This document shows positions 1 through 64,000 of a stretch of DNA of 64,000 nucleotides, piece by piece. Position 1 is the stretch's first letter. Every line of letters starts with the position of its first letter. Source of the stretch: Catalinimonas alkaloidigena (GTDB lineage Bacteria > Bacteroidota > Bacteroidia > Cytophagales > Flexibacteraceae). A model generated the notes under the pieces. That model saw nothing but the letters and a program-made list of their open reading frames with translations. It did no database searches and was not told the DNA's origin. The stretch covers positions 1 through 64,000 of the forward strand of contig NZ_FNFO01000006.1 of assembly GCF_900100765.1 (NCBI RefSeq), in the 5' to 3' direction. Made by a program: the position numbers and the translations under genes.

Positions 1-105
1 TTCGATCTGGTCTGTACCGTTGCCGGACTGGCCGTAGCGGCCCTGGCGCTTCCGCGCGGCAACGTCACCGAAACGTACGGCGGCTGGGACGAGTACGTGA
101 AGTGA
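1..105 (+). CDS. C-terminal end of a membrane protein (partial)
   Basis: Only the last 34 codons lie in the window, ending at a TGA at 103-105. The visible peptide has a hydrophobic stretch rich in Ala, Val and Leu, followed by a short polar tail ending GGWDEYVK, so it is probably the last transmembrane helix and tail of an inner-membrane protein. The family cannot be told from this fragment. The 5' part is outside the window. Confidence 0.5.
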   Translation, partial: FDLVCTVAGLAVAALALPRGNVTETYGGWDEYVK

Positions 106-383
106 TGGTCAGATTATAAATTGCACATTACAGATTTCAAATTCATAAGTATCTGATTGCCACATAGCTTGTGAGTATCTGGTATGCTTGGTGAATGATC
201 TAAAAACTAGGATCTTCGACGTTAAATCTCACGCCTTTCAGGAAGCAATGAAGACGTACCACTTTTACTAGCGACGTGGTTGAGTAAAAGTGGTACGTCT
301 ACGCATTTTGTCAATGGAATTGCGACCTGTCACTTGTGACTTCGAACCTCTGACTTCAGACTTCTCACTTCGCCCTTCGCACT
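106..383. other. Intergenic region with a long hairpin and degenerate short repeats
   Basis: No gene is seen in this stretch between a + gene end and a - gene end. It is AT-rich at first. It then holds a perfect 18-bp inverted repeat (252-300), followed by loosely repeated ACTTC units (about 324-390), which run up to the end of the SDR gene. Confidence 0.6.
252..300. repeat. Perfect 18-bp inverted repeat with 13-nt loop
   Basis: The left arm at 252-269 starts AGACGTACCACTTTTACT and the right arm at 283-300 is its exact reverse complement, separated by 13 nt. No T-run follows on either strand, so it is not a standard intrinsic terminator. It has the same architecture as the element at 42178-42232 and shares a CCACTT core with it, so the two may belong to one family (inference). 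Confidence 0.75.
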
Positions 384-390
384 TCAATAC
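324..390. repeat. Degenerate heptamer-like repeat
   Basis: On the - strand the sequence reads as successive GAAGT/GAAGTC-type units about 7 nt apart (GAAGTGA, GAAGTCT, GAAGTCA and similar). Such arrays give spurious Ser/Lys/Glu/Arg-rich ORFs. They seem to be non-coding spacer DNA next to gene ends. Similar material occurs at about 20816-20876. Confidence 0.5.
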
Positions 391-1157
391 GGCGAGGGAC
401 TTACCGAAGACCAGCCGCCGTCGATGACGAGGCTCTGGCCGGTGATGTGCCGGGCGTGGGGCGAGACGAGGAACAGCGCGGCCTGCGCAATGTCGTCGAC
501 CGTAGCGGGGCGTCCCATCGGAGTGAGGCGCGCCCACGTTTGTTCGTAGGTAGCATCTTCCAGCGTACGTTCCGTGGCGGTGGCGCCGGGCGCAATAGCA
601 TTGACCGTGATGCCCAGGGGCGACAGCTCGACGACCAGACTTTTCGCCAGCATCTCGATGCCCGCTTTCGTCATGCCGTAGGCTGCCAGATTCTCGTGGG
701 CCTGGTGGCCCGTTACCGACGACATAAAGAGGAGACTGCCACCGCGTTGTTGTTGGCGCATTTGCCGGGCCGCTGCCTGCGCCAGGAAAAATGTGCCGCG
801 CAGGTTGACCTGCATCACCCGGTCGAGGGCTTCGGGTTGGTACGCGAAGAAGTTGCCGAACAGCGTAATGCCCGCGTTGGCGACGGCGATGGTCAGCGAC
901 CCGAACTGCCGCACCGCTTCGTCGACCATGTGCTGGAGAAAGGCCACGTCCGACACGTCGCCTGCCAGCGGATGACAGGTCCCGCCTGCCTGTTGGATCG
1001 CGGTGGCGGCTCGGGTGGCCAGCGTTTCGTCGAGGTCGTTCAGGAGGACGGATGCGCCGTGTTGGGCCAGCAGGCGGGCAATGGCAAAGCCGATGCCCTG
1101 ACCCGCGCCCGTCACGAGGGCGACTTGGTTGTGCAGCAGAGGGAGCGTAGGTGTCAT
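384..1157 (-). CDS. SDR family NAD(P)-dependent oxidoreductase
   Basis: This is a classical short-chain dehydrogenase of 257 aa, the usual length. The cofactor motif TGAGQGIG is at residues 16-23, NAG at 94-96, the catalytic Ser at about 146-147 and YGMTK (Tyr160, Lys164) completes the active site. The C-terminus has the common IDGGW ending. Asp41 after the second strand suggests a preference for NAD(H) (inference). The substrate is unknown; relatives include glucose 1-dehydrogenases and 3-oxoacyl-ACP reductases. The ATG at 1157 is chosen because the Rossmann strand begins 11 residues later; the frame stays open to 1229 without a better start. The gene diverges from the metallo-hydrolase at 1321. 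Confidence 0.9.
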   Translation of the reverse strand: MTPTLPLLHNQVALVTGAGQGIGFAIARLLAQHGASVLLNDLDETLATRAATAIQQAGGTCHPLAGDVSDVAFLQHMVDEAVRQFGSLTIAVANAGITLFGNFFAYQPEALDRVMQVNLRGTFFLAQAAARQMRQQQRGGSLLFMSSVTGHQAHENLAAYGMTKAGIEMLAKSLVVELSPLGITVNAIAPGATATERTLEDATYEQTWARLTPMGRPATVDDIAQAALFLVSPHARHITGQSLVIDGGWSSVSPSPY

Positions 1158-1320
1158 GCAGAAACGGTGTAGCGACAAAAGTAGCAGAATCGGGCAATCG
1201 GGCGTTTCGGGGCGAGGGTTCAGAAGCAACCCCCGCGGGCTTCTCCCGTTACAAACATGGCGTCTTCCACAGTCCGCCGCGGACGGGAAGCCCGTACACG
1301 ACTTTACTTTTTACATCCCT

Positions 1321-1965
1321 ATGAAACAGATCAAACCGCACTTTTACCTCGTCGAAAACACCAGCGCGAGCCACGTCTACCTTTTGCAACTTCCCGACCA
1401 TACGATTCTGATCGATACCTCTTTTCCGGGCAAAACGGAGACGATTCTGATGCAGCTCCAGGAAATCGGCATCACGCCCGATCAGGTGACCGACATTCTG
1501 TTGACCCACCACGACGTCGACCACATCGGCAACGCCAAAGAGTTGAAGGAACTGTGCGGCGCGACATTGTGGGCCCCGCAACTGGACGTGCCCTACATCC
1601 AACGCGAGCGGAAATGGTACGGCACACGCCGGATGATCGAGCTGACCGTGCGCTGGCACGCGCCCCACGTCGACGAAATTTATACGGAAGGCGCAAAGCT
1701 GTTCGATGCGATTCAGGTGCTGTCGACGCCCGGCCATACGCCGGGGCACGTCTCGTTTCTGTGGGAAGAGGTGCTGATTGCGGGCGATCTGGTGATGACC
1801 GGAAGCGACGGAAAAATTTCCCTGTTGCCGGGTTTCCTGACCTGGGACAAAGGGATTCTGCACAAATCGGTGCGGGAAACCGGCGCTCTGTCGTTTCAAT
1901 GGGTATGTCCCGGCCACGGCGACCCCACCACGCGCGACGACAAGTGGGCGCGGATTTTAGAATAA
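1321..1965 (+). CDS. MBL fold metallo-hydrolase
   Basis: The 214-aa protein has the metallo-beta-lactamase fold signature HHDVDH at residues 63-68, then a TPGHTPGH segment, an AGDLV metal-bridging Asp and a C-terminal CPGHGD histidine. It therefore keeps the ligands of a two-metal hydrolase. There is no signal peptide, so it is probably cytosolic. It resembles the stand-alone glyoxalase II-like/MBL hydrolases, whose substrates are mostly undefined. The ATG at 1321 fits the start of the first beta strand; an upstream extension to 1129 would overlap the divergent SDR promoter region and is rejected. Confidence 0.88.
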   Translation: MKQIKPHFYLVENTSASHVYLLQLPDHTILIDTSFPGKTETILMQLQEIGITPDQVTDILLTHHDVDHIGNAKELKELCGATLWAPQLDVPYIQRERKWYGTRRMIELTVRWHAPHVDEIYTEGAKLFDAIQVLSTPGHTPGHVSFLWEEVLIAGDLVMTGSDGKISLLPGFLTWDKGILHKSVRETGALSFQWVCPGHGDPTTRDDKWARILE

Positions 1966-1985
1966 CGGCCTCAGGAACAGGCGAC

Positions 1986-2022
1986 AAAAAAACACCGCCC
2001 CCGAACCGGTCGGGTGGCGGTG
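1986..2022 (-). terminator. Intrinsic terminator of the esterase gene
   Basis: Read on the - strand, CACCGCC and GGCGGTG arms (+ strand 1993-1999 and 2016-2022), extended by inner pairing, are followed by seven T. It lies 30 bp after the stop of the esterase gene that ends at 2052. Confidence 0.75.
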
Positions 2023-2051
2023 GCGCATTTGGATAGATAGAAGCGCAGTGG

Positions 2052-3728
2052 TTACGGGGTGACGGCCACAGAGTGCGTGGCTTGCATTGCCGCGGCGGCT
2101 TCGGCGGGAAGTTGCCAGTGCTGGTCGAAATACCCGTCGGTCACGACCTGATCGGCCGAGCCTTTGAAAAGCACAAAATCTTTGAATCCGCCCAGCAGAC
2201 GTTGTACCGACGGCACAAACGGCATCCCCGACGCCTCCTGGTTCGCCCACCACGGCAGGCCGGAATTCACGACCACGTAGTGCCCCTGTACAGGATAGAC
2301 GTATAGAAGTCCTAAATCGCTGGCGCCGGGATCGAGTTGCAGCGGTAATTGATCGCTGTACTGCGCGATGATGCGGTTGGTTTCCTGGGTTCCGAACAAA
2401 ATCAGGTTTGCTTCTGCGAAGTCGCTCGGGCGCACGTCTTTGTCGGCCAGCACGCGTGGAAACACCATCACCCGCCCCAGAAATTCGCCCCGGTACGTAG
2501 ACCAGTCGGCGGCTTTCTGGGCCATCGCCATCCGCTTTTGCAACTCTTCCGGCGTGGGGTCGTCGGCCGTACCGTAAACGTACACGTGGCGTTCGGCAAA
2601 AGCCGCGCTGATCGGGCCTTCCGCCCCGGGTTGTTTGGCCATCGCCGGTGCGGTGTAGGGTGCAACGGCCCATTTGCCCTTGTCCTGTTTCGACAGGTGG
2701 AGTGTTCCGGCTGCCGGCACTTTTTTCAGTTTCTTGCCGTCGATGGACAGCGCCAGCGGCGCCCCGGCGTTGAATTTCGGATGGTCGGCCAGTTGCAACG
2801 TAAAGGCATTCAGGTTGTGGGTCGTGACTTCCAGCGTGTTGGGCGCGGTGAACTGCACGTCGATTTCCGATGGCGTGCCAGTCGTGAGTTGGTCCAGCGT
2901 CACCCAATAGGCACCGTTGTATGCATACCGGTCGGTCGCGAAGCGCACGCGGTCGGGGTAGGGGTTGCGGGTAAACTGCCGGAACCAGTCGAAGATAAAT
3001 TCGTCCTGATAGGCCTGCACCCAACTGTCGTGCTGCACGCCGGGAAACTCCTTGTACGTCACCTGTGTGCCGAGTTGCTTCAGGTTTTCGACCCACTGCC
3101 GCGTCCCTTCCGGCTTCACCACCGGGTCGGCTCCCCCCTGGAAAAAGTGCATCGGCACGTTCAGCACGTTGGGCGCAAACACCTCGGTGCCCTGCGGCGG
3201 CGCGGGACACACCGGCGCAATGGCCGCCCAGAGGTCGGGCCGTGTCAGCCCAATCCAGAGCGAACCGCCGCCGCCCATCGAGAGGCCCGTCAGGTACATG
3301 CGGTTTTCGTCGATTCGGAAACGCTTTTTTACATCGGCCAGAATGTCCATCACGTCCTGTTCCGCAATGCCCTGGTAGCCGGTGGTGCCCCGCGCAAACG
3401 GAGCCGCTACGATGTAGTCGACCGCTTTCCAGTCGGGGAAAACGCGCGACGTTTCCACGTCGGTGGCGCCTTCTTCGTTGCTTTTGCCAAACACACGCCG
3501 CAGCGCCAGCCGGTGGTTGGAGCCCGCGCCGTGCAGCATCATCACAAACGGATACGCTTTGGATTCGTCGTAGTTCGGAGGCAGGTACAACGCGTAGGGT
3601 TGTTCGGTGTCGTCGATGTCGGAGAAGATGGTCAGCACCTGCGGTCCGGCAGGCAGCCGTTGCGCAAAGGCGGGCACTGCCACCAGCCAGGCCAGCAGCA
3701 GAAGCCACGTGTTTCGGGAGAAATGCAT
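2052..3728 (-). CDS. Secreted alpha/beta hydrolase (PHB-depolymerase / prolyl oligopeptidase-like esterase)
   Basis: The 558-aa precursor has a signal peptide (hydrophobic core LLLLAWLVAVPAFA, cut before Q23) and an alpha/beta hydrolase core. The oxyanion/HGAGS motif is near residue 66 and the nucleophile elbow GLSMG puts Ser at 150. A DPVV stretch carries the likely acid and VQHDSW the likely His. The part after about residue 300 has a beta-rich domain, then a tail whose pattern (VYGTAD..., W..YRGEFLGRV, LILFGTQETN) is also seen in the larger esterase at 9575-12022. It probably cleaves esters of polysaccharides or other polymers outside the cytoplasm (inference). Start at 3728 gives a normal signal peptide; an upstream start at 3773 would bury it. 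Confidence 0.85.
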   Translation of the reverse strand: MHFSRNTWLLLLAWLVAVPAFAQRLPAGPQVLTIFSDIDDTEQPYALYLPPNYDESKAYPFVMMLHGAGSNHRLALRRVFGKSNEEGATDVETSRVFPDWKAVDYIVAAPFARGTTGYQGIAEQDVMDILADVKKRFRIDENRMYLTGLSMGGGGSLWIGLTRPDLWAAIAPVCPAPPQGTEVFAPNVLNVPMHFFQGGADPVVKPEGTRQWVENLKQLGTQVTYKEFPGVQHDSWVQAYQDEFIFDWFRQFTRNPYPDRVRFATDRYAYNGAYWVTLDQLTTGTPSEIDVQFTAPNTLEVTTHNLNAFTLQLADHPKFNAGAPLALSIDGKKLKKVPAAGTLHLSKQDKGKWAVAPYTAPAMAKQPGAEGPISAAFAERHVYVYGTADDPTPEELQKRMAMAQKAADWSTYRGEFLGRVMVFPRVLADKDVRPSDFAEANLILFGTQETNRIIAQYSDQLPLQLDPGASDLGLLYVYPVQGHYVVVNSGLPWWANQEASGMPFVPSVQRLLGGFKDFVLFKGSADQVVTDGYFDQHWQLPAEAAAAMQATHSVAVTP

Positions 3729-3766
3729 CGGATCGGGGAGCGTAGGGGGTTGAGGACTCGAGTGGT

Positions 3767-4198
3767 TTACCATGCTTTGCGGGAAGTGGGCGATTTGTCG
3801 AGGGCAGCATCGACGGAGTAGCGGCCGCTGCCCGTAATCAGCAGGATGAGGCTCAGCAGCAGAAACAGAAGCGGCAGTTCTTTCCGGCCGAATTCGTCGG
3901 CACTGTGCACGATGAAGAAAATCACCGTGAAGTTGATGATGAGCGGAATCGCGGCCAGCCGTGTGCCCAGGCCGATCAGCACCAGCAGGGCGCAGAGAAA
4001 CTCGGCTATGACCACAAGAATGAACGAGAATTCGGCACCGAGGCCAATCGGGTCCATAAAGCCCAGGTCGCCCGACAGCAGTTTGGTGAATTTCGGGAAG
4101 CCGTGCGTAAGCACCAGCCCGCCCAGGGTAAGGCGGAGCAGCAACAGGCCGACGTGTACCGCCGAGGCCGAAGGGGTAGAGGCGAACAGTTTGTTCAT
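3767..4198 (-). CDS. DoxX family membrane protein
   Basis: The 143-aa protein has four predicted transmembrane helices. A DoxX-type first helix carries LRLTLGGLVLTHGFPK, a short loop contains the DPIGLG segment, and later helices hold the LIGLGTRLAAIPL stretch typical of the DoxX/SURF4 family. The C-terminal tail is polar. Some family members act with oxidoreductases in the respiratory or redox envelope, but no specific role can be assigned here. The ATG at 4198 precedes MNKLF. The gene lies 38 bp upstream of the esterase start on the same strand, so the two may be co-transcribed. Confidence 0.85.
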   Translation of the reverse strand: MNKLFASTPSASAVHVGLLLLRLTLGGLVLTHGFPKFTKLLSGDLGFMDPIGLGAEFSFILVVIAEFLCALLVLIGLGTRLAAIPLIINFTVIFFIVHSADEFGRKELPLLFLLLSLILLITGSGRYSVDAALDKSPTSRKAW

Positions 4199-4374
4199 GC
4201 GTAGGTGTGTTGTAGAGGTGGAAACTAGAACATAGACGTGGAGGTAATGTAGCGCATAAGTTAGGTTTTTAGAAGGCAAGAACCAGCGCCGCAGAAAAGG
4301 AGATGTGAATTCTTTGTGTCGGTGTGACGCAAAGTAGTATATTTAGCACGGAACTCAAAAGCCCTGGATTCTAC

Positions 4375-4382
4375 TATTTTTG
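4375..4382 (+). promoter_or_regulatory. Bacteroidetes-type -7 promoter element
   Basis: TATTTTTG matches the TAnnTTTG consensus of the primary sigma factor in Bacteroidetes. It sits about 20 nt before the GTG at 4402, which supports that GTG as the start of the Nudix-type regulator. No clear -33 TTG was found at the usual distance. Confidence 0.45.
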
Positions 4383-4401
4383 CGTTTTGAAAAACAGCCA
4401 C

Positions 4402-5172
4402 GTGACTCAAGACACCGACCCTCTACTCTACGACGGACACAAGCGCTACCACCCCGGACTTTCCGTCGATTGCGTGATTTTTGGTTTTCACGACAACCAG
4501 CTCAAAGTACTCTTGTTGAAGATGTCGCACACCGACCAGCGGTGGGCGCTCCCCGGGGGCTTTGTGCTGAAGGACGAGGACGTAGAGTCGGCGGCGCACC
4601 ACGTACTGCAGTCGCGTACGGGGCTCGACAACATTTTTCTGCGTCAGTTTTACCTGTTCGGCGAAGTGGAACGCAGCGACCGGGAACTCAACCGCAAGAT
4701 GTTGCAGGGGCGGGGCGTCGACCCTCACGAAGACCATTGGCTCCTGCAGCGGTTCATCACGATTGGCTACTACGCACTGGTCGATTTCACCAAAGCACTG
4801 CCCCGTCCCGACGAACTGTCCGACGCCTGCGACTGGTGGGATTTTCACAACCTGCCGCCTCTGATGATGGACCACGCGCGCATCCTCCAGAAAGCGCTGG
4901 AAGCCCTCCGGCAGCAACTGAACCGGGAGCCCATCGGCTACAACCTCCTGCCCGAAAAGTTCACGATGCCCGAGCTGCAGAAGCTTTACGAAACCATCCT
5001 GGGCAAAACCCTCGACCGCCGCAACTTCCAACGGAAAATGCTGGCCTACGGCATTCTGGAACGCCTCAACGAACGGCGGAGCGGCGGCGCCCACAAAGCA
5101 CCGTATCTCTACCGCTTCGACCTGGCCAGCTACCACAAAGCCCTCGAAGAAGGCTTCAGCGGCGGCTGGTAA
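4402..5172 (+). CDS. Nudix-domain transcriptional regulator (NrtR/AraR-like)
   Basis: The protein (256 aa from the GTG at 4402) has an N-terminal Nudix fold (about residues 15-150) and a C-terminal winged-helix region (about 165-250, with KFTMPELQKLYETILG and RRNFQRKML as the likely DNA-binding part). The Nudix box keeps GGF and the terminal TGL, but the catalytic REuxEE is replaced by HVLQSR. It is therefore probably an effector-binding, non-hydrolysing domain, as in NrtR and the AraR regulators of Bacteroidetes. Such proteins usually control sugar or NAD metabolism. Its targets here may be the downstream sugar genes (inference). An upstream GTG at 4324 is possible, but a promoter element lies after it. 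Confidence 0.82.
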   Translation: MTQDTDPLLYDGHKRYHPGLSVDCVIFGFHDNQLKVLLLKMSHTDQRWALPGGFVLKDEDVESAAHHVLQSRTGLDNIFLRQFYLFGEVERSDRELNRKMLQGRGVDPHEDHWLLQRFITIGYYALVDFTKALPRPDELSDACDWWDFHNLPPLMMDHARILQKALEALRQQLNREPIGYNLLPEKFTMPELQKLYETILGKTLDRRNFQRKMLAYGILERLNERRSGGAHKAPYLYRFDLASYHKALEEGFSGGW

Positions 5173-5175
5173 TGC

Positions 5176-5250
5176 ATGCGGCGCAGGGGGCGGGGCGTTT
5201 GGCGCAGGGCGTTACGAGCAAAGGGCATGGTGCGGAGAGTAAGGAGGACG
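5176..5250. repeat. Degenerate GGCGCAGGGCG-type heptamer array
   Basis: Successive GGGCGTT, GGCGCAG and GGGCATG-like units, roughly 7 nt apart, follow the regulator stop. This is the same class of low-complexity intergenic repeat as at 12023-12061 and 20816-20876, with no coding potential. Confidence 0.45.
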
Positions 5251-5269
5251 TTGAATTTGAAACCTCTTT

Positions 5270-5415
5270 GTCATCTTGACCAACGGGAGCCGGGTGGCCG
5301 GTGCCAGATCTTGCTTCAAAAGTTAGTAGATCTGGCACGGGTCCCGGTTTGGCGAGACCCGGTCTGGCGAGACCCGGCGGGGCACCGCACCCCGCTCCTT
5401 GGAGTCGAGATGACA
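5270..5415. repeat. TGTCATC hairpin repeat, copy 1
   Basis: The element is bounded by TGTCATCTTGA and TCGAGATGACA. Inside, GTGCCAGATCT (5301-5311) pairs with AGATCTGGCAC (5328-5338). This is followed by two tandem copies of a 15-bp unit (CCCGGTTTGGCGAGA, CCCGGTCTGGCGAGA). The core matches the copy at 12178-12383, which has only one 15-bp unit. It is a palindromic, non-coding, dispersed repeat. Confidence 0.85.
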
Positions 5416-5449
5416 GAAACATGATCCCATTTCTTTCGCATACACCACC

Positions 5450-6274
5450 ATGAGAAAAATTGCCGCTCTCGTTCTTTTTGTCTGCTTCACCTCCTTCCAG
5501 CCAGCTCCGAAAACGTGGCTGGCCTTAGGCGACAGCATCACCTACCTGAACGATCACCTGGACGAAACAGGAAAGCAGGTGACCAAAGGGTACCTGAGTC
5601 GGGTGGTGGAGATGCTGCCGCAGCACGAGTACATCAACAAGGGCTACAACGGCTGGACGGCCCAGCGCATTGCGCAGCAGATCGACCACCTGGGCTTGAC
5701 GAGGGCCGAGGTCTACACCGTCTTTCTGGGCACGAACGACTGGTGGGCGGGGGTGCCGCTCGGGACGCTGGACGACTACCAGAAGAACAAGGGCACGGAA
5801 ACGATTTACGGTTCGTTCCGCATCATTGTCGACAAGCTCCGCGCGCTGAACCCGGACGCGCCGATTATTTTGCTAACCCCGATGCAGCGCGCCGACTTTG
5901 TCTACATCAACGATCCGCACAACCATGCGTACGGCTCTTACAAAACGAAGGCGGACCAATCGCTGGAATCCATTGCCGAGGCGGTCATGGCCATCGGGAA
6001 ATACGAACACCTGCCGGTCGTTGACCTCTACCACCTACCTGCCCTGAAGCTCAAAAAGTTAGTCCATTTTAAACGTCTGAAAGATCCGCAGACGGGCGAG
6101 TACCACGAGTACACGTATCCGGCATATACCGACATCCCCTTCGATCCCGCTACCGACGACTATCCGTATCCTCCCGCCGCCATCGACATGACCTACGACG
6201 GTCTACATCCCTCGGACCAGGGCAATGCCGTCATCGCCAAAAAACTGGCGCGGGTGATGAAGAAAGCGGAGTGA
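5450..6274 (+). CDS. Secreted SGNH/GDSL hydrolase
   Basis: The 274-aa protein starts with a short signal peptide or membrane anchor (residues 1-17). The SGNH motifs follow: block I LALGDSIT with Ser29, Gly in KGYNG, block III GTNDWW with Asn96, and the C-terminal MTYDGLHPSDQG supplying Asp and His. Enzymes of this family deacylate carbohydrates or lipids. The location between a regulator and a GH2 enzyme suggests a glycan deacetylase or esterase (inference). The ATG at 5450 directly precedes a basic MRK start. A repeat follows 50 bp after the stop. Confidence 0.88.
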   Translation: MRKIAALVLFVCFTSFQPAPKTWLALGDSITYLNDHLDETGKQVTKGYLSRVVEMLPQHEYINKGYNGWTAQRIAQQIDHLGLTRAEVYTVFLGTNDWWAGVPLGTLDDYQKNKGTETIYGSFRIIVDKLRALNPDAPIILLTPMQRADFVYINDPHNHAYGSYKTKADQSLESIAEAVMAIGKYEHLPVVDLYHLPALKLKKLVHFKRLKDPQTGEYHEYTYPAYTDIPFDPATDDYPYPPAAIDMTYDGLHPSDQGNAVIAKKLARVMKKAE

Positions 6275-6775
6275 AGCGTTGGCTTTAGGCTTGTTTTCTA
6301 GTGAAGAGGATTCTCTCAATTTTTGTCATCTCGAACGGATGTGAGCGGGGTGGCCCGTGTCAGATCTTCTACCTTCTGGCACAAGATTTCTCACTTTGCT
6401 TCGCTTCGTTCGAGATGACAATGTCGATGAGAAGTTGGCACTCCGAATCCATTAGAATCAGGAGCAGAAAGACGAGCGCTTGCATGCGCTCGAGTTACTT
6501 CCTTCATACAAACCTTTGCACTCTGCCAACTAGAGGCGTCGCTCTACAAGAAGGGCGTTTTTCGGTCTGAAAGGTGTCAAAAGGACACTTTTGAGAAAGA
6601 TCAGGGAAAAGGGCAATTGATGATGTGGACGTGGCACTGTAGGTTTGCGATTCGTTCGTACCACCGCTGCGTGCTTGACCTAACTTTTGGCGCGCATCCC
6701 ACCATGTTTCGGAACAGCCTCCAGTTGCGCATCTTCCACACTGTTTCCCCGGAGAGGGCCGGGGCTGATACACGC
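6275..6775. other. Intergenic region with one hairpin repeat
   Basis: No gene is seen here. The stretch holds TGTCATC repeat copy 2 and a weak hairpin at about 6569-6591 (AAGGTGTC with GACACTTT). An 89-codon + ORF at 6301-6570 runs through the repeat and has no coding character. Confidence 0.6.
6324..6420. repeat. TGTCATC hairpin repeat, copy 2
   Basis: The ends are TGTCATCTCGAACG and CGTTCGAGATGACA, forming a perfect terminal inverted repeat. The inner part carries GAGCGGGGTGGCCCGTG and AGATCTTCT as in copies 1 and 4, with a shortened centre. Confidence 0.85.
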
Positions 6776-9391
6776 ATGTTTTTCAAGTACACACGCTTTC
6801 TTCTTCTGCTCGTCAGCGCATTTTCGCTCCGGGCACAATCCCAGTACGAACTCAACACGGGGTGGACCTGTGCCCCGATCCGGGACGTCAAGGTCGCCGG
6901 TACGGAGCTTTCCCAACCGGGGTATGCCTTATCGGGCTGGATGCCCGCCGTGGTGCCGGGGACGGTGCTGACGACCCTTCTGGAAAACGGAAAAGTGCCC
7001 GATCCGTTTTACGGAATGAACAACGAGCGGATTCCCGACATCTACGACACGGGCCGCGACTACTACACCTACTGGTTCGCGAAGGATTTTACGGAAAAGG
7101 CGGGGCGGAACGAAGAAGTGTGGCTCCATTTCCGGGGGATCAACTACAGTTGCGACGTCTTCCTGAACGGGCAAAAGGTCAATGCCCAGACGCACAAAGG
7201 GATGTTTCTGCGGCAGCGCTACCGCATCACGGACCTGCTGGCGAAAGACGGGAAGAATCGTTTGGCCGTCATTGTGCATCCGCCCGATCCGGTGGGGAAT
7301 GCCGAACGGGGGCAGGGCGGCGATGGCACCATTGCGCGGAACGTGTCGCACCAGTACGTGGCGGGATGGGACTGGATTCAGCCGATCCGCGATCGCAACA
7401 CGGGCATCTGGGACAAGGTGACGATTGAGAAAACCGGGGCGGTCGATCTGAAAAATCCGCACGTGGTGACGCGCGTTCCGGGTGTGCGCAAGGTGAAAGG
7501 TCCGCAGGCACCGGCCCAGATTCAGGTATCGGCCGAACTGGAAAACCCGACCGGAAAAACGGTGACGGGCACGTTGCAGTACACCCTGGACGGACAAACG
7601 ATTGCGAAAGAGGTGACGATTGCAGCCAACAGCACCGTCGCAGTAGCCCTGCCGGAATTGACGCTCCCCAATCCGCACCTCTGGTGGCCGCACGGCTACG
7701 GTCCGCAGCCGCTCTACACGTTGCCGCTGTCGTTCGCGGTCGACGGCAAAAAGGTGTCGGACCGGGATACGGTCACGGTGGGGGTGCGCGAGATTCAGAC
7801 GGAGTGGAATACACACACGCGCAGCAAACAGGTACTGGTGAACGGTCAGAAGGTGTTCATCAAAGGCGGCAACTGGATCATCTCCGACGCGATGCTCCGC
7901 TTTACGCCGGAACGCTACGACGCCGAAATTCGCTTTCACCGGGACATGAACCTGAATTTAATCCGCATTTGGGGCGGGGCGCTTTCCGAACGGCCCGAGT
8001 TTTACCAGGCGTGCGACAAGTACGGGTTGCTCGTGATTCAGGATTTCTGGATGTCGGGTGACTGCAACGGGCGCTGGCTCGATCCGATCAAAAAAGACGA
8101 CCAGTGGACGCGGCGGCAGTATCCCGACGACCACGGGCTGTTCCTCACCTCGGCGGCCGACCAGATCAAGCTGATCCGCAACCACGCCTCGCTGGCGATG
8201 TGGTGCGGCGGCAACGAAATCACCCCGCCCGAAGACATCCTCCTGTCGCTGCGCGACTCCATTCTTCCCGCCCTGGACGGCACGCGCTGGTTCATCGATT
8301 ACTCGAACTCCGACAGCATGTCGTTCAATTCGATCGGCGGGAACGGCGACGGCCCCTACGGCATCCAGCCGATCAACACCTTCTGGGAGCACCGCACCTT
8401 TCCGTTCAACTCCGAAGTGGGTTCCGTGGGCGTCGGCGACTACGAATCGCTCACCCGGTTCATTCCGGAACAAAACCTGATTGCCCCCGATTTCGAAAAA
8501 CGCACGGTCGACTCGGTGTGGGACTACCACAAGTACATCGGCTACGACCAGTACATCGCGCCGTACGGCAAGGCGAAAGACGCGCAGGATTTTGCCCGGA
8601 AGGCGCAACTCGTCAACTACGACCAGTACCGCGCCCTGATGGAAGGATTCAGTTCGCACATGTGGGACTGGTACACCGGCACGATCATCTGGAAAACGCA
8701 AAACCCCTGGACGGCCCTCCGCGGCCAGATGTACGACTGTTACCTCGACGTCAACGCCTGCCTCTACGGCCTGCGCAACGGCAGCGCGCCGCTCCACATC
8801 ATGTACGACCCCGTGCAGGGCATGGTGATGCTGGTGAACAACGGGTTCGAAACGAAACGCGACCTGATGATGGTCGTCAAGACCTACGACCTGGCCGGAA
8901 AGGAGACACTGGTGACGCAGGTCTTCAACGAGATTCAGGGCAGCACGGCGAAAAACTTCCTGCCGATCAAATCGACCGTCGATGCCTTCCGTGCGAAAGA
9001 GGGCGGCTTTCTGTCGTTGCAACTTTTGGATACCGATCAAAATGTGGTGAGCGACAACCTCTACTGGTTGCCCGACTCAACCGGGCAGTATTCCGGCTTA
9101 CAGAAGATGAAGAAAGCGTCGCTGAGCATCGCTACGAAAGCCGACGGAAAAGGCAAAATAGAAGTAACCCTCTCGAACCCGGCCAACGGTCCGGTGGCGT
9201 TCTTCAACCGCCTAGCGCTGGTCGATCCGAAAACGAAAGAGCGCATTCTGCCCGTCTTTTTCGACGACAACTACGTCTCGGTCCGGCCCGGCGAACAGAA
9301 AACCGTAACGCTGGACTACACGTCATCCGATCCGGTCGAACTTTCCGTCGAAGGCTGGAACGTCCAGAAACTGTATGTACCGGTGCGATGA
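6776..9391 (+). CDS. Glycoside hydrolase family 2 protein (exo-beta-D-glucosaminidase / beta-mannosidase-like)
   Basis: The 871-aa precursor has a signal peptide ending SLRAQ. The GH2 layout is seen: a jelly-roll sugar-binding domain (with WLHFRGINYSCDVFLNG), an immunoglobulin-like domain, a TIM barrel and C-terminal beta domains. The acid/base is Glu481 in WCGGNE and the nucleophile is probably Glu547 in FNSEVG. This spacing and the sequence around it fit exo-beta-glucosaminidases and endo-beta-mannosidases rather than LacZ. Substrates could be chitosan oligomers or N-glycan cores (inference). The ATG at 6776 is preferred over upstream starts because it gives a clean signal peptide. It is followed 180 bp later by a secreted esterase. 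Confidence 0.88.
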   Translation: MFFKYTRFLLLLVSAFSLRAQSQYELNTGWTCAPIRDVKVAGTELSQPGYALSGWMPAVVPGTVLTTLLENGKVPDPFYGMNNERIPDIYDTGRDYYTYWFAKDFTEKAGRNEEVWLHFRGINYSCDVFLNGQKVNAQTHKGMFLRQRYRITDLLAKDGKNRLAVIVHPPDPVGNAERGQGGDGTIARNVSHQYVAGWDWIQPIRDRNTGIWDKVTIEKTGAVDLKNPHVVTRVPGVRKVKGPQAPAQIQVSAELENPTGKTVTGTLQYTLDGQTIAKEVTIAANSTVAVALPELTLPNPHLWWPHGYGPQPLYTLPLSFAVDGKKVSDRDTVTVGVREIQTEWNTHTRSKQVLVNGQKVFIKGGNWIISDAMLRFTPERYDAEIRFHRDMNLNLIRIWGGALSERPEFYQACDKYGLLVIQDFWMSGDCNGRWLDPIKKDDQWTRRQYPDDHGLFLTSAADQIKLIRNHASLAMWCGGNEITPPEDILLSLRDSILPALDGTRWFIDYSNSDSMSFNSIGGNGDGPYGIQPINTFWEHRTFPFNSEVGSVGVGDYESLTRFIPEQNLIAPDFEKRTVDSVWDYHKYIGYDQYIAPYGKAKDAQDFARKAQLVNYDQYRALMEGFSSHMWDWYTGTIIWKTQNPWTALRGQMYDCYLDVNACLYGLRNGSAPLHIMYDPVQGMVMLVNNGFETKRDLMMVVKTYDLAGKETLVTQVFNEIQGSTAKNFLPIKSTVDAFRAKEGGFLSLQLLDTDQNVVSDNLYWLPDSTGQYSGLQKMKKASLSIATKADGKGKIEVTLSNPANGPVAFFNRLALVDPKTKERILPVFFDDNYVSVRPGEQKTVTLDYTSSDPVELSVEGWNVQKLYVPVR

Positions 9392-9415
9392 TTTTTAGTA
9401 ACGAGGAGGTCTGTG

Positions 9416-9487
9416 GCTTCCTGTCTGGACGGTCCAGGAAGCTAAAAGCTTCCCTGTGTTTTTAAGCTTCAGATACAATCTGAAGCT
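9416..9487. other. Two short hairpins after the GH2 gene
   Basis: GCTTCCTG...CAGGAAGC (about 9417-9442) and a 10-bp stem AGCTTCAGAT/ATCTGAAGCT with a 3-nt loop (9465-9487) lie just after the GH2 stop. Neither is followed by a T-run, so they may stabilise the mRNA end rather than act as classic terminators (inference). Confidence 0.4.
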
Positions 9488-9574
9488 AGTAATGAAGTAG
9501 AAGCGCTACTAAAAAATCTGTCATAAACCATTTGCAATCTGCAATTTTCCAATTTGCAATCCTCCAATTTACCC

Positions 9575-12022
9575 ATGCCTCAAAAACTACGTTTCCTTTT
9601 TCTTGTTATCGTCTGGAGCCTTTCGCCGTGGGCGATGGCGCAACAGACTCACACGTTTACCGAAGGTTTGACCATCGGTCCCTGCCACCACTACGGCCGC
9701 GAGGCGCTCTACACCGATCAACTGGCGTATCTCCTGTACCGGAACGAGCTGCCAACTCCGACGGAAGGCCAAGCGTTAACGCCCGGCGATACGCTGACGT
9801 GGCAGGCCGTGCAGGTCGACACGAGCGGGGCATTCCGGCGCGGCGTGCAGTCCAACGGCTACCTCTACCTGACCTACGAAGCCGCCGAAGCCGGTCCGGC
9901 GATTCTGCACATCCAGGGACACAACATGGTCTACGTTAACGGCGAACCGCGTGCGGGCGATATGTACCGGATGGGCTGGATGTATATGCCCGTACAGTTG
10001 AAAAAAGGCAAAAACGAATTGTTCGTGCGTACGTTGCCGTACCGCTGGCAGAGCATCACGGCCGAGTTGCGCTTTCCGGAGAAACCGGTGCATCTGGCGA
10101 CCGACGATCCCACGCTGCCTTCGCTGGTACCGGGGCAGGACAACCGTAGCCTGTGGGGCGCGGTGGTGGTCGTCAACACGACAGAGAAACCCCTGACCAA
10201 CCTGTCGATGCGCAGTCGGGTCGAAGGGAAGGAGCTGACGACAGAACTCCCCACCGTGCCGCCGCTGACCACTCGCAAAGTAGGCTTCTGGCTGGACGGC
10301 AGCGCCGTGACGCAGGAGGGAAATTATACCGGGCAACTGGCCCTGTTGCAGAAAGGCAAGGTGCTGGACGAAAAAGAAATTCCGCTGGAAGCGCCCGCAC
10401 CCGGCCGGCAGTACAGCGCCACGTTTGTGAGCGATATCGACGGCAGTGTGCAGTACTACGCCGTGGCGCCGCAGCAAAATTCGGACGGGGAAGCGCCTGC
10501 GTTGTTCCTGTCGGTACACGGAGCCGGGGTGGAAGCCATCGGGCAGGCGCGGGCCTACCGGCCGAAAGACTGGGGCGTGCTGGTGACGCCGACCAACCGG
10601 CGGCCGCGTGGCTTCAACTGGGAAGATTGGGGCCGCCTCGATGCGCTGGAAGTACTCGACATCGCCAAAAAACGCTTTCAACCCGATCCGCAACGGATCT
10701 ACCTGACCGGCCACTCAATGGGCGGACACGGTACGTGGTACCTGGGCGCGACGTTCCCGGATCGGTGGGCGGCCATTGCGCCCTGCGCGGGCTATCCGAC
10801 CCTGCGGACCTACGGCTCGCACGACGGCCAGATTCCCGAAGCGGGAGGGACGCCGATGGAATCGCTCCTGCTGCGCGCCAGCAACCCGAGCAACACAATT
10901 GCGCTAGCCTCCAACTACAAACCGCTGGGTGTCTACGTGCTGCACGGCGATGCCGACCCCGTCGTTTCGGTCGACTACGCGCGGCAGATGCGCCAACTGC
11001 TCGGTACGTTCCATCCCGATCTGAGCTACTACGAATACCCCGGCGGCTCCCACTGGTACGGCGACGAAAGCGTCGACTGGAAACCTCTATTCGACTTCTT
11101 CAAGTGGCATACGATTCCGGTCGACAGCGCCGCACACGACCTGGACTTTATGACGGCCAACCCGGCGATTTCCGCCTCGATGCACTGGGCGACCATTCAG
11201 CAGCAACAACAACCGCTGGAATACAGCCGCATCCAACTCCACCGCGACAAGGCCGCGCGCACCATCAAAGGCACTACCGAAAACGTGGCGGTGCTCACCC
11301 TCGACCTAAACGACTTTCAGCCCGGCGAAACGGTGACGATCCAACTGGACAGTCTGTCGGCCGTGGCGGTGCCCATCGAAGCGCCGGACGCAAAAGTACA
11401 TCTGGTGAAAGGCGACGCCTGGACCGTCACGGAACTGCCGGAAGCGACGCAAAAAGGCCCGCACCGGAGCGGCACGTTCAAAGAGCCGTTTCAGGACCGG
11501 ATGGTGTTCGTCTACGCCACCGGCGGCAGTGCCGACGAACGAGCGTGGGCTTACCAGAAGGCACGGTACGATGCCGAAACCTGGTACTTCCGGGGGAACG
11601 GAGCCGTCGATCTGGTGGCAGACCGTGACTTCAACCCGAAGAAATTTGCTGACCGGGGCGTGGTGCTCTACGGCAACAGTTCGACCAACAAAGCCTGGAG
11701 CAAGTTGCTGGCCGACTGCCCGATTCAGGTACAAAAAGGCAAACTCCAGTTGGGCGAGGAGGAATTGACGGGCGACGACCTCGGCGCGTATTTCGCCTGG
11801 CCCCGGAAAGACAGCCCAACCGCCTCCGTAGCGGTGATTGCCGGAACCGGGCTGCGCGGGATGCGGGCGACCGACGCCAACCAGTATTTCAGTGGTGGTA
11901 GCGGCTTTCCTGACTTCATGATCTTCTCGCTCGACATGCTGAAAGAAGGCAGCAGCGGCGTCAAACGCGCAGGCTTCTTCGGCAACGACTGGACTCTGGG
12001 AAGCGGGGAGGTGGTGAAATAG
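9575..12022 (+). CDS. Large secreted prolyl oligopeptidase-like esterase
   Basis: The 815-aa precursor has a signal peptide ending PWAMAQ, an N-terminal beta-sandwich region (to about 270) and an alpha/beta hydrolase domain (about 280-520). The nucleophile elbow GHSMGG places Ser381. DADPVVS supplies the probable Asp and GGSHWYGD the His. The final 220 residues (VYATGGSADE..., WYFRGNGAVDLVADRDF, VLYGNSSTN) form an extra domain related to the tail of the esterase at 2052-3728. It is probably periplasmic or exported and acts on acylated glycans or peptides (inference). The ATG at 9575 gives a normal signal peptide; the start at 9554 adds only seven residues. Confidence 0.83.
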   Translation: MPQKLRFLFLVIVWSLSPWAMAQQTHTFTEGLTIGPCHHYGREALYTDQLAYLLYRNELPTPTEGQALTPGDTLTWQAVQVDTSGAFRRGVQSNGYLYLTYEAAEAGPAILHIQGHNMVYVNGEPRAGDMYRMGWMYMPVQLKKGKNELFVRTLPYRWQSITAELRFPEKPVHLATDDPTLPSLVPGQDNRSLWGAVVVVNTTEKPLTNLSMRSRVEGKELTTELPTVPPLTTRKVGFWLDGSAVTQEGNYTGQLALLQKGKVLDEKEIPLEAPAPGRQYSATFVSDIDGSVQYYAVAPQQNSDGEAPALFLSVHGAGVEAIGQARAYRPKDWGVLVTPTNRRPRGFNWEDWGRLDALEVLDIAKKRFQPDPQRIYLTGHSMGGHGTWYLGATFPDRWAAIAPCAGYPTLRTYGSHDGQIPEAGGTPMESLLLRASNPSNTIALASNYKPLGVYVLHGDADPVVSVDYARQMRQLLGTFHPDLSYYEYPGGSHWYGDESVDWKPLFDFFKWHTIPVDSAAHDLDFMTANPAISASMHWATIQQQQQPLEYSRIQLHRDKAARTIKGTTENVAVLTLDLNDFQPGETVTIQLDSLSAVAVPIEAPDAKVHLVKGDAWTVTELPEATQKGPHRSGTFKEPFQDRMVFVYATGGSADERAWAYQKARYDAETWYFRGNGAVDLVADRDFNPKKFADRGVVLYGNSSTNKAWSKLLADCPIQVQKGKLQLGEEELTGDDLGAYFAWPRKDSPTASVAVIAGTGLRGMRATDANQYFSGGSGFPDFMIFSLDMLKEGSSGVKRAGFFGNDWTLGSGEVVK

Positions 12023-12061
12023 GGAGGACAGGAAGACGGGAGTCCGGAGTCCGGAAGTCGG
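12023..12061. repeat. Degenerate heptamer repeat
   Basis: Directly after the esterase stop the sequence reads as GGAGTCC, GGAGTCC, GGAAGTC-type units about 7 nt apart. It resembles the low-complexity arrays at 324-390 and 20816-20876. Confidence 0.4.
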
Positions 12062-12083
12062 CATAACCGGTCTACCATTGGAT

Positions 12084-12159
12084 TGTCATCCTGAAAGGAT
12101 CTTTGCACATGTTCAGGAAAAGAGCCGTAAAGCCCAAAAAGATCCTTGACAGGATGACA
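12084..12159. repeat. TGTCATCC-type hairpin repeat, copy 3
   Basis: The ends are TGTCATCCTG and CAGGATGACA, and inside them AAGGATCTTT pairs with AAAGATCCTT. It has the same outer motif as the other copies but a different core, so it looks like a second subtype of the family. Confidence 0.8.
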
Positions 12160-12177
12160 AACACGCTGAATCATTAT

Positions 12178-12383
12178 TGTCATCGCCCGGCGACCCGGCT
12201 CGACCACCGGGAGCGGGGTGGCCCGTGCCAGATCTTGCTTCAAAAGTCAGAAGATCTGGCACGGGTCCCGGTCTGGCGAGACCCGGCGGGGCACCGCACC
12301 CCGCTCACATTCGTTCGAGCCGGGTCGCCGGCCACCGTAGGACGGCCCCCGTGGGACGGCCCCCGTGGCAACGGGCGATGACA
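12178..12383. repeat. TGTCATC hairpin repeat, copy 4 (long form)
   Basis: This 206-bp element is bounded by TGTCATCGCCCG and CGGGCGATGACA. It contains a perfect 15-bp hairpin, CCCGTGCCAGATCTT (12222-12236) with its complement at 12251-12265, plus CGACCCGGCTCGA and TCGAGCCGGGTCG arms. A GGACGGCCCCCGTGG-like 13-bp unit is repeated near its end. The core is shared with copy 1. Confidence 0.85.
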
Positions 12384-12425
12384 GACTAGATCAGACAATC
12401 AGAGAAAAGATCACAAAACGAAGTG

Positions 12426-12845
12426 ATGGCGGATAAAGAAGTATTGATTCAAACCTTTGTGAGGCGGTTTGTCCGGAAGGAGAGGCGTGAGCGAAGTCTT
12501 TTTGAGTTGATGCATCCGAAAAAACGAAGTGAATTTATCAATCGGCTGAATCACGGATGGGAGGATGTGCTGGAGATGAAGTACCTGACACAACTTTCCC
12601 CGGAAATTGAAAGTCCGGAAGCGGTGCTGTCCGCACTGAGGGTGAAGCCGGAAAATCGCTGTTACGTGATTTCTAGTTATCGGGACTACGATGACCAGTT
12701 CCTGCCGTGGGAAGCCGCCTTGCAGAGAACCTACGCAAGAGGTCTGGCGACACTCCTGATCGATCCTTCAGTCGATCTGTTGTTTCTGGATACGGAACAA
12801 GTGCAGGGCGCGCCGCCCCGTTTTATAGGCAGGGTTCGCGTCTGA
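12426..12845 (+). CDS. Hypothetical protein
   Basis: The 139-aa protein is not recognised. It is soluble, basic at the N-terminus (RRFVRKERRERS), and has a mixed alpha/beta second half ending in DPSVDLLFLDTEQVQGAPPRF. No signal peptide or membrane helix is seen. By eye its AT content is higher than that of its neighbours, and it follows directly after a dispersed repeat, which could mean later arrival (inference). The ATG at 12426 is used; a GTG lies one codon upstream. It ends 18 bp before the fucosidase start. Confidence 0.65.
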   Translation: MADKEVLIQTFVRRFVRKERRERSLFELMHPKKRSEFINRLNHGWEDVLEMKYLTQLSPEIESPEAVLSALRVKPENRCYVISSYRDYDDQFLPWEAALQRTYARGLATLLIDPSVDLLFLDTEQVQGAPPRFIGRVRV

Positions 12846-12863
12846 TTTGTGAAACTATTTTTT

Positions 12864-14327
12864 ATGCTTAGTAACCCCTTCTATCCAATCGTGAAAAAAA
12901 GCCTTCTTCTTTTGGTGTTGACCAGTCTGGTTTCGTGGGGAACCCGGGCGCAGGGCAACCTCCATCAGCAATCGAAAACGTACGAGTGGCCGACCGATCC
13001 GCAGGTGCTGGCCAAGCTCGACCACTGGCGCGACCAGAAATTCGGGATGATCATCCACTGGGGCATCTACGCCGTGCCGGGCATCATCGAGTCGTGGAGC
13101 ATCTGTTCGGAAGACTGGATCGAGCGCGACAGCACCATCGCCTACGAAGACTACAAGGACTGGTACTGGGGGCAGAGCGAGCAGTTCAATCCGGTGAACT
13201 TTAACCCGGAACAGTGGGCGACGGCGGCCAAGTCGGCGGGGATGCGCTATGTGGTCTTCACAACCAAGCACCACGACGGCTTCGCGATGTTCGACACGCA
13301 GGAATCGGACTACAAAATCACGAACGGGCCGTTCAAAAACGATCCGCGGGCCAACGTAGCGAAGTACGTATTCGACGCCTTTCGGAAGGAGGATTTCCTG
13401 ATCGGAGCCTACTTCTCCAAGCCCGACTGGCACACGCCGTACTACTGGTGGCCCAAGTATGCGACGGCCGACCGCAACAACAACTACGACATCCGCAAGC
13501 ATCCGTGGCGGTGGAACCAGTTCAAAGAATATACCTACAACCAGATCCGGGAACTGACGCACGACTACGGGAAGGTCGACATCCTCTGGCTGGACGGCGG
13601 CTGGGTGCGGCCCCTCGAAACGGTAAACGACGAGGTGCGGGCCTGGGGGGCGGACATTCCGGAGTGGAGCCAGGACATTGACATGCCCCGCATCGCCGAA
13701 ATGGCGCGGGAGGCGCAACCAGGGTTGCTGATTGTGGACCGGACGGTGCACGGACCCTACGAAAATTACCAGACGCCCGAACAGCAGATTCCGGCCGAGA
13801 AGATCGACCATCCGTGGGAAAGCTGCATCACGCTGGGCCACGCCTGGGGCTATGTACCCGATCAGCATTTCAAATCGCCCGCGAAGGTCATTCACAACCT
13901 GATTGAGGTGGTGGCGAAGGGGGGAAGTCTGCTGCTGGGCGTAGGACCGAAACCCGACGGCACGCTGGAAGAAGAAGTCATCACGCGCTTGGCGGCCATC
14001 GGCGACTGGCTGGACCAGAACGGCGCGGCCATCTACGAAACGCGGCCCGTGGATCAGTACCGGGACGGATCGGTCTATTTCACGCAGCACAAATCGGGCA
14101 AGACGCACTACGCCCTCGTACCGGTCCCGGAGGGGGAAGCCCTTCCTGCCACGATCTCCTGGACGGGGAATGTGCCCAAAAAGGGATCTGCACTGAAATT
14201 GCTCGCAACCGGTACCAAACTAAAATGGCAGGCCGAAGGCAATCGGGTGACCGTAACGCTCCCCGAAAAGGTGCGGCAGCAGCTGGGCACGACGCCAGCG
14301 CTTGCCCTCTCGTTTACCCACAACTAA
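12864..14327 (+). CDS. Alpha-L-fucosidase, GH29
   Basis: The 487-aa protein has a signal peptide ending WGTRAQ and the GH29 barrel. Marks of the family are FGMIIHWGIYAVPG, TTKHHDGFAMFDT, the nucleophile Asp244 in LWLDGGW, and the late segment SLLLGVGPKPDGTL. A C-terminal beta-sandwich begins near residue 385. It should remove terminal alpha-L-fucose from glycans in the periplasm or outside the cell. The ATG at 12864 is used. A GTG at 12891 would give a more compact signal peptide (VKKSLLLLVLTS) and is an equally good alternative. A hairpin terminator follows. Confidence 0.92.
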   Translation: MLSNPFYPIVKKSLLLLVLTSLVSWGTRAQGNLHQQSKTYEWPTDPQVLAKLDHWRDQKFGMIIHWGIYAVPGIIESWSICSEDWIERDSTIAYEDYKDWYWGQSEQFNPVNFNPEQWATAAKSAGMRYVVFTTKHHDGFAMFDTQESDYKITNGPFKNDPRANVAKYVFDAFRKEDFLIGAYFSKPDWHTPYYWWPKYATADRNNNYDIRKHPWRWNQFKEYTYNQIRELTHDYGKVDILWLDGGWVRPLETVNDEVRAWGADIPEWSQDIDMPRIAEMAREAQPGLLIVDRTVHGPYENYQTPEQQIPAEKIDHPWESCITLGHAWGYVPDQHFKSPAKVIHNLIEVVAKGGSLLLGVGPKPDGTLEEEVITRLAAIGDWLDQNGAAIYETRPVDQYRDGSVYFTQHKSGKTHYALVPVPEGEALPATISWTGNVPKKGSALKLLATGTKLKWQAEGNRVTVTLPEKVRQQLGTTPALALSFTHN

Positions 14328-14379
14328 GCCGCTCCGGCTCGTGACCCCACTGGCTTTGTAGCGGTTGGTCATGGAAGTG

Positions 14380-14427
14380 AAGCCCTGATGGACCCGTCGC
14401 TGCCGGCGGTTCTGCCAGGGCTTTTGT
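14380..14427 (+). terminator. Probable intrinsic terminator of the fucosidase gene
   Basis: AAGCCCTG (14380-14387) pairs with CAGGGCTT (14416-14423) across a GC-rich loop, followed by TTGTTTT. It lies between the convergent fucosidase and SMP-30 genes. Confidence 0.55.
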
Positions 14428-14452
14428 TTTGGGGAAGGGGCAGCAAGCCGGG

Positions 14453-15319
14453 CTAGGTCCCGAACCGATCGGGCAACACGCCTTTTACGCCCGGCTCCAC
14501 GGCAAACAGGCCACCGGCCAGCGGATCTTCCTCGTCGTGCATACCTTCGGCTCCCGTGGTGATGTAGAGAATGTCGAGGTTGGGGCCGCCAAACGTGGGA
14601 CAGGTGGTCTGCGGCGTAGGAACCTTCACCGTGGCCAGGCGCTTGCCAGAAACCGGATCGTGGCAGAATACCTGCCCGCCGCCGTACATCGCCACCCAAA
14701 GGTTGCCCTCCGCGTCGATCGTCATGCCATCAGGAAATCCTTCGTCCGCGTCGAACGTGACGGCCGTTCGTTTGAACGCGATGTCGCCGGTAGCGTCGTC
14801 ATAATCGAAACATTGCACCTGTAAGGTTGGGGAATCGATGAAGTACATTTCGCTGCGGGCGGGCGACCAGGCGAGGCCGTTCGAGCAGGTGAGTCCTTCC
14901 AATTTTCGGATGAGCGTGCCGTCGGGTTCCAGGCAGTAGAGGGCGCCCGTCGGATGGATGGGCATCAGTTCCATCGTACCGGCCCAGAACCGACCGGACG
15001 GATCGCACTTGCCGTCGTTGAAACGGTGCCGGGGCTGGTGGGCTTTGGGATTGACAATGGGCGTGCAGGTCAGGGCTTCCGGGTCGTAGAAAATAAAACC
15101 CTCGTAAGTGGCCAGTACGTAGCCGTTCCCGCCCGGGCGCAGGACCGAGGCGCCGATGTACATTCCCAGCGTGTGCGTATGGTTTTCGCCGGTAACGGGG
15201 TTGTACTCGTGCAAGCGACCGTTCAGGATGTCGAGCCAGGACAGCAGTTGGCGGCGTTCGTTCCAGACGGGGCCTTCGCCCAGTTTCGTGTCGGTTTTGT
15301 AGAGCAGCGTAGCTTCCAC
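14453..15319 (-). CDS. SMP-30/gluconolactonase/LRE family protein
   Basis: The 288-aa protein is a six-bladed beta-propeller of the SMP-30 family. Metal ligands can be assigned by motif: Glu in KLGEGPVW near the N-terminus, Asn in RFNDGKCD, Asn in CSNGLAWS and Asp in FPDGMT. Such enzymes hydrolyse sugar lactones, such as gluconolactone or other aldonolactones, in the cytoplasm. The GTG at 15319 (VEATLLYKTD) is chosen because the family usually begins 10-15 residues before GEGP. The frame continues upstream to a TTG at 15373, with a less likely N-terminal extension. It fits the sugar-breakdown context. Confidence 0.86.
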   Translation of the reverse strand: MEATLLYKTDTKLGEGPVWNERRQLLSWLDILNGRLHEYNPVTGENHTHTLGMYIGASVLRPGGNGYVLATYEGFIFYDPEALTCTPIVNPKAHQPRHRFNDGKCDPSGRFWAGTMELMPIHPTGALYCLEPDGTLIRKLEGLTCSNGLAWSPARSEMYFIDSPTLQVQCFDYDDATGDIAFKRTAVTFDADEGFPDGMTIDAEGNLWVAMYGGGQVFCHDPVSGKRLATVKVPTPQTTCPTFGGPNLDILYITTGAEGMHDEEDPLAGGLFAVEPGVKGVLPDRFGT

Positions 15320-15391
15320 GGCGTAATCAGATTTAGGTTGAAAAGTAGGTTTCCGGAAAGGTACAAAACGCAACGGAGCCCTGTGGAGCCG

Positions 15392-15534
15392 GTGTACTGT
15401 ACGGAAGAAGGACAGTAGAGTACAGTAGTTTTAAATGAAATCTTTTGAAGATCTTGCTTCTGTACCACCCCTCCTGGTAAAGCTTTTCGGCAAAAAGGGA
15501 GGCCGGAAGCGAGTATACAGTACAGATGTACAGT
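15392..15534. promoter_or_regulatory. Repeated GTACTGTAC/TACAGTAC motifs between SMP-30 and esterase genes
   Basis: GTGTACTGTACGG at 15392-15404 and GTATACAGTACAGATGTACAG at about 15513-15533 are inversely related around a shared 8-mer (TGTACTGT/ACAGTACA). A further TACAGTAG lies at 15421. They may be operator half-sites or ends of a decayed repeat; neither can be shown. Confidence 0.3.
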
Positions 15535-15556
15535 TTGGATAGATGGGAGCCAGCCG

Positions 15557-16525
15557 TTATTTCGGTTGGCTCTTTTTTTCGCCCAGCCAGCCCTGATGCT
15601 GGAGCCAGTCGGCGCAGCGCCGCGTCCAGGAGTGCAGCATCGGGTCGTTGAGGGTCTGTCCCGTGCTGTAGGAAGCACCATCGGCCATGCCGAAGCCGTG
15701 TCCGCCGTGGTCGTACAGATGCAGCTCGGCCGAAACCCCCGCTTCTTTCAGCGCCAGGTAAAAATACACGGAGTTTTGGGGCGGCACCGACTGGTCGTCG
15801 TTGGCGTGTACCAGAAACGCAGGCGGCGTCAGCGAATCTACCTGAGTCTCGTTCGACAGGCTGTGCACCAGCGACGCCTCCGGATGGTCGCCCAGCAGGT
15901 AATGGCGCGAGCCGGCGTGGGTAAAGCTCTGTTCGAGGGTGATGACCGGATAGATCAACACCATAAAGTCGGGGCGACTGCTCAGGCGCTCGATGCGGTC
16001 TTTGGCATCAGCGTTGCCGGCGTCGTAGTGCGTGCCTGCCGTTGCGGCCAGGTGACCACCCGCTGAAAAACCCATGATGCCGACCCGCTTCGGGTCGATG
16101 CTGTACTCCTTGGCCCGGCGGCGCACGGTGCGGATGGCCCGCTGCGCATCTTGCAGCATGGCCGGGTGGCGATACCCGCCCGCTTCGTCGCTTCCCAGAC
16201 GGTACTTCAGCACAAACGCAGCCACGCCCAGCGAGTTCAGCCACTCGGCCACGTGAAAGCCTTCTTTTTCCATGGCCAGGTGATGATACCCCCCGCCCGG
16301 ACACACCACAACTGCGGCCCCGGTCGCGCGGTCGGCCGGCGGCAGAAACACCGTCAGGTTGGGTTGATCTTTGGCTTCGTAGCCTTTGGCGCCCGGTGCG
16401 CCGTCGGGCCAGAGCATCACTTCCTGGTGGGGCGTGCCGGTTGTGGTCGGGCTTGCCTTTTGAGCGTGCGCCCAACCGGCTGCCAGAAAAAAGAGTGTAA
16501 AAAGAAGGGTTCGCATCGGAGACAT
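15557..16525 (-). CDS. Secreted alpha/beta hydrolase (acetylxylan-esterase-like)
   Basis: The 322-aa precursor has a signal peptide ending GWAHAQ. The core starts with the LWPDGAPGAKG segment seen in many Bacteroidetes sugar-acetyl esterases. CPGGGYHHLAMEKEG is the oxyanion region, and GFSAGGH gives the nucleophile Ser154. HANDDQSVPPQNS gives Asp, and HGGHGFGM gives His. It probably removes acetyl groups from plant or algal polysaccharides in the periplasm (inference from family). Starts at 16525 and 16516 (MRTLLF) are both possible. About 180 bp separate it from the SMP-30 gene on the same strand. Confidence 0.87.
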   Translation of the reverse strand: MSPMRTLLFTLFFLAAGWAHAQKASPTTTGTPHQEVMLWPDGAPGAKGYEAKDQPNLTVFLPPADRATGAAVVVCPGGGYHHLAMEKEGFHVAEWLNSLGVAAFVLKYRLGSDEAGGYRHPAMLQDAQRAIRTVRRRAKEYSIDPKRVGIMGFSAGGHLAATAGTHYDAGNADAKDRIERLSSRPDFMVLIYPVITLEQSFTHAGSRHYLLGDHPEASLVHSLSNETQVDSLTPPAFLVHANDDQSVPPQNSVYFYLALKEAGVSAELHLYDHGGHGFGMADGASYSTGQTLNDPMLHSWTRRCADWLQHQGWLGEKKSQPK

Positions 16526-16994
16526 GGCTTTGGATTCGGATCAGGGCAGGCGTTGCGGCAGTACCCCGTCGTTGCACTTCGCCCGCTGCGGTTGCAGCGC
16601 ATTCATCACCTCTACCCGCTACTTAGGGAACGCGGCAGCGCGGAGCGAATTGCTTTGTCCTTTGACAAATCCCCGGGAAGGGAAACCCGATTGCCATGTG
16701 GCCCCACCGCATCGCCGGCTCGCAGTTTAACCCTTTTAGGCAGAAAAGCCAGCGACGAAGTCGATAAAATTGGCGAGGTGAAGAGGCCTGTCTTTTCAGG
16801 AAACGCGGTGGCCCGGGAAATCGAATTTTAGCGCAGCGTTGTTGAATCAGAATTTTCGAGCTTCTTGTCGAAGGATAAATTGTGCTCACATAAATGTACA
16901 TTTTTTTAGGTGGAGTCCCCTCTATTGGGAACGGGGGCATTTGTGTTTGAACAAATGAAGATATGGTTATATTGAGCAAATTTTCATCTGACGC
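16526..16994. other. Divergent intergenic region before the histidine kinase
   Basis: No gene is seen. The distal part is AT-rich, with a T-run at 16904-16910. Near 16946-16975 there is a TTTG, then about 18 nt, then TATATTGA, a weak match to a -33/-7 promoter for the kinase. Confidence 0.4.
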
Positions 16995-18365
16995 GTGCCA
17001 TTCTCGGACCCTCTCACCTCTCTTTCTCCGCTGAAAGCCGCTGTTCGTTGGCTTGTGCAAGACCATCGGCCGACCGACCGAACCGTAGCGGCGCGTTTGT
17101 TCAATCTCTGTTCCCTGCTGGCAGGAGGGATTATGCTGGCCCTGGCTCCGCTCAATTTTTACATGGGCCTGAACGAGGTGAGTGTAGTGATGGGGGCTAG
17201 TGGGGTGGCGTTTCTCCTGTTCTACTACCTCCACCGGTTCCGGGGAGTCAAGGTGTACCACACGGCCTGGTTTCGGGTCTTCCTTCTGTCGTTTCTGATC
17301 GTCGGCTGGTTTTGGTCGGGCGGGTTGCTGGGGTCCACACCGCTGGGCGTCATTGCCGTGCTGGTTATCTACGTCACGCTGGTTGGCCGGAAAGAACACC
17401 TCCCGTTTGTGGGGCTGATGATGGGGAGCGTCGTGGTGCTTACCGTGCTGGAGTTTCTGCATCCGGAGTGGGTCACACCTTACAACACAGAAGAGCTGCA
17501 TAAAATCGATCAGGCCACGGTGCTGCTGCTGTGCATGACGTTTACGGGCATTGCCACCGGCATGCTCAAGTACTATTACGATGCCGAACAGAATGCCCTG
17601 CGGCTGCGCAACGAACAACTGAAAAAAGCCAATGAAGAGCTGGACCGCTTTGTCTATAGCGCGTCGCACGACCTGCGCGCCCCGATTACGTCCATGATGG
17701 GGTTGGTACAACTGCTCAAGCTGGAATCCGACCCGCAAAAAATCAGGGAGTGTCTGCTGTTGAAAGAAAAAAGCCTGATGAAGATCGACGGGGTGATCAA
17801 GGAAATCGTCGAGTACTCGCGTAACAACCGCTCCGAGCTGATCGTGGAGCCGATCGACGTGCGTCAGGAAGTCGCGCAGGTGCTGGAGCGACTGCACCAC
17901 AAGGAGTTCGACGAAGCGCAACCCTCCATTTTACTGGATATGCCGCACGATCTGCCGAAGGTGCACATCGACCGCCAGCGGTTGCTGCTGGTGTTGAATT
18001 GCCTCGTTTCGAACGCCCTTCGGTTTTACGATCCCAACCGGGCGTATTCGTGGGTGCGGATTCGGGCGTATCCGGAAGACAAAGGCATGAGCTTGCAGGT
18101 CATCGACAACGGCATCGGTATTGCGCCGGAACACCTGGGCAGCATTTTCGACATGTTTTACCGGGCCCATACCAAAAACGCAGGTGCCGGGCTGGGCCTC
18201 TACATTGCCCGCGAGGCGGTTCAGAAGGTAGGGGGGCATATTTCGGCTACCTCGACGCCCGGCGAAACGACCGTCTTTACGGTGTGGTTGCCCGATCTGG
18301 CGCAGGTACCGAACGCGGTGCCGACCCTTCACCCGGTGTCTGTAGCGTGGGAGGCGGGTAGGTAG
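16995..18365 (+). CDS. Membrane sensor histidine kinase
   Basis: The 456-aa protein has an N-terminal domain of about six hydrophobic helices (residues 35-200). A short helical linker (LRLRNEQLKKANEELD) leads into the dimerisation domain with the phospho-acceptor His225 in SASHDLRAP. The ATPase domain carries the N box (LNCLVSNALRFY), G1 (DNGIGI), an F box (FDMFYRAH) and G2 (GAGLGLYIA). It should autophosphorylate in response to an unknown signal sensed in or near the membrane. No response regulator is adjacent, so its partner is elsewhere. The GTG at 16995 is the only start that keeps the whole N-terminus. Its last 89 bp overlap the end of the opposite-strand gene. Confidence 0.88.
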   Translation: MPFSDPLTSLSPLKAAVRWLVQDHRPTDRTVAARLFNLCSLLAGGIMLALAPLNFYMGLNEVSVVMGASGVAFLLFYYLHRFRGVKVYHTAWFRVFLLSFLIVGWFWSGGLLGSTPLGVIAVLVIYVTLVGRKEHLPFVGLMMGSVVVLTVLEFLHPEWVTPYNTEELHKIDQATVLLLCMTFTGIATGMLKYYYDAEQNALRLRNEQLKKANEELDRFVYSASHDLRAPITSMMGLVQLLKLESDPQKIRECLLLKEKSLMKIDGVIKEIVEYSRNNRSELIVEPIDVRQEVAQVLERLHHKEFDEAQPSILLDMPHDLPKVHIDRQRLLLVLNCLVSNALRFYDPNRAYSWVRIRAYPEDKGMSLQVIDNGIGIAPEHLGSIFDMFYRAHTKNAGAGLGLYIAREAVQKVGGHISATSTPGETTVFTVWLPDLAQVPNAVPTLHPVSVAWEAGR

Positions 18366-19791
18366 CAATGCGGTAAAGCATTTGCCCGAAAATCAGCTCG
18401 TGCGCCGGCACCAGCAGGTACCAGTAGAGCCGCCCCCAGAGCCCCCGTGGCCGAAACGTCGCGGTCTGTTTCAGCACCCAGCTGTCGTGGTCGCGCTTTT
18501 CCATCTTGAATTCCAGCCACGCATCGCCCGGCAGTTTCATCTCGGCATACAACAGCAGCCGTCGCTTTTCTTTGTCGGCCACCAGCACCCGCCAGAAATC
18601 GAGCGCATCGCCCGAGCGGAGGTCGAACGGGCTGCGGCGGCCGCGTCGCAGGCCCACGCCGCCCACCAGTTTGTCGAGGTAGCCCCGGATTCTCCAGAGC
18701 ACGTTGCCGAAATACCAGCCGCGCTTGCCGCCGATGGTCCAGACGTTGGTCATCACTTCCTGTGGCGAGCGCGTTAGCTCAATTTCGCGCGTGTCGTGCA
18801 GGCAGCCGTGGCGCGGCACTTCCACGTAGTCGAGCAGGGTAAAGGGGAGGTGGCTGCGGGTCAGCGAATCGGTCCAACTCGACAGCACCATGTTCTGGCG
18901 GATTTTATCGAAGGCCAGCCGCACGGCTTCTTCGTAAGGAATCAACTCCTGCGGGACAATGTCTTCGATGCCCGTCAGCTGGCAGACCACCTCGGCCTTC
19001 AGGCTGTCGACCAGGTTTTTGGCGAGTTGGAACGACGTGGCGGTTACGAAGTAGAGCCACATGGACGAAAGGCGTGGCGAGAGGAAGGGCACCGGAATCA
19101 GCAACCGGTCGTACCCCCGCACGTGTGCAAATTGCAGGATCATCTGCCGGTAAGTCAGGATGTCGGGCCCGCCGATGTCGAACGTTTTGCCCATCGCCTC
19201 TTTTTTCAGCAGCACGCCCTCCAGGTACCCGATCACGTTGCGGATGGCGATGGGCTGGCAGCGCGTGTTGACCCACCGGGGCGCGACCATCACGGGCAAT
19301 TTTTCGACCAGATCGCGGATGATTTCGAACGAAGCCGACCCTGACCCGACGATGATGCCTGCCCGCAGTACCGTGACGGGCCGCCCGCTGCTCCGCAAGA
19401 TCTCCTCGACCTGCAACCGCGACCGCAGGTGCGGCGAGAGGGCCTTGTCGTTCACGATGCCGCCCAGGTAAATCACCTGTTGGGTGGTGGTGGTGGCGAT
19501 GTAGTCGGCGAAGTGCTGCGCCGTTTTGGCCTCTTTCTCCTCAAAACTGCTCGACCCCGACATGGAATGCACCAGGTAGTAGGCCACGTCGATCTCGTGG
19601 GGAAGCGTGTCGGTGTCAAGCGGTTCCAAAAGATCCGCCTCCACAATCTTGACCCGCTCCAGCACGCGGTCGGGCGCGTTCAGCCGCCGCCGGTCGCGCA
19701 CCAGGCAATAAATCTCGTGTTCTTGTTCCACCAGCACCGGCAACAGCCGCTGCCCGATGTAACCGTTGGCACCCGTCAGAAGAATTTTCAT
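18277..19791 (-). CDS. NAD(P)-binding SDR protein with C-terminal DUF2867-like domain
   Basis: The 504-aa protein has an extended/atypical SDR Rossmann fold, with GANGYIG at residues 8-14 and LVRD after strand 2 (NADP-type). There is no full YxxxK catalytic pair, as in NmrA-like proteins. From about residue 325 a SRPBCC-like DUF2867 domain follows (IGGKRGWYFGNVLWRIRG, ALDFWRVLVAD, LPGDAWLEFKM). A short Pro/Arg-rich tail ends the protein and is encoded in the overlap with the kinase gene. The family is widespread but poorly characterised, so a redox-sensing or reductase role is only a guess. The ATG at 19791 starts directly at the Rossmann strand. Confidence 0.85.
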   Translation of the reverse strand: MKILLTGANGYIGQRLLPVLVEQEHEIYCLVRDRRRLNAPDRVLERVKIVEADLLEPLDTDTLPHEIDVAYYLVHSMSGSSSFEEKEAKTAQHFADYIATTTTQQVIYLGGIVNDKALSPHLRSRLQVEEILRSSGRPVTVLRAGIIVGSGSASFEIIRDLVEKLPVMVAPRWVNTRCQPIAIRNVIGYLEGVLLKKEAMGKTFDIGGPDILTYRQMILQFAHVRGYDRLLIPVPFLSPRLSSMWLYFVTATSFQLAKNLVDSLKAEVVCQLTGIEDIVPQELIPYEEAVRLAFDKIRQNMVLSSWTDSLTRSHLPFTLLDYVEVPRHGCLHDTREIELTRSPQEVMTNVWTIGGKRGWYFGNVLWRIRGYLDKLVGGVGLRRGRRSPFDLRSGDALDFWRVLVADKEKRRLLLYAEMKLPGDAWLEFKMEKRDHDSWVLKQTATFRPRGLWGRLYWYLLVPAHELIFGQMLYRIATYPPPTLQTPGEGSAPRSVPAPDRATTP

Positions 19792-19919
19792 ACTTCCATA
19801 ACGGGTGCGGTGAAGAAGTGTTTACCGCTAGTGCTTCGCTCGACCAAAGCATATTTTATGCAATCGGTTGCGAGTTCCGACGGCTTTCGCTTACTTTTAG
19901 GACCGATCTACTAACCACC

Positions 19920-20702
19920 ATGCCGAACTTCTCCCTCCGTTGGGTCCCGTTGTGGGGCCTGCTGCTGTGGCTGGCGAGCGCTGTCGCCGTGGCGCAAACG
20001 CCCGCTTCCTTCCGCGTTCTGGTGTACACCCGCAACGGCGAAGGCTACGTGCACGAAAACCGGGCGGCCAGTGTGGAGGCCATCCGCGGGCTGGGCAAAA
20101 CACACGGATTTGCGGTGGATGCATCGGACGATCCCGCCGTCTTCACCGACCACAACCTGCGGCGGTACGCCGTCCTGATCTTTTCCAATACCAACAACGA
20201 AACCTTTACGACCCAGGCACAAAAGGACGCCTTTCAACGCTACATCCGGCAGGGGGGCGGCTTTGTCGGACTGCACTCGACCAGCGGCTCGGAGCGGCAG
20301 TGGCCCTGGTTTGCGCAGATGCTGGGCGGCCGCTTTTTCCGCCATCCTGAGCGCCAGGACTTCGACGTGAAGGTGCTGGACCGCACGCATCCGTCCACCG
20401 ACTTTCTGCCGGACGTCTGGCCGGTGAAGGACGACGAGTGCTACTACCTGAAATTTCTGAATCCCGATATGCACGTACTGCTGGCCGCCGACCTGTCGAC
20501 GGTAACGGACGATCAAAAAGGAGAGTACCCCGGCGACGTGTTCGGTGGGCTGTGCCCCCTCGCCTGGTATCATGCGTTCGACGGCGGGCGGCAGTGGTAC
20601 ACGGCCCTCGGACACCGGCCGGAACAGTACCAGGACCCGATGCTGCTGCGTCACATCCTGGGCGGCATCCAATGGGCGGCGGACAAAGCGGCTACCCCCT
20701 GA
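19920..20702 (+). CDS. ThuA domain-containing secreted protein
   Basis: The 260-aa precursor has a signal peptide ending AVAVAQ. The ThuA-like (glutamine amidotransferase-related) fold shows FRVLVYTRNGEGYVHEN, GGGFVGLHSTSGSE, the HPERQDF segment, HPSTDFLPDVW, DECYYL and the late LAWYHAFDGGRQWYTALGH. ThuA proteins are tied to trehalose or other disaccharide use, often beside Gfo/Idh/MocA genes, as here. The biochemical activity of the family is not firmly known. The ATG at 19920 gives a clean signal peptide; an upstream extension to 19818 is not supported. Confidence 0.88.
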   Translation: MPNFSLRWVPLWGLLLWLASAVAVAQTPASFRVLVYTRNGEGYVHENRAASVEAIRGLGKTHGFAVDASDDPAVFTDHNLRRYAVLIFSNTNNETFTTQAQKDAFQRYIRQGGGFVGLHSTSGSERQWPWFAQMLGGRFFRHPERQDFDVKVLDRTHPSTDFLPDVWPVKDDECYYLKFLNPDMHVLLAADLSTVTDDQKGEYPGDVFGGLCPLAWYHAFDGGRQWYTALGHRPEQYQDPMLLRHILGGIQWAADKAATP

Positions 20703-21011
20703 AAAGAATGCACTGAGTATAGTTTCCGGGAAAGTAGCCCTTGTGAAGCAACGTGAATCACTAATGCGTGATTGAGGGAATGGGCGCAGAGCGCAGGCAG
20801 CAGTACGCCGATGGTAACGTGTGAAGCGGGGCGGGTGCAGAGGAAGTGACGTGTGAAGTCTGGATTGTGAAGTGGAGAGGGCATTTCATCCTTTAGCGGC
20901 TGAGCGCACTAGTCAGGTGTTCCATCGCACGTAGAACTTCAACCCTTCAACTTTTAACGCAACACTCATAACGCCATAACTTCTTCCCAAACGGATTTTC
21001 ACCTTGTTGAT
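20703..21011. other. Intergenic region with degenerate heptamer repeats
   Basis: No gene is seen. At about 20816-20876 the sequence consists of GTGAAG-type units about 7 nt apart (GTGTGAAG, GAAGTGACG, GTGAAGTCT, GTGAAGTGG). Near 20935-20990 similar CTTCAAC units occur before the oxidoreductase start. Confidence 0.5.
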
Positions 21012-22475
21012 ATGAAAGACCAACCTACCTCTTCCACCAACGGCCTGACGCGCCGCGCGTACCTCAAGACGTCGCTGCTAGGCGCAGCGGGGGCCATTTT
21101 TGTACCGACCATTGTGCCCTCGACGGTTTTTGGCAAGAACGCCCCCAGCAACAAAATAAACATCGGGCAGATCGGCTTCGGGCGGATTGCGCAGGGACAC
21201 GACCTGCCCGAAACCCTGAACTACGACGTGGCCCGGGTGATGGCGGTGAGCGACCTGGACCGCAAGCGCAAGCGGAAAGGGAAGGAGTTCATCGAAGGGT
21301 GGTACAACCAGAAAAAGGGCAAGAAAAACTACGTCGACGTGCAGATGTACGACGACTACCGGGAGATGCTCCAAAACCCCGACATCGACGCGGTGATTAT
21401 CAGCACGCCCGACCACTGGCACGCCCAGCCGGCCATTGAGGCGGCCCTGGCGGGAAAAGACATTTACCTACAGAAACCCGCGTCGCTGACGGTGGAAGAG
21501 GGGCGGATGATGAGCGACATCCTGCACAAAACGGGGCGGGTGTTTCAGATCGGCAGCCAGCAGCGGTCCGTCAAACCGTGGCCGCAGTTCAAACGCGCCT
21601 GCGAGCTGGTGCGCAACGGCCGCATCGGCGAGCTTCATACCGTTAAGATCGGGTTGCCCGGCGACCCGCCCGGCGGCAGTACGCAGGAAATGCCCATCCC
21701 CGGCAACCTGAATTACGACATGTGGCTGGGTTCCACGCCCTACGTCTATTATACGGAAGAGCGCGTCCATCCGCAGGCCGATTTCTCCCGGCCAGGCTGG
21801 TTGCGTTGCCGGCAGTTCGGGGCGGGGATGATCACCGGATGGGGCGCGCACCACGTCGACACGGCCCACTGGGGCATGGGCACGGAATACACCGGTCCGA
21901 TCGAGGTGGAAGCGGAAGCCGACTTTCCGAAGTCGGGCCTCTGGACGGTCCACGGCGACTTCAACGTCACGGCCAAATACGCCAACGGCGTCACGATGCT
22001 CATCAGCGGATCGTACCCCAACGGCGTGCGGTTCGAAGGGTCAGAAGGCTGGATTTTCGTCTCGCGGGGCGACGTGGGCGTCACGGCCAGCGACCCGACC
22101 AAACCGAGCGGCAACTCCGAAGCGTTTCAGGCCAGCGATCCGAAGATCCTGAAATCGGAAATCGGCCCCGACGAAATTCACCTGTACGAAAGTTCCGAAC
22201 AGCACGGCAACTGGCTCGACTGCATCAAAAGCCGTCGGCAGACCGTGGCCCCGGCCGAAATCGCCCACCGTTCGTGCAGCGCCTGTCTGGTGGCGCACAT
22301 CGCCATGCAACTGCCCCGGAAGCTGTACTGGGACCCGCTGAACGAGCGCTTCAAAAATGACGACGAAGCCAACGCCATGCTGGCCCTGCCGCAGCGTTAT
22401 CCATACGGCATCCACCACATTCCGGCCCTGCGGCGTTCGAGCGAGACGGGCCTGGGGGCTACTTTTGCGCGATAA
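21012..22475 (+). CDS. Tat-exported Gfo/Idh/MocA family oxidoreductase
   Basis: The 487-aa precursor begins with a twin-arginine signal (LTRRAYLKTSLLGAAGA), so it is likely exported folded with its cofactor. The Rossmann part has IGQIGFGRIAQGHDLPE, and STPDHWHAQPAIEAALAGKDIYLQKPASLTVEEG is the family hallmark, with the EKP-type Lys in QKP. The C-terminal alpha/beta domain contains WGAHHVDTAHWGMG. It probably oxidises or reduces a sugar derivative in the periplasm. It follows a ThuA gene and precedes a second oxidoreductase-like lipoprotein by 15 bp, so the three form a likely functional set. Confidence 0.9.
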   Translation: MKDQPTSSTNGLTRRAYLKTSLLGAAGAIFVPTIVPSTVFGKNAPSNKINIGQIGFGRIAQGHDLPETLNYDVARVMAVSDLDRKRKRKGKEFIEGWYNQKKGKKNYVDVQMYDDYREMLQNPDIDAVIISTPDHWHAQPAIEAALAGKDIYLQKPASLTVEEGRMMSDILHKTGRVFQIGSQQRSVKPWPQFKRACELVRNGRIGELHTVKIGLPGDPPGGSTQEMPIPGNLNYDMWLGSTPYVYYTEERVHPQADFSRPGWLRCRQFGAGMITGWGAHHVDTAHWGMGTEYTGPIEVEAEADFPKSGLWTVHGDFNVTAKYANGVTMLISGSYPNGVRFEGSEGWIFVSRGDVGVTASDPTKPSGNSEAFQASDPKILKSEIGPDEIHLYESSEQHGNWLDCIKSRRQTVAPAEIAHRSCSACLVAHIAMQLPRKLYWDPLNERFKNDDEANAMLALPQRYPYGIHHIPALRRSSETGLGATFAR

Positions 22476-22490
22476 CCTTTCTTTGTTCTG

Positions 22491-23894
22491 ATGTACAACT
22501 CATTTTATTCTGCATTGCTTCTGATGCCCCTTGCGGTGTGTGTCGCGGGCTGTTCCTCTTCTTCGTCTGAACGGACGCGTGCCGCGGCCGACTCCGCCTC
22601 CCAAACGGCCGACGTACGGCTGATGACCCTCGACCCCGGCCATTTCCACGCCGCACTGGTGCAGAAATACGACTATCCACAGGTTGACTCGGTCGTGCAC
22701 GTCTACGCGCCGGAGGGGGAAGACCTGCAGATGCACCTGGCGCGCATCGAGCAGTTCAACACGCGGGCCGAGGACCCGACGCATTGGGTAGAAAAGGTCT
22801 ACACCGGTCCCGATTTTCTGGAACAGATGCTGAAACAGAAACCGGGCAATGTGGTGGTGCTGTCGGGCAACAACGCGAAGAAAACCGACTACATCAACGC
22901 GGCGGTCAACGAAGGGCTGAACGTGCTGGCCGACAAGCCGATGGTGATCCAACCGGCCGACTACCCGCGTCTGCTGGACGCCTTCCGCAAGGCCGACGAG
23001 CGGGGCGTGCTGATCTACGACATCATGACCGAGCGGCACGAAATCTCGACGATGTTGCAAAAAGAACTGGCCGGTTTTCCGGAGGTGTTTGGCGAGCTGG
23101 TGAAGGGAACGCCTCAGGAACCCGCCATTTCGAAAGAGAGCGTCCACCACTTTTATAAGATGGTGGCGGGTAAACCCTTGATTCGTCCGGCGTGGTTTTT
23201 CGATGCCGACCAGCAAGGGGCCGGTATCGTGGACGTCTCGACTCACCTGGTCGACCTGATTCTGTGGGAATGTTTTCCCGAACAGGGCATCGATACGAGC
23301 GAAGTGCAGGTGCTGTCGGCCCGCCGCTGGGCGACCGAGCTTTCGCCCCGGCAGTTCGAGACGGCAACCGGCGTGGCGACTTTCCCCGATTTTCTGCAAC
23401 CGCACGTGAACGAAAGCGGCAGCCTGAGTACCCATGCCAACGGCGAGTTTGTGTTCACCGTGCGGGGCGTGCACGGTAAAGTGTCGGTCATCTGGAATTT
23501 CCAGGCCCCCGAGGGCGCGGCCGATACGCACTACTCCATCATGCGGGGGACTAAGGCCAACCTCGTGATCCGGCAGGACCAGCCGCAGAACTACCAGCCG
23601 ACGCTTTACGTGGAGCCGGTAGCGGGACAGGACCGTGCGGCGATCGGCGCGGCGTTACAACAGGCGTTGGCGCGCATCGGGCAGCAGTACCCCGGGGTGG
23701 CGATGGCCGAAACGCCGGAAGGGTGGGAGGTCAAGATTCCCGACGAGTTTAAGGTCGGGCACGAAGCCCACTTTTCGCAGGTGACGGAAGATTTTCTGCA
23801 GTACCTCGCCGACGGAAAAATTCCTGCCTGGGAGAAACAGAACATGATCACGAAGTATTACCTGACCACGCAGGCGTACACCAGGAGCCGTTGA
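22491..23894 (+). CDS. Lipoprotein with Gfo/Idh/MocA-like fold (putative oxidoreductase C-terminal domain)
   Basis: The 467-aa protein has a lipoprotein signal (VCVAGCSS). The Rossmann-like part is altered: the usual GxGxxG is replaced by LMTLDPGHFHAALVQ. NEGLNVLADKPMVI keeps the DKP Lys region, and GIVDVSTHLVDLI is the second-domain active-site segment. This matches the family with a putative oxidoreductase C-terminal domain that is common in Bacteroidetes sugar clusters. The cofactor motif is atypical, so NAD(P) binding is uncertain. It is probably co-transcribed with the preceding Tat-exported oxidoreductase. A strong hairpin terminator follows 35 bp after the stop. Confidence 0.85.
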   Translation: MYNSFYSALLLMPLAVCVAGCSSSSSERTRAAADSASQTADVRLMTLDPGHFHAALVQKYDYPQVDSVVHVYAPEGEDLQMHLARIEQFNTRAEDPTHWVEKVYTGPDFLEQMLKQKPGNVVVLSGNNAKKTDYINAAVNEGLNVLADKPMVIQPADYPRLLDAFRKADERGVLIYDIMTERHEISTMLQKELAGFPEVFGELVKGTPQEPAISKESVHHFYKMVAGKPLIRPAWFFDADQQGAGIVDVSTHLVDLILWECFPEQGIDTSEVQVLSARRWATELSPRQFETATGVATFPDFLQPHVNESGSLSTHANGEFVFTVRGVHGKVSVIWNFQAPEGAADTHYSIMRGTKANLVIRQDQPQNYQPTLYVEPVAGQDRAAIGAALQQALARIGQQYPGVAMAETPEGWEVKIPDEFKVGHEAHFSQVTEDFLQYLADGKIPAWEKQNMITKYYLTTQAYTRSR

Positions 23895-23928
23895 GGCCCT
23901 ATCGGGACACAGACTACAACACGCAAAA

Positions 23929-23967
23929 GGGGGACGCTCATTCGTTAACGAGCGTCCCCCTTTTTTT
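23929..23967. terminator. Strong bidirectional terminator between convergent genes
   Basis: GGGGGACGCTC (23929-23939) pairs perfectly with GAGCGTCCCCC (23950-23960), followed by seven T on the + strand and preceded by four A, so it can act both ways. It separates the oxidoreductase lipoprotein from mscL. Confidence 0.9.
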
Positions 23968-23980
23968 AAGGTGTGTTCAT

Positions 23981-24409
23981 TTACTTGGCGGCAATCTGAC
24001 GCAGGGCGTCGCGCATCTCCGTCAGGAGCACTTCTTCTTTGGTTGGCGCCGGCGGCACAGAAGGCGCTTCGGCTTTCTTCCGTTTCAGGCTGTTCATGCC
24101 TTTCACCATCAGGAAGATGACGAACGCCAGAAAGATGAAGTTGATCAGCACAGACAAGAAATTGCCATACGCAAAGACCGGTCCCAGGGCTTTGGCTTCG
24201 GCCAGGGGCAACCCGGGCGTGATGTCGTCTGACAAAGGCACGTAGAGGTTGCTGAAATCTACATTGCCGATAATTTTTCCGACCAGGGGCATAATCAGGT
24301 CATCGACGGCCGACTTGACGATGGCACCAAAGGCTGCACCAATGATGACACCTACCGCCAGATCCATGACGTTGCCACGCATGGCAAACTCCTTGAACTC
24401 TTTCAACAT
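23981..24409 (-). CDS. mscL: Large-conductance mechanosensitive channel
   Basis: The 142-aa protein is a typical MscL. An N-terminal amphipathic helix ([33 protein letters not shown]) includes the pore-lining TM1. A short periplasmic loop follows, then TM2 ([22 protein letters not shown]) and a charged cytoplasmic bundle ([12 protein letters not shown]). The homopentamer opens when membrane tension rises, to release solutes during osmotic downshock. Length and motifs match the family with no anomalies. The 244-bp region upstream holds no other gene. Confidence 0.96.
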
Positions 24410-24653
24410 ACAGTAATCAGATTAGGATGAAACATACTTGACAGAAACAACAGCGTATTGCTGAGAGGTACTACTACTGCCCTGCACGGCCGTGGTAGTA
24501 GCTGGAAAGAGAGTCGCGTGTATGCATGCGCGAAGCGGAGGAGTGGTCCTGCGTCGGTCCGGAATGCGTCGTTAATTTGAGCATAAGTTTTGAAAAACAA
24601 ACACCGCCCGGCGAGTTTTTCCAAAGTTTTGTGTGCCAGGGGCGTAGGGGCCT

Positions 24654-26114
24654 CTAGCGAAGTTTTGTGAAACGCATAACGGGAACGTCGTTTGCGTACA
24701 ATTCGAGCGTGTTGCGGCCGGTCAGGGCATACCGGTTTACTTGCTCCAGCATCTGAAAGAAGCGCATTTCGCCTTCGCCCGGGCAGGCACGCATCGTGGC
24801 GGCCATCGGTTTGTGGATGGTCAGCGACGTGCCGGCAAATTCGGCCTGTGCCGTAAAGGCATTGCAACTGCTGTTGCCGTTCACCAACTGGTTTTCGGGG
24901 TCGAGCATCAGCACGGGCCTGGCGTCCGGGTACAGCCCCTCGAACGCAATACGAATGCCCGAGAGGTAGTCCAGTTGCCAGCTTCCCTGCAAATCGGACG
25001 ACGGTCCGCCCGACGTTACCTCCATCCGTTGCGCCAGCCACAGGTACGATTGCAGCATGTGGTGGATAAAAACGGTAGTGTCGCTGTCGGGAAACTCGTT
25101 CAGGTAAGGGCCGTTGGCCAGCAGCACGACGTAGGGACCCGTGCGCACGTAGTGGTTGGAATCGTAATACTTCGGCACCTGAAAGCCGGGCAATTGTTTG
25201 ACTACCATCTTCGACGCCATTTTTCCGAGGTACTTCTGGTAACGTTTCTGCGCCCGAAGGGTGTGTTTCGTGAGTTGTTTGTAGACGTAGTTGAGTGCGA
25301 CCCGGTTGGGGAATTTCTGTTGCTTGATGCTCGCCTGCGCGTTGGTGAAGGGATTGGTGGGGTTGAAGTCGTGCAGGGTTTGAATGGAAATGGGCACTTC
25401 GGGCACCCAGTCGGCCGAATTTACCACCGTAGACGACCACCCGCCTGCCGTAGCAGCTTCGTACTCGTACGCAAAATAGAGGTTACCCGGTTTGGGACTG
25501 GCGCTGCAATACGACTTGAACCGCAGGTCGGCGGGCAGTTCACCGGCTTTCTGGAGGTGATGCAGGTAGGCCGTGAGCAGAAACGTGATGGCACCGCCCT
25601 GGCTGTGTCCCATTAGCATGATGTCGCGCGTACCCGCCTGGTAACACGAGTCCAGCTTGGCGCGGATGTCGGGCGCCATCGACGCCAGCGCCACCAGCCA
25701 CCCCACGTGCACGGCCGCCTGCGGATGTTCGGCCAGGGTATAGTCGAACGTCTGTTCGTCCGACAGCTGCAACTGCCCCCGCGCCGGGACCATGGCCGCG
25801 TAGAAATTGGCGAGCCAGCTGACCGGATCGGCGGTAGTTCCCCGGATGCTCACCACCGCCACATTGCGGGTCGCATCGCGGTACAATTCCCATGCGTTTT
25901 CCAGGCCGTTTACCGGCGAGCGGTACACCGGTTGGTAGCGGGTAGACGCGTCGATGCCGTGGTAAAAAACGGAGTCGCCCCAGCGCGAGTAGGCCCTGAG
26001 CAACTCGATGTACTCTTCCTGGTCAAAGCCGGGTTGGAGGCCCGGCTGTGCAGGCGTTTGCGCCCGTGCCACGACGTGCCAGGCGAGAAACAGAAACAGG
26101 AGCGGTGTTTTCAT
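24654..26114 (-). CDS. Secreted class 3 lipase fused to a META domain
   Basis: The 486-aa precursor has a signal peptide ending VVARAQ. The lipase domain shows SIRGTTADPVSW (oxyanion) and the elbow GHSQGG with Ser171; Asp and His follow in the NSADWVPEVP and YYDSNHYV regions. From about residue 385 a META/HslJ-type domain follows (LQGSWQLDYLSG..., NSSCNAF, TMRACPG). META domains are usually found alone in heat-shock or adhesion-related lipoproteins, so this fusion is unusual. The ATG overlaps the stop of the upstream gene (TGATG), implying translational coupling with the META lipoprotein. Confidence 0.87.
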   Translation of the reverse strand: MKTPLLFLFLAWHVVARAQTPAQPGLQPGFDQEEYIELLRAYSRWGDSVFYHGIDASTRYQPVYRSPVNGLENAWELYRDATRNVAVVSIRGTTADPVSWLANFYAAMVPARGQLQLSDEQTFDYTLAEHPQAAVHVGWLVALASMAPDIRAKLDSCYQAGTRDIMLMGHSQGGAITFLLTAYLHHLQKAGELPADLRFKSYCSASPKPGNLYFAYEYEAATAGGWSSTVVNSADWVPEVPISIQTLHDFNPTNPFTNAQASIKQQKFPNRVALNYVYKQLTKHTLRAQKRYQKYLGKMASKMVVKQLPGFQVPKYYDSNHYVRTGPYVVLLANGPYLNEFPDSDTTVFIHHMLQSYLWLAQRMEVTSGGPSSDLQGSWQLDYLSGIRIAFEGLYPDARPVLMLDPENQLVNGNSSCNAFTAQAEFAGTSLTIHKPMAATMRACPGEGEMRFFQMLEQVNRYALTGRNTLELYANDVPVMRFTKLR

Positions 26115-27244
26115 CAGGATGCGGGCGTCAGGATGAGATTGCCCCGGGTGCCTTCCAGCACCAGGCGATTCGCTTCGAAACGGAGCGTATGGGTCTGTTC
26201 GGAAAGAAACGAAGTAAGGATTTGTTCTACGGCCATGTTCGGGCAACTCATTTTGGTGCCCATCAACGGCCCGAAGGTCAGTTGGTCGCCCTGAAGGATG
26301 ATCGGGCCACGCACGCGGTTGCAGCCGGCCAGGCCGGTGACGGTCCCCTGCGTGAGCTGAAACTCAAGAAAGGGAATTTCCTGCGGGAATTGGGCCGGAT
26401 CGATCTTCGTGTCGCCCACTTGCACCAGCGTCCATTTGCCGTTCAGGCGGTAGTTACCCAAGTATTCGCCGCAGCCTTCGCCTTGCAGTTCGCCCGACAT
26501 GGCTTCCGTTTTGGCGGCGACCGTCACCCGATACGGCAATTCGTTGCCTTGCTGCGCACACGGCTCGGGTCGGAGGGTGACCTGCAAGGTGCCCTGTTCT
26601 GTATGGGCCGCGTAGCGGATAACGGGTGCGTCCTGCGCCAGGCTGGGCTTGGTGACGGGGGTGTTGAGCGTCAGGTCGCCTGACTCGAACCGCATCATCT
26701 TCTGAAAATCGATCGCTAAGGTCCAGTCCGGGTTGGTGCCGGAGGCCCGGAAATCGACGCCGTCTTCCGAAAACGCAGGGGTGGTTTTGAAGCGTTCCAG
26801 ATCCGGTGCGGCAGCCGCTGCGTGGGCGGTATCCTTTCGGACCACAAACTGGTCGGGGTAATTGACCTGGGCACCGGTGCGCCGGAACGTGAGGGTCTGC
26901 CCATCGAGGGTGAGTTGCGCGGCCGAAGCTTTCCGGCCTTTCGGGTCATAAATCGTGACCTGAGCACCGTTGCCCTTCACCGTGCCGAGAAGGGACGAAA
27001 CGCCGATGCTGGAGGTCAGCACACCGTTGCTGTCGAAGGTTTTGTATTCGAACGTGCCGCGCAGCGAATCGCCGGTTTGGGTCAGTTCCAGACGGGCAAC
27101 GCCTTCCGGCGCGTCGGCCCGGGTGTTCAGCCAGGTGCCCTGAAACGAGGCAGCATCGGTTGTGGTGCTGTGGTCGTCGGAGGGCTGGCATCCCCCCAGC
27201 AGAAAACCACAGAACAGAAACAGGAAGCAGAGGCGTTGGTTCAT
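26114..27244 (-). CDS. META domain lipoprotein
   Basis: The 376-aa protein has a lipoprotein signal with lipobox LLGGC (Cys19). The first part is a beta-rich region of unknown type (FQGTWLNTRADAPEGVARLELTQTG, a lipocalin-like opening). The middle is a META-related COG3650-like segment (FRASGTNPDWTLAIDF, LRPEPCAQQ, MSGELQGEGC). The C-terminal META domain (about 290-376) has LAGCNRVRGP and MGTKMSCPN. The protein is probably attached to a membrane in the envelope. Its stop overlaps the lipase start by one base, so both are likely made together. Confidence 0.83.
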   Translation of the reverse strand: MNQRLCFLFLFCGFLLGGCQPSDDHSTTTDAASFQGTWLNTRADAPEGVARLELTQTGDSLRGTFEYKTFDSNGVLTSSIGVSSLLGTVKGNGAQVTIYDPKGRKASAAQLTLDGQTLTFRRTGAQVNYPDQFVVRKDTAHAAAAAPDLERFKTTPAFSEDGVDFRASGTNPDWTLAIDFQKMMRFESGDLTLNTPVTKPSLAQDAPVIRYAAHTEQGTLQVTLRPEPCAQQGNELPYRVTVAAKTEAMSGELQGEGCGEYLGNYRLNGKWTLVQVGDTKIDPAQFPQEIPFLEFQLTQGTVTGLAGCNRVRGPIILQGDQLTFGPLMGTKMSCPNMAVEQILTSFLSEQTHTLRFEANRLVLEGTRGNLILTPAS

Positions 27245-27445
27245 AGACGGGAATGGAAAACAAAAAGAACGGCTGTCGGGGCGAAGGTATCGGAAAAAGC
27301 GGGGTGATTCAAGCCGAATCGGGGGTGACGTCGGCCGCTGCGGATGCGTAAGCATAACCTTTGGAAGCCGGAAGCCGTAGCCTTGGAGAATTTTGTGCCT
27401 GCGCGCAAAGGTGTGGGCGCGTTTGTTCCGCTAATGCTATTGTTT

Positions 27446-27907
27446 ATGAAAACGTTACTTTCTTTCGCCTGTGCCCTCGTGCTGCTGGCCGGGTGCCAAT
27501 CCTCCGAAACCCGCGACGAGACCGCCGCTTACGATTCTACCACTACCGAAATGGAGCCCATGCGCGAGGAGACGCTGTGCTTCGAACAGGAAATCAACGG
27601 CGTGAGAACGGAGGTGCACCTGACGCTGGCGGGGGGGGACGTGACCGGCGAATACAACTGGCTTCCGCCCGAAAAAGACGCCCGGCGCGGGTCCGTTCGG
27701 GGCAGTAAAGAAGGAAACACCATCCTGGCGACTTATGACTACATGATTGAAGGGCAGAACCAGACGGAAGAAATTACGATGGAGCTGACCGACGAGGGCC
27801 TCATGATCACCCGCCCCGGCCAGGTGGAAATCGACGGCGCGATGTTCGACCGCGACAGTGGCGAGGAAACCACCGAAACGCTCGACCAGGTCGATTGCGC
27901 GGGGTAA
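27446..27907 (+). CDS. Hypothetical lipoprotein
   Basis: The 153-aa protein has a lipobox LLAGC (Cys17) and an acidic mature part. The visible pattern (CFEQEINGVRTEVHLTLAGGDVTGEYNWLPPEKDARRGSVRGS) resembles small Bacteroidetes envelope lipoproteins with a lipocalin-like beta fold, but no named family is certain. Cys near the start of the mature part (LCFEQ) and at the C-terminus (VDCAG) may form a disulfide. The ATG at 27446 is chosen for the signal peptide. It diverges from the META lipoprotein and has no partner downstream. Confidence 0.75.
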   Translation: MKTLLSFACALVLLAGCQSSETRDETAAYDSTTTEMEPMREETLCFEQEINGVRTEVHLTLAGGDVTGEYNWLPPEKDARRGSVRGSKEGNTILATYDYMIEGQNQTEEITMELTDEGLMITRPGQVEIDGAMFDRDSGEETTETLDQVDCAG

Positions 27908-27941
27908 GTAAAAAAACTCTTTCTGTCATCTCGCCCCTTGC

Positions 27942-28010
27942 TGTCATCTCGCCCGCAGGGAAAATCTCGTTCCAAAGGGCAACAGATCTCTCCCTGCGGG
28001 CGAGATGACA
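27942..28010. repeat. TGTCATC hairpin repeat, copy 5
   Basis: The terminal 20-bp arms (TGTCATCTCGCCCGCAGG... and its exact complement) flank a short core with AAAATCTCGTTCCAAAGGG. An extra partial end (TGTCATCTCGCCC) occurs 18 bp earlier at 27924. It lies between two genes and gives spurious ORFs on both strands. Confidence 0.88.
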
Positions 28011-28029
28011 ACTGGTTTTCTGACTATGC

Positions 28030-28629
28030 TCAGGGCGTTTGCTCAAGGTCGAGATCCGATAGCGTTTCTTTCAGCCCTTTCCATTTCCATTCAGACAAAT
28101 GGGGTCGGTGGAGGCTATCTTCCAGAATCTGTCGGTAGAGCAGAAACGAGGTGGAATCGTATTCATAAAGTTCGTATACATATCTCCAGTTCAAATCGTA
28201 CGTCATGAGCAGGCGCAGATCTTCGTCAAAAAAGAAAATCATTTCTTCATCGATTCTGGCAGGGTCGTCATATAAAAACAGGGTAACCGCGGTAGAGTCT
28301 TGTCCTGTTAGATTAGGATAGGTTGCGCTGCCGAGTTTTCGACACGATTCGGAAAACATTTCTATGCTAGAATCATTTCCCACCATCTGGCGGAAATCGT
28401 AAAATATCAAGACTGTATCCAAGTCCAGGTTTGGGTCCGGATTTTGCCCGTATTTCGTGGAGATGTACCCGTCGTGATGGGTGGTCTGCCAATATAGAGT
28501 ATCGGTCTGTGAAATCGTTCCATCATTTGCTAGAGAATGGATTTTCACTACGTCCGTCAATTTCTTTTTCGGCTGGCTGCATTGCACAAACAAGATAAAA
28601 AGCAGAAAAAAGATCGGGAGGTACTTCAT
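28030..28629 (-). CDS. Hypothetical lipoprotein bounded by hairpin repeats
   Basis: The 199-aa protein starts with a hydrophobic signal and a likely lipobox ending FVQC (Cys17). The rest is acidic and rich in aromatic residues (YVYELYEYDSTSFLLYR), with no recognised family. By eye the gene is clearly richer in A+T than its neighbours. It lies between TGTCATC repeat copies 5 and 6, 20 bp and 65 bp away. That arrangement could mark a later insertion (inference). The ATG at 28629 is the only start giving a signal peptide. Confidence 0.7.
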   Translation of the reverse strand: MKYLPIFFLLFILFVQCSQPKKKLTDVVKIHSLANDGTISQTDTLYWQTTHHDGYISTKYGQNPDPNLDLDTVLIFYDFRQMVGNDSSIEMFSESCRKLGSATYPNLTGQDSTAVTLFLYDDPARIDEEMIFFFDEDLRLLMTYDLNWRYVYELYEYDSTSFLLYRQILEDSLHRPHLSEWKWKGLKETLSDLDLEQTP

Positions 28630-28693
28630 CCGGTTGATCAGGTGGCTTCTGTTGCTAAATGCACACGCACAAGAAAAGACACATCAACCCAAC

Positions 28694-28763
28694 TGTCATC
28701 TCGACCAGCGGGAGAGATCTTCTGCCTTTTGGAACAAGATCTCTCACGTTGTTCGAGATGACA
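28694..28763. repeat. TGTCATC hairpin repeat, copy 6
   Basis: The ends are TGTCATCTCGA and TCGAGATGACA. Inner arms GAGAGATCTT and AAGATCTCTC surround CTGCCTTTTGGAAC. It is similar in size and sequence to copy 5 on the other side of the low-GC lipoprotein gene. Confidence 0.88.
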
Positions 28764-28806
28764 AAGAGGAACTTTAGATGACAAACAGGCGTGAAGCTAG
28801 TTTACG

Positions 28807-30729
28807 CTACAGCGTTTCGTCCAGCCATTTGAAGAATTCCCGTTGCCAGACGAGGGCGTTTTGCGCTTTGAGCACCCAATGGTTTTCGTCGGTGAAATAG
28901 AGGAGCTTGCTCTTTAGGCCCTGCAACTGCGCCGCCTGAAATGCTTCCAGGCCTTGCCCGATGGGCACGCGGTAGTCTTTGCCGCCCTGCACGATCAGGA
29001 TCGGCGTATCCCACTTTGCGACCCTACTGCTCGGGTCGAATTGCTCGTACGTCTTCTGCACCTCCGCGTTGTTCTGGGTCCAGTAGGGGCCACCGAAATC
29101 CCAGTTGACGAACCAGAGCTCCTCGGTGGTGCCGTACATGCTTTTCAGGTCGAAGACGCCATCGTGCGCAATAAAGGATTGGAATCGTCCCTCGTGGATG
29201 CCCGCCAGGTAAAACACCGAATAGCCGCCGAAACTAGCCCCCACGCAGCCCAGCCGCGCTTTGTCGACGAACGGTTCTTCCGCCACCGCGTCGATGGCCG
29301 AGAGGTAATCCTGCATCACCTGACCGCCCCAGTCGCCGCTGATCTGTTCGTTCCACGCCACACCGTGGCCGGGCATGCCGCGCCGGTTCGGAGCGACGAC
29401 GATGTAGCCCTGGGCCGCCATCAATTGAAAATTCCAGCGGTAGGAGTAGAACTGCGTCAGCGCTGCCTGCGGACCGCCCTGGCAGTAAAGCAGCGTCGGA
29501 TACTTTTTGGAAGCGTCGAAGTCGGGCGGGTAGATCACCCAGACCAGCATTTGTTGTCCGTCGGTGGTGGGCACCATCCGTTTCTCGACCTTGCTGAGCG
29601 ACAGTCGGCTGTAGGTGGCGTCGTTGACGTGCGTCAGTTGCTGCATCGTCCCCTTTTTCAGGTCGACGGTGTAAAGTTCCGCCGCGTGGTTCATGTCCGT
29701 GCGGGACACGACCAGCGTATTGCCCGACTGCCCCACGATGCCGTTTACGTCGAAATCGCCTTCGGTGAGTTGCTCAACCACGGGCATCTTCTTGGTGCGG
29801 CCGGGGTAATCCACCTGGAACAACTGAATGGTGCCGTCGACCGGCGCGGTGAAGTAGATCCGTTTGCCATCCTGGCTCCAGAGAAACGAGTTAACCGTGC
29901 CGTCCCATTGCTGCGTTAGGTTGAGGGGAATTCCTTCGGCCGAGCGCACCATCAGGTCGTTCTTGTCCGATTCGTAGCCGTCGCGTTTCATGCTCAGCCA
30001 CGCCAGCGCGCCCTGCGTCGAAAACGCCGGAGCCACGTCGTAGCCTTTCATGGTTTCGGTCAGGTTGTGGGTTTGGCCGGTGGCCACGTCGTAGGCGAAC
30101 AAGTCGGTGTTGGTGCTGACGGCGTAGTCGGTACCGTAGGCCCGTTTGGTCACGTAGACAATGGTTTTGCTGTCAGGGCTCCAGGTGTAATCTTCCTCCC
30201 CGCCGAACGGTTGCTGGGGAGTATCGTACGGCTCACCGGGCATGATATCCTTGCCCTCGCCGGGCTGACCGTTTTGCATCGGGTGGAGAAACAGGTGCGA
30301 GAATTTGCCGTCCTCCCACGTGTCCCAGTGGCGGTAATTCAGGCTTTCGAACACGTAGGCATCGGCCTGGGGCAGGTCGGGGTAAAGTTCGGCGCTCGTC
30401 ACTTTCTTCACCAATACCTCTTTTGTGGTGAGTGTGTAGCGTCCGTCGGGCGAGACGTTCCGATCTTGCACCAGGGTCGCGGGGTTGGCCACGGGTTGCG
30501 GCGTGCCGCCTTTGAGGGGAAGCGCGTAGTACGTCGTGGCGCTTTTGTTTTGCTCCAGGTTGGGCGTCGAAACGGCGTAGACGACCTGTTGTCCGTCGTC
30601 CGACAGGCCCACGCCACTGACGCGGCCCAGTTGCCAGAGCAGTTCGGGCGTCATCGTCGTCTGGGCCGTGGCGGCTTGGACGCACCATGCCAGTGCCAGA
30701 AAGAGCGGAAGTATGAATTTCTGTAGCAT
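28807..30729 (-). CDS. Secreted S9 family peptidase
   Basis: The 640-aa precursor has a signal peptide ending QAATAQ, a beta-propeller made of WD40-like PD40 repeats (DYTWSPDSKTIVYVTKR, FLWSQDGKRIYFTAP) and a C-terminal alpha/beta hydrolase domain from about residue 400. The triad is Ser499 (GASFGGY), Asp585 (QGGKDYRVP) and His617 (DENHW). This matches the S9C/dipeptidyl-peptidase V-acylaminoacyl peptidase group that trims short peptides in the periplasm. Length is normal. The 65 bp after its stop lead to repeat copy 6. Confidence 0.92.
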   Translation of the reverse strand: MLQKFILPLFLALAWCVQAATAQTTMTPELLWQLGRVSGVGLSDDGQQVVYAVSTPNLEQNKSATTYYALPLKGGTPQPVANPATLVQDRNVSPDGRYTLTTKEVLVKKVTSAELYPDLPQADAYVFESLNYRHWDTWEDGKFSHLFLHPMQNGQPGEGKDIMPGEPYDTPQQPFGGEEDYTWSPDSKTIVYVTKRAYGTDYAVSTNTDLFAYDVATGQTHNLTETMKGYDVAPAFSTQGALAWLSMKRDGYESDKNDLMVRSAEGIPLNLTQQWDGTVNSFLWSQDGKRIYFTAPVDGTIQLFQVDYPGRTKKMPVVEQLTEGDFDVNGIVGQSGNTLVVSRTDMNHAAELYTVDLKKGTMQQLTHVNDATYSRLSLSKVEKRMVPTTDGQQMLVWVIYPPDFDASKKYPTLLYCQGGPQAALTQFYSYRWNFQLMAAQGYIVVAPNRRGMPGHGVAWNEQISGDWGGQVMQDYLSAIDAVAEEPFVDKARLGCVGASFGGYSVFYLAGIHEGRFQSFIAHDGVFDLKSMYGTTEELWFVNWDFGGPYWTQNNAEVQKTYEQFDPSSRVAKWDTPILIVQGGKDYRVPIGQGLEAFQAAQLQGLKSKLLYFTDENHWVLKAQNALVWQREFFKWLDETL

Positions 30730-30939
30730 CTCAGGGAATGGAAAAGGTTATGAAGCCTTGAACGGTTCGGCCGAGGTGTCGTGTCGGGTTCCCGTTCAGA
30801 AATGCCTAAAAGTACCCGTCAGGTCGGAAAATCCCCAACACGCCGTCGGGTTTCTTCGGTAGACTTTACTTTGGTCGCTGCTGTGTAATCTTGCAAAGGC
30901 GGTGCGCCTGCTGGTTCAAAAATTCATGTGGTCTTTCGT

Positions 30940-32079
30940 ATGAAACGAGTGTTAAAGCGAGTGCTGTGGTTGCTGGTTTTGTTGGTGTTGCTGGCGGCGG
31001 TTGGGGGGGCGTTGTTCGTGAACCTGGCGCCGCAGTTCGGGGAATCGCCGCGCGGGCCGTACCTGGAACGGGTGCAGGCTTCGCCGCATTACGCCGACGG
31101 GCAGTTCGTCAACCTGGTTGAAACCCGGATGGACCTGGGCTTCCGGGGCGGACTGGAAAGTCTGTGGGAGTTTTTCACGGCGCAGCATACGGTGCCCGAA
31201 GTGCCGCTGCCTGTCCGGCCGGGCCTAGCCGGAACTCATGAGGCCGTCCCGACTGCGCCCCTGTACCTCACGTGGTTCGGGCATTCGGCCATCTTGTTAG
31301 AACTGGAAGGCAAGCGACTGTTGCTGGACCCGATGCTGGGACCGGCCGCCTCGCCGGTGTCGTTTTCCGTGCAACGCTTTCCGTACGAGCGGGCCTTGAT
31401 GCTGGACAGCCTCGCGCCAGTCGATGCCATTTTCTTTTCGCACGACCATTACGATCACCTCGATTACCCGTCGGTAATGGCCCTGAAAGAGAAGACGGGA
31501 CACTTTTTCGTGCCGATGGGCGTAGGGTCGCATCTGCGGCGGTGGGGCATTCCCGACGAAAAAATTACGGAATTGGACTGGTGGGAATCCCGTGCGTACG
31601 CAGGCTTGCAGGTCACCCTCACGCCGGCGCGTCACTTTTCGGGGCGGGGCCTGACCGACCGCAACAAAACCCTGTGGGGCTCGTGGGCCATCCGGGGGCA
31701 GCGCACCAACGTCTACTTCAGTGGCGACAGTGGCTACGGCGACCATTTCAGGGAGATTGGGGAGCGGCTGGGGCCGTTCGACCTGGCGATGATGGAGTGC
31801 GGGCAGTACAACGAAAAGTGGAAGGCCATCCACATGATGCCGGAACAGACGCTGCAGGCCGGGCTGGATGTGGGTGGGAAGCGCCTGATGCCGATTCACT
31901 GGGGCGCGTTCGCGCTGGCCGTTCACCCCTGGACCGATCCGGTGGAACGCCTGACGGCCGCCGCCCGGGAGCGTGGGTTCACGGAACTGATGACACCGGT
32001 CATCGGCCAACGCCTCACCCTGGAAGAACCGACTTCCCCCTGGTGGGAACCCCTCCGCGCCGCGGAACGGGAAGAGTAG
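30940..32079 (+). CDS. Membrane-anchored MBL fold hydrolase (UlaG / NAPE-PLD-like)
   Basis: The 379-aa protein has an N-terminal transmembrane anchor (VLWLLVLLVLLAAVGGALF) and a metallo-beta-lactamase domain: LTWFGHSAILLELEGKRLLLDPMLG, HDHYDH (from His168), a FSGDSGYG Asp and a late PIHWGAF His. This pattern matches the NAPE-hydrolysing phospholipase D group of MBL proteins. Substrates in bacteria are unknown, perhaps phospholipids or lactones. The ATG at 30940 is preferred to the GTG at 30928, which adds four residues. It diverges from the S9 peptidase. Confidence 0.88.
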   Translation: MKRVLKRVLWLLVLLVLLAAVGGALFVNLAPQFGESPRGPYLERVQASPHYADGQFVNLVETRMDLGFRGGLESLWEFFTAQHTVPEVPLPVRPGLAGTHEAVPTAPLYLTWFGHSAILLELEGKRLLLDPMLGPAASPVSFSVQRFPYERALMLDSLAPVDAIFFSHDHYDHLDYPSVMALKEKTGHFFVPMGVGSHLRRWGIPDEKITELDWWESRAYAGLQVTLTPARHFSGRGLTDRNKTLWGSWAIRGQRTNVYFSGDSGYGDHFREIGERLGPFDLAMMECGQYNEKWKAIHMMPEQTLQAGLDVGGKRLMPIHWGAFALAVHPWTDPVERLTAAARERGFTELMTPVIGQRLTLEEPTSPWWEPLRAAEREE

Positions 32080-32142
32080 CACGTGTTCTGCTGGAAGGGC
32101 TTCTGTGTTGGCGCTTAACGAATGTCTTAATCCATCATTCCA

Positions 32143-33567
32143 CTAATTCGCTGTTCCACCGCTCTCGAAGAAGCGCTCGTGGAAGTTGACGAAGTAGAGT
32201 TCGTGGGTGGCGCGGGTCACGGCCGTGTAGAGCCAGCGGAGGTATTCGCGGTCGATGCGCTCTTCCGTCAGGTAGCCCTGGTCGACGAACACGATGGGCC
32301 ACTGCCCGCCCTGCGATTTGTGGCAGGTGAGCGCGTAGGCAAATTTTACCTGGAGGGCGTTCAGGTACGGGTCGATCTTCATCGCCTCCTTGAACTCCTT
32401 TTTCGTTTTGGCATCGGCGTAATCTGCGCGGACGCTGTCGTAGAGGCGGCGGTACTCTTCCGTGGTGAGCGACGCATTTTGGTTGTGGAGGAGGTCCAGC
32501 AGCACCTTCGACTCGAACGTAGTTTGGTCGGGGTAGTCAGGGAGGCGCAGTTGCAGCGTCGCGAACCGGAACCCGTGCATCTCTTCCGTGTTGCGGACGC
32601 GCAGCACTTCCACAAAGTCGCCGTTGGCCAGGAAACCCGCCGCTTCGTCGTCGCCGAGGGCCTGGTAGTTGTTCCGCACAATCATCAGGTGCTCGCCCGC
32701 GTCGACCTCCGTTTCGCGTTGCAGGATGCGGCGGCGGATGTGTTCGTTGTACAGCGAGGCGTTTTTGTTCGAGCGGCAGATGATCACCGTGCCTTCCTTG
32801 CCGTACTTGTCGTAGGCGTAGTGCAGGCCGTCTTCCAGCTTTTCGCCCGTCATCCGGAACGTATCACGGAAGCCGCGTGTGCGAAACTGCAACTTAAAAT
32901 CCTCCTGGTGAATCTGCTGGCGCAACTGGGTGGCGTTCAGTAGAATACCCGACTGATCGGCCTGGCGTGTGACTTCCTGCAGCTCGTGTTCCCACACCGA
33001 CAGTCCGAACGATTCGCGCAACAGCTTCGGGTCCAGCGCGGGCGAAAGCGGCTGGCCAACCGGGGGCAGCTGGGCCGTATCGCCGACCAGCATTAGGCGG
33101 TTGTTGGGATTTTCGAACACAAACCGAATCAGGTCCATCAGAATGCCGTACTCGCCGCTGCCCGGATCGTCCGTGATCATCGACGCCTCGTCGACAATGA
33201 AAAGCGTCCGCTGCCGGTAGTTTTTCTGCACCTTCACCTCCATGTTGCCGGTGTAAGGATCGGCCAGCTGGTGGTAGATGCGCCGGTGAATCGTGTAGGC
33301 ACGTCGCCCCGAGTATTGGGACATTACCTTGGCGGCGCGTCCGGTCGGTGCCAGCAGCTCGGCCTTGTAGTCGAGGCGGTAGAGGGTGTGGACCAGCGCG
33401 CTGATCACCGACGTTTTGCCTGTACCGGCGTAGCCGCGCAGCAGAAAAGTCGGTTGCGGTTGGTGGGTGTCCTCAAAAAAATCCTGAAGCCGCGCAAAAA
33501 GGGCAGCCTGGCCGGGCGTCGGCGTAAATACAAATTGTTCCCGCAGGAGGGAAGCCAGAGAGATCAT
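32143..33567 (-). CDS. RecD-like AAA superfamily-1 DNA helicase
   Basis: The 474-aa protein has a Walker A GYAGTGKT at residues 45-52, motif Ia (LAPTGRAAKVMS) and Walker B (LFIVDEASM). Motif III is MLVGDTAQLPPVG, the UvrD_C_2-type segment TCHKSQGGQWPIVFVD is motif V, and YTAVTRATHELYFV is motif VI. It is a short, stand-alone RecD2-like 5'-3' helicase without the long N-terminal region of RecD2, probably acting on DNA ends or stalled forks. No RecB or RecC is adjacent. Starting at 33567 leaves a short lead before the helicase core. Confidence 0.9.
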   Translation of the reverse strand: MISLASLLREQFVFTPTPGQAALFARLQDFFEDTHQPQPTFLLRGYAGTGKTSVISALVHTLYRLDYKAELLAPTGRAAKVMSQYSGRRAYTIHRRIYHQLADPYTGNMEVKVQKNYRQRTLFIVDEASMITDDPGSGEYGILMDLIRFVFENPNNRLMLVGDTAQLPPVGQPLSPALDPKLLRESFGLSVWEHELQEVTRQADQSGILLNATQLRQQIHQEDFKLQFRTRGFRDTFRMTGEKLEDGLHYAYDKYGKEGTVIICRSNKNASLYNEHIRRRILQRETEVDAGEHLMIVRNNYQALGDDEAAGFLANGDFVEVLRVRNTEEMHGFRFATLQLRLPDYPDQTTFESKVLLDLLHNQNASLTTEEYRRLYDSVRADYADAKTKKEFKEAMKIDPYLNALQVKFAYALTCHKSQGGQWPIVFVDQGYLTEERIDREYLRWLYTAVTRATHELYFVNFHERFFESGGTAN

Positions 33568-33623
33568 TCCTCAAATTTACGCGATTGTAGCCGGTTGTGG
33601 CGGAGTTTCAAGACCTTCTGACG

Positions 33624-34061
33624 TCAGGGCGTGGTGGGTTTGACAACGACCATGGTGGTGGTGGCTTTGGCGATGAAATCGCGCTTGTCGCCGGTATGGG
33701 CGTAGACTTCGGCTTCGCAGAAATGGATGCGCCGCCCCGCTTTGAGGACCCGCCCCACCACGTGCAGCCGCTCGCCGAGGCCGGGTTTGAAGTACGAGAT
33801 TTTCAGTTCGCCCGTCACCACGCCGCAGTCCGGTGGCACCAGCGAATAGGCCGCAAACCCTGCGACAATGTCGCACAACGTGGAGATCACACCGCCGTGC
33901 ACAAACCCGAACTGTTGCCGGTGCTTTTCTTCCAGCGTGAGCCAGCCTTCAATGTGGCCTTCGCGGATTTCCGTCAGGTCGAAGCCGATCAGGTGCATAA
34001 AGTGCTGCCCCTTCAGCTTTTCGCGGATGGTTTGCTCGTAATTCGGATTCTGAGACTGCAT
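33624..34061 (-). CDS. PaaI family hotdog-fold thioesterase
   Basis: The 145-aa protein shows the hotdog-fold PaaI/YdiI layout: the catalytic segment FGFVHGGVISTLCDIVAGFAA, where the Asp of LCDIVA is the usual catalytic carboxylate, then VTGELKISYFKPG and the C-terminal strand FIAKATTTMVVVKP. It should hydrolyse acyl-CoA thioesters of unknown chain type. It lies between the RecD-like helicase and the Nudix hydrolase on the same strand. The ATG at 34061 gives the usual length. Confidence 0.9.
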   Translation of the reverse strand: MQSQNPNYEQTIREKLKGQHFMHLIGFDLTEIREGHIEGWLTLEEKHRQQFGFVHGGVISTLCDIVAGFAAYSLVPPDCGVVTGELKISYFKPGLGERLHVVGRVLKAGRRIHFCEAEVYAHTGDKRDFIAKATTTMVVVKPTTP

Positions 34062-34130
34062 GGTGGTGTCGGGTTGTGGCCTGCCAAAATAGTAAATTAT
34101 GGGCAGTTGCGGTCGGGGACCCGTTCCTGG

Positions 34131-34622
34131 CTAGCGACTCGAAAACGCGCGCCCGCCCAGCCGGTAGAGGTCGTCCAGGTGTTCGATTTCCCCAAACGCG
34201 TTGTGGTACAGAGCCGGATCGTCCTGCTTGATGTGCGCAAAGGGTACAAACGCCACCTCGCCGATCAGTTGGGTGTGCGGGGCCATTTCGGGATCGTGAC
34301 CGCGCTGGAGGGTGCCGCCCCGTTCGTCTGCCGCGAAAAACAGCTCGATGGCATGGAGCGGGGGGCGGATAAATTCGTTGAGAAACAAAAACGGCCCCAC
34401 CGTAATTTCCAGGTGGGTTTCCTCCTGAAATTCCCGGATCAGGGTCTGGTCCAGTGCTTCGCCGAAGTGTACCCCGCCGCCGGGCGGTGCCCAGAGGTAG
34501 CCCTTGGTCCCGATGCCTTCGTGGCGGATCAGCAGCACGTCGTCGCCCCGTCGGCAGATGCCGCAGACCCGGAGGCGTACGCGGTCGCCGAACAGGCGGT
34601 GAATTTCCGGGACGAGAGTCAT
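34131..34622 (-). CDS. Nudix hydrolase
   Basis: The 163-aa protein has a complete Nudix box (residues about 50-71: G-x5-E-x7-REFQEET). Unlike the regulator at 4402 it is therefore likely an active pyrophosphohydrolase of nucleoside diphosphate-linked substrates. APPGG and a later EVAFVPF segment are also typical. The N-terminal helix before the Nudix core (MTLVPEIHRLFGDRVRLRVCG) is normal for this group. The ATG at 34622 is chosen; an earlier start at 34664 has no clear support. The exact substrate cannot be told. Confidence 0.88.
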   Translation of the reverse strand: MTLVPEIHRLFGDRVRLRVCGICRRGDDVLLIRHEGIGTKGYLWAPPGGGVHFGEALDQTLIREFQEETHLEITVGPFLFLNEFIRPPLHAIELFFAADERGGTLQRGHDPEMAPHTQLIGEVAFVPFAHIKQDDPALYHNAFGEIEHLDDLYRLGGRAFSSR

Positions 34623-34673
34623 AACAAGTTTAACGTAAGGAGAACGAACTGAGCCAGAGGCCACGGGCAGGCG

Positions 34674-35432
34674 TCAGCTTTCCTGTTTTCTGGTTTCCAG
34701 GGGCCGGTTGTACTTCCGGAAAAAGCTGTTGAGTTTCATGCTCATCACCCCGAAAATCGCCTCCTTGAAAATGCCGCGCGACATTTTGGACTCGCCTTTG
34801 GTGCGGTCGGTGAAAATGATGGGCACTTCCTTGATCTTGAAACCGTATTTCCAGGCCGTGAACTTCATCTCGATCTGAAACGCGTAGCCGATGAACCGGA
34901 TGTGGTTCAGGTCGATGGTTTCCAGCACGCGGCGGTGGTAGCATTTGAACCCGGCCGTGGCGTCGTTGATGGGCATGCTGGTGATGGTGCGGACGTAAAC
35001 GCTGGCGAAGTACGACATCAGGACGCGGCTCATGGGCCAGTTTACGACGTTGACGCCCGTCACATACCGCGACCCGATGGCCATGTCGTAGCCTTCTACG
35101 GCGCAGGCGTCGTAGAGGCGCACCAGATCTTCCGGATTGTGCGAAAAGTCGGCATCCATCTCAAAAATGTACTCGTAGCCGTTGCGCAGGGCGTATTGGA
35201 AGCCGTGGATGTAGGCCGTGCCGAGACCGAGCTTGCCGTGGCGTTCTTTCAGGTGGAGTCGTTCGGGAAACTCCTGCTTGAGTTCCCGCACTTTTACGGC
35301 GGTTCCGTCGGGCGAGCCGTCGTCGACAATCAACACATGCAGATACCGGGGCAGGGAAAAGATCCGCCGGATCAGCGGTTCGATGTTCTCAATTTCGTTA
35401 TACGTCGGTATGACGACAATAGCTTCGTTCAC
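34674..35432 (-). CDS. Polyprenol monophosphomannose synthase (DPM1-like glycosyltransferase 2)
   Basis: The 252-aa protein has the GT2 fold without membrane helices, as in bacterial and archaeal dolichol-phosphate mannosyltransferases. VIPTYNEIENI is the N-terminal motif, IVDDGSPDGT binds nucleotide, EMDADFSHNPED holds the DxD-type metal site and GSRYVTG follows. It likely moves mannose (or another sugar) from GDP-sugar to polyprenyl phosphate for envelope glycan synthesis. It starts with a GTG at 35432, the first in-frame start. The gene sits 52 bp upstream of the Nudix hydrolase gene, in a run of same-strand genes. Confidence 0.92.
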   Translation of the reverse strand: MNEAIVVIPTYNEIENIEPLIRRIFSLPRYLHVLIVDDGSPDGTAVKVRELKQEFPERLHLKERHGKLGLGTAYIHGFQYALRNGYEYIFEMDADFSHNPEDLVRLYDACAVEGYDMAIGSRYVTGVNVVNWPMSRVLMSYFASVYVRTITSMPINDATAGFKCYHRRVLETIDLNHIRFIGYAFQIEMKFTAWKYGFKIKEVPIIFTDRTKGESKMSRGIFKEAIFGVMSMKLNSFFRKYNRPLETRKQES

Positions 35433-35548
35433 AAATGCAGTTTGGTTTTTCGAAAGAGCAAAGATGGTGCGAACTCAGGAAAAACGCTGTATGCCAGCAG
35501 TACCCAGCGCACAAAGATAAGCGAGTTTTCCAATACCAGGGAAGTCGG

Positions 35549-36871
35549 TCAGACGCTGGCGCTCAGGCGTTCGGCCAGGCGGCGCGCTTTTTTAATGCAG
35601 TCGGCCAGCGAGACGCCACCCTGCCAGCTGGCACAACTGTAAAGGCGGCGGCTTTCGGCGGCCGCGGCCTGTTCGTACACCGGGTTGATGTGGCGGTCGT
35701 ACTGCGGAATGCCGTTGGGCCACCAGGCAATGCGTTGCCGGACCGGACGGTCGGCCCGGATGCCGTACAGCTCTTTCAGTTCCTGGTGCACGCGGCTCAT
35801 AATCTCTTCTTCGGGCAGGTCGAGGTGAGTGGGCGAAAGACTGCCGCCCACAAACGTGGTGAGCAGCACTTCGTCGTCGGGGCAGCGTCCGTCAAAGACC
35901 GAGCTGCTCCAGATGCTCCCGCCCGAAAACAGATTCTCTACCTTCGGGTGCAAGCCGCCGAATCCGTCGAGCGGATGAGCGACGTGGGCACGTTTGTAGA
36001 CCGTGTGGACCGCCACCATAGGGGGGCAATGCACGGCCGACAAGGCTTTGGCAAACTGCGGGAACGAGGGCTCCAGCAGGGTAGCGCTGACCGCCGCCGG
36101 TGCGCAGAGCACCAGTTGGTCGACCGCCACGGTCGTGGTGCTGTCGGGCGAGCGGATTTCGAGCAGAAACCCGTCGTCGGTCGTGTCGACGCTGGTGACG
36201 TAGTGCTTGAACAGGACGTTGTGGAGTTGCGCGGAAATGGATTTGGGCAGCGTTTGCATGCCGCTGTGAAAGCTCAGCGATTTTCGCCGCTGGGTGCCTT
36301 TCTGCTGGGCAAATCCCCGGACGATGGAGCCGTACTTTTGCTCATATTCGGCCAGCATGGGGAAGGTTTTCTCCACCAGGAGCTGCCGCGGGTCACCGAA
36401 ATAAATGCCCGACACAAACGGCGTGACGGCGTAGTCGACTACTTCCTGCGTAAAACGGCGCGCAAAGAAATCGGCGAGCGTTTCGTTCGGCACCAGTTGG
36501 CCCCGGCGGGTGGTTTCGCGCAGAATGGCCCATTTGGTGGCCAGAGAGAAATAGTTGCTGAACAGCAGTTCGTTGGGTTTGGCGGGCAGTTTCTGGTAGG
36601 CACCGTCCCGGTAAATGTACCGTCCCTCGCTGATGGGGTTGGGCAACTGAATTTCTCCTTCGGGCACTACCTCGCGGACAAAAGCCTCGACCTCCTGATC
36701 GACCAGAATGGAATTGGGGCCTAATTCAAACAAGTAGGGGCCTTCGCGTTGGGTGGTGATGACCCCGCCCGAGTGGCCGGAAGCTTCCCAGAGTTCATAA
36801 TCGATGCCGCGTTTTTGAAGTTCGTACGCCAGACTGAGGCCTGAGATGCCCGCGCCAATAATCCCAATCAT
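35549..36871 (-). CDS. hemY: Protoporphyrinogen/coproporphyrinogen oxidase, FAD-dependent
   Basis: The 440-aa flavoprotein begins with the Rossmann motif GIIGAGISGLSLAYELQ and WEASGHSGGVITT (NAD/FAD-binding amine-oxidase family). Then come FELGPNSILV, PFVSGIYFGDP, and a C-terminal FAD segment LYSCASWQGGVSLADCIKKA, characteristic of the PPOX/HemY group. It oxidises protoporphyrinogen IX (or coproporphyrinogen III) in haem synthesis, using FAD. The symbol follows the oxygen-dependent family name and is also given as hemG in some annotation sets. It is divergently arranged with the HAD phosphatase. Confidence 0.88.
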   Translation of the reverse strand: MIGIIGAGISGLSLAYELQKRGIDYELWEASGHSGGVITTQREGPYLFELGPNSILVDQEVEAFVREVVPEGEIQLPNPISEGRYIYRDGAYQKLPAKPNELLFSNYFSLATKWAILRETTRRGQLVPNETLADFFARRFTQEVVDYAVTPFVSGIYFGDPRQLLVEKTFPMLAEYEQKYGSIVRGFAQQKGTQRRKSLSFHSGMQTLPKSISAQLHNVLFKHYVTSVDTTDDGFLLEIRSPDSTTTVAVDQLVLCAPAAVSATLLEPSFPQFAKALSAVHCPPMVAVHTVYKRAHVAHPLDGFGGLHPKVENLFSGGSIWSSSVFDGRCPDDEVLLTTFVGGSLSPTHLDLPEEEIMSRVHQELKELYGIRADRPVRQRIAWWPNGIPQYDRHINPVYEQAAAAESRRLYSCASWQGGVSLADCIKKARRLAERLSASV

Positions 36872-36960
36872 GTGTTGTGTTTACGTGTTACGCTACTTGG
36901 GCAAACGGGAATATGCTGCCCGGGTTATGCCTTTTATCCACTATTTTGCGCCGCCAAGGT

Positions 36961-37482
36961 ATGAAAAATAGAGCGGTATTTCTGGATCGGGATGGGGTGC
37001 TAAACCAGGATCGGTGGGATTACACCTACCGTCCCGACGATTTTGTGGTGCTTCCCGGCGTGCCGGAAGCGTTACAGCAACTCAAAGCGGCGGGCTATCA
37101 TCTGATTGTGGTCACCAACCAGGCAGGCATTGCCAAGGGGCTGTATACGGCGGCCGAGGTTCGGCAGTGCCACGCCATTTTGCAGGAAGCGTGCGGGCAT
37201 GTGCTCGACGCCCTCTACTTTGCGCCGGGGCATCCCTCGGTATCCGAATCGCTATCGCGAAAACCCGACTCGCTGATGATCGAACGGGCCGCCGCCCGGT
37301 TCGGGGTGGCGCTGGCGCACTCGTGGCTGGTGGGCGACACACGCCGCGATGCGCAGGCCGGGCACAAAGCCGGCGTCGGGCACCTGATTCACATTGCCGG
37401 CCGCGAACCGAAAGGCCCCGAGGCCCACTGGGAGACCGCAAGTTTGCTCGAAGCGACGGCGCTCATTCTGAGCAATTCCTGA
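36961..37482 (+). CDS. HAD-IIIA phosphatase, GmhB-like
   Basis: The 173-aa protein has the HAD motif FLDRDGVLNQD (Asp9, Asp11), the second motif VTNQAGIAKG, and the SWLVGDTRRDAQAG motif IV. This points to D-glycero-D-manno-heptose-1,7-bisphosphate 7-phosphatase or histidinol-phosphatase-like enzymes. However, the usual Cys-rich zinc loop of GmhB is absent: the region reads YFAPGHPSVSESLSRKPD with no cysteines. Its substrate is therefore uncertain, and a sugar bisphosphate of LPS core or S-layer synthesis is only a guess. The ATG at 36961 is chosen because the frame upstream has no HAD-like sequence. Confidence 0.83.
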   Translation: MKNRAVFLDRDGVLNQDRWDYTYRPDDFVVLPGVPEALQQLKAAGYHLIVVTNQAGIAKGLYTAAEVRQCHAILQEACGHVLDALYFAPGHPSVSESLSRKPDSLMIERAAARFGVALAHSWLVGDTRRDAQAGHKAGVGHLIHIAGREPKGPEAHWETASLLEATALILSNS

Positions 37483-37493
37483 AAAGACTGGGG

Positions 37494-38579
37494 TCAGTAG
37501 TGGTTCAGGGCCGACTGGACCATGATGAACTCGTTTACGTTTTCCAGGTTGATGGCACCGACCAGTCGCCCGCCTTCCACCACGGGAAAAAGGGTGCGGC
37601 GTTCGCGCTGCAGGCGCGGCCAGATTTGGGTCATGCGGTCGGTGGGGTGAAACGCCTCCGAAGGCGCTTCCATGACTTCGGCCGCGGTGGCCTCCGTACG
37701 TCCGCGTTGCAGCGCTTCTATCAGCCGGGCACGCGTGATAATCCCCAGCACTTGGGCCTCTTCGTTCACCACCAGAAAATCCTGATCGGTCCGGGCCAGC
37801 AGTTGCCCGACCGCTTTTTGAATCGGATCGTCGGAACGCAGCACCGCCACGTCCGTCATCATCGCGTCGCGCACCACGTGGTCGCGCAGGTGTTCCAGGT
37901 GCTGGACGGCCAGGTTTTCGCCCTGGGCTCCGAAGTAGACAAAAATCCCGATGAAGATCAGCAGAAAATTGCCGCCTAGGAAGCCGTACGCCGCAAAAGC
38001 AAAGGCAATGAATTGCCCGATGCGGGCCGCAATCTGCGTGGCGCGCGTACGCCCGATTTTGAGCGCCAGGAGGGCCCGCAGCACCCGCCCGCCGTCCATC
38101 GGAAAGGCCGGAATCGCGTTGAAGAGCACCAGTACGATGTTGACGGCAAACAGCGACAGCAGAAAATTGTGAGGCGTTATGGCCGTCGTCATTTCGTCCG
38201 TATACGCCTGCCCCACGTCGATAAAGGGCAACAGCAGCAGGGCAATGACGACGTTTACGGCCGGACCGGCCACGGCCACCAGCAGTTCCTGCCGCGGGTC
38301 TTCGGGCATGCGCGCCAGGCTGGCGACCCCGCCAATGGGCAGGAGCGTAATGCGGCGCGTCGGGATGCCGTAGCGGCGGGCCGTGAGGGAGTGGCCGAGT
38401 TCGTGCAAAACCACACAGCCGAAAATGGTCAGTACGTAGGCCAGGGTGAGTAAAACGGTAGCGGTATCGCTACCACGACCCACTTCGCGGACCACAACCC
38501 AGCCCAGCAGCAGAAGAAACGTCCAGTGGATGTAAAGGCGGATGCCTGCAATACGTGCGATGCGTAGTGCCCATTTCAT
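37494..38579 (-). CDS. Site-2 protease family membrane metalloprotease with CBS domains
   Basis: The 361-aa protein combines a peptidase M50 membrane core and two C-terminal CBS domains (about 240-355). The zinc motif HELGH is at residues 59-63 in a hydrophobic helix. FNAIPAFPMDGGRVLRAL (near 165) supplies the Asp ligand. Proteins with this layout cut membrane proteins within the bilayer, and the CBS pair probably senses adenosine nucleotides. Its substrate is not evident. The gene ends 12 bp from the convergent HAD phosphatase. Length and motifs are normal. Confidence 0.92.
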   Translation of the reverse strand: MKWALRIARIAGIRLYIHWTFLLLLGWVVVREVGRGSDTATVLLTLAYVLTIFGCVVLHELGHSLTARRYGIPTRRITLLPIGGVASLARMPEDPRQELLVAVAGPAVNVVIALLLLPFIDVGQAYTDEMTTAITPHNFLLSLFAVNIVLVLFNAIPAFPMDGGRVLRALLALKIGRTRATQIAARIGQFIAFAFAAYGFLGGNFLLIFIGIFVYFGAQGENLAVQHLEHLRDHVVRDAMMTDVAVLRSDDPIQKAVGQLLARTDQDFLVVNEEAQVLGIITRARLIEALQRGRTEATAAEVMEAPSEAFHPTDRMTQIWPRLQRERRTLFPVVEGGRLVGAINLENVNEFIMVQSALNHY

Positions 38580-38663
38580 AATGCAATCTCAGGTTAGGTT
38601 CGTAAACTCCCCATTCGGGCCGGTGGCCCTTCTATCCAACGTACGCCGACGACCTGCGTTGGT

Positions 38664-40103
38664 TCACGACTTGGCGGGGCGCAGGCGCAGCCACCGGAAC
38701 AAGCGCTTGAAGGCATCCACGTACAGGTCGCTGTCCAACAGGGCCGAATCGTTGCGGGCTTGCCGGAGGAAAAACAACCCTACCCAGAACAGCACAAAGT
38801 TGGCGGTCCACATCCCGGCCGCGATGGGGATGATGTGTTCGTTGGCCCACTTTTTCCCCAGAATCGTCAGGACGTAGAGCACAATGAAGAAAATGATCGA
38901 AATCAGGACCGGAATACCAAAGCCGCCTTTCTTGATGATGGCCCCGAGCGGAGCGCCGATCAGGAACAGAATCAGACAGGAGACGGCCTGCGTGTAGCGG
39001 CTGTGAATTTCGATGTTATAAACCGTAATCTCGTGCCAGTAGCCTTTGTAGCGCTCACGATAGCTCTGGGTGAAACTGCGGATGCTGCGGGCCTGGTTGA
39101 TGGCCCGCGAGTAAAGGTCGGTAGACGAGTAAGTGGGCGAGCGACGCTCCACTCGCTGAATCCAGGCCGTGTCGGGTATGGCCCGGGCGGGCAGGTTCTC
39201 GTTGTTGCGCAGGTTGTAGAGGTAATAGGAGCGGATGTTGGCGTCCACGCTCTTGGTCACCCCTTCGACGGAACGGTGCATCGAGTCGATGTCGTAACGC
39301 AGCTCGGGGACCGTGCGCATGATCTTGTTGCTGGCGAACAGCCCTTCGTCCGTGCGGCTCAGGTTGAACGACGACAAATCGAAAATCATCTTGCTGCGGT
39401 CGAATTCGTTCCGAACGTATTCTTCGTCAGGGTTACGCCGCTCCTCCAGCAGTTCCTGGTAATCGTTCCCGTGGTAGAGTTCCAGCACCAAATAACGGTC
39501 GTTCATGATGTTGTACATCTGTCCTGAGTCGGCCAGAATCACGTGGTTGTTGCCACGCCCTTCCGTGTGGTCGTAAATCAGGATGTCGGCGATGGAGCGG
39601 CCATCCGGGTATTTCTTATTGATTTTGATCCGGTAGTTGGGAATCTTGTCGTAAAACACCCCTTCCTTGATGTCGAACGAGGGCTTCTTCTGCCGAATGT
39701 CGTACAACAGGCTGAAGGCCTTCAGGTTAGACCACGGCAGCACGGTGTTGTTGTAAAAAAAACTGCCCAGGGTAATCAGCAGCACCAGGACGCCCACCGG
39801 GCGCAGTACCCGCAGCAGCGAAATGCCCGCGCTTTTGATGGCCGTCAGCTCCCGGTGTTCGCCCAGGTTGCCGAAGGTCATGAGCGACGAGAGCAGTACC
39901 GCCAGGGGCAGGGCCGTAGGAGCGATGGTCAACGCGAAGTAGGAGATCAGTTGGGCGAAGATTTCCGGTCCCAGGTCTTTTCCTACAAAATAGTCCAGGT
40001 ATTTGATCAGGAATTGCGTCAGGAGGATGAATTCCACCACCGCAAACGTGAGGAAAAAAGGTCCCAGAAAAGATCGAATGATCAGTTGATCCAGCTTTTT
40101 CAT
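38664..40103 (-). CDS. LptF/LptG family permease
   Basis: The 479-aa protein has six predicted transmembrane helices, three at each end. The N-terminal coupling region is MKKLDQLIIRSFLGPFFLTFAVVEFILL, and an ELTAIKSAGIS amphipathic coupling helix follows TM2. A large periplasmic beta-jellyroll region (about residues 125-360) and FLIGAPLGAIIKKGG in the second membrane block complete it. It should form the LPS transporter with LptB and a second LptF/G. Whether it is LptF or LptG cannot be told. The ATG at 40103 is used, two codons after a GTG. Confidence 0.9.
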   Translation of the reverse strand: MKKLDQLIIRSFLGPFFLTFAVVEFILLTQFLIKYLDYFVGKDLGPEIFAQLISYFALTIAPTALPLAVLLSSLMTFGNLGEHRELTAIKSAGISLLRVLRPVGVLVLLITLGSFFYNNTVLPWSNLKAFSLLYDIRQKKPSFDIKEGVFYDKIPNYRIKINKKYPDGRSIADILIYDHTEGRGNNHVILADSGQMYNIMNDRYLVLELYHGNDYQELLEERRNPDEEYVRNEFDRSKMIFDLSSFNLSRTDEGLFASNKIMRTVPELRYDIDSMHRSVEGVTKSVDANIRSYYLYNLRNNENLPARAIPDTAWIQRVERRSPTYSSTDLYSRAINQARSIRSFTQSYRERYKGYWHEITVYNIEIHSRYTQAVSCLILFLIGAPLGAIIKKGGFGIPVLISIIFFIVLYVLTILGKKWANEHIIPIAAGMWTANFVLFWVGLFFLRQARNDSALLDSDLYVDAFKRLFRWLRLRPAKS

Positions 40104-40191
40104 GCGCACGAGAAAGAGAAACGAGCAAAGGAGGTGGCCAATGGCTGCCCGCCTTCCGCTGCAAGGGTAACAAAAATCTCGCCGAAACGGC

Positions 40192-40584
40192 TCAGACGTT
40201 CAGCAACGACTCCCGCAGATTCTCAATCAGGTTGTCCCAGATTTTCTCCATTTCTTCCTGATCGCCGTCGTTCGTGTAGTCCACCACTTTCAGGTAAACT
40301 TCCTGGGTGAGGTCGTTGGTTTCGATCGTGAACTCCATCCAGGTCGGGTTTTCTCCGTCGACCGGGGCAAACTCGAACTTGGCGTACTTGTTCTGCCGTC
40401 GTCCCACTAATTTGGCTGGGAAAGTCTTTTTGTCCCAGATGAAGCTATACGAGCGCTCGTTGTGAATCACCACTTCGTCAGCAAACCATTTCGCCAAGCC
40501 GTAATCGCTCACCAGGAAGGGATAAAGGTCTTTGGGATGAGTTGTGAGCTCGTATTCTCTTTCAAAGTGGGTGCTCGTTACCAT
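40192..40584 (-). CDS. START-like domain (SRPBCC) protein
   Basis: The 130-aa protein has a Bet v1/SRPBCC fold, with FEREYELTTHPKDLYPFLVSDYGLAKWFADEV and the C-terminal helix EEMEKIWDNLIENLRESLLNV. This group, common in Bacteroidetes, has a hydrophobic ligand cavity, but its ligand is unknown. It sits just upstream of the LptF/G gene (88 bp) on the same strand, so it could be co-expressed with it. The ATG at 40584 is chosen; the upstream frame is not homologous in character. Confidence 0.87.
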   Translation of the reverse strand: MVTSTHFEREYELTTHPKDLYPFLVSDYGLAKWFADEVVIHNERSYSFIWDKKTFPAKLVGRRQNKYAKFEFAPVDGENPTWMEFTIETNDLTQEVYLKVVDYTNDGDQEEMEKIWDNLIENLRESLLNV

Positions 40585-40667
40585 GCCATCTGCGCTGAAA
40601 TTAAGGCCGGAGTGCGCCTGCGCACCCCGAAAATGGGAGCGCAAGTTATAAAAAATGCGCCATTCTC

Positions 40668-40699
40668 TTGATATGTTTCCCCATTTACTATTACCTTTG
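40668..40699 (+). promoter_or_regulatory. Promoter of the tRNA gene
   Basis: TTG at 40668-40670 and TACCTTTG at 40692-40699 match the -33 and TAnnTTTG -7 elements of Bacteroidetes, with 21 bp between them. The tRNA begins 12 nt after the -7 box. Confidence 0.7.
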
Positions 40700-40711
40700 C
40701 GCCACTTAAAT

Positions 40712-40785
40712 GGCGAGGTAGCTCAGATGGTTAGAGCGTTGGATTCATAACCCAAAGGTCGGCAGTTCGATCCTGCTCCTCGCTA
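40712..40785 (+). tRNA. tRNA with CAT anticodon (Met)
   Basis: The 74-nt cloverleaf is complete: acceptor GGCGAGG/CCTCGCT with one G-U pair, D arm GCTC...GAGC, anticodon stem TTGGA/CCCAA with CAT at 40746-40748, variable loop AGGTC, and T arm GGCAG TTCGATC CTGCT. CCA is not encoded. It looks like elongator Met; an Ile2 tRNA with lysidine-modified CAT cannot be excluded from sequence alone. Initiator features (C-A mismatch at 1-72, three G-C pairs in the anticodon stem) are missing. Confidence 0.95.
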
Positions 40786-40790
40786 CCGGG

Positions 40791-40830
40791 ACCCGCTTCT
40801 GCAAAAAGCAGAGGCGGGTTTTCTTTTTTA
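40791..40830 (+). terminator. Intrinsic terminator after the tRNA
   Basis: ACCCGCTTCTGC pairs with GCAGAGGCGGGT around a short A-rich loop and is followed by TTTTCTTTTTT. It ends the tRNA transcript. Confidence 0.88.
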
Positions 40831-41390
40831 TCTGGCTCGTACCTTCACTTGAAGCATTGTATTTCGTCTGTAAAGAGCTTGGCGGCAACAATTTTTGCTC
40901 ATCAGAGAGGGAGAGTGCATTAGAAATATGCAATTATTCTGTTGTTCTCAGAATGCTGTCCTTTGGCCCGAGTATGCACTGGGACCTACTAGCCAGCGTG
41001 GGCAAAAGACCGGCATGTTCAAACGTTTGAAATAGCCTGAATCACGCGATTTTTTTGGAATATCTACTTTTTTTATTTATCTAGCCCTAGGCGATTTTGC
41101 GCTTTTCGGGCTTGAAACAGCGGAGTAAATCGCCTTGATTAATTCATGTAGCTTGCTTTTATAATGCTATTGTGCATGCGCACATTGGATTAGACAAATC
41201 GAACAGATGCGCTCCCCGCTTCTACGTCCCCTACGGGAAATAGGACTCCCTCGGACAGTCCTTGGTCAGGTTACCAGCTCAGTTGTGTACCACTTTTTGC
41301 GACGCGGATTTGCTTCCGTGTCTTGCCTTCAGCAGCGCTGATACGCATCGCTCTTACTCCATGTATACATTCGTTCTAACGCATACCACC
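40831..41390. other. Intergenic stretch without a gene
   Basis: No gene is supported. The segment is AT-rich in the middle. It holds the 14-bp palindrome at 41018-41031 and AT-rich spacer before the NTF2-like gene. The ORFs that overlap the tRNA are artefacts. Confidence 0.55.
41018..41031. promoter_or_regulatory. 14-bp perfect palindrome TTCAAACGTTTGAA
   Basis: It has the central CG and even symmetry of LacI/GalR-type operators. It lies 360 bp from the nearest start codon, so a regulatory role is uncertain. Confidence 0.35.
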
Positions 41391-42161
41391 ATGTTTCAGA
41401 AATCTCTCTTATCCCTGTTTTGCCTTGCGCTCGTATTCGGAACCGTTCAACAGGCCAAGGCGCAGTCGGCGGCCGACAAAAGCGCCATCATGGATGTCAT
41501 TCATGCCGAAACCGCCGCTTTTTACAAGCGCGATGCCAAAGCCTGGCAGGATACCTGGCTGCACGACGAACAGGCGTCGCGCACGATTGTGGTCAATGGC
41601 TATAGCGCAACGGTCGGCTGGAAAAATTTCGGGCCGCAGATGATCAAAAACCTGAAGGAAAACTCGGGGCCCTCGGGCGTGAAATTCACGGACGAGAACT
41701 TCATGATTCACTCGGATGGGATGATGGCCTGGGTAGAATTCGACCAGACGCTCTCTACGCCTGAGGCCGACCAGCAGTACAAACAACTGACGCGCGAACA
41801 CCGTGTGTTGGTCAAGAAAAACGACAAGTGGAAAATTCTGTCGCAGATCACGCACTTCCCGGCGACCCTGGGTTCCAATCCCGGCACGCTGACCACCAAC
41901 TCCGAGGCGCTCGAAAATAGCTTGTACTCAACGGGTTACGATCTGCTGGAAGCGGGCATGGTCGAAGCCGCCATCGAGGTATTTAAAGTAAATGCCGATC
42001 TCTACCCCAACTCCTGGAACGTGTACGAAGGGCTGGGAGAAGCTTACGCGAAATCAGGCAACAAAGAAATGGCCATTGCGAACTACGAGAAGCTTCTGCG
42101 CCTGGACCCGGCCAACGAAAACGGGAAAACTGCGCTGGAGCGTCTGAAAGACCAGGAATAG
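41391..42161 (+). CDS. Secreted NTF2-like (SnoaL/DUF4440) protein with TPR-like tail
   Basis: The 256-aa precursor has a signal peptide ending QQAKAQ. The first domain is NTF2/DUF4440-like (IMDVIHAETAAFYKRDAKAWQDTWLHDEQ..., LTREHRVLVKKNDKWKILSQITH). It is followed by one or two TPR-like helices (NVYEGLGEAYAKSGNKEMAIANYEKLLRLDPANENGK). It is probably periplasmic, acting in ligand binding or polyketide-like chemistry, but no activity is indicated. The ATG at 41391 is chosen for its signal peptide; an upstream extension to 41262 has none. A long perfect inverted repeat follows its stop. Confidence 0.82.
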   Translation: MFQKSLLSLFCLALVFGTVQQAKAQSAADKSAIMDVIHAETAAFYKRDAKAWQDTWLHDEQASRTIVVNGYSATVGWKNFGPQMIKNLKENSGPSGVKFTDENFMIHSDGMMAWVEFDQTLSTPEADQQYKQLTREHRVLVKKNDKWKILSQITHFPATLGSNPGTLTTNSEALENSLYSTGYDLLEAGMVEAAIEVFKVNADLYPNSWNVYEGLGEAYAKSGNKEMAIANYEKLLRLDPANENGKTALERLKDQE

Positions 42162-42652
42162 TCGACCTGGGTTGATAACGTCAAGGCCACTTCCGGGTGT
42201 CGGTGCTCACTACCCGGAAGTGGCCTTGACGTAAGTAGGTGAAGTGCTGACTGGAAAATACTGAAAAATCAGTATTGCCTTTCCGGGCCATCGTTGCGTT
42301 ATTGCCGCTCTTGACAAGCGGCTTCTCAGCGCTTTCGCTCTGGGGCAGGCATCCGCAAGGAGGGAGCAGGTCAGACCGCTCCGTATCATTCGATCCTTCC
42401 CATGTTCTGATGACGGCTTTCCTCGGGCCGTTTGCCCTCAAGTTCACTCGCCTCGTGTTTTGGGAAAGCTGCGCAATGGTCTGTGTCGCAGGTGTCTACG
42501 CATGTGGGCTGCCCTCCTGAACCGTTGCCGAAGCCATGCTGCGGTCTGTCCGCCTGGGCGGGCTAAGCACCCGTAACCCTTGGCCCGCGCTTGCGTCTAT
42601 ACACAGGCGCTTCTGGCGCCTTCTCCTTTCACCCTCATCCTCCATTTTCCCC
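42162..42652. other. Intergenic stretch without a gene
   Basis: No supported gene lies here. It begins with the 21-bp inverted repeat (42178-42232). The rest shows no clear repeats and only short, random ORFs. Confidence 0.5.
42178..42232. repeat. Perfect 21-bp inverted repeat with 13-nt loop
   Basis: The left arm 42178-42198 (ACGTCAAGGCCACTTCCGGG...) is the exact reverse complement of 42212-42232. There is no T-run after it. It has the same loop length and a shared CCACTT core with the hairpin at 252-300. It could end transcription, or be the remains of a dispersed element. Confidence 0.75.
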
Positions 42653-43666
42653 ATGGCACAAACTGATAAAGTGTGTTTTGACCGGATTTTGCCCGGCGAC
42701 CTTCGTAAACCCCTGACCGGCCCGATGCTCAGCCTGGGCATTGGCCCCACCCGCGCGGCCTTTCAGATCGCTAAACTTTGGCCCAACGGCTCTACGCTGC
42801 ACTTCCGCTTCCTGGGAGGCACGGCCGCACAGCAGGCTCAGGTGCAGCAGTATTCTGTAGAGTGGACGCAGTACGCCAACCTCACGTTTGTGTTCGACAA
42901 TGCCGTAGATGCACAAATCCGAATTGCGTTCAACGACGACGGGGCTTGGTCGTACATCGGGACCGATGCGCTGAGCATTCCGGCCGACCAACCTACTATG
43001 AACTTCGGCTGGCTCGATCAGGGCGTGATTCTGCACGAGTTCGGACACATGCTCGGCATGATCCACGAGCACCAGAACCCCCGCGATAATCCAATTGAAT
43101 GGAACAAACCGGTGGTCAACACGGCCCTCAGCGGCCCCCCTAATTTCTGGAACCAAACCACCATCGACCACAACCTGTACGAAAAGTACGAGACCAGCCA
43201 GATCAACGGCAGCACGTTCGATCCCGACTCGATTATGCTGTACAGCTTTCCGGCCGAATGGACCCTCAACGGATTCCATACCGACCCGAATGAGCAGCTC
43301 TCCGACCTGGATCGACAATTTGCCGAGTTGGTCTATCCGAATGCGGTGCCGACTGCACCGGTCGAACTGCCCGTCTTCGAGGGCGCTACCCAGGCCGAGA
43401 TCGGGCAACCCGGAGAAGAGGACTTGTTCTCTTTTCAGGCCAAACGTGCCGGACGGTATACGGTCGAGACCAGCGGGTCGACCGACGTGGTGATGACGTT
43501 GTTTGGGCCGACGGGCGATTTGCTGGCGCAGGACGACGACAGCGGAACGGGCCGCAACGCCCGCATTGTAAGCGAGTTAATACCCGGGACCTATACCGTG
43601 CAGGTGCGTCATTACAACACTTCGAACGGGACGGGCACGTACGGAATCAAGGTAGAAAAGGAATAA
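42653..43666 (+). CDS. M12/astacin-like metalloprotease with PPC domain
   Basis: The 337-aa protein has the full astacin-type zinc site HEFGHMLGMIHEH (from His128) and a Met-turn SIMLYSFP. From about residue 245 a pre-peptidase C-terminal (PPC) beta domain follows (LFSFQAKRAGRYTVETSGSTDVVMTLFGPTGDLLAQDDD). No signal peptide or propeptide is seen: the protein starts with MAQTDKVCF. That is odd for a protease of this type, so export by another route or a cytoplasmic role is possible. The ATG at 42653 fits; upstream codons do not form a signal peptide. Confidence 0.86.
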   Translation: MAQTDKVCFDRILPGDLRKPLTGPMLSLGIGPTRAAFQIAKLWPNGSTLHFRFLGGTAAQQAQVQQYSVEWTQYANLTFVFDNAVDAQIRIAFNDDGAWSYIGTDALSIPADQPTMNFGWLDQGVILHEFGHMLGMIHEHQNPRDNPIEWNKPVVNTALSGPPNFWNQTTIDHNLYEKYETSQINGSTFDPDSIMLYSFPAEWTLNGFHTDPNEQLSDLDRQFAELVYPNAVPTAPVELPVFEGATQAEIGQPGEEDLFSFQAKRAGRYTVETSGSTDVVMTLFGPTGDLLAQDDDSGTGRNARIVSELIPGTYTVQVRHYNTSNGTGTYGIKVEKE

Positions 43667-43697
43667 CACCCGGATCGATACAGCGAAGAGGAGAAAG

Positions 43698-43731
43698 ACC
43701 ATCCCGGTAAAAACCGTCGGATGGTTTTTTT
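43698..43731 (+). terminator. Intrinsic terminator
   Basis: ACCATCC (43698-43704) and GGATGGT (43719-43725) form a stem, with an inner GGT/ACC pairing, and TTTTTTT follows. It ends the metalloprotease transcript right before the convergent UmuC-like gene. Confidence 0.8.
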
Positions 43732-45040
43732 AATGTACGTTGAGGAGGTCGTCCCAGCTGAGGGTAGCCTGCGGTGCTGTCGGGGCGTCTGCCGTTTCCT
43801 GACGCGCGCGTTGGGCAACCTGTTGTACAAAGTCATGGCCCATTTTCTGGTGCACCTGATCGATCATTTTGCGGAACTGACGCTGCTGGTGGCCTTCGTC
43901 CGTGGCCTCGAATAAGTTATACTGAGTCGGGCTTTCGGGACGCACGTCCAGCAGAAGGACTCCTGCTTTCAGGTAAGGCGGGGCGGGGGCCTCACGATCG
44001 GAACGCAACCAGCGCGACAGGGCCTCGGACGTGAACTGCGCCAACTGTGCGGGCGACTGGGTGGCCTGCGGCAGGGCTAGAGTTAGGGTGTGCGACGCAG
44101 AAGCGTGGTGCGTTGCGGGCGTGGTGAGCAATACCGAGACCATTCCTGCTACCGACCGCCGTTGCTGTAGCTTCCTGGCCGCGCGGGTGGTGAGTGCCGC
44201 CACGGCTTCAGTCACTAGTTTGGCGTCGGAGAGGGGAGGGCGGAACCCCCGTGTGGCGCTGATGGACTGGGCGGCAGAAGCGGCCCGACCCGGTGTATTG
44301 CAACGAAAACCCCATAACTCTTTCCAGAGGCGAAGCCCGGGCGTGCGCAGGTGCTGTTTCACCCAGTCGGGGGACGCGTGCCGAAATGCGGCGCCGGTTT
44401 CGATGCTGTGCCGTTGCAGGAAGTCGGCGATGCGTGTGCTCACGCCCCACACGTCTTGAATGGGGGTGCGTTGCAGGGCGGCTTCCACGTGGTGCGGTTG
44501 CAACAAGGCCAAGACTCCCTGCGCCTTTTTAGAGCGCCTCGCAATGCGGTTGGCGACTTTCGCCAGGGTTTGGGTTTCGGCAATGCCGACCGAGAGCGGC
44601 AGGTTGAGCCACTTGCCGACGGTGGTTTGTAACGTCTGTCCGTATTGGTGAAGGTCCTGTCCCGTCAGGCCGTCCAGGTCAAGAAAAGCGGCCTCCGGTC
44701 CATGCGCTTCCAGGTGAGGCGTATAGTGCGCCAGCGTATCCCACACGCGTTGCGATAACTCGTCGTACAACGCATCGTTGCTTGGTAAAACGGCGATCTG
44801 GTGCGCTTCGACCAAAGCTCCGATTTTGAAGAGGGGCGTACCGGGCAGAATGCCCAACGCCAGGGCTTCGTGGCTGCAGGTCCGTACTTCGTCTGCATCG
44901 GGCGCAAGCACCACCAGCGGTCGGCTCACCAGAGAAGGATCGGCGACCCGCTCGCACGCCACAAAAAACTCGGGGATTTCAGCCAGGGCAATGGCTTTGC
45001 CGGTCGAAAGGGCCATCGGGCGTTGCGGTATCTGCTTCAT
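43730..45040 (-). CDS. Y-family DNA polymerase-like protein (UmuC-like) with degenerate active site
   Basis: The 436-aa protein aligns by eye along UmuC: PEFFVACERVADPSLVSRPLVVL (palm start), LPSNDALYDELSQRV, AFLDLDGL, GIAETQTLAKVANRIAR, VWGVSTRIADFLQ, and a C-terminal DUF4113-like end (SWDDLLNVH). Key carboxylates of the polymerase are changed: the first Asp is Glu (residue 21), and the SIDEAF motif reads GPEAAF, losing the Asp-Glu pair. The NNDG..AR motif and the conserved Tyr of SNY are also lost. It is probably a non-catalytic relative that binds DNA or partners (inference). Possible starts are 45064, 45040 and 45016; 45040 is used. Confidence 0.75.
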   Translation of the reverse strand: MKQIPQRPMALSTGKAIALAEIPEFFVACERVADPSLVSRPLVVLAPDADEVRTCSHEALALGILPGTPLFKIGALVEAHQIAVLPSNDALYDELSQRVWDTLAHYTPHLEAHGPEAAFLDLDGLTGQDLHQYGQTLQTTVGKWLNLPLSVGIAETQTLAKVANRIARRSKKAQGVLALLQPHHVEAALQRTPIQDVWGVSTRIADFLQRHSIETGAAFRHASPDWVKQHLRTPGLRLWKELWGFRCNTPGRAASAAQSISATRGFRPPLSDAKLVTEAVAALTTRAARKLQQRRSVAGMVSVLLTTPATHHASASHTLTLALPQATQSPAQLAQFTSEALSRWLRSDREAPAPPYLKAGVLLLDVRPESPTQYNLFEATDEGHQQRQFRKMIDQVHQKMGHDFVQQVAQRARQETADAPTAPQATLSWDDLLNVH

Positions 45041-45824
45041 GTCGACATCTTGGTGCGGAGACATCCTGCTTCGTACACAGGAGGGTAAGCCTTCTTTCCA
45101 ATGCAAAAATCGGCTGCTTTGTTCATTTCGTGCAACGCATAACGCAAGCGTTTGGATTGCCCGGGCGGTGCCGTTATCCTCCCACGCGCAAACGGGCATT
45201 AAAACCGTCGGAAGGCGGGGCAGATCCTACACCGGTTCTGCGAGCAAATTAGCCCAACCTCGGCTGTTGCCGATACCGCTGGCGGGTGCAAGATCCCGGT
45301 GATCGGGAGGAAGGGCACGCCTCTTGGCACGAAACTCTGGCAACGCGATAAGTTGTGAAATCGGTAGAAATGCTTCCCAATGTTTGGGAAGGTAAGGTTT
45401 TAAGAATTTACCTCGCCTCCAAGGTTTTAGGGACGTAAAGTCTGGTTGTACCGTGCTGGTGACAGATGTGATTTTGCGAAGAATCTCCCGTGCCTCTTCC
45501 ATTCGATATTTGCCGATTTTTCGCTTCTACGTTGCCGGAAACGCCGCTGAGTGAGCTCCATAACATTTTACGCAGCGACCTATCTTCATTTGTTACTGTA
45601 TAATGTTACCGACAGGACGCCGTGGGAACGGCCTGACAAAAAACCGAGGAGCGTAAGAAAAAAAGACAATTTTTTCTGGCAGGAAGTGTAGGAAAAAAAG
45701 GGCGTTGTACACGAAACCTGCCGAACTGGCAGAACCTTGAGTAAAAATAGCGTGTCTTCAAAAACCTGTGTTAGGGAGGATCTTGTAAAGTTTATACTTT
45801 GGATGGACTTCGGAAACTGAAAGT
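45041..45824. other. Intergenic region with one weak ORF
   Basis: Between the UmuC-like start and the next + gene there is one doubtful ORF (45227-45502, - strand). The rest has AT-rich patches with A-runs near 45660-45710 and no recognised repeat. Confidence 0.4.
45227..45502 (-). CDS. Doubtful small hypothetical protein
   Basis: The 91-aa ORF has an ATG at 45502 and a plausible N-terminal half (MEEAREILRKITSVTSTVQPDF). The C-terminal half looks like non-coding sequence. No family is recognised. It may not be expressed, or may be the remnant of a longer gene. Confidence 0.25.
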   Translation of the reverse strand: MEEAREILRKITSVTSTVQPDFTSLKPWRRGKFLKPYLPKHWEAFLPISQLIALPEFRAKRRALPPDHRDLAPASGIGNSRGWANLLAEPV

Positions 45825-46034
45825 ATGAATTGGAAGAAACGAACGGTTGGGATCCAGAAAAAACCTATGGTGCAAAATCTGTTTGCAAAGGCAGAGAAGT
45901 ACATCCTTCATCAGGGGCAGGAGCTAAACTTTTGGCGTGCGTATGCACGTGAATTAGAGGGAACATTTGACGGCATGGAGAACAAACTCATTGCCATGGA
46001 AAATGCCAACTCAATTGAGAACCGCTTAAATTAA
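45825..46034 (+). CDS. Small hypothetical protein
   Basis: The 69-aa protein is basic at the N-terminus (MNWKKRTVGIQKKP) and helical and acidic later (LEGTFDGMENKLIAMENANS). It is not recognised. The gene is richer in A+T than the flanking genes. It lies 6 bp before the next gene on the same strand, so both are likely read together. Upstream, TATACTTTG at 45793-45801 is close to, but not exactly, a -7 element. Confidence 0.55.
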   Translation: MNWKKRTVGIQKKPMVQNLFAKAEKYILHQGQELNFWRAYARELEGTFDGMENKLIAMENANSIENRLN

Positions 46035-46040
46035 GATGAC

Positions 46041-46481
46041 ATGGAGAATGTAATGAAGACAAATCGGACCCCCGCGCCACCTAAGTATCAGGCAGGGCAG
46101 CGGGTTTACTTCTTGTTTAGAAGAGGAAAAGAGCGCCAGGAAGTGGTGCCGGGTGTGGTGGTTTCGTACGTGCGGAACGGTCAGGCCTACGAATACAACG
46201 TGAAGACGGTCGCCGGGCTGGTGCCCCAAACCGAAAGCGAGCTGTTTGCCGAATGCGAAAACACGCGTGACGACCGGCTGAAATCGTTTGAGGAAGAGTT
46301 TGCCAAACTGCCGTTGCAGGCGCAGCAGTTCTTGAAAGAAATCAGCACCAACTACGAAATCACGTTTCAGAAGACGGGCATCGTGACGGCCATTCGTGTT
46401 TTCCTGGAAGCCTATGGGTTCAACTATACACCGTATTACGTGGCGCAGGCCCTCGATATCTTAAATGTACAAAACCGGTAG
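46041..46481 (+). CDS. Hypothetical protein, possible SH3-like N-terminus
   Basis: The 146-aa protein has a beta-rich first half that looks like a small SH3/KOW-like barrel (YQAGQRVYFLFRRGKERQEVVPGVVVSYVRNGQAYEYNVKTV). A helical second half follows (LKSFEEEFAKLPLQAQQFLKEISTNYEI...). No family is certain, and no signal peptide or membrane segment is seen. It is probably co-transcribed with the 69-aa gene before it. Its stop codon lies inside the stem of a bidirectional terminator that it shares with the convergent CDSGH-type gene. Confidence 0.68.
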   Translation: MENVMKTNRTPAPPKYQAGQRVYFLFRRGKERQEVVPGVVVSYVRNGQAYEYNVKTVAGLVPQTESELFAECENTRDDRLKSFEEEFAKLPLQAQQFLKEISTNYEITFQKTGIVTAIRVFLEAYGFNYTPYYVAQALDILNVQNR

Positions 46482-46516
46482 CGCCAGAAGTTCTACCGGT
46501 TTTGTGCCTATTTTTT
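46469..46516. terminator. Bidirectional terminator
   Basis: ACAAAACCGGTAG (46469-46481) pairs exactly with CTACCGGTTTTGT (46493-46505), with A/T-rich outer ends, and TATTTTTT follows. It serves the convergent genes ending at 46481 and 46508. Confidence 0.8.
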
Positions 46517-46726
46517 AGGAGGCAGATCGAAAGCTTGCGGCGTGTGTTCGAAGTAGCCCTTGTGGGAGCCGTCGCAAAAAGGTTTGTTCTTCGAATTTCC
46601 GCAGCGGCAGAGCGACACTAACGTGCGTCCGCCTAAGCCGTAGGGTTTCCCTTCGGCATCCAGAATTTCAAAATCGCCTTCTACTTTCATGGAGCCGTTC
46701 GGAAGGATTTTTAGCGTTGTCGCCAT
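46508..46726 (-). CDS. CDGSH iron-sulfur domain protein
   Basis: The 72-aa protein carries the whole CDGSH cluster motif CRCGNSKNKPFCDGSH, with ligands Cys40, Cys42, Cys51 and His55 for a [2Fe-2S] centre. Before it lies a short beta segment with the usual GPL-like lead (LGGRTLVSLC). It is cytosolic, with no anchor, and probably takes part in electron or Fe-S transfer. The ATG at 46726 gives the usual small size; the frame upstream is unrelated to the family. Confidence 0.9.
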   Translation of the reverse strand: MATTLKILPNGSMKVEGDFEILDAEGKPYGLGGRTLVSLCRCGNSKNKPFCDGSHKGYFEHTPQAFDLPPKK

Positions 46727-46790
46727 AGGTGAAGCGTATCGGTGATGAACTAAACAATAAATTACAGACTGTACGGGCTCGCCGCATGTA

Positions 46791-47414
46791 CTACTCGGCT
46801 TCGAGTGCCTCCAGCACATCGGCAATCTGGTCAAAATCTTTGTAGCCCGGGCGAATTTCTTCTCCGCCGCGGAGGGCAATCCCCATCGGTCGGATGTCGT
46901 TAAGCAGCGGATCGAGCGCTTCGGGCGTGACCGGATAGCCCAGTAAAATGGGGTGATCGGCACACAGTTGCTGGAGTTGCGGCGGCGAAAGTGGCAGGTC
47001 CCCGTGCGAAGTGGTCCCATGAGGCAGTTCCAGCAGAAAATAGTGGACCGTATCGGCGTGCCAGGCCATCAGCTGCTGTAGTTTTTGCGGATTGGTTTCG
47101 GTCACCCGCAGAATGATCGGCAATTCCAGCCCCACTAGATCTTCGATGGCTTCCGATTTATTGGTAAGCACGTATTGCAACGGATAGCGCTCGGCCAGGC
47201 GTCGGACTTCGTGGGCCGGTTCGTCGTCGAACTCGCCGACCAGCGCGACGCCCGCCAGCCAGTCGGTAATTTCCCGGAAGTCCTGCTCGCTCAACCGGTG
47301 CGGGTGCGAAGTGGCCAGCGGAAAGCCGATCAGCGAAACGCCCATGCCGGCTCCGTAGCGCGCGTCGCTCAGGTTATTCACCGAACTCAGGAAAACGGTA
47401 GTTTTTAGCATCAT
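46791..47414 (-). CDS. TrpF-like beta/alpha-barrel protein
   Basis: The 207-aa protein resembles phosphoribosylanthranilate isomerase in layout: an opening strand with NNLSDARYGAGMGVSLIGF, and the late GGEEIRPGYKDFDQIADVL that corresponds to the family's phosphate-site end. The catalytic Cys of the KxCG motif is replaced (VFLSSVN), and the catalytic Asp in the FLLD strand is Glu (YFLLELP). It therefore probably does not isomerise PRA, and may be a regulatory or repurposed barrel (inference). No other trp gene is nearby. The start is taken as the ATG at 47414, with one more Met right after. Confidence 0.68.
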   Translation of the reverse strand: MMLKTTVFLSSVNNLSDARYGAGMGVSLIGFPLATSHPHRLSEQDFREITDWLAGVALVGEFDDEPAHEVRRLAERYPLQYVLTNKSEAIEDLVGLELPIILRVTETNPQKLQQLMAWHADTVHYFLLELPHGTTSHGDLPLSPPQLQQLCADHPILLGYPVTPEALDPLLNDIRPMGIALRGGEEIRPGYKDFDQIADVLEALEAE

Positions 47415-47532
47415 ATGCAAGTATACATCAAGCGATAGAACGAATAGGGATAAAACCGTGTTAAGTTCCTACCTCGGAAAAACGAGGTGGCGTATTGCAG
47501 GTACGTGTGGCGGCGGTATTCTGTTGGTTTAC

Positions 47533-47540
47533 TACCTTTG
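47533..47540 (+). promoter_or_regulatory. -7 promoter element of the thioredoxin gene
   Basis: TACCTTTG matches TAnnTTTG exactly and lies 26 nt before the start codon. No -33 motif was found at the proper distance. Confidence 0.5.
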
Positions 47541-47565
47541 CTCTACCTAAGACCCATGAAGGAGT

Positions 47566-47886
47566 ATGGCCGTTTTGGTGGCATCTGACCGCGATTTTAA
47601 CCGTTTCCTCCAGCAGTATCCTAAAGTAGTGGTAAAATACCACGCAGGCTGGTGTGGTTCGTGTCGTTTGTTCGATCCTAAGTTTCGTCGGCTTTCCGAA
47701 GAAGACGGCTTTCGGGATGTCACGTTTCTGGATGTAGACGCCGAGCAGAACCCAGAGGCGCGGAAGGCGGTGGGCGTTACTGATCTGCCCTTTTTTGCGG
47801 TTTTTCAGAACGGACAATTGCAAGACACCCTGGCGTCGCGTAAAGAAGAGCAGGTGGTAGCTTTGATTCGTAAGTTGCACGGATGA
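47566..47886 (+). CDS. Thioredoxin family protein
   Basis: The 106-aa protein has the thioredoxin fold with active site AGWCGSCRLF (Cys30, Cys33), then DVDAEQNPEARKAVGVTDLPFF containing the cis-Pro. No signal peptide is seen, so it works in the cytoplasm. The CGSC pair differs from the usual CGPC, which may shift its redox potential. A GGAG lies only 2 nt before the ATG at 47566, atypically close. Its TGA overlaps the ATG of the next gene (ATGA), so the two are coupled. Confidence 0.9.
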   Translation: MAVLVASDRDFNRFLQQYPKVVVKYHAGWCGSCRLFDPKFRRLSEEDGFRDVTFLDVDAEQNPEARKAVGVTDLPFFAVFQNGQLQDTLASRKEEQVVALIRKLHG

Positions 47887-48125
47887 ACCTGTCAGCCATC
47901 CGCACCCTGCTGGAACATTACGAACGACAGCAGCTGGCCGATGCCGAGGAGGCATTGCTCCGGGAAGAAGCGCCCGCCATTGTGGTGGAGGGTGCCGATG
48001 CGGCCGAACAACTGACCCATGTGCTGGCTGCGCGCTGGATTCAAGCGTACCTTACCACCACGGGCGGTACCTATACGCAGGCCGTACGGGCGTACGCGCA
48101 ACGCATCCGAAGCAGCCTGAACTAA
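47883..48125 (+). CDS. Small hypothetical protein coupled to thioredoxin
   Basis: The 80-aa protein is mostly helical (LSAIRTLLEHYERQQLADAEEALLREEAP) and is not recognised. It begins inside the stop of the thioredoxin gene and ends just before a terminator. Possibly it is a partner or regulator of that thioredoxin (inference). Confidence 0.65.
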   Translation: MNLSAIRTLLEHYERQQLADAEEALLREEAPAIVVEGADAAEQLTHVLAARWIQAYLTTTGGTYTQAVRAYAQRIRSSLN

Positions 48126-48142
48126 ACGTAACAAGAAGAGAC

Positions 48143-48169
48143 AGAGGCGTGGTCGCCTCTTTTTTATTG
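48143..48169 (+). terminator. Intrinsic terminator after the thioredoxin operon
   Basis: AGAGGCG and CGCCTCT with a TGGT loop, followed by TTTTTTATT. It lies 18 bp after the small gene stop and before mnmA. Confidence 0.88.
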
Positions 48170-48188
48170 ACCTGAACAGTAGGCTTTT

Positions 48189-49301
48189 ATGAGCAAACAT
48201 GGACGAGTGCTGGTAGCGATGAGTGGCGGGATCGACAGTTCCCTGGCCGCGCTGCTGCTGCACGAAGAAGGCTACGAAGTGATTGGCATGACCATGAAAA
48301 CGTGGGACTATGCCAGCTCCGGCTCCTCGAAAAAAGAAACCGGTTGTTGCAGTCTCGATTCGATCAACGATGCCCGCAACATGGCCGTAAACCTGGGCTT
48401 TCCCCACTACATCCTCGACATTCGCGAGGAGTTTGGCGATTACGTGATCGACCATTTTACCGGCGAGTACCTGGAAGGCCGTACGCCCAACCCGTGTGTG
48501 CTGTGCAATACGCACATCAAATGGGACGCACTGCTGCGGCGGGCCGACCGGCTCAACTGCGCCTTCATCGCAACGGGGCACTACGCCAACATCCGGCACG
48601 AAAACGACCGTTACGTAATTTCCAAAGGACTGGACCAGCACAAGGACCAGTCGTACGCCTTGTGGGGCATTTCGCAGGCCAGCCTGAGCCGGACGCTATT
48701 TCCGTTAGGGCATTTGCGCAAAACCGAGATCTACGACATGGCCCGCGAGCGTGGTTTCATGGATCTGGTCAACAAATCCGAATCGTACGAAATCTGTTTC
48801 GTGCCCGACAACGACTACCGGGGCTTTCTGAAACGGCGGGTGCCGGGCCTGGAGGCGGATGTAAACGGCGGCGAGTTTGTGTTGGAGGAAACCGGCCAGG
48901 TAGTGGGCCACCATGAGGGCTATCCGTTCTACACCATCGGGCAGCGCAAGGGACTGGGCGTGCACTTGGGCTATCCCGTCTACGTCACCGAGATTCAGAA
49001 AGACACCAACCGCGTACTGCTGGGGCGTCTGCCCGATCTGTCGCGCGACGGCATGTACGTCGGTAAACTGAACATGATGAAGTACGAGGCACTCGATACA
49101 CCCCTGCAAACGGTAACCAAAGTGCGCTACAAAGACAGCGGCACCCCGGCGCTGATCACCCAGGAAGGGAACCGCATGCGGGTGGATTTTCACGAAGGTG
49201 TCAACGGCATTGCGCCGGGACAGGCCGCCGTCTTCTACGAAGGCGACGATGTAGTCGGAGGGGGTTGGATCCTGAAAAGCTTCCACCGCGACCGTGAATA
49301 G
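48189..49301 (+). CDS. mnmA: tRNA 2-thiouridine(34) synthase MnmA
   Basis: The 370-aa protein has the PP-loop SGGIDSS (residues 12-18) for ATP binding. Catalytic cysteines lie in the NPCVLCN segment and in the ESYEICFV segment, with GHYANI and TIGQRKGLGV as further family marks. It adds sulfur to U34 of tRNAs for Lys, Glu and Gln, using a persulfide donor. Length and motifs are normal. The next gene starts 8 bp before its stop. Confidence 0.96.
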   Translation: MSKHGRVLVAMSGGIDSSLAALLLHEEGYEVIGMTMKTWDYASSGSSKKETGCCSLDSINDARNMAVNLGFPHYILDIREEFGDYVIDHFTGEYLEGRTPNPCVLCNTHIKWDALLRRADRLNCAFIATGHYANIRHENDRYVISKGLDQHKDQSYALWGISQASLSRTLFPLGHLRKTEIYDMARERGFMDLVNKSESYEICFVPDNDYRGFLKRRVPGLEADVNGGEFVLEETGQVVGHHEGYPFYTIGQRKGLGVHLGYPVYVTEIQKDTNRVLLGRLPDLSRDGMYVGKLNMMKYEALDTPLQTVTKVRYKDSGTPALITQEGNRMRVDFHEGVNGIAPGQAAVFYEGDDVVGGGWILKSFHRDRE

Positions 49302-50037
49302 CACGAAACGACATTGCGGGTGGGTTGTGCTGGGCATCATGGCCTTGCTGTGGAACGGCTGCACGCCCCACGACGTCGATCCGGAAGCGGTAGACGCCGG
49401 CTATGCCTATTTCCCGTTGGAAATCGGGCAGTACCAGGAGTATGTAGTCGACTCGATCGGGTACAGCGTGCTGGGCAAAGATTCGAGCCATTTTGAACTT
49501 CGGGAGGTGGTGACGGATAGTTTTGTCGACCTGACGGGCGAGATGGCCTTTCGGATCGAGCGCTTTCGCCGTGCCCATGCCAACGTGGGCTGGCCTTCCG
49601 TTCCCGATTCGGTCTGGACCGCCCGCCGTACGGCCCAACAGGCGCTACGCATCGAAAACAACATCACGTTCGTGCGCCTGATCTTTCCTCCGAAAAACCG
49701 CGCGACCTGGAACGTAAACGTGTACAACCCCCGCGAAGCCGAAATGCTGCTGTTCACCGAAGTGGGCGACGAAAGAACGGTGGGCGACAGTACCTACGCC
49801 CAGACGCTAAAGGTGGTCTACAACGGACGCGTAGAAGGAGGACAGGTCATCGAAGTAGATTCAAACCTGTTGGGGCGCGATGTGCATACGGAAGTGTATG
49901 CCCGGGGCGTGGGGCTGGTAGAAGTACACCTGGAGCACCTGGAGTACGCCACCGAAAATGGCCTGCCCGTGGTGCCGCAGCGCATCGGCCGCGGCGTTAT
50001 CTACCGTCAGCGGCTGGTCGGTTATGGGAAAGAATAG
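49294..50037 (+). CDS. Hypothetical lipoprotein downstream of mnmA
   Basis: The 247-aa protein has a signal with lipobox LLWNGC (Cys23) and a beta-rich mature part (FPLEIGQYQEYVVDSIGYSVLGKDSSHFELREVV...). The family is not named, but the arrangement mnmA, this lipoprotein and an S8 protease seems to be conserved in Cytophagales (recollection, not checked). It starts at a GTG at 49294 overlapping mnmA and ends 14 bp after the S8 start used here. Probably it is exported to an envelope membrane. Confidence 0.72.
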   Translation: MNSTKRHCGWVVLGIMALLWNGCTPHDVDPEAVDAGYAYFPLEIGQYQEYVVDSIGYSVLGKDSSHFELREVVTDSFVDLTGEMAFRIERFRRAHANVGWPSVPDSVWTARRTAQQALRIENNITFVRLIFPPKNRATWNVNVYNPREAEMLLFTEVGDERTVGDSTYAQTLKVVYNGRVEGGQVIEVDSNLLGRDVHTEVYARGVGLVEVHLEHLEYATENGLPVVPQRIGRGVIYRQRLVGYGKE

Positions 50038-51697
50038 CATGTGGTCGTGGCTGTGTCTATGGCTCCTCTGCGCACCGTTGGTGTGGGCCCAATCGCCTAC
50101 GCCGCTGGGCGGCACACAGACGTATTTTGTGTACTTCACCGACAAACTGCAAACGCCTTATTCGCTCGATCGGCCGGAGGCTTTTTTGTCGGAGCGCGCG
50201 ATACAGCGACGCCAGCGACAGCACATTGACCTGACCCTCCGCGATCTGCCCGTAACACCTGCCTACGTAGCAGCGCTGCGAAATGCCGGTGCCGAGGTAC
50301 GCTACACGTCGCGCTGGTTCAACGGCGCGGTGATCGAGGCCAGCGATTCGGTGCTGACCGTCATTCAAAAACTCCATTTTGTTGCCAACGATGTGCGCCT
50401 GACGCTGTCGTTGCCCGCCGAAGGACCGCGCCTGAAAAGCGGGATCACGGCGCTGGCCGACGAAACCGAAGCGTTCTATGGTGCCTCCGCTTCGCAGGTG
50501 ACCATGCTGGGGGCAGAGCATATGCACGAACAGGGCTGGCGGGGTGAGGGCATGCAAGTGGCCGTGCTCGACGCAGGCTTCTCCAATGCCGACGCGTTGG
50601 CCGCTTTTGCGCATCTCTATGACCAGAATCCGGAAAATGGCGAAGTACTCGGCACCTACGATTTTGTCAGCCGTACTCCGCAACTCTACCGCAGCAGTTC
50701 ACACGGCACGCAGGTGCTGTCCTGCCTTGCGGCCTACCTGCCGGGCGTAACCGTCGGAACTGCCTACCGGGCGCAGTACTACCTGTTTCGGACCGAGGAT
50801 ACGTCGGGCGAGCGTACCATCGAAGAATTCAACTGGCTGGCTGCCGCCGAGCGGGCCGACAGTCTGGGCGTCGACGTGATCAACTCGTCGCTGGGCTACT
50901 CGCAGTTCAACGATCCTGCCATGTCGTACGTACCGGCGCAGATGGATGGCAACACAGCTTTTGTGACACGCGCCGCTGACATGGCCGCTTCTGTGGGCAT
51001 GCTGGTGGTGGTTAGTGCGGGCAACGAAGGAAGTGACGTAAGCTGGAACGGTAAAATTACCGCGCCGGGCGACGCCGATTCCGTACTGACGGTAGGTGCG
51101 GTGTGGTCCGACAGCAGTTATGCCAGCTTTAGCAGCCGGGGGCCTTCGGCCGACGGACGCCTCAAACCCGATGTCGTCGCACAGGGAGTACAAGCGGTGG
51201 TCGTGCAGCCCTCCGGCGCGGTGGTGGCGGGGAACGGCACTTCGTTCGCGGCACCGATCTTGTGCGGCCTGGCGGTCGGGGTATGGCAGGCGTTTCCTGA
51301 CCTGACGCCTGCGGAGGTGATTCAGGTGTTGCACCAGGCGGGCTCGCAGGCGACGCATCCCGACAGTTTGCTGGGCTACGGGATTCCTAATTTCGGCCGG
51401 GCGGCGACGCTGGCAGAGCAACTCCTTCGTCAGAAAACTGCGGGCAACGTAGCGATCTATCCTACGGTGGTGGAAGAAGGGCCGGTAAAACTGGGTCTGT
51501 CGCGAGAGTTGTGGGAACACGCCTTCGAGGTGCGGGCATACGACGCCCTGGGACGGTTAGTACATCAGGAGAAAGTTGCGCGTGCTACTGCCGAGCAAGA
51601 ACTTCGTTTTCCGGTGGCAACGCTGCCGCCGGGCGTGTACCTGATCCGGGTGTGGGACGCGCAACAGACTTATACCTTCAAGGTCGTCAGGCTGTAA
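50024..51697 (+). CDS. Secreted S8 subtilisin-like serine protease with T9SS sorting domain
   Basis: The 557-aa precursor has a signal peptide ending PLVWAQ and an I9-like prodomain region. The S8 catalytic domain has Asp183 (VLDAGFS), His227 (SSSHGTQV), Asn (SAGNEG) and Ser407 (GNGTSFAAP). The last 85 residues match a type A T9SS tail (GNVAIYPTVVE..., AYDALGRLV, LPPGVYLIRVWD). It should be exported through the Bacteroidetes type IX system and retained on or released from the cell surface. The start at 50024 overlaps the upstream gene; an ATG at 50039 is an alternative. Confidence 0.92.
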   Translation: MGKNSMWSWLCLWLLCAPLVWAQSPTPLGGTQTYFVYFTDKLQTPYSLDRPEAFLSERAIQRRQRQHIDLTLRDLPVTPAYVAALRNAGAEVRYTSRWFNGAVIEASDSVLTVIQKLHFVANDVRLTLSLPAEGPRLKSGITALADETEAFYGASASQVTMLGAEHMHEQGWRGEGMQVAVLDAGFSNADALAAFAHLYDQNPENGEVLGTYDFVSRTPQLYRSSSHGTQVLSCLAAYLPGVTVGTAYRAQYYLFRTEDTSGERTIEEFNWLAAAERADSLGVDVINSSLGYSQFNDPAMSYVPAQMDGNTAFVTRAADMAASVGMLVVVSAGNEGSDVSWNGKITAPGDADSVLTVGAVWSDSSYASFSSRGPSADGRLKPDVVAQGVQAVVVQPSGAVVAGNGTSFAAPILCGLAVGVWQAFPDLTPAEVIQVLHQAGSQATHPDSLLGYGIPNFGRAATLAEQLLRQKTAGNVAIYPTVVEEGPVKLGLSRELWEHAFEVRAYDALGRLVHQEKVARATAEQELRFPVATLPPGVYLIRVWDAQQTYTFKVVRL

Positions 51698-51766
51698 GCA
51701 GCCAGCTGGCATTTTTTCGCTACCTTCCCTGGCACCCGTTTTCCAACCACCGCCACGGACGTATCC

Positions 51767-52981
51767 ATGCAGGACGCCTACCTTGTAGATGCCATTCGCT
51801 CGCCCATTGGGAAGTTCAGAGGCGGCCTTTCGGACGTACGTGCCGACGATCTGGCCGCTTTTGTCCTCAAGGCTTTATTGAGCCGAAATCCGCAGGTGCC
51901 GCCTGACCATATCGACGACGTCATTCTGGGGTGTCACAACCAGGCAGGCGAAGACAACCGCAATGTTGCGCGCATGGCACTGTTGCTGGCGGGAATGCCC
52001 GTCACCGTGCCCGGCGAAACCGTCAACCGGCTGTGCGCTTCCGGCATGTCGGCGGTGATCCACGGAAACCGGGCAATCAAGGCTGGAGACGGGAATTTGT
52101 TCATTGCCGGAGGCGTCGAGCACATGACCCGAAGTCCGCTGGTGCTGTCGAAGCCCTCGCAACCGTACGGAAACGACGCGCAGTTGTACGACAGCAGTTT
52201 TGGATGGCGGTTTGTCAATCCGCGGATGAAAACCCTGTACGGTACAGAGGCCATGGGCGAAACCGCCGAAAATCTGGTCGATCTGCAAACGATCAGCCGT
52301 GAAGATCAAGACCGGTTTGCGTACCGAAGTCAGCAGAAAGCGACCCGCGCCCGCGACACGGGCAGACTGGCCCAGGAAATTGTACCCATCGAGATTCCGC
52401 AGCGGAAAGGAGAGCCGCTCTTCTTTCGGGAAGACGAGTTTATCCGGCCCGATACGACGCTGGAGGCACTGGCCACGCTCAAGCCCGCGTTTCGTCGGGA
52501 GGGGGGAACTGTGACGGCGGGCAATGCTTCCGGGCTTAACGACGGAGCCGCGATGCTGTTGATCGCTTCGGAAACGGCGGTGAAAACGTTTGCCCTACAA
52601 CCGCTGGCGCGCATTGTGGCCTCGCAGGTGGTGGGACTTGAGCCGCGCCTCATGGGGCTGGGTCCGGTAGAGGCCTCGCGCAAAGTGTTACAAAAAGCCC
52701 GGCTTACGTTCTCGGACCTGGGCGTAATCGAATTGAACGAAGCCTTTGCCGCGCAGTGCCTGGCCTGCCTGCGTTCGTGGGGGCTGGACGACGACGATCC
52801 GCGGGTCAATCCGAACGGCGGGGCTCTTGCACTGGGGCATCCGCTGGGGATGTCGGGGGCGCGTCTCCTCCAAACCGCCGCTTTGGAACTGCAGGCCCGC
52901 AAGCAGCGGTACGCCTTGTGCACCCTTTGTGTGGGTGTGGGGCAGGGCTATGCGACCCTGCTGGAAAACATCAACCTCTGA
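51767..52981 (+). CDS. Thiolase family acetyl-CoA C-acyltransferase
   Basis: The 404-aa protein has the three thiolase active-site parts: Cys90 in NRLCASGMSA, GHPLGMSGAR with the His, and CVGVGQG with the second Cys. ELNEAFAAQ and GLNDGAAM are also typical. The sequence fits the group including 3-oxoadipyl-CoA thiolase (PcaF) and degradative FadA-type enzymes. It shortens 3-oxoacyl-CoA. The exact substrate cannot be told, and no other beta-oxidation gene is adjacent. It stands 69 bp after the S8 protease. Confidence 0.92.
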   Translation: MQDAYLVDAIRSPIGKFRGGLSDVRADDLAAFVLKALLSRNPQVPPDHIDDVILGCHNQAGEDNRNVARMALLLAGMPVTVPGETVNRLCASGMSAVIHGNRAIKAGDGNLFIAGGVEHMTRSPLVLSKPSQPYGNDAQLYDSSFGWRFVNPRMKTLYGTEAMGETAENLVDLQTISREDQDRFAYRSQQKATRARDTGRLAQEIVPIEIPQRKGEPLFFREDEFIRPDTTLEALATLKPAFRREGGTVTAGNASGLNDGAAMLLIASETAVKTFALQPLARIVASQVVGLEPRLMGLGPVEASRKVLQKARLTFSDLGVIELNEAFAAQCLACLRSWGLDDDDPRVNPNGGALALGHPLGMSGARLLQTAALELQARKQRYALCTLCVGVGQGYATLLENINL

Positions 52982-52986
52982 TTGCC

Positions 52987-53457
52987 CTACCGATGCGACA
53001 TCTCATCGCGGGGGGGATGGTCTTTCAACCGGCGCATCACCATCCGGGCAAACTCCCGTTCGGCTTCGTACAACTGAGCGACCTGCCGGGGTGAGAGCAC
53101 TTCCATAAACTTGGCGAGGTACTCCTTTTCCATCTGGACTTCGGCCTCGCGCATTTTCATCATGGCTTGCAACTGTTGTGTGATCTGCTGATCCGACAAA
53201 CTGTCCAGTTCCGTTGCGTGAAAACGACGCATCTGCCGGTGGTTGGCCCGGCGCTTGTCCGAAAACTCATTGTAGATGGGCCAGAACCGTTGTGCCTGTT
53301 CGGAACTCAGGGCCAACCGGTTGGTGAAATGGGCAATTTTGGCTTGTTCCAGGCGCTCGGAACGCTCCGCACGGGATTGCGCCTGGAGCGTGAAGGCGCA
53401 CAGCATCAGGCACCCTACCAGCGCTCCGGATTTTAGGAATCTATGTATCGCTTTCAT
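52987..53457 (-). CDS. Secreted LTXXQ/Spy-like helical protein
   Basis: The 156-aa precursor has a signal peptide ending FTLQAQ and a mature helical part. LALSSEQAQRFWPIYNEFSDKRR and LSPRQVAQLYEAEREFARMVMRRL resemble the helical hairpin of CpxP/Spy-type periplasmic proteins. In Bacteroidetes such genes often lie in sigma factor operons and probably respond to envelope stress or metals. Its ATG overlaps the stop of the upstream gene by one base. Confidence 0.78.
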   Translation of the reverse strand: MKAIHRFLKSGALVGCLMLCAFTLQAQSRAERSERLEQAKIAHFTNRLALSSEQAQRFWPIYNEFSDKRRANHRQMRRFHATELDSLSDQQITQQLQAMMKMREAEVQMEKEYLAKFMEVLSPRQVAQLYEAEREFARMVMRRLKDHPPRDEMSHR

Positions 53458-53924
53458 CAGTATACAAGGTCTTCGTTCGTATCGTACAACTCAATTTCTT
53501 CCTGCAATTCGCGCGCCGAAGCATTCAATTCGAATGCCGGTTCGGGAATGGCCGCTTCGTCCAGTTGCGTAGCGAGTTCCACCAATTCGTAGTCGCTCAG
53601 GGGAGCGGTATCCAGCCATTGGCGCAATTCCTGCGCCGGCACCTGGGCCAGCAGCTCTTCTGAAGTAGCGGACGCCGGGTCGCCCGGTCTGAACCAGAAA
53701 GCGATGCTTATCACCAGCAGAAGCAGCGTCGCCAGGCCCGGCACCAGGTACGTGCGGTAGCGGGGTGTACTGCCCCCCAGTGCCCACCACGGTGCCACCT
53801 TGCGCGTTGTGGTTTGCCGCTGGAGGCGTTCCGGCAGCTGTGCAAAGTAATCCTCAGGCACCCGAAACGGATGCTCTCGCGGGGTGTCGTCCAGACGAAA
53901 CGGTTGTTGATCGGAGGTGCTCAT
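53457..53924 (-). CDS. Membrane anti-sigma-like protein
   Basis: The 155-aa protein has one transmembrane helix (LVPGLATLLLLVISIAFWF) after a soluble N-terminus, and an acidic outer tail. It is encoded between the sigma factor and the Spy-like protein. By position and layout it may be an anti-sigma factor or sensor for the sigma factor (inference). No zinc anti-sigma motif (HxxxCxxC) is seen. Confidence 0.65.
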   Translation of the reverse strand: MSTSDQQPFRLDDTPREHPFRVPEDYFAQLPERLQRQTTTRKVAPWWALGGSTPRYRTYLVPGLATLLLLVISIAFWFRPGDPASATSEELLAQVPAQELRQWLDTAPLSDYELVELATQLDEAAIPEPAFELNASARELQEEIELYDTNEDLVY

Positions 53925-53957
53925 GGCATGTATTGGACTCTGCGGCGGCGCGAGAGT

Positions 53958-54521
53958 TTAATGTTGGTTCATAAAATTTTCGATCTTCTTCACCGCCAGG
54001 TGGTACGAGGCCTTCAGTGCGCCTACCGACGTGCCCAGGATTTCGGAGATCTCTTCGTATTTCAGGTCATCGAAATACTTCATGTTAAAGACCAGCCGCT
54101 GTTTTTCCGGCAGGGTCAGCAGCGCCTTCTGCAAGTGCAATTGAATGGCCTCCCCGTCGATGTGTTCCTGTGTATCGAGCTTGCCGCGCAACTCGTGTTC
54201 TACATCGACAATCGGCAGGAAAAACCGCTTGCGCTTTTTCTTCAGGAAGCTCAGGCACTCGTTGGTGGCAATGCGGTAAATCCACGTGTAGAGTTGCGCA
54301 TCGCCCCGAAACGAGGGGAGGTGCTGCCAGATTTTCAGGAACGTCTCCTGCGTCAGGTCGTCGGCGTCGTCGTGGTCGATCACCATCTTGCGGATGTGCC
54401 AGTACACCCGTTGCTGATACTTGCGCACCAGCAGGTTGAAGGCATACGCACGGGATGCTTCCTGCGCAAACCGCGACAACAATTCCTGATCCGATAACGC
54501 GACCGATTCGGTACTCTCCAT
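53958..54521 (-). CDS. ECF RNA polymerase sigma factor
   Basis: The protein (187 aa from the ATG at 54521) contains sigma region 2 (FNLLVRKYQQRVYWHIRKMVIDHDDADDLTQETFLKIWQHLPSF) and region 4 (LPEKQRLVFNMKYFDDLKYEEISEILGTSVGALKASYHLAVKKI). It lacks region 3 and other domains, as is usual in ECF factors. It is the first gene of an operon with a membrane protein and a Spy-like protein, which suggests envelope-stress control (inference). A start seven codons upstream at 54542 is possible. Confidence 0.92.
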   Translation of the reverse strand: MESTESVALSDQELLSRFAQEASRAYAFNLLVRKYQQRVYWHIRKMVIDHDDADDLTQETFLKIWQHLPSFRGDAQLYTWIYRIATNECLSFLKKKRKRFFLPIVDVEHELRGKLDTQEHIDGEAIQLHLQKALLTLPEKQRLVFNMKYFDDLKYEEISEILGTSVGALKASYHLAVKKIENFMNQH

Positions 54522-54556
54522 AACGCTTGCTTCGTGGCGCATGCTTTGGCTACGGC

Positions 54557-54586
54557 AAAAAAAAAGCCGACTTTTCAGGTCGGCTT
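54557..54586 (-). terminator. Intrinsic terminator of transketolase C-subunit gene
   Basis: AAGCCGAC and GTCGGCTT form a stem (54564-54571 with 54579-54586), and on the - strand nine T follow. It lies 21 bp after the stop of the gene ending at 54608. Confidence 0.88.
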
Positions 54587-54607
54587 CTGTATAAAAACGC
54601 AGGGCGC

Positions 54608-55579
54608 TTATTTTCGTTCGATCGCCTTTTTGGCTGCTTCGACAATGTGTGCAGCGTTTAGACCGTACTTCTGCATCAGTGCCTCGGGCGTGCCACTTTC
54701 CCCAAACGTGTCGTTAACACCCACCATCTCCAGCGGAGCGGGCAGATGACGACCCAGGGTCTGCGCGATGCTGTCGCCCAGGCCACCGTTGAGCTGGTGC
54801 TCTTCGGCCGAGACGGCGCATCCGGTTTTGCCAACCGATGCTATGATGGCTTCCACGTCCAAAGGTTTAATCGTGTGGATATTTATTATTTCGGCGCTGA
54901 TGCCTTGTTCGGCCAGTTGCTCGCCGGCCTGAATGGCTTCCCACACCAGATGGCCGGTGGCGAAAATGCTGACGTCCGTTCCCTGATCGACCAGCCAGGC
55001 TTTTCCGATCTCGAATTTCTGGTCAGGGGCCGTGAAAATCGGCACCTTCGGGCGACCGAACCGCAGGTAGACCGGACCGACGTGCTCGGCGATGGCGAGG
55101 GTAGCGGCCTTCGTCTGGTTGAAGTCACACGGGTTGATTACCGTCATGTTGGGCAACATTTTCATCATGCCCAGGTCTTCCAGAATCTGATGCGTTGCGC
55201 CGTCTTCACCCAGCGTTACACCGGCGTGCGAAGCACATATTTTTACGTTTTTGTTCGAATACGCGATCGACTGGCGAATCTGGTCGTAGACGCGGCCCGT
55301 CGAAAAGTTAGCGAAAGTGCCCGTAAACGGAATTTTACCGCCGATGGTCAGGCCCGCCGCAATGCCCATCATGTTGGCCTCGGCAATGCCGCACTGAAAG
55401 AAGCGGTCGGGGAAGGCCTTGTGAAACGCGGTCATCTTCATGGAACCCATCAGGTCGGCCGTAAGCGCCACCACGTTGGGATTCGATTTGCCTAACTCCA
55501 GAAGCCCGGCACCGAAGCCCGAGCGCGTATCCTGTTTTTCGGTATATGAATAATGTTTACGTTCTATTTTGGTTTCCAT
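54608..55579 (-). CDS. Transketolase, C-terminal subunit
   Basis: The 323-aa protein is the pyrimidine-binding and C-terminal part of a split transketolase: FGAGLLELGKSNPNVVALTADL, the RFFQCGIAEANMMGIAAGL motif with the catalytic Glu, SHAGVTLGEDGATHQ, and a C-terminal NDTFGESGTPEALM. With the N-terminal subunit it transfers two-carbon units from ketoses in the pentose phosphate pathway, using TPP. In this locus the N-subunit gene is not adjacent, as a von Willebrand A gene lies between. The ATG at 55579 is normal. Confidence 0.9.
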   Translation of the reverse strand: METKIERKHYSYTEKQDTRSGFGAGLLELGKSNPNVVALTADLMGSMKMTAFHKAFPDRFFQCGIAEANMMGIAAGLTIGGKIPFTGTFANFSTGRVYDQIRQSIAYSNKNVKICASHAGVTLGEDGATHQILEDLGMMKMLPNMTVINPCDFNQTKAATLAIAEHVGPVYLRFGRPKVPIFTAPDQKFEIGKAWLVDQGTDVSIFATGHLVWEAIQAGEQLAEQGISAEIINIHTIKPLDVEAIIASVGKTGCAVSAEEHQLNGGLGDSIAQTLGRHLPAPLEMVGVNDTFGESGTPEALMQKYGLNAAHIVEAAKKAIERK

Positions 55580-55629
55580 GGTTACCGTGTTAGATGGGGA
55601 GAAGAAGGATTTATACGTGCTAAAATACG

Positions 55630-57033
55630 TTAGAATAACTTGAGGTTGGTAGTCTGGTTCGACTTGATGGTGAAATATTTCACATCGGTGAACCGACTAC
55701 CTTTGGCCGATTTGGCCCGAAACACAATTTTATAGTTCCCCGGCTGAAGTGCCAAATTTAAGTGCAACCGGTCCTGAAATTGGTAGAACAGTTCATTCTC
55801 GGTATCGCTGCGCAGAACGTACAAACTCCCGATGCCGTAGGTCAGGTTCGTGACGTTCAGAATACCGGGGGCCGGAAGGCTCAACGGCGTGGTTTTGCTT
55901 TGTTCGATCTTGACATCGGCGAACGTCGTGCGTGGTAGCGTCAGCACTTCCACGTCGTAGGTGCCCACCAAGTATTTGACGGCTTCGCCGGTGGTTTGCT
56001 GGTTGAGCGTTTGCCTGGTACGCGGGTGCCGCACCAGCACGGCGGGTTGTTCCTGCGGACTGCCGCCTTCTTTCCGGACCTGCAACGCGCCTTGCGGGGC
56101 AGAGATGCGCACCACGTTGTGCTGCCCGCCTTCCAGGTACACGTCCTCTTTGAGCACCGGGGGAATGGTCCGCACCAGAATGTCGTAGCTCAGCACGGCA
56201 TCGACGGCGAGGTGATCGGTCTGTCCTTTTTCGTCTAGGTAGTGGTAGAAATCGTACTCCGTCGCGCCGGTCACGCTGTTGGAAAACTGCATGTTGACGT
56301 TCGTTTCAGTCGGCTTGCCGTCGCTGTCGAGCAGCTCCACGCTGAGGGTGGTCGGTTCCAGCGTTTGTTTCATCACCTTGTCGAGCACCTGCCGAAAGGT
56401 TTTGATGTCGTACGCTTCGAAATACTGCCCCAGACACGCGAACGCATCGGCAAAGTTGTTGCCCTGCGCGTCTAACCCGATGATGAAAGGCTTGAGAAAC
56501 GTCCGGCTCTTTTGCAACGCCAGCGCTACCGTACACGGATCGCCGTCGCACGATTCCAGGCCGTCAGTAATGATGATCACGATGTTGCGTGAGCGCGGGT
56601 CGCTCGGAAAGTCGCGCGCCGCCTGTTCCAGCGAATAGGCGATGGGCGTGGTGCCGCGCGGCACAATGGCGCGGAGGCGTTCTTTGATGCGGTCGACGTT
56701 GTTGGCACTGAACCCGACTTCCAGTTTAGAGTCCTGGCAGTTTTTCTGACGACGGTCGAACTGGTGTCCGTACACCCGCAGGGCCAGTTCCAGGTGTGGC
56801 TTTCCGGCGAGCGAATCAACCAGATCGGACAGAAGCCGTTTGGCGACTACCATGCGCGAGTAATTGCCTTCCATGCGGGCCAGCATGCTGCCGGAACCGT
56901 CGAGCAGAAACAAAATGCGCGTAGTGGGAGGGGGCTCCTCGGGCTTGGTTTGGGCCAGCACAGCACGCTGACTGCTCAGAAAAAGGAACAGCAGGAGAAA
57001 TCCGTAAAGATGCGTTGCCGATACTCGTGCCAA
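55630..57033 (-). CDS. Secreted von Willebrand factor A domain protein
   Basis: The 467-aa precursor has a signal-like N-terminus (LYGFLLLFLFLSSQRAVLAQ). A vWA domain with the MIDAS motif DGSGSM (Asp45, Ser47, Ser49), a TTPIAYSLEQAA segment and IITDGLESCDGDPC follows. The remaining part consists of beta-rich domains without known names. It probably binds a divalent metal ion and a protein ligand in the envelope. The only usable start is a TTG at 57033, directly after an in-frame TAG. It lies between the two transketolase halves, 24 nt after a terminator. Confidence 0.78.
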   Translation of the reverse strand: MARVSATHLYGFLLLFLFLSSQRAVLAQTKPEEPPPTTRILFLLDGSGSMLARMEGNYSRMVVAKRLLSDLVDSLAGKPHLELALRVYGHQFDRRQKNCQDSKLEVGFSANNVDRIKERLRAIVPRGTTPIAYSLEQAARDFPSDPRSRNIVIIITDGLESCDGDPCTVALALQKSRTFLKPFIIGLDAQGNNFADAFACLGQYFEAYDIKTFRQVLDKVMKQTLEPTTLSVELLDSDGKPTETNVNMQFSNSVTGATEYDFYHYLDEKGQTDHLAVDAVLSYDILVRTIPPVLKEDVYLEGGQHNVVRISAPQGALQVRKEGGSPQEQPAVLVRHPRTRQTLNQQTTGEAVKYLVGTYDVEVLTLPRTTFADVKIEQSKTTPLSLPAPGILNVTNLTYGIGSLYVLRSDTENELFYQFQDRLHLNLALQPGNYKIVFRAKSAKGSRFTDVKYFTIKSNQTTNLKLF

Positions 57034-57056
57034 CTACGTATGTGGTTGCAAACCAG

Positions 57057-57089
57057 AAAAACTGACGGCAGGCCAGTACCCGCCGTCAG
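57057..57089 (-). terminator. Terminator after transketolase N subunit
   Basis: CTGACGGC (57062-57069) pairs with GCCGTCAG (57082-57089), and on the - strand TTTTT follows. It separates the N-terminal transketolase gene from the vWA gene. Confidence 0.75.
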
Positions 57090-57163
57090 CGATATTTTAT
57101 AGCATAACGGTTGAAAACCGTTTCTTGTGCATCGTTGCGCGTCTCCCGTTTCCGGGGACTTGC

Positions 57164-58015
57164 TTAATAGTCGGCCAGTGAAGTCTGCAGTTGCCCCAGG
57201 GCAGCATCCAACTGCTTGTCGTTCGGGGCAATGCCGTGCCACTCGTGTGAGCCCGTCATGAAGTCGACACCGTAGCCCATTTCGGTGTGCATCACAATCA
57301 TGATCGGTTGGCCCTGGCCCGTCAGACTGACGGCTTCTTCCAGCGTGGCGACAACGGCCTCTAGGTTGTTCCCGTCTTTCAGCTCCAGCACGTGCCAGCC
57401 AAAAGCGGCCCACTTGGCACCGAGATCGTGCAGCGGCATCACTTCGTTGACCGGCCCGTCGATCTGCTGGTCGTTACGGTCTACGATGGCAATCAGGTTG
57501 TCGACCCGGCGGTTGGGGGCGTACATCACCGCTTCCCACACCTGGCCCTCTTCCTGCTCGCCGTCGCCCATCAGCACGAAGACGTTGCGGTCGTCGCCGT
57601 TCAGTTTTTTCGCTTGCGCGGCACCGATCGCGACCGAAAGGCCCTGTCCCAGCGAACCGGACGCAATGCGGATGCCCGGCAGGTGCTCGGCCGTGGCGGG
57701 GTGGCCCTGCAGGCGCGAATCAATTTGCCGGAAGGTACCCAGTTCTGCAACATCGAAGTAGCCGGCCCGCGCCAGCACGCTGTACCAAACCGGCGAAATG
57801 TGGCCGTTTGATAGAAAAAACAGGTCTTCGCCCTGGCCTTCCATCTGAAAATCAGGGTTGTGTTTCATCACACGGAAATAGAGCGCCACCAGCAGCTCGG
57901 TGCAGCCCAGCGAACCGCCGGGGTGACCCGATTGGGCGCTGTGCACCATGCGCACGATGTCGCGCCGGACCTGGGTCGCTAAATCTTTCAGTTCATCAAC
58001 AGTTTTCTCAGCCAT
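57164..58015 (-). CDS. Transketolase, N-terminal subunit
   Basis: The 283-aa protein holds the TPP pyrophosphate-binding half: VHSAQSGHPGGSLG, SNGHISPVWYSVL, GSLGQGLSVAIGAAQAKK, and the metal-binding GDGEQEEGQVWEA followed by DRNDQQIDG. It works with the C-subunit encoded 1.6 kb downstream. Length and motifs are normal for the bacterial/archaeal split type. It stands 68 bp after the bcp gene. Confidence 0.92.
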   Translation of the reverse strand: MAEKTVDELKDLATQVRRDIVRMVHSAQSGHPGGSLGCTELLVALYFRVMKHNPDFQMEGQGEDLFFLSNGHISPVWYSVLARAGYFDVAELGTFRQIDSRLQGHPATAEHLPGIRIASGSLGQGLSVAIGAAQAKKLNGDDRNVFVLMGDGEQEEGQVWEAVMYAPNRRVDNLIAIVDRNDQQIDGPVNEVMPLHDLGAKWAAFGWHVLELKDGNNLEAVVATLEEAVSLTGQGQPIMIVMHTEMGYGVDFMTGSHEWHGIAPNDKQLDAALGQLQTSLADY

Positions 58016-58083
58016 GAAGTAAGGGAGTTAGAAGTAAAGAGTTTTAAGGATAAAGGCAAAAGAGCCATGGGGTTACGCACGTG

Positions 58084-58545
58084 CTACCCCGCCAGAATTT
58101 GTTCGGTATGGTCGCCGGTTTTGACCTTGCTGATGACCTCGGAAATGGTCCCCTGTTCGTCGATCAGGAAGGTGGTCCGTACGATGCCCATGTACTTGCG
58201 TCCGTACATGGACTTCTCCTGCCATACGCCGTAGGCTTCCACAATCGTGTGGTCGGTGTCGGCGACCAGCGGAAAATTCAGGTCGTATTTCTCGATGAAC
58301 TTCTGGTGCGACTTTTCGTCGTCGACGCTGACGCCGATCACTTCGTAGCCTTGTGCGGAGAGCCGTTCCCGGTTGTCGCGCAGGTTACAGGCCTGGGCCG
58401 TGCAGCCCGGGGTGTCGTCTTTGGGATAGAAATAGAGAACTACTTTTTTCCCCTGGTAATCGGCCAGTCGGATGAGGTGGCCATTCTGGTCGCGTCCTTC
58501 AAACGCCGGAGCCGGATCGCCGGGGGCTAATGTGGGTTGTGCCAT
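58084..58545 (-). CDS. bcp: Thiol peroxidase, Bcp/PrxQ type
   Basis: The 153-aa peroxiredoxin has the catalytic Cys48 in DDTPGCTAQACNLRD and a resolving Cys53 five residues later, as in atypical 2-Cys PrxQ enzymes. The thioredoxin fold (VVLYFYPKDD, VIGVSVDDEKSHQKF) is complete. It reduces hydroperoxides with thioredoxin. It follows 15 bp after the M23 gene on the same strand. Confidence 0.95.
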   Translation of the reverse strand: MAQPTLAPGDPAPAFEGRDQNGHLIRLADYQGKKVVLYFYPKDDTPGCTAQACNLRDNRERLSAQGYEVIGVSVDDEKSHQKFIEKYDLNFPLVADTDHTIVEAYGVWQEKSMYGRKYMGIVRTTFLIDEQGTISEVISKVKTGDHTEQILAG

Positions 58546-58560
58546 GTATATCGGAATATA

Positions 58561-60474
58561 TTAAAGGTTCTGCCGGAAGGTGGTGCGGTTGCCTACCTGA
58601 TCGGTGACTTCCAGCACAAGCTCCCCTCGCAAAGGTAAGCGAGAATCCTTTTTTTCCGATTTTAACAGCCCGGTTTTGTAATCGTAATTCATCAACAGCC
58701 ATTTTCCGTCGACGGTCGCGCGGAAACTGGCAATCCCCGCCAGGTCGTCGCGGATGCGAAACAGGGCTTCGTCGTGGTTGGCGCGCAACAGACGTACGCT
58801 GGGAGCGTTGTCGTCCGTTGCCAGCACGAACGACCCGAACCGCCGCGTGCGGAAATGGATGGCGCCTTCTTTCCAGGTGCCGCCCTCAAAGCTTTTGCGC
58901 CCCCGCGAGTCCTGCATGTAGACAACGGTCTTGTCCAGGTCGGAAGGCAGTTGTTCTGGATGCCATACCACTTCGACGGCCTCGGCCAGGGGCACCTGCT
59001 GCTGGGCACAGATGTCCAGTCGGTCGGCGCTGACGCGCGTGGTCAGGTAGAGGGTGTCATACAATGTGCCCGCTCCGAACGAAAGGTCCAGGCCCTTCTG
59101 GCAATGCTGGTACGCCACACCGGCCGGAACGGCGGCGCAGTAGGGCAGCTCCAGGTTATCGCCGTTCAGGTCCAGCGAATCGGGCAGACCTTGGCGCATG
59201 TCGTAGAGAAACACGGTAGAAGCGCCGTTTGCGTAGGCCGGGGGCAGCACCGAGGCGTTGTTTCCGGCGTAGACGATGGCCGGGCGGCTGTCGAGCGGCA
59301 GGTGACGGGCCGTGACTTTCAGCAAATTCTCGTGCAGTTCGTACGAAAACGTCGGCGTACCCTGCGTTTCCAGCACCGGATCGATGATCTTTTCGGGCGA
59401 AACGCCCTGGAGCGTCATCGAAAACTGCGACATGTTCTGGTACGTGTCCCACAACTTCACTTCCACCTGGTGCGGGCGGTTGTCGTCGATCAGGATTTTG
59501 CCGTCGCGCTGCGGCGTGTGGTAAAACCCGAGGTCGTTGCCGTCGGCCACGTAACACCGCTGGTACGGCCGGCCGGAGCCCTGCCACGCTTCGTAGTTGA
59601 CATGAACGTTGATGGTGTGGTTCTGGTCGAAGGTAAACCGGTCGATGTGGTGCGTATACACTTCCTTGCCATCGACTTTCACCTCCACGCACTGCACCCC
59701 GTTGCGATTCGCCGAGCCGTTCTGTTGGTCGTAGATGTCGACTTCCAGCCCCATGAGGCCGTGTACCTGAACCGGATCGTTGAGGTAATAGTGGTGGCCC
59801 CGTCGCAACGGCACCGCCTCAAAATCACCAAAACTGCCGTTGATGCGGCTTTGGGTCGACAGCGCGCGTAGGGCGATGCGGCGAAACACCGGCGGCACTT
59901 GGTCGCGCACTTCGTCGAACCCGTATTGCAAGGGATTCAATACCGCTTCGTTCGAATCGCGTATTTCGAAGTGGAGGTGCGGCCCCCCCGAACTTCCCGA
60001 ATTGCCCGAAGCTGCGATGATCTGCCCCCGTTTCACCACGAACTCTTTTGGTCCGGGAAAGAGGTTAATCTCGAAACTTTCCTCGTTGTACTGTTGTGCA
60101 CGCACGTAGTCGGCCAGCTCGTCGTAGAAGCTATCCAGGTGGGCATAGACGGTGCGCAGGCCGTTCGGGTGGCGCAGGTAAATGGCGTTGCCGTAGCCGC
60201 TGGTGCCGACCCGCACCCGGTAAACGTACCCTTCGGCCGAGGCGTAGACGGGCAGGCCGGTGCGTTGATCGGTTTTGATGTCCAGCCCGCCGTGGAAGTG
60301 GTTCGGCCGGATCTCGCCCATGCTGCCTGCCAACTGGCTCGGCTGGCCGGGTTTGATCGGGTACAGAAAATAGCCGCGCGGCACTTCTGGCGTGTCGGCC
60401 AGCGACCAACCCGAAAGCAAAACGGCAAAAACGAAAAATACGCGAAACAGAGGGCTGCGCCCGAACGTGTGCAT
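58561..60474 (-). CDS. M23 family metallopeptidase (LytM-type)
   Basis: The 637-aa precursor has a signal peptide (FRVFFVFAVLLSGWSLA) and an N-terminal M23 domain. RPNHFHGGLDIKT gives the first His and Asp, and GPHLHFEIRD gives the second metal His pair, with the usual VYASAEGYVYRV and NGLRTVYAHLD segments. The long C-terminal part consists of beta domains of unknown type. It probably trims peptidoglycan cross-links or activates others. It starts one base after the upstream FAH stop, so both are co-transcribed. Confidence 0.9.
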   Translation of the reverse strand: MHTFGRSPLFRVFFVFAVLLSGWSLADTPEVPRGYFLYPIKPGQPSQLAGSMGEIRPNHFHGGLDIKTDQRTGLPVYASAEGYVYRVRVGTSGYGNAIYLRHPNGLRTVYAHLDSFYDELADYVRAQQYNEESFEINLFPGPKEFVVKRGQIIAASGNSGSSGGPHLHFEIRDSNEAVLNPLQYGFDEVRDQVPPVFRRIALRALSTQSRINGSFGDFEAVPLRRGHHYYLNDPVQVHGLMGLEVDIYDQQNGSANRNGVQCVEVKVDGKEVYTHHIDRFTFDQNHTINVHVNYEAWQGSGRPYQRCYVADGNDLGFYHTPQRDGKILIDDNRPHQVEVKLWDTYQNMSQFSMTLQGVSPEKIIDPVLETQGTPTFSYELHENLLKVTARHLPLDSRPAIVYAGNNASVLPPAYANGASTVFLYDMRQGLPDSLDLNGDNLELPYCAAVPAGVAYQHCQKGLDLSFGAGTLYDTLYLTTRVSADRLDICAQQQVPLAEAVEVVWHPEQLPSDLDKTVVYMQDSRGRKSFEGGTWKEGAIHFRTRRFGSFVLATDDNAPSVRLLRANHDEALFRIRDDLAGIASFRATVDGKWLLMNYDYKTGLLKSEKKDSRLPLRGELVLEVTDQVGNRTTFRQNL

Positions 60475-60475
60475 G

Positions 60476-61087
60476 TTATTTTATCTCAAAACTCAACATC
60501 TTGTCTTCTTCCAGGTAGGCATCCAGGCGGTCGCCTACGTGTACCGCCCCTACGCCCGAAGGGGTGCCCGTAAAAATGATGTCGCCCGCTTTCAACGTAA
60601 AGTAACGCGAGATGTAGGCGATAATGTATTCGAAGCTGAAAATCATCAACTGGGTGTGGCCACGCTGTTTGACGTCTCCGTTCACTTCCAGGTGAAAGTG
60701 TAGGTCGGTGAGGTCGGAAAATTCTTCGATCGGCCGAAACTCGGAAATCGGAGCCGAGCCGTTGAAGCCTTTGGCCAGCGCCCAGGGCAACCCTTTTTCT
60801 TTGGCTTTTTTCTGGAGATCGCGGGCCGTAAAATCAATTCCCAGCCCGATGGCATCGACGTACTTGAGTGCGAACTGTTCTTCGATGTTTTTTCCCTCGC
60901 GCCCGATGCGCAGCAGAATCTCGACTTCGTGGTGAATGTCTTTGGAGACCTCCGGATAGTAGAACGGCTCGCCGTTTTTCAGAAGGGCCGTATCGGGTTT
61001 GGTGAAGATGACAGGTTCGTCGGGACGCTCGTTGTTGAGCTCCTTGATGTGTTCAACGTAGTTACGACCGATGCAGATAATTTTCAT
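60476..61087 (-). CDS. Fumarylacetoacetate hydrolase family protein
   Basis: The 203-aa protein has the FAH fold in its short bacterial form: IGRNYVEHIKEL, IHHEVEILLRIG (Glu ligands), GIDFTARDLQKKAKEKGLPWALAKGFNG and GDIIFTGTPSGVG. It binds Mg2+ or Ca2+ and acts on acylpyruvates or related 2-keto acids. Some members are oxaloacetate tautomerases or decarboxylases. It begins the operon with the M23 peptidase and bcp, although no chemical link between them is evident. Confidence 0.92.
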   Translation of the reverse strand: MKIICIGRNYVEHIKELNNERPDEPVIFTKPDTALLKNGEPFYYPEVSKDIHHEVEILLRIGREGKNIEEQFALKYVDAIGLGIDFTARDLQKKAKEKGLPWALAKGFNGSAPISEFRPIEEFSDLTDLHFHLEVNGDVKQRGHTQLMIFSFEYIIAYISRYFTLKAGDIIFTGTPSGVGAVHVGDRLDAYLEEDKMLSFEIK

Positions 61088-61234
61088 AATAAATTGATGT
61101 TGAGGAACAAAAGTAAAAGTTCCTCGCAGATGCGCCAGAAAAAGCCGGTCTATCTCTGTAAGCGAAATCAGGCGCTTCCTGTTCCCTGACCGATTTGCGT
61201 ATGCGTAAGAATTTGCCTGATTTTCAGGAAGATA

Positions 61235-61366
61235 TCACCGAGTGTGCTCCACCTTTTCCGAAAGGCTCAGGCGGGGTTTCGGCGGCGACCAGCGGAAGAT
61301 AATCCACCCCAACAGGAGCAGAAACGCAAAAATCAACAGGTCGGAAACACCTCCTCGCGTTCTCAT
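61235..61366 (-). CDS. Small single-span membrane protein (43 aa)
   Basis: This short ORF has an ATG at 61366 and a TGA at 61235. It starts MRTRGGVSDLL, followed by a hydrophobic helix (IFAFLLLLGWIIF) and a basic and polar tail ending KVEHTR. The positive N-terminus and single membrane span are typical of small envelope proteins. No family is recognised, and it is too short for confident coding calls. Confidence 0.4.
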   Translation of the reverse strand: MRTRGGVSDLLIFAFLLLLGWIIFRWSPPKPRLSLSEKVEHTR

Positions 61367-61500
61367 TCCGTCAAGCTAAAACGCGGGGCGGGGTATGTCA
61401 ACTGCGGCGGAGACGGGCGGCCACTCGGAGATGTAAGGAAAGAATTGAGAAACCAACATACTTCACTGGCTACCAGCTTTTTAGAGCTTCGTTGAGGCGC

Positions 61501-61540
61501 AAAAAAAAGCCCTCCGGCCGTGGGGAAAGACCGGAGGGCT
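61501..61540 (-). terminator. Intrinsic terminator of the oxidoreductase gene
   Basis: AGCCCTCCGG (61508-61517) pairs with CCGGAGGGCT (61531-61540), and on the - strand eight T follow. It lies 20 bp after the stop at 61560. Confidence 0.92.
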
Positions 61541-61559
61541 GCAAGGAGAAAAAGGCGGA

Positions 61560-62759
61560 TTAGTCCTGCGGATTTACCACGCGCTGCACCATGCGTCCCG
61601 TAGCTTTTTCTTTCAAGATGATTTTGGTCTGCCCGCCCGGCATCACCTCTTCTTTCACCAGGTAATGGTCGGCATCGTAGTCGGTGAAGTGCTGCTGCAC
61701 CCCGCCCAGTTCCTGCCCGCGCCACACGGCCAGGTCGACGGGTTCCCACGTCTTGGTTTGTGCCGATTTGAGCGCGGCGTCCATAATGGCGTTGACCACG
61801 TACCCATCGTAAAAAGTTTCCAGCGGGGCGGTGCCGTTTTCCAGTGCCGTCAGAATGTCGGTGAACATGTGGTTGTAGCCCAGGTCGTTCACTTCATCGC
61901 CCACCGGAAAGAGCCATCCCGCGTTGCTTTCTGCCTTTTCGGCTACGTAGCCGTCTTTGCCCCCGGAGGTGAACATTTCGAACCCGGTCCGCAGAAAGTG
62001 GTTGTTCCAGATGGTGCCCTCGGTGCCGCACACTTCGTCGCGCAGGTCCATGCCCCCGCGGAAGGCCCAGCTCACTTCAAATTGGGCGACGGCGCCGGTT
62101 TCGTACCGCACCAGCCCGATGGCGTGGTCTTCGGCATCGATGGGTTTGACGAGCGTATCGGCCCAGCACATCACTTCGACCGGTTTGATGTCCTTGCCGA
62201 TGTAGTGCCGTCCGATCTCGATGCAATGGCAGGCCAGGTCGAGAATGGCCCCGCCACCCGAAATGGATTTGGTCCAGAACCAGTCGCTGTGGGGACCGGG
62301 GTGCGTTTCCCGCGAGCGCGCCCAGAGAATGCGGCCCAGCGCACCTTTTTGCACGGCTTCGACCGCTTTCAGGGTTTTGGGCGTATACACCAGGTCTTCC
62401 AGGTAACCGTGGAAAATGCCCGCCTCTTCGACGGCCTCCAGCATTTGCCGTGCTTCGTCGGCGTTGCGGCCCAGCGGCTTGGTGCAAAGCACGGGTTTGC
62501 CCGCTTTGGCGGCCAGAAGTGTAGCTTCCAGATGCAGGTGGTTCGGCAGAGCAATGACGACGGCCTCCACTTCGGGATCTTCGATGGCTTCCTGCATGCT
62601 GGTGGTCCACTTGGGAACGTTCCAGCGCTGGCAAAACGATTTCAGGTTGTCTTCAGAACGGGACTGCACCACGTGCACGCGGTCGCGGTTGCGTTGGCCG
62701 TGGAGTGCCCCTGTGTAAAAATCGGCGATGAAGCCGGAGCCGAGCATGGCAAGTTTCAT
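61560..62759 (-). CDS. Gfo/Idh/MocA family oxidoreductase
   Basis: The 399-aa protein has the N-terminal Rossmann motif [19 protein letters not shown] and the hallmark [34 protein letters not shown] with the conserved Lys. [23 protein letters not shown] is the second-domain active-site segment. It is cytosolic (no signal), unlike the Tat-exported relative at 21012. It may act on an inositol or other polyol. It is likely co-regulated with the permease gene just upstream (65 bp). The ATG at 62759 begins exactly at the Rossmann strand. Confidence 0.92.
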
Positions 62760-62824
62760 AACGAATAATGGGTAGATGGTATAGGATAATCGGTAATGCG
62801 TAGAAAGTAGGAGTACTTCGCGGA

Positions 62825-64000
62825 TCAGGCGACCTGTGCCGCCACCGCTTTGCTCTCTTTCTCCTTGAACAGGAGCAGGAACACCAGGAAAACCACCGCC
62901 GATGCGCCCGCCGGTACCAGCCAGATCGCCGTCCAGTCGCGCAGTTCGTCGGCCGTGAAGGCTTCGACCACCACGCCCGAGAACCAGGTGCCGATCAGCA
63001 TGCCCAGCCCGTAAGTCGCAAACGTGATCATGCCCTGGGCCGAACTGCGCAGGTGCGCGGGCGCGCGTTTGTCGACGTAAATCTGGCCGGTGACAAAGAA
63101 AAAGTCGTAACAAATGCCGTGCAGCAAAATACCCGCGTAGAGCATCCAGATGGCTTCGTCGGGTCCGCCGAAGGCAAACAGAAGGTAGCGGATGACCCAG
63201 GAAATCATGCCGAACAGCATCATCTTTTTCACGCCCAGTTGCACAAAAAACAGCGGCATCAGCAGCAGAAACAGCGCTTCCATGGCCTGTCCCAGCGACA
63301 ACGTGGCGGCGGCGTTGCTAATCCCCGTAGCCACCAGGAACTGGCTGGTCTGGGCATAATAAAAGGAGAGGGGAATGCAAATCAGCATCGACGAGATGAC
63401 CAGCACCGCGAACGAGACGTTTTTCATCAATTTAAGTGCGTCCAGCCCCAAAATCTCCCGGAACGAAGCCTGCGTGCCCTTGGCTTTCGGTGGGGTGTGC
63501 GGCAGGAAGAAACTGTAAATTCCCAGCGCTACCGAAACGGCGGCCCCTACGTGGAAAATGGAGGCCTGCGTATCAATTCCGAGCTGACTGACCAGTAGGT
63601 TGGAGGCGATCCAGCCGAACGTGCCCAACACCCGCACCGTCGGAAACTGCTTGCCCGGATCGGCCATTTGCTGAAACGATAAAGAATTGCTCAGGGCCAT
63701 GGTAGGCGTGTAGCAAAGGGTATACGCCAGCAGACAGGGGTAGAACGTCGCAAAACTATCGAGTTGTGCGGCCAGGTACAGAAGCACGCCTCCCACCAGA
63801 TGCAGCACGCCCATCACGCGCTCCGTTGCAAAGAAACGGTCGGCCACCATCCCGACGAAAAAGGGGGAGATCATGGCGGCGATGGAGAGGGCACCGTACG
63901 CGGTGCCGACTTCGATGGCGCTAAACCCCTGCGTTACATCCAGATAAGCGCCCATTGTAACGTACCACGAGCCCCAGATAAAATACTGGAGAAACATCAT
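62825..64000 (-). CDS. MFS transporter, nucleoside permease (NupG/XapB)-like (5' end outside the window)
   Basis: At least 391 residues are visible, with about twelve membrane helices. The sequence [18 protein letters not shown] and the loop [19 protein letters not shown] match the nucleoside:H+ symporter branch of the major facilitator superfamily. [27 protein letters not shown] is the other family mark. Bacteroidetes use such carriers for sugars or polyols too, and the gene pairs with a Gfo/Idh/MocA oxidoreductase. The frame starts at the window edge, so the true start is probably a few codons beyond. Confidence 0.88.

What the first reader, a model, noticed from the sequence alone, without database searches (positions are those of the whole stretch)
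43730..45040. Intact UmuC-like polymerase that has lost its catalytic carboxylates
Aligned with UmuC by eye, the first Asp is Glu and SIDEAF reads GPEAAF, while other nucleotide-binding residues (the Arg after NNDG, the SNY Tyr) are also lost; yet the reading frame is intact over 436 residues with a DUF4113-like tail. This suggests a conserved non-polymerase role, comparable to the inactive Y-family partner ImuB.
Basis: partly seen in the sequence, partly recalled or inferred. Interest (0 to 1): 0.7.

Follow-up and report, generated by a model that had tools for sequence, protein, structure and literature searches.

The report
UmuC copy with erased active site
This bacterium carries, besides a normal error-prone repair polymerase, a second copy whose DNA-making site has been rewritten while its overall shape and its hook for the replication clamp remain, so it probably regulates DNA repair rather than copying DNA.

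Summary
Observation confirmed. Window 43730-45040 (-) encodes an intact 436-aa UmuC homologue whose catalytic Asp, Asp, Glu read Glu21, Glu116, Ala117; the nucleotide-binding finger loop and SNY motif are rewritten. Among 145 relatives plus the genome's second UmuC, 146 of 146 keep Asp-Glu at motif II and 145 of 146 the first Asp. It is a paralogue of a complete umuDC elsewhere in the same genome (49% identity, sister with full support) on a six-fold longer branch. The loss is patterned: catalytic motifs and UmuD-binding tail erased; fold, thumb and beta-clamp motif kept; RecA-binding motif weakened. A branch dN/dS of 1 is rejected, and drift to this divergence would give about 8-11 stops, so simple decay is unlikely, though recent release from selection is not excluded. 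The ImuB comparison holds only as 'inactive Y-family protein with a clamp motif': one DnaE, no DnaE2 found, no ImuB-C. Best reading: a clamp-binding UmuC that cannot synthesise DNA and tempers or replaces Pol V/Pol IV at damaged forks. No orthologue was found, so conservation between species is untested and the role is inferred.

The parts
43730..45040 (-). UmuC-like pseudo-polymerase gene, 436 aa plus stop (P0001)
   Evidence: GC3 0.706 against 0.678-0.790 in four neighbouring genes and 0.547 in the upstream extension to 45199
44963..44989 (-). Metal motif I, residues 18-26 (ALVDxNNFY -> ALAEIPEFF; Asp -> Glu21)
   Evidence: profile z -8.1
44861..44908 (-). Finger loop, residues 45-60 (LSNNDGCVIARSNEAK -> LAPDADEVRTCSHEAL); K/R -> Leu60
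   Evidence: profile z -15.4
44753..44788 (-). SSNY region, residues 85-96 (Tyr -> Asp89, GD -> DE)
   Evidence: profile z -8.9
44684..44710 (-). Metal motif II, residues 111-119 (EVYSIDEAF -> EAHGPEAAF; Asp -> Glu116, Glu -> Ala117)
   Evidence: profile z -19.1
43937..44275 (-). Little-finger domain, residues 256-368, moderately diverged, fold predicted present
   Evidence: profile z -4.0; pLDDT 78-95 in the ten-residue blocks from 261 to 370
43910..43924 (-). Beta-clamp-binding motif QYNLF, residues 373-377, retained
   Evidence: profile z +0.4, rank 83 of 146; sister copy has QFNLF; consensus QxxLF in PMC12926913
43823..43885 (-). RecA-NT-like motif, residues 386-406, weakened; near-invariant D394 and G401 kept
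   Evidence: z -2.0, rank 6 of 146 from the bottom
43733..43816 (-). UmuD-binding tail, residues 409-436, degenerated (near-invariant W414 and T427 lost, SPxYTT not recognisable)
   Evidence: profile z -5.2, lowest of 146; pLDDT 41-48 (blocks 411-436) against 54-74 (blocks 401-431) in the sister copy

Best explanation
The gene is a lineage-specific paralogue of UmuC that has become a pseudo-polymerase. It keeps the Y-family hand, the beta-clamp motif and a weakened RecA-binding motif. It has lost the residues for metal and dNTP binding and the tail by which UmuC docks UmuD'. Shown by sequence: paralogy, patterned loss, retained modules, selection against protein change averaged over the branch. 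Inferred: after DNA damage it binds the clamp (and perhaps RecA) at stalled forks without synthesising DNA and without needing UmuD cleavage. It would thereby compete with or stand in for the apparently active Pol V and Pol IV of the same cell, limiting mutagenesis or holding the fork, much like the non-synthesising UmuD2C form of E. coli Pol V but fixed in a separate gene.
For: Catalytic D, D, E replaced. 25 of 64 near-invariant columns lost here, 0 of 64 in the sister UmuC. Sister relation with local support 1.0, terminal branch 1.22 against 0.20; the seven next-longest branches of the tree (0.87-1.09) all keep D, D, E, so long divergence alone does not erase the site. Module profile: catalytic motifs z -8 to -19, UmuD tail -5, clamp motif +0.4, thumb -1.2, rest of palm/fingers -1.6. 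The catalytic stretches are less conserved than the rest here, in 0 of 144 relatives. omega = 1 on the branch is 22.8 lnL worse than the best fit. Drift simulation: 0 of 400 runs stop-free at 50% identity at each of three GC settings. AlphaFold mean pLDDT 86.8; Z 30.6, rmsd 3.2, 333 residues to Dpo4 1jx4. DinB and the C15 UmuC of the genome have intact motifs. [quoted passage not shown]
Against: No orthologue found, so conservation after the loss is not shown directly. dS is saturated, so only an upper bound on omega is available, averaged over the branch. A recent release from selection would not show: drift down to 90% identity leaves 9-16% of runs stop-free. A simple comparison of upstream sequences found only 10-12 base exact matches and no promoter pattern for this gene. 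The RecA-NT motif is weak (rank 6 of 146 from the bottom) and the little finger is diverged (rank 2 of 146). Nothing shows expression, binding or a regulatory effect.
Confidence: 0.5

Rival explanations
1. Decaying duplicate: the copy served as a polymerase for much of its branch, lost catalysis more recently, and is now drifting towards a pseudogene whose frame has not yet broken.
For: Longest terminal branch of 147 (1.22 against 0.20 for the sister); no orthologue; no umuD beside it; little finger and tail diverged; a short recent drift can leave the frame open (9-16% of runs stop-free at 90% identity).
Against: omega of 1 rejected over the branch; no stop where drift to 50% identity gives on average 7.7-10.6; loss concentrated in catalytic motifs and tail rather than spread. 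Three broken or truncated umuC copies of relatives that can be read at motif II (L243, L245, L247) keep its Asp-Glu; L244 lacks the region.
Confidence: 0.25
2. Non-catalytic subunit of a mixed mutasome: it pairs with the active UmuC, Pol IV or DnaE1 as a scaffold, as ImuB does for DnaE2, raising rather than lowering mutagenesis.
For: ImuB shows that an inactive Y-family protein with a clamp motif can organise another polymerase (PMC6511836 and PMC3901139 passages); a clamp motif and a weakened RecA motif remain.
Against: No DnaE2 found, no ImuB-C, no umuD or recA-like gene in the window and no repair partner among the eight neighbouring frames scanned.
Confidence: 0.15
3. An active enzyme with altered chemistry: two glutamates replace the metal-binding aspartates and allow reduced or different catalysis, for example with manganese.
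For: Two of the three replacements keep a carboxyl group; the fold is predicted present.
Against: The third carboxylate, the Lys after SNEA, the SNY aromatic and the finger loop are gone. In E. coli D101N alone renders UmuC catalytically inactive (PMC5342242 passage); that D101 is the equivalent of position 116 is recalled, not computed here.
Confidence: 0.07

Closest known systems
UmuC of DNA polymerase V (sister copy on contig C15 of the same genome)
   Same: Direct paralogue (49% identity, sister with support 1.0); same domains, clamp motif, RecA-NT position
   Different: Catalytic Asp-Asp-Glu, finger loop, SNY and UmuD-binding tail lost; no umuD beside it
ImuB (ImuA-ImuB-DnaE2 mutasome)
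   Same: Inactive Y-family protein with clamp motif and RecA-NT-like motif (passages of PMC6511836 and PMC12926913)
   Different: UmuC descent, no ImuB-C domain, no DnaE2 found in the genome
Other inactive PolYs: S. coelicolor DinB2, G. bemidjiensis DinB2, Kyrpidia iPolY
   Same: Y-family proteins without catalytic residues; most PolY groups, active and inactive, keep clamp and RecA-NT motifs
   Different: Those are associated with DnaE2, and the 2019 survey says inactive groups other than ImuB tend to be nearer PolY-core; this one lies inside UmuC
UmuD2C checkpoint complex of E. coli
   Same: Proposed mode of action: UmuC at the clamp without DNA synthesis (PMC4045847 passages)
   Different: There it is the uncleaved-UmuD state of the active enzyme; here it would be a separate, permanently inactive gene without a good UmuD tail

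Membership tests
UmuC subfamily (by descent) | Groups with UmuC in a tree | tested here: met
   Sister to the C15 UmuC, support 1.0, in a tree of 147. Best NCBIfam hit NF002955 UmuC, 192.6 bits, below its cut-off of 431; the C15 copy, 405.5 bits, is also below it
UmuC subfamily (as Pol V catalytic subunit) | Catalytic Asp, Asp-Glu | tested here: not met
   E21, E116, A117
UmuC subfamily (as Pol V catalytic subunit) | C-terminal UmuD'-binding tail / DUF4113 | tested here: not met
   DUF4113 14.2 bits against cut-off 24 on the isolated tail, none listed for the whole protein; tail z -5.2, lowest of 146
UmuC subfamily (as Pol V catalytic subunit) | umuD partner next to it | tested here: not met
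   No umuD match above chance in the window; umuD copies lie on C15 and C1
ImuB | Inactive Y-family core | tested here: met
   By residues only; activity not assayed
ImuB | Beta-clamp-binding motif | tested here: met
   QYNLF, residues 373-377; binding not assayed
ImuB | ImuB-C domain after the RecA-NT motif | tested here: not met
   Only 30 residues follow residue 406, mostly pLDDT below 50; no further Pfam domain
ImuB | DnaE2 in the genome | tested here: not met
   One PF07733 match, 1,183-aa frame, in a 99.5% complete genome
ImuB | ImuA in the genome | tested here: inconclusive
   One match to PF00154, RecA; a divergent ImuA could be missed
Y-family DNA polymerase fold | Palm, fingers, thumb, little finger | tested here: met
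   IMS and IMS_C; Z 27.9-31.1 in the 50 listed rows, residues about 13-368

The most novel reading that the evidence does not exclude
A Pol V subunit has split into an enzyme and a dedicated, permanently non-synthesising brake: a UmuC that binds the clamp but not dNTPs or UmuD', giving the cell a damage checkpoint or anti-mutator encoded separately from the mutator. The orphan UmuD on contig C1 might be part of the same split.
Probability: 0.3. Interest if true: 0.75.

Novelty: new variant of a known kind. Interest (0 to 1): 0.5.

Why it matters
Inactive Y-family proteins are known, but the named inactive groups in the passages I saw of the two surveys are linked to DnaE2. A UmuC-derived one beside an intact Pol V and without DnaE2 would be a natural separation-of-function allele for the non-synthetic (checkpoint) role proposed for UmuC. 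That role could then be tested apart from translesion synthesis.

Tried and rejected
ImuB-like partner hypothesis: rejected as stated, because only a single DnaE was found.

Orthologue searches found none: genome contigs by peptide patterns (6 loci, at most 34% identity), viral contigs (0 relatives), plasmids (capped at 5,000 records, all below 60%; best of 40 listed 36.6%), 98 relatives, 390 genomes of the order at E 1e-60, 395 of the phylum at E 1e-30. Each genome count includes the own genome; at most four candidates per genome were scored, and the match list is cut. Phage records were not searched. No other genome of the genus is among the 98.

Longer start at 45199 and upstream ORF 45227-45502 as an operon partner: not favoured, GC3 0.547 and 0.473 against 0.678-0.790 in four nearby genes; no Pfam hit, no second copy in the genome.

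Shared promoter or operator with umuD, umuD2 or recA: only 10-12 base exact matches.

First codon fits: the fit with omega fixed at 1 had not converged and is superseded by the profile; its other pair of fits showed no higher omega on this branch than elsewhere (likelihood ratio 0.66), but with the branch length at its bound, so I do not use it. In one search kappa, background omega and all but two branch lengths were held at one background fit.

The viral scan with the alignment (80 loci) was not used as a census because its search patterns contain the catalytic motif. Residue labels in the first census table were one off for the catalytic residues and for the motif-II neighbours; one search is the corrected count for these, while several other labels (the Lys after SNEA, the SNY Tyr, the LY Tyr, the Lys of AK) point at a neighbouring column and one search is right for positions 60, 89 and 168. 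One search printed a divide-by-zero warning, from columns without letters; columns under 50% occupied were skipped. IQ-TREE returned nothing; FastTree was used. The 145 relatives are mostly the best scorers against this protein, mostly from the same phylum, many closely related; they are not a random sample of UmuC.

Full report
WHAT IS THERE. The minus strand of 43730-45040 carries one open frame of 436 codons. Pfam finds the Y-family core IMS (91 bits) and IMS_C (46.5 bits). GC3 is 0.706, in line with four neighbouring genes (0.678-0.790), while the possible upstream extension (0.547) is not, so a start near 45040 is sensible. Neighbours look ordinary: an astacin-like protease with a PPC domain converging downstream, and upstream a 146-aa protein without Pfam match, a CDGSH protein and a weak PRA-isomerase-like frame. 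No umuD match above chance lies in the window.

THE GENOME. It is 7.1 Mb in 38 contigs, 99.5% complete, with three Y-family genes: DinB on C16, a UmuC with intact motifs on C15 directly behind a umuD, and this one. It shows one PolIII-alpha match, one RecA match and three S24-peptidase proteins: the umuD on C15, a second umuD on C1, a contig with none of the three Y-family genes, and a repressor-like protein on C2.

THE LOSS. I aligned the protein with the C15 UmuC and 145 relatives: 29 loci, 6, 9, 27 and 74; all 145 yielded a frame. The first catalytic Asp is present in 145 of 146; in L150 the stretch does not look homologous. The second Asp and the following Glu are present in 146 of 146. 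Here they are E21, E116 and A117. The HMMER alignment to a solved Pol IV, 6jun, places E21, E116 and A117 opposite its Asp, Asp and Glu. Also changed: the K/R after SNEA (Leu60), the Arg of ARS (Cys55), the aromatic of SNY (Asp89) and the NNDG loop. K168 is Arg, but so it is in 7 of 146, and the Tyr26 position is Phe, as in 3 of 146, so these two prove little. That the Lys/Arg and Tyr positions bind the incoming triphosphate in Dpo4 is recalled, not computed here. Because two Asp became Glu, two carboxyl groups remain; 'lost carboxylates' is strictly true of one of three.

PATTERN. Of 64 near-invariant columns the C15 copy keeps 64 and this protein 39. A leave-one-out profile gives, against 145 others (144 relatives and C15): metal motif II z -19.1, finger loop -15.4, SNY -8.9, metal motif I -8.1, UmuD-binding tail -5.2, little finger -4.0, RecA-NT -2.0, rest of palm/fingers -1.6, thumb -1.2, clamp motif +0.4. 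Against C15 the catalytic stretches are 17 of 46 identical and the rest of residues 15-371 is 162 of 306. In 144 relatives (L150 left out) the catalytic stretches average 84% identity to C15, minimum 70%, and are more conserved than the rest in every one. So the part most constrained in the relatives is less conserved than the rest here, while the scaffold is held.

AGE AND SELECTION. Protein and C15 copy are sisters with local support 1.0. Their terminal branches are 1.22 and 0.20; the median terminal branch of the 147 is 0.24. The seven next-longest terminal branches (0.87-1.09) all keep D, D, E. C15 has the higher bit score against 145 of 145 relatives (mean identity 47% against 33%). A branch codon model on 12 sequences and 409 codons cannot fix omega on this branch because synonymous sites are saturated: of the values tried, 0.02 to 0.2 lie within 1.3 lnL of the best. 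But 0.3 is 4.4, 0.5 is 11.3 and 1.0 is 22.8 lnL worse. Random drift of the C15 gene to 50% identity gave on average 7.7-10.6 in-frame stops and no stop-free run in 400 at each of three GC settings; to 90% identity, 9-16% of runs stayed stop-free. A release from selection in the recent past is therefore not excluded. Against it, many formerly near-invariant catalytic positions have changed, which takes time. Eleven umuC loci of relatives were checked, most of them because of a reported stop or a short match: L243 (one stop) and L247 (match ends early) keep all three catalytic residues, L245 (N-terminal part missing) keeps the Asp-Glu it still has, L244 (two stops) lacks the region, and the other seven showed no stop in the matched part and intact residues.

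STRUCTURE. AlphaFold with 57 sequences gives mean pLDDT 86.8, with 410-426 and 431-436 below 50. The C15 copy with the same 57 sequences gives 91.4 and tail blocks of 54-74. VIA-align finds Dpo4 1jx4 at Z 30.6, rmsd 3.2, 333 residues. The hand is therefore predicted to be complete and the UmuD-docking tail less ordered than in the sister. The models hold no metal, DNA or partner, and side chains at the active site were not examined.

MECHANISM. Retained: clamp motif QYNLF, hand, a weakened RecA-NT motif. Lost: catalytic residues and the UmuD' dock; the C-terminal 28 or so residues of UmuC are a major UmuD'-binding site (PMC6511836, passage). In E. [quoted passage not shown] that paper's own experiments separate one clamp-related growth effect from the checkpoint). 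UmuC D101N is described as catalytically inactive (PMC5342242, passage). The simplest inference is a clamp-bound, non-synthesising UmuC that competes with or restrains Pol V and Pol IV. This is inference; nothing shows expression, binding or phenotype. A scaffold role, decay, or residual altered chemistry remain as rivals.

COMPARISON. The two surveys of bacterial Y-family proteins (PMC6511836, passages; PMC12926913, outline, sections 16 and 20, passages) describe ImuB and several other inactive groups associated with DnaE2. The 2019 survey says that inactive groups other than ImuB tend to be nearer PolY-core; [quoted passage not shown] All eight places naming UmuC in the 2026 text were seen, and none mentions an inactive UmuC paralogue; of the 2019 text I saw passages only. 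Supplementary tables could not be read, so such a protein could be among their dispersed sequences. Paper searches for inactive or paralogous UmuC listed no such description in titles or abstract openings; the one listed paper with the phrase 'inactive UmuC' (PMC9608740) speaks of absent or pseudogenised umuCD (passages). I file it as a new variant of a known kind, the inactive Y-family protein: UmuC-derived, beside an apparently active Pol V, without DnaE2. It is not an ImuB.

LIMITS. One genome, no orthologue, dS saturated, relatives not a random sample, no expression data.

Noticed in passing
Own genome, contig C1 about 890571-891113 (+), locus L143:1571-2113: A second UmuD-like protein (180 aa, NCBIfam UmuD model 140 bits, over its cut-off of 110; 43% identical to the C15 UmuD) on a contig with none of the three Y-family genes. 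It might belong with the orphan UmuC of the window.
   Followed up: partly
Own genome, contig C2, locus L144:1148-1813 (-): A 221-aa protein with a helix-turn-helix-looking N-terminus and an S24 peptidase match, CI-like; a candidate damage-responsive repressor. A canonical LexA was not specifically searched for.
   Followed up: no
window 45227-45502 (-): A 91-aa open frame just upstream of the gene; no Pfam match, no second copy in the genome, GC3 0.473 unlike neighbouring genes; probably not coding.
   Followed up: partly
window 42536-43663 (+): Astacin-like metalloprotease with a bacterial pre-peptidase C-terminal (PPC) domain.
   Followed up: no
window 46508-47020 and 46791-47420 (-): Overlapping frames: a CDGSH iron-sulphur protein, whose listed start is probably too far upstream, and a weak PRA-isomerase-like protein (23.8 bits).
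   Followed up: no
L243, L244, L245, L247 (relatives): Broken or truncated umuC copies in relatives: one with a stop, one with two stops lacking the N-terminal part, one N-terminally truncated, one whose match ends early.
   Followed up: partly
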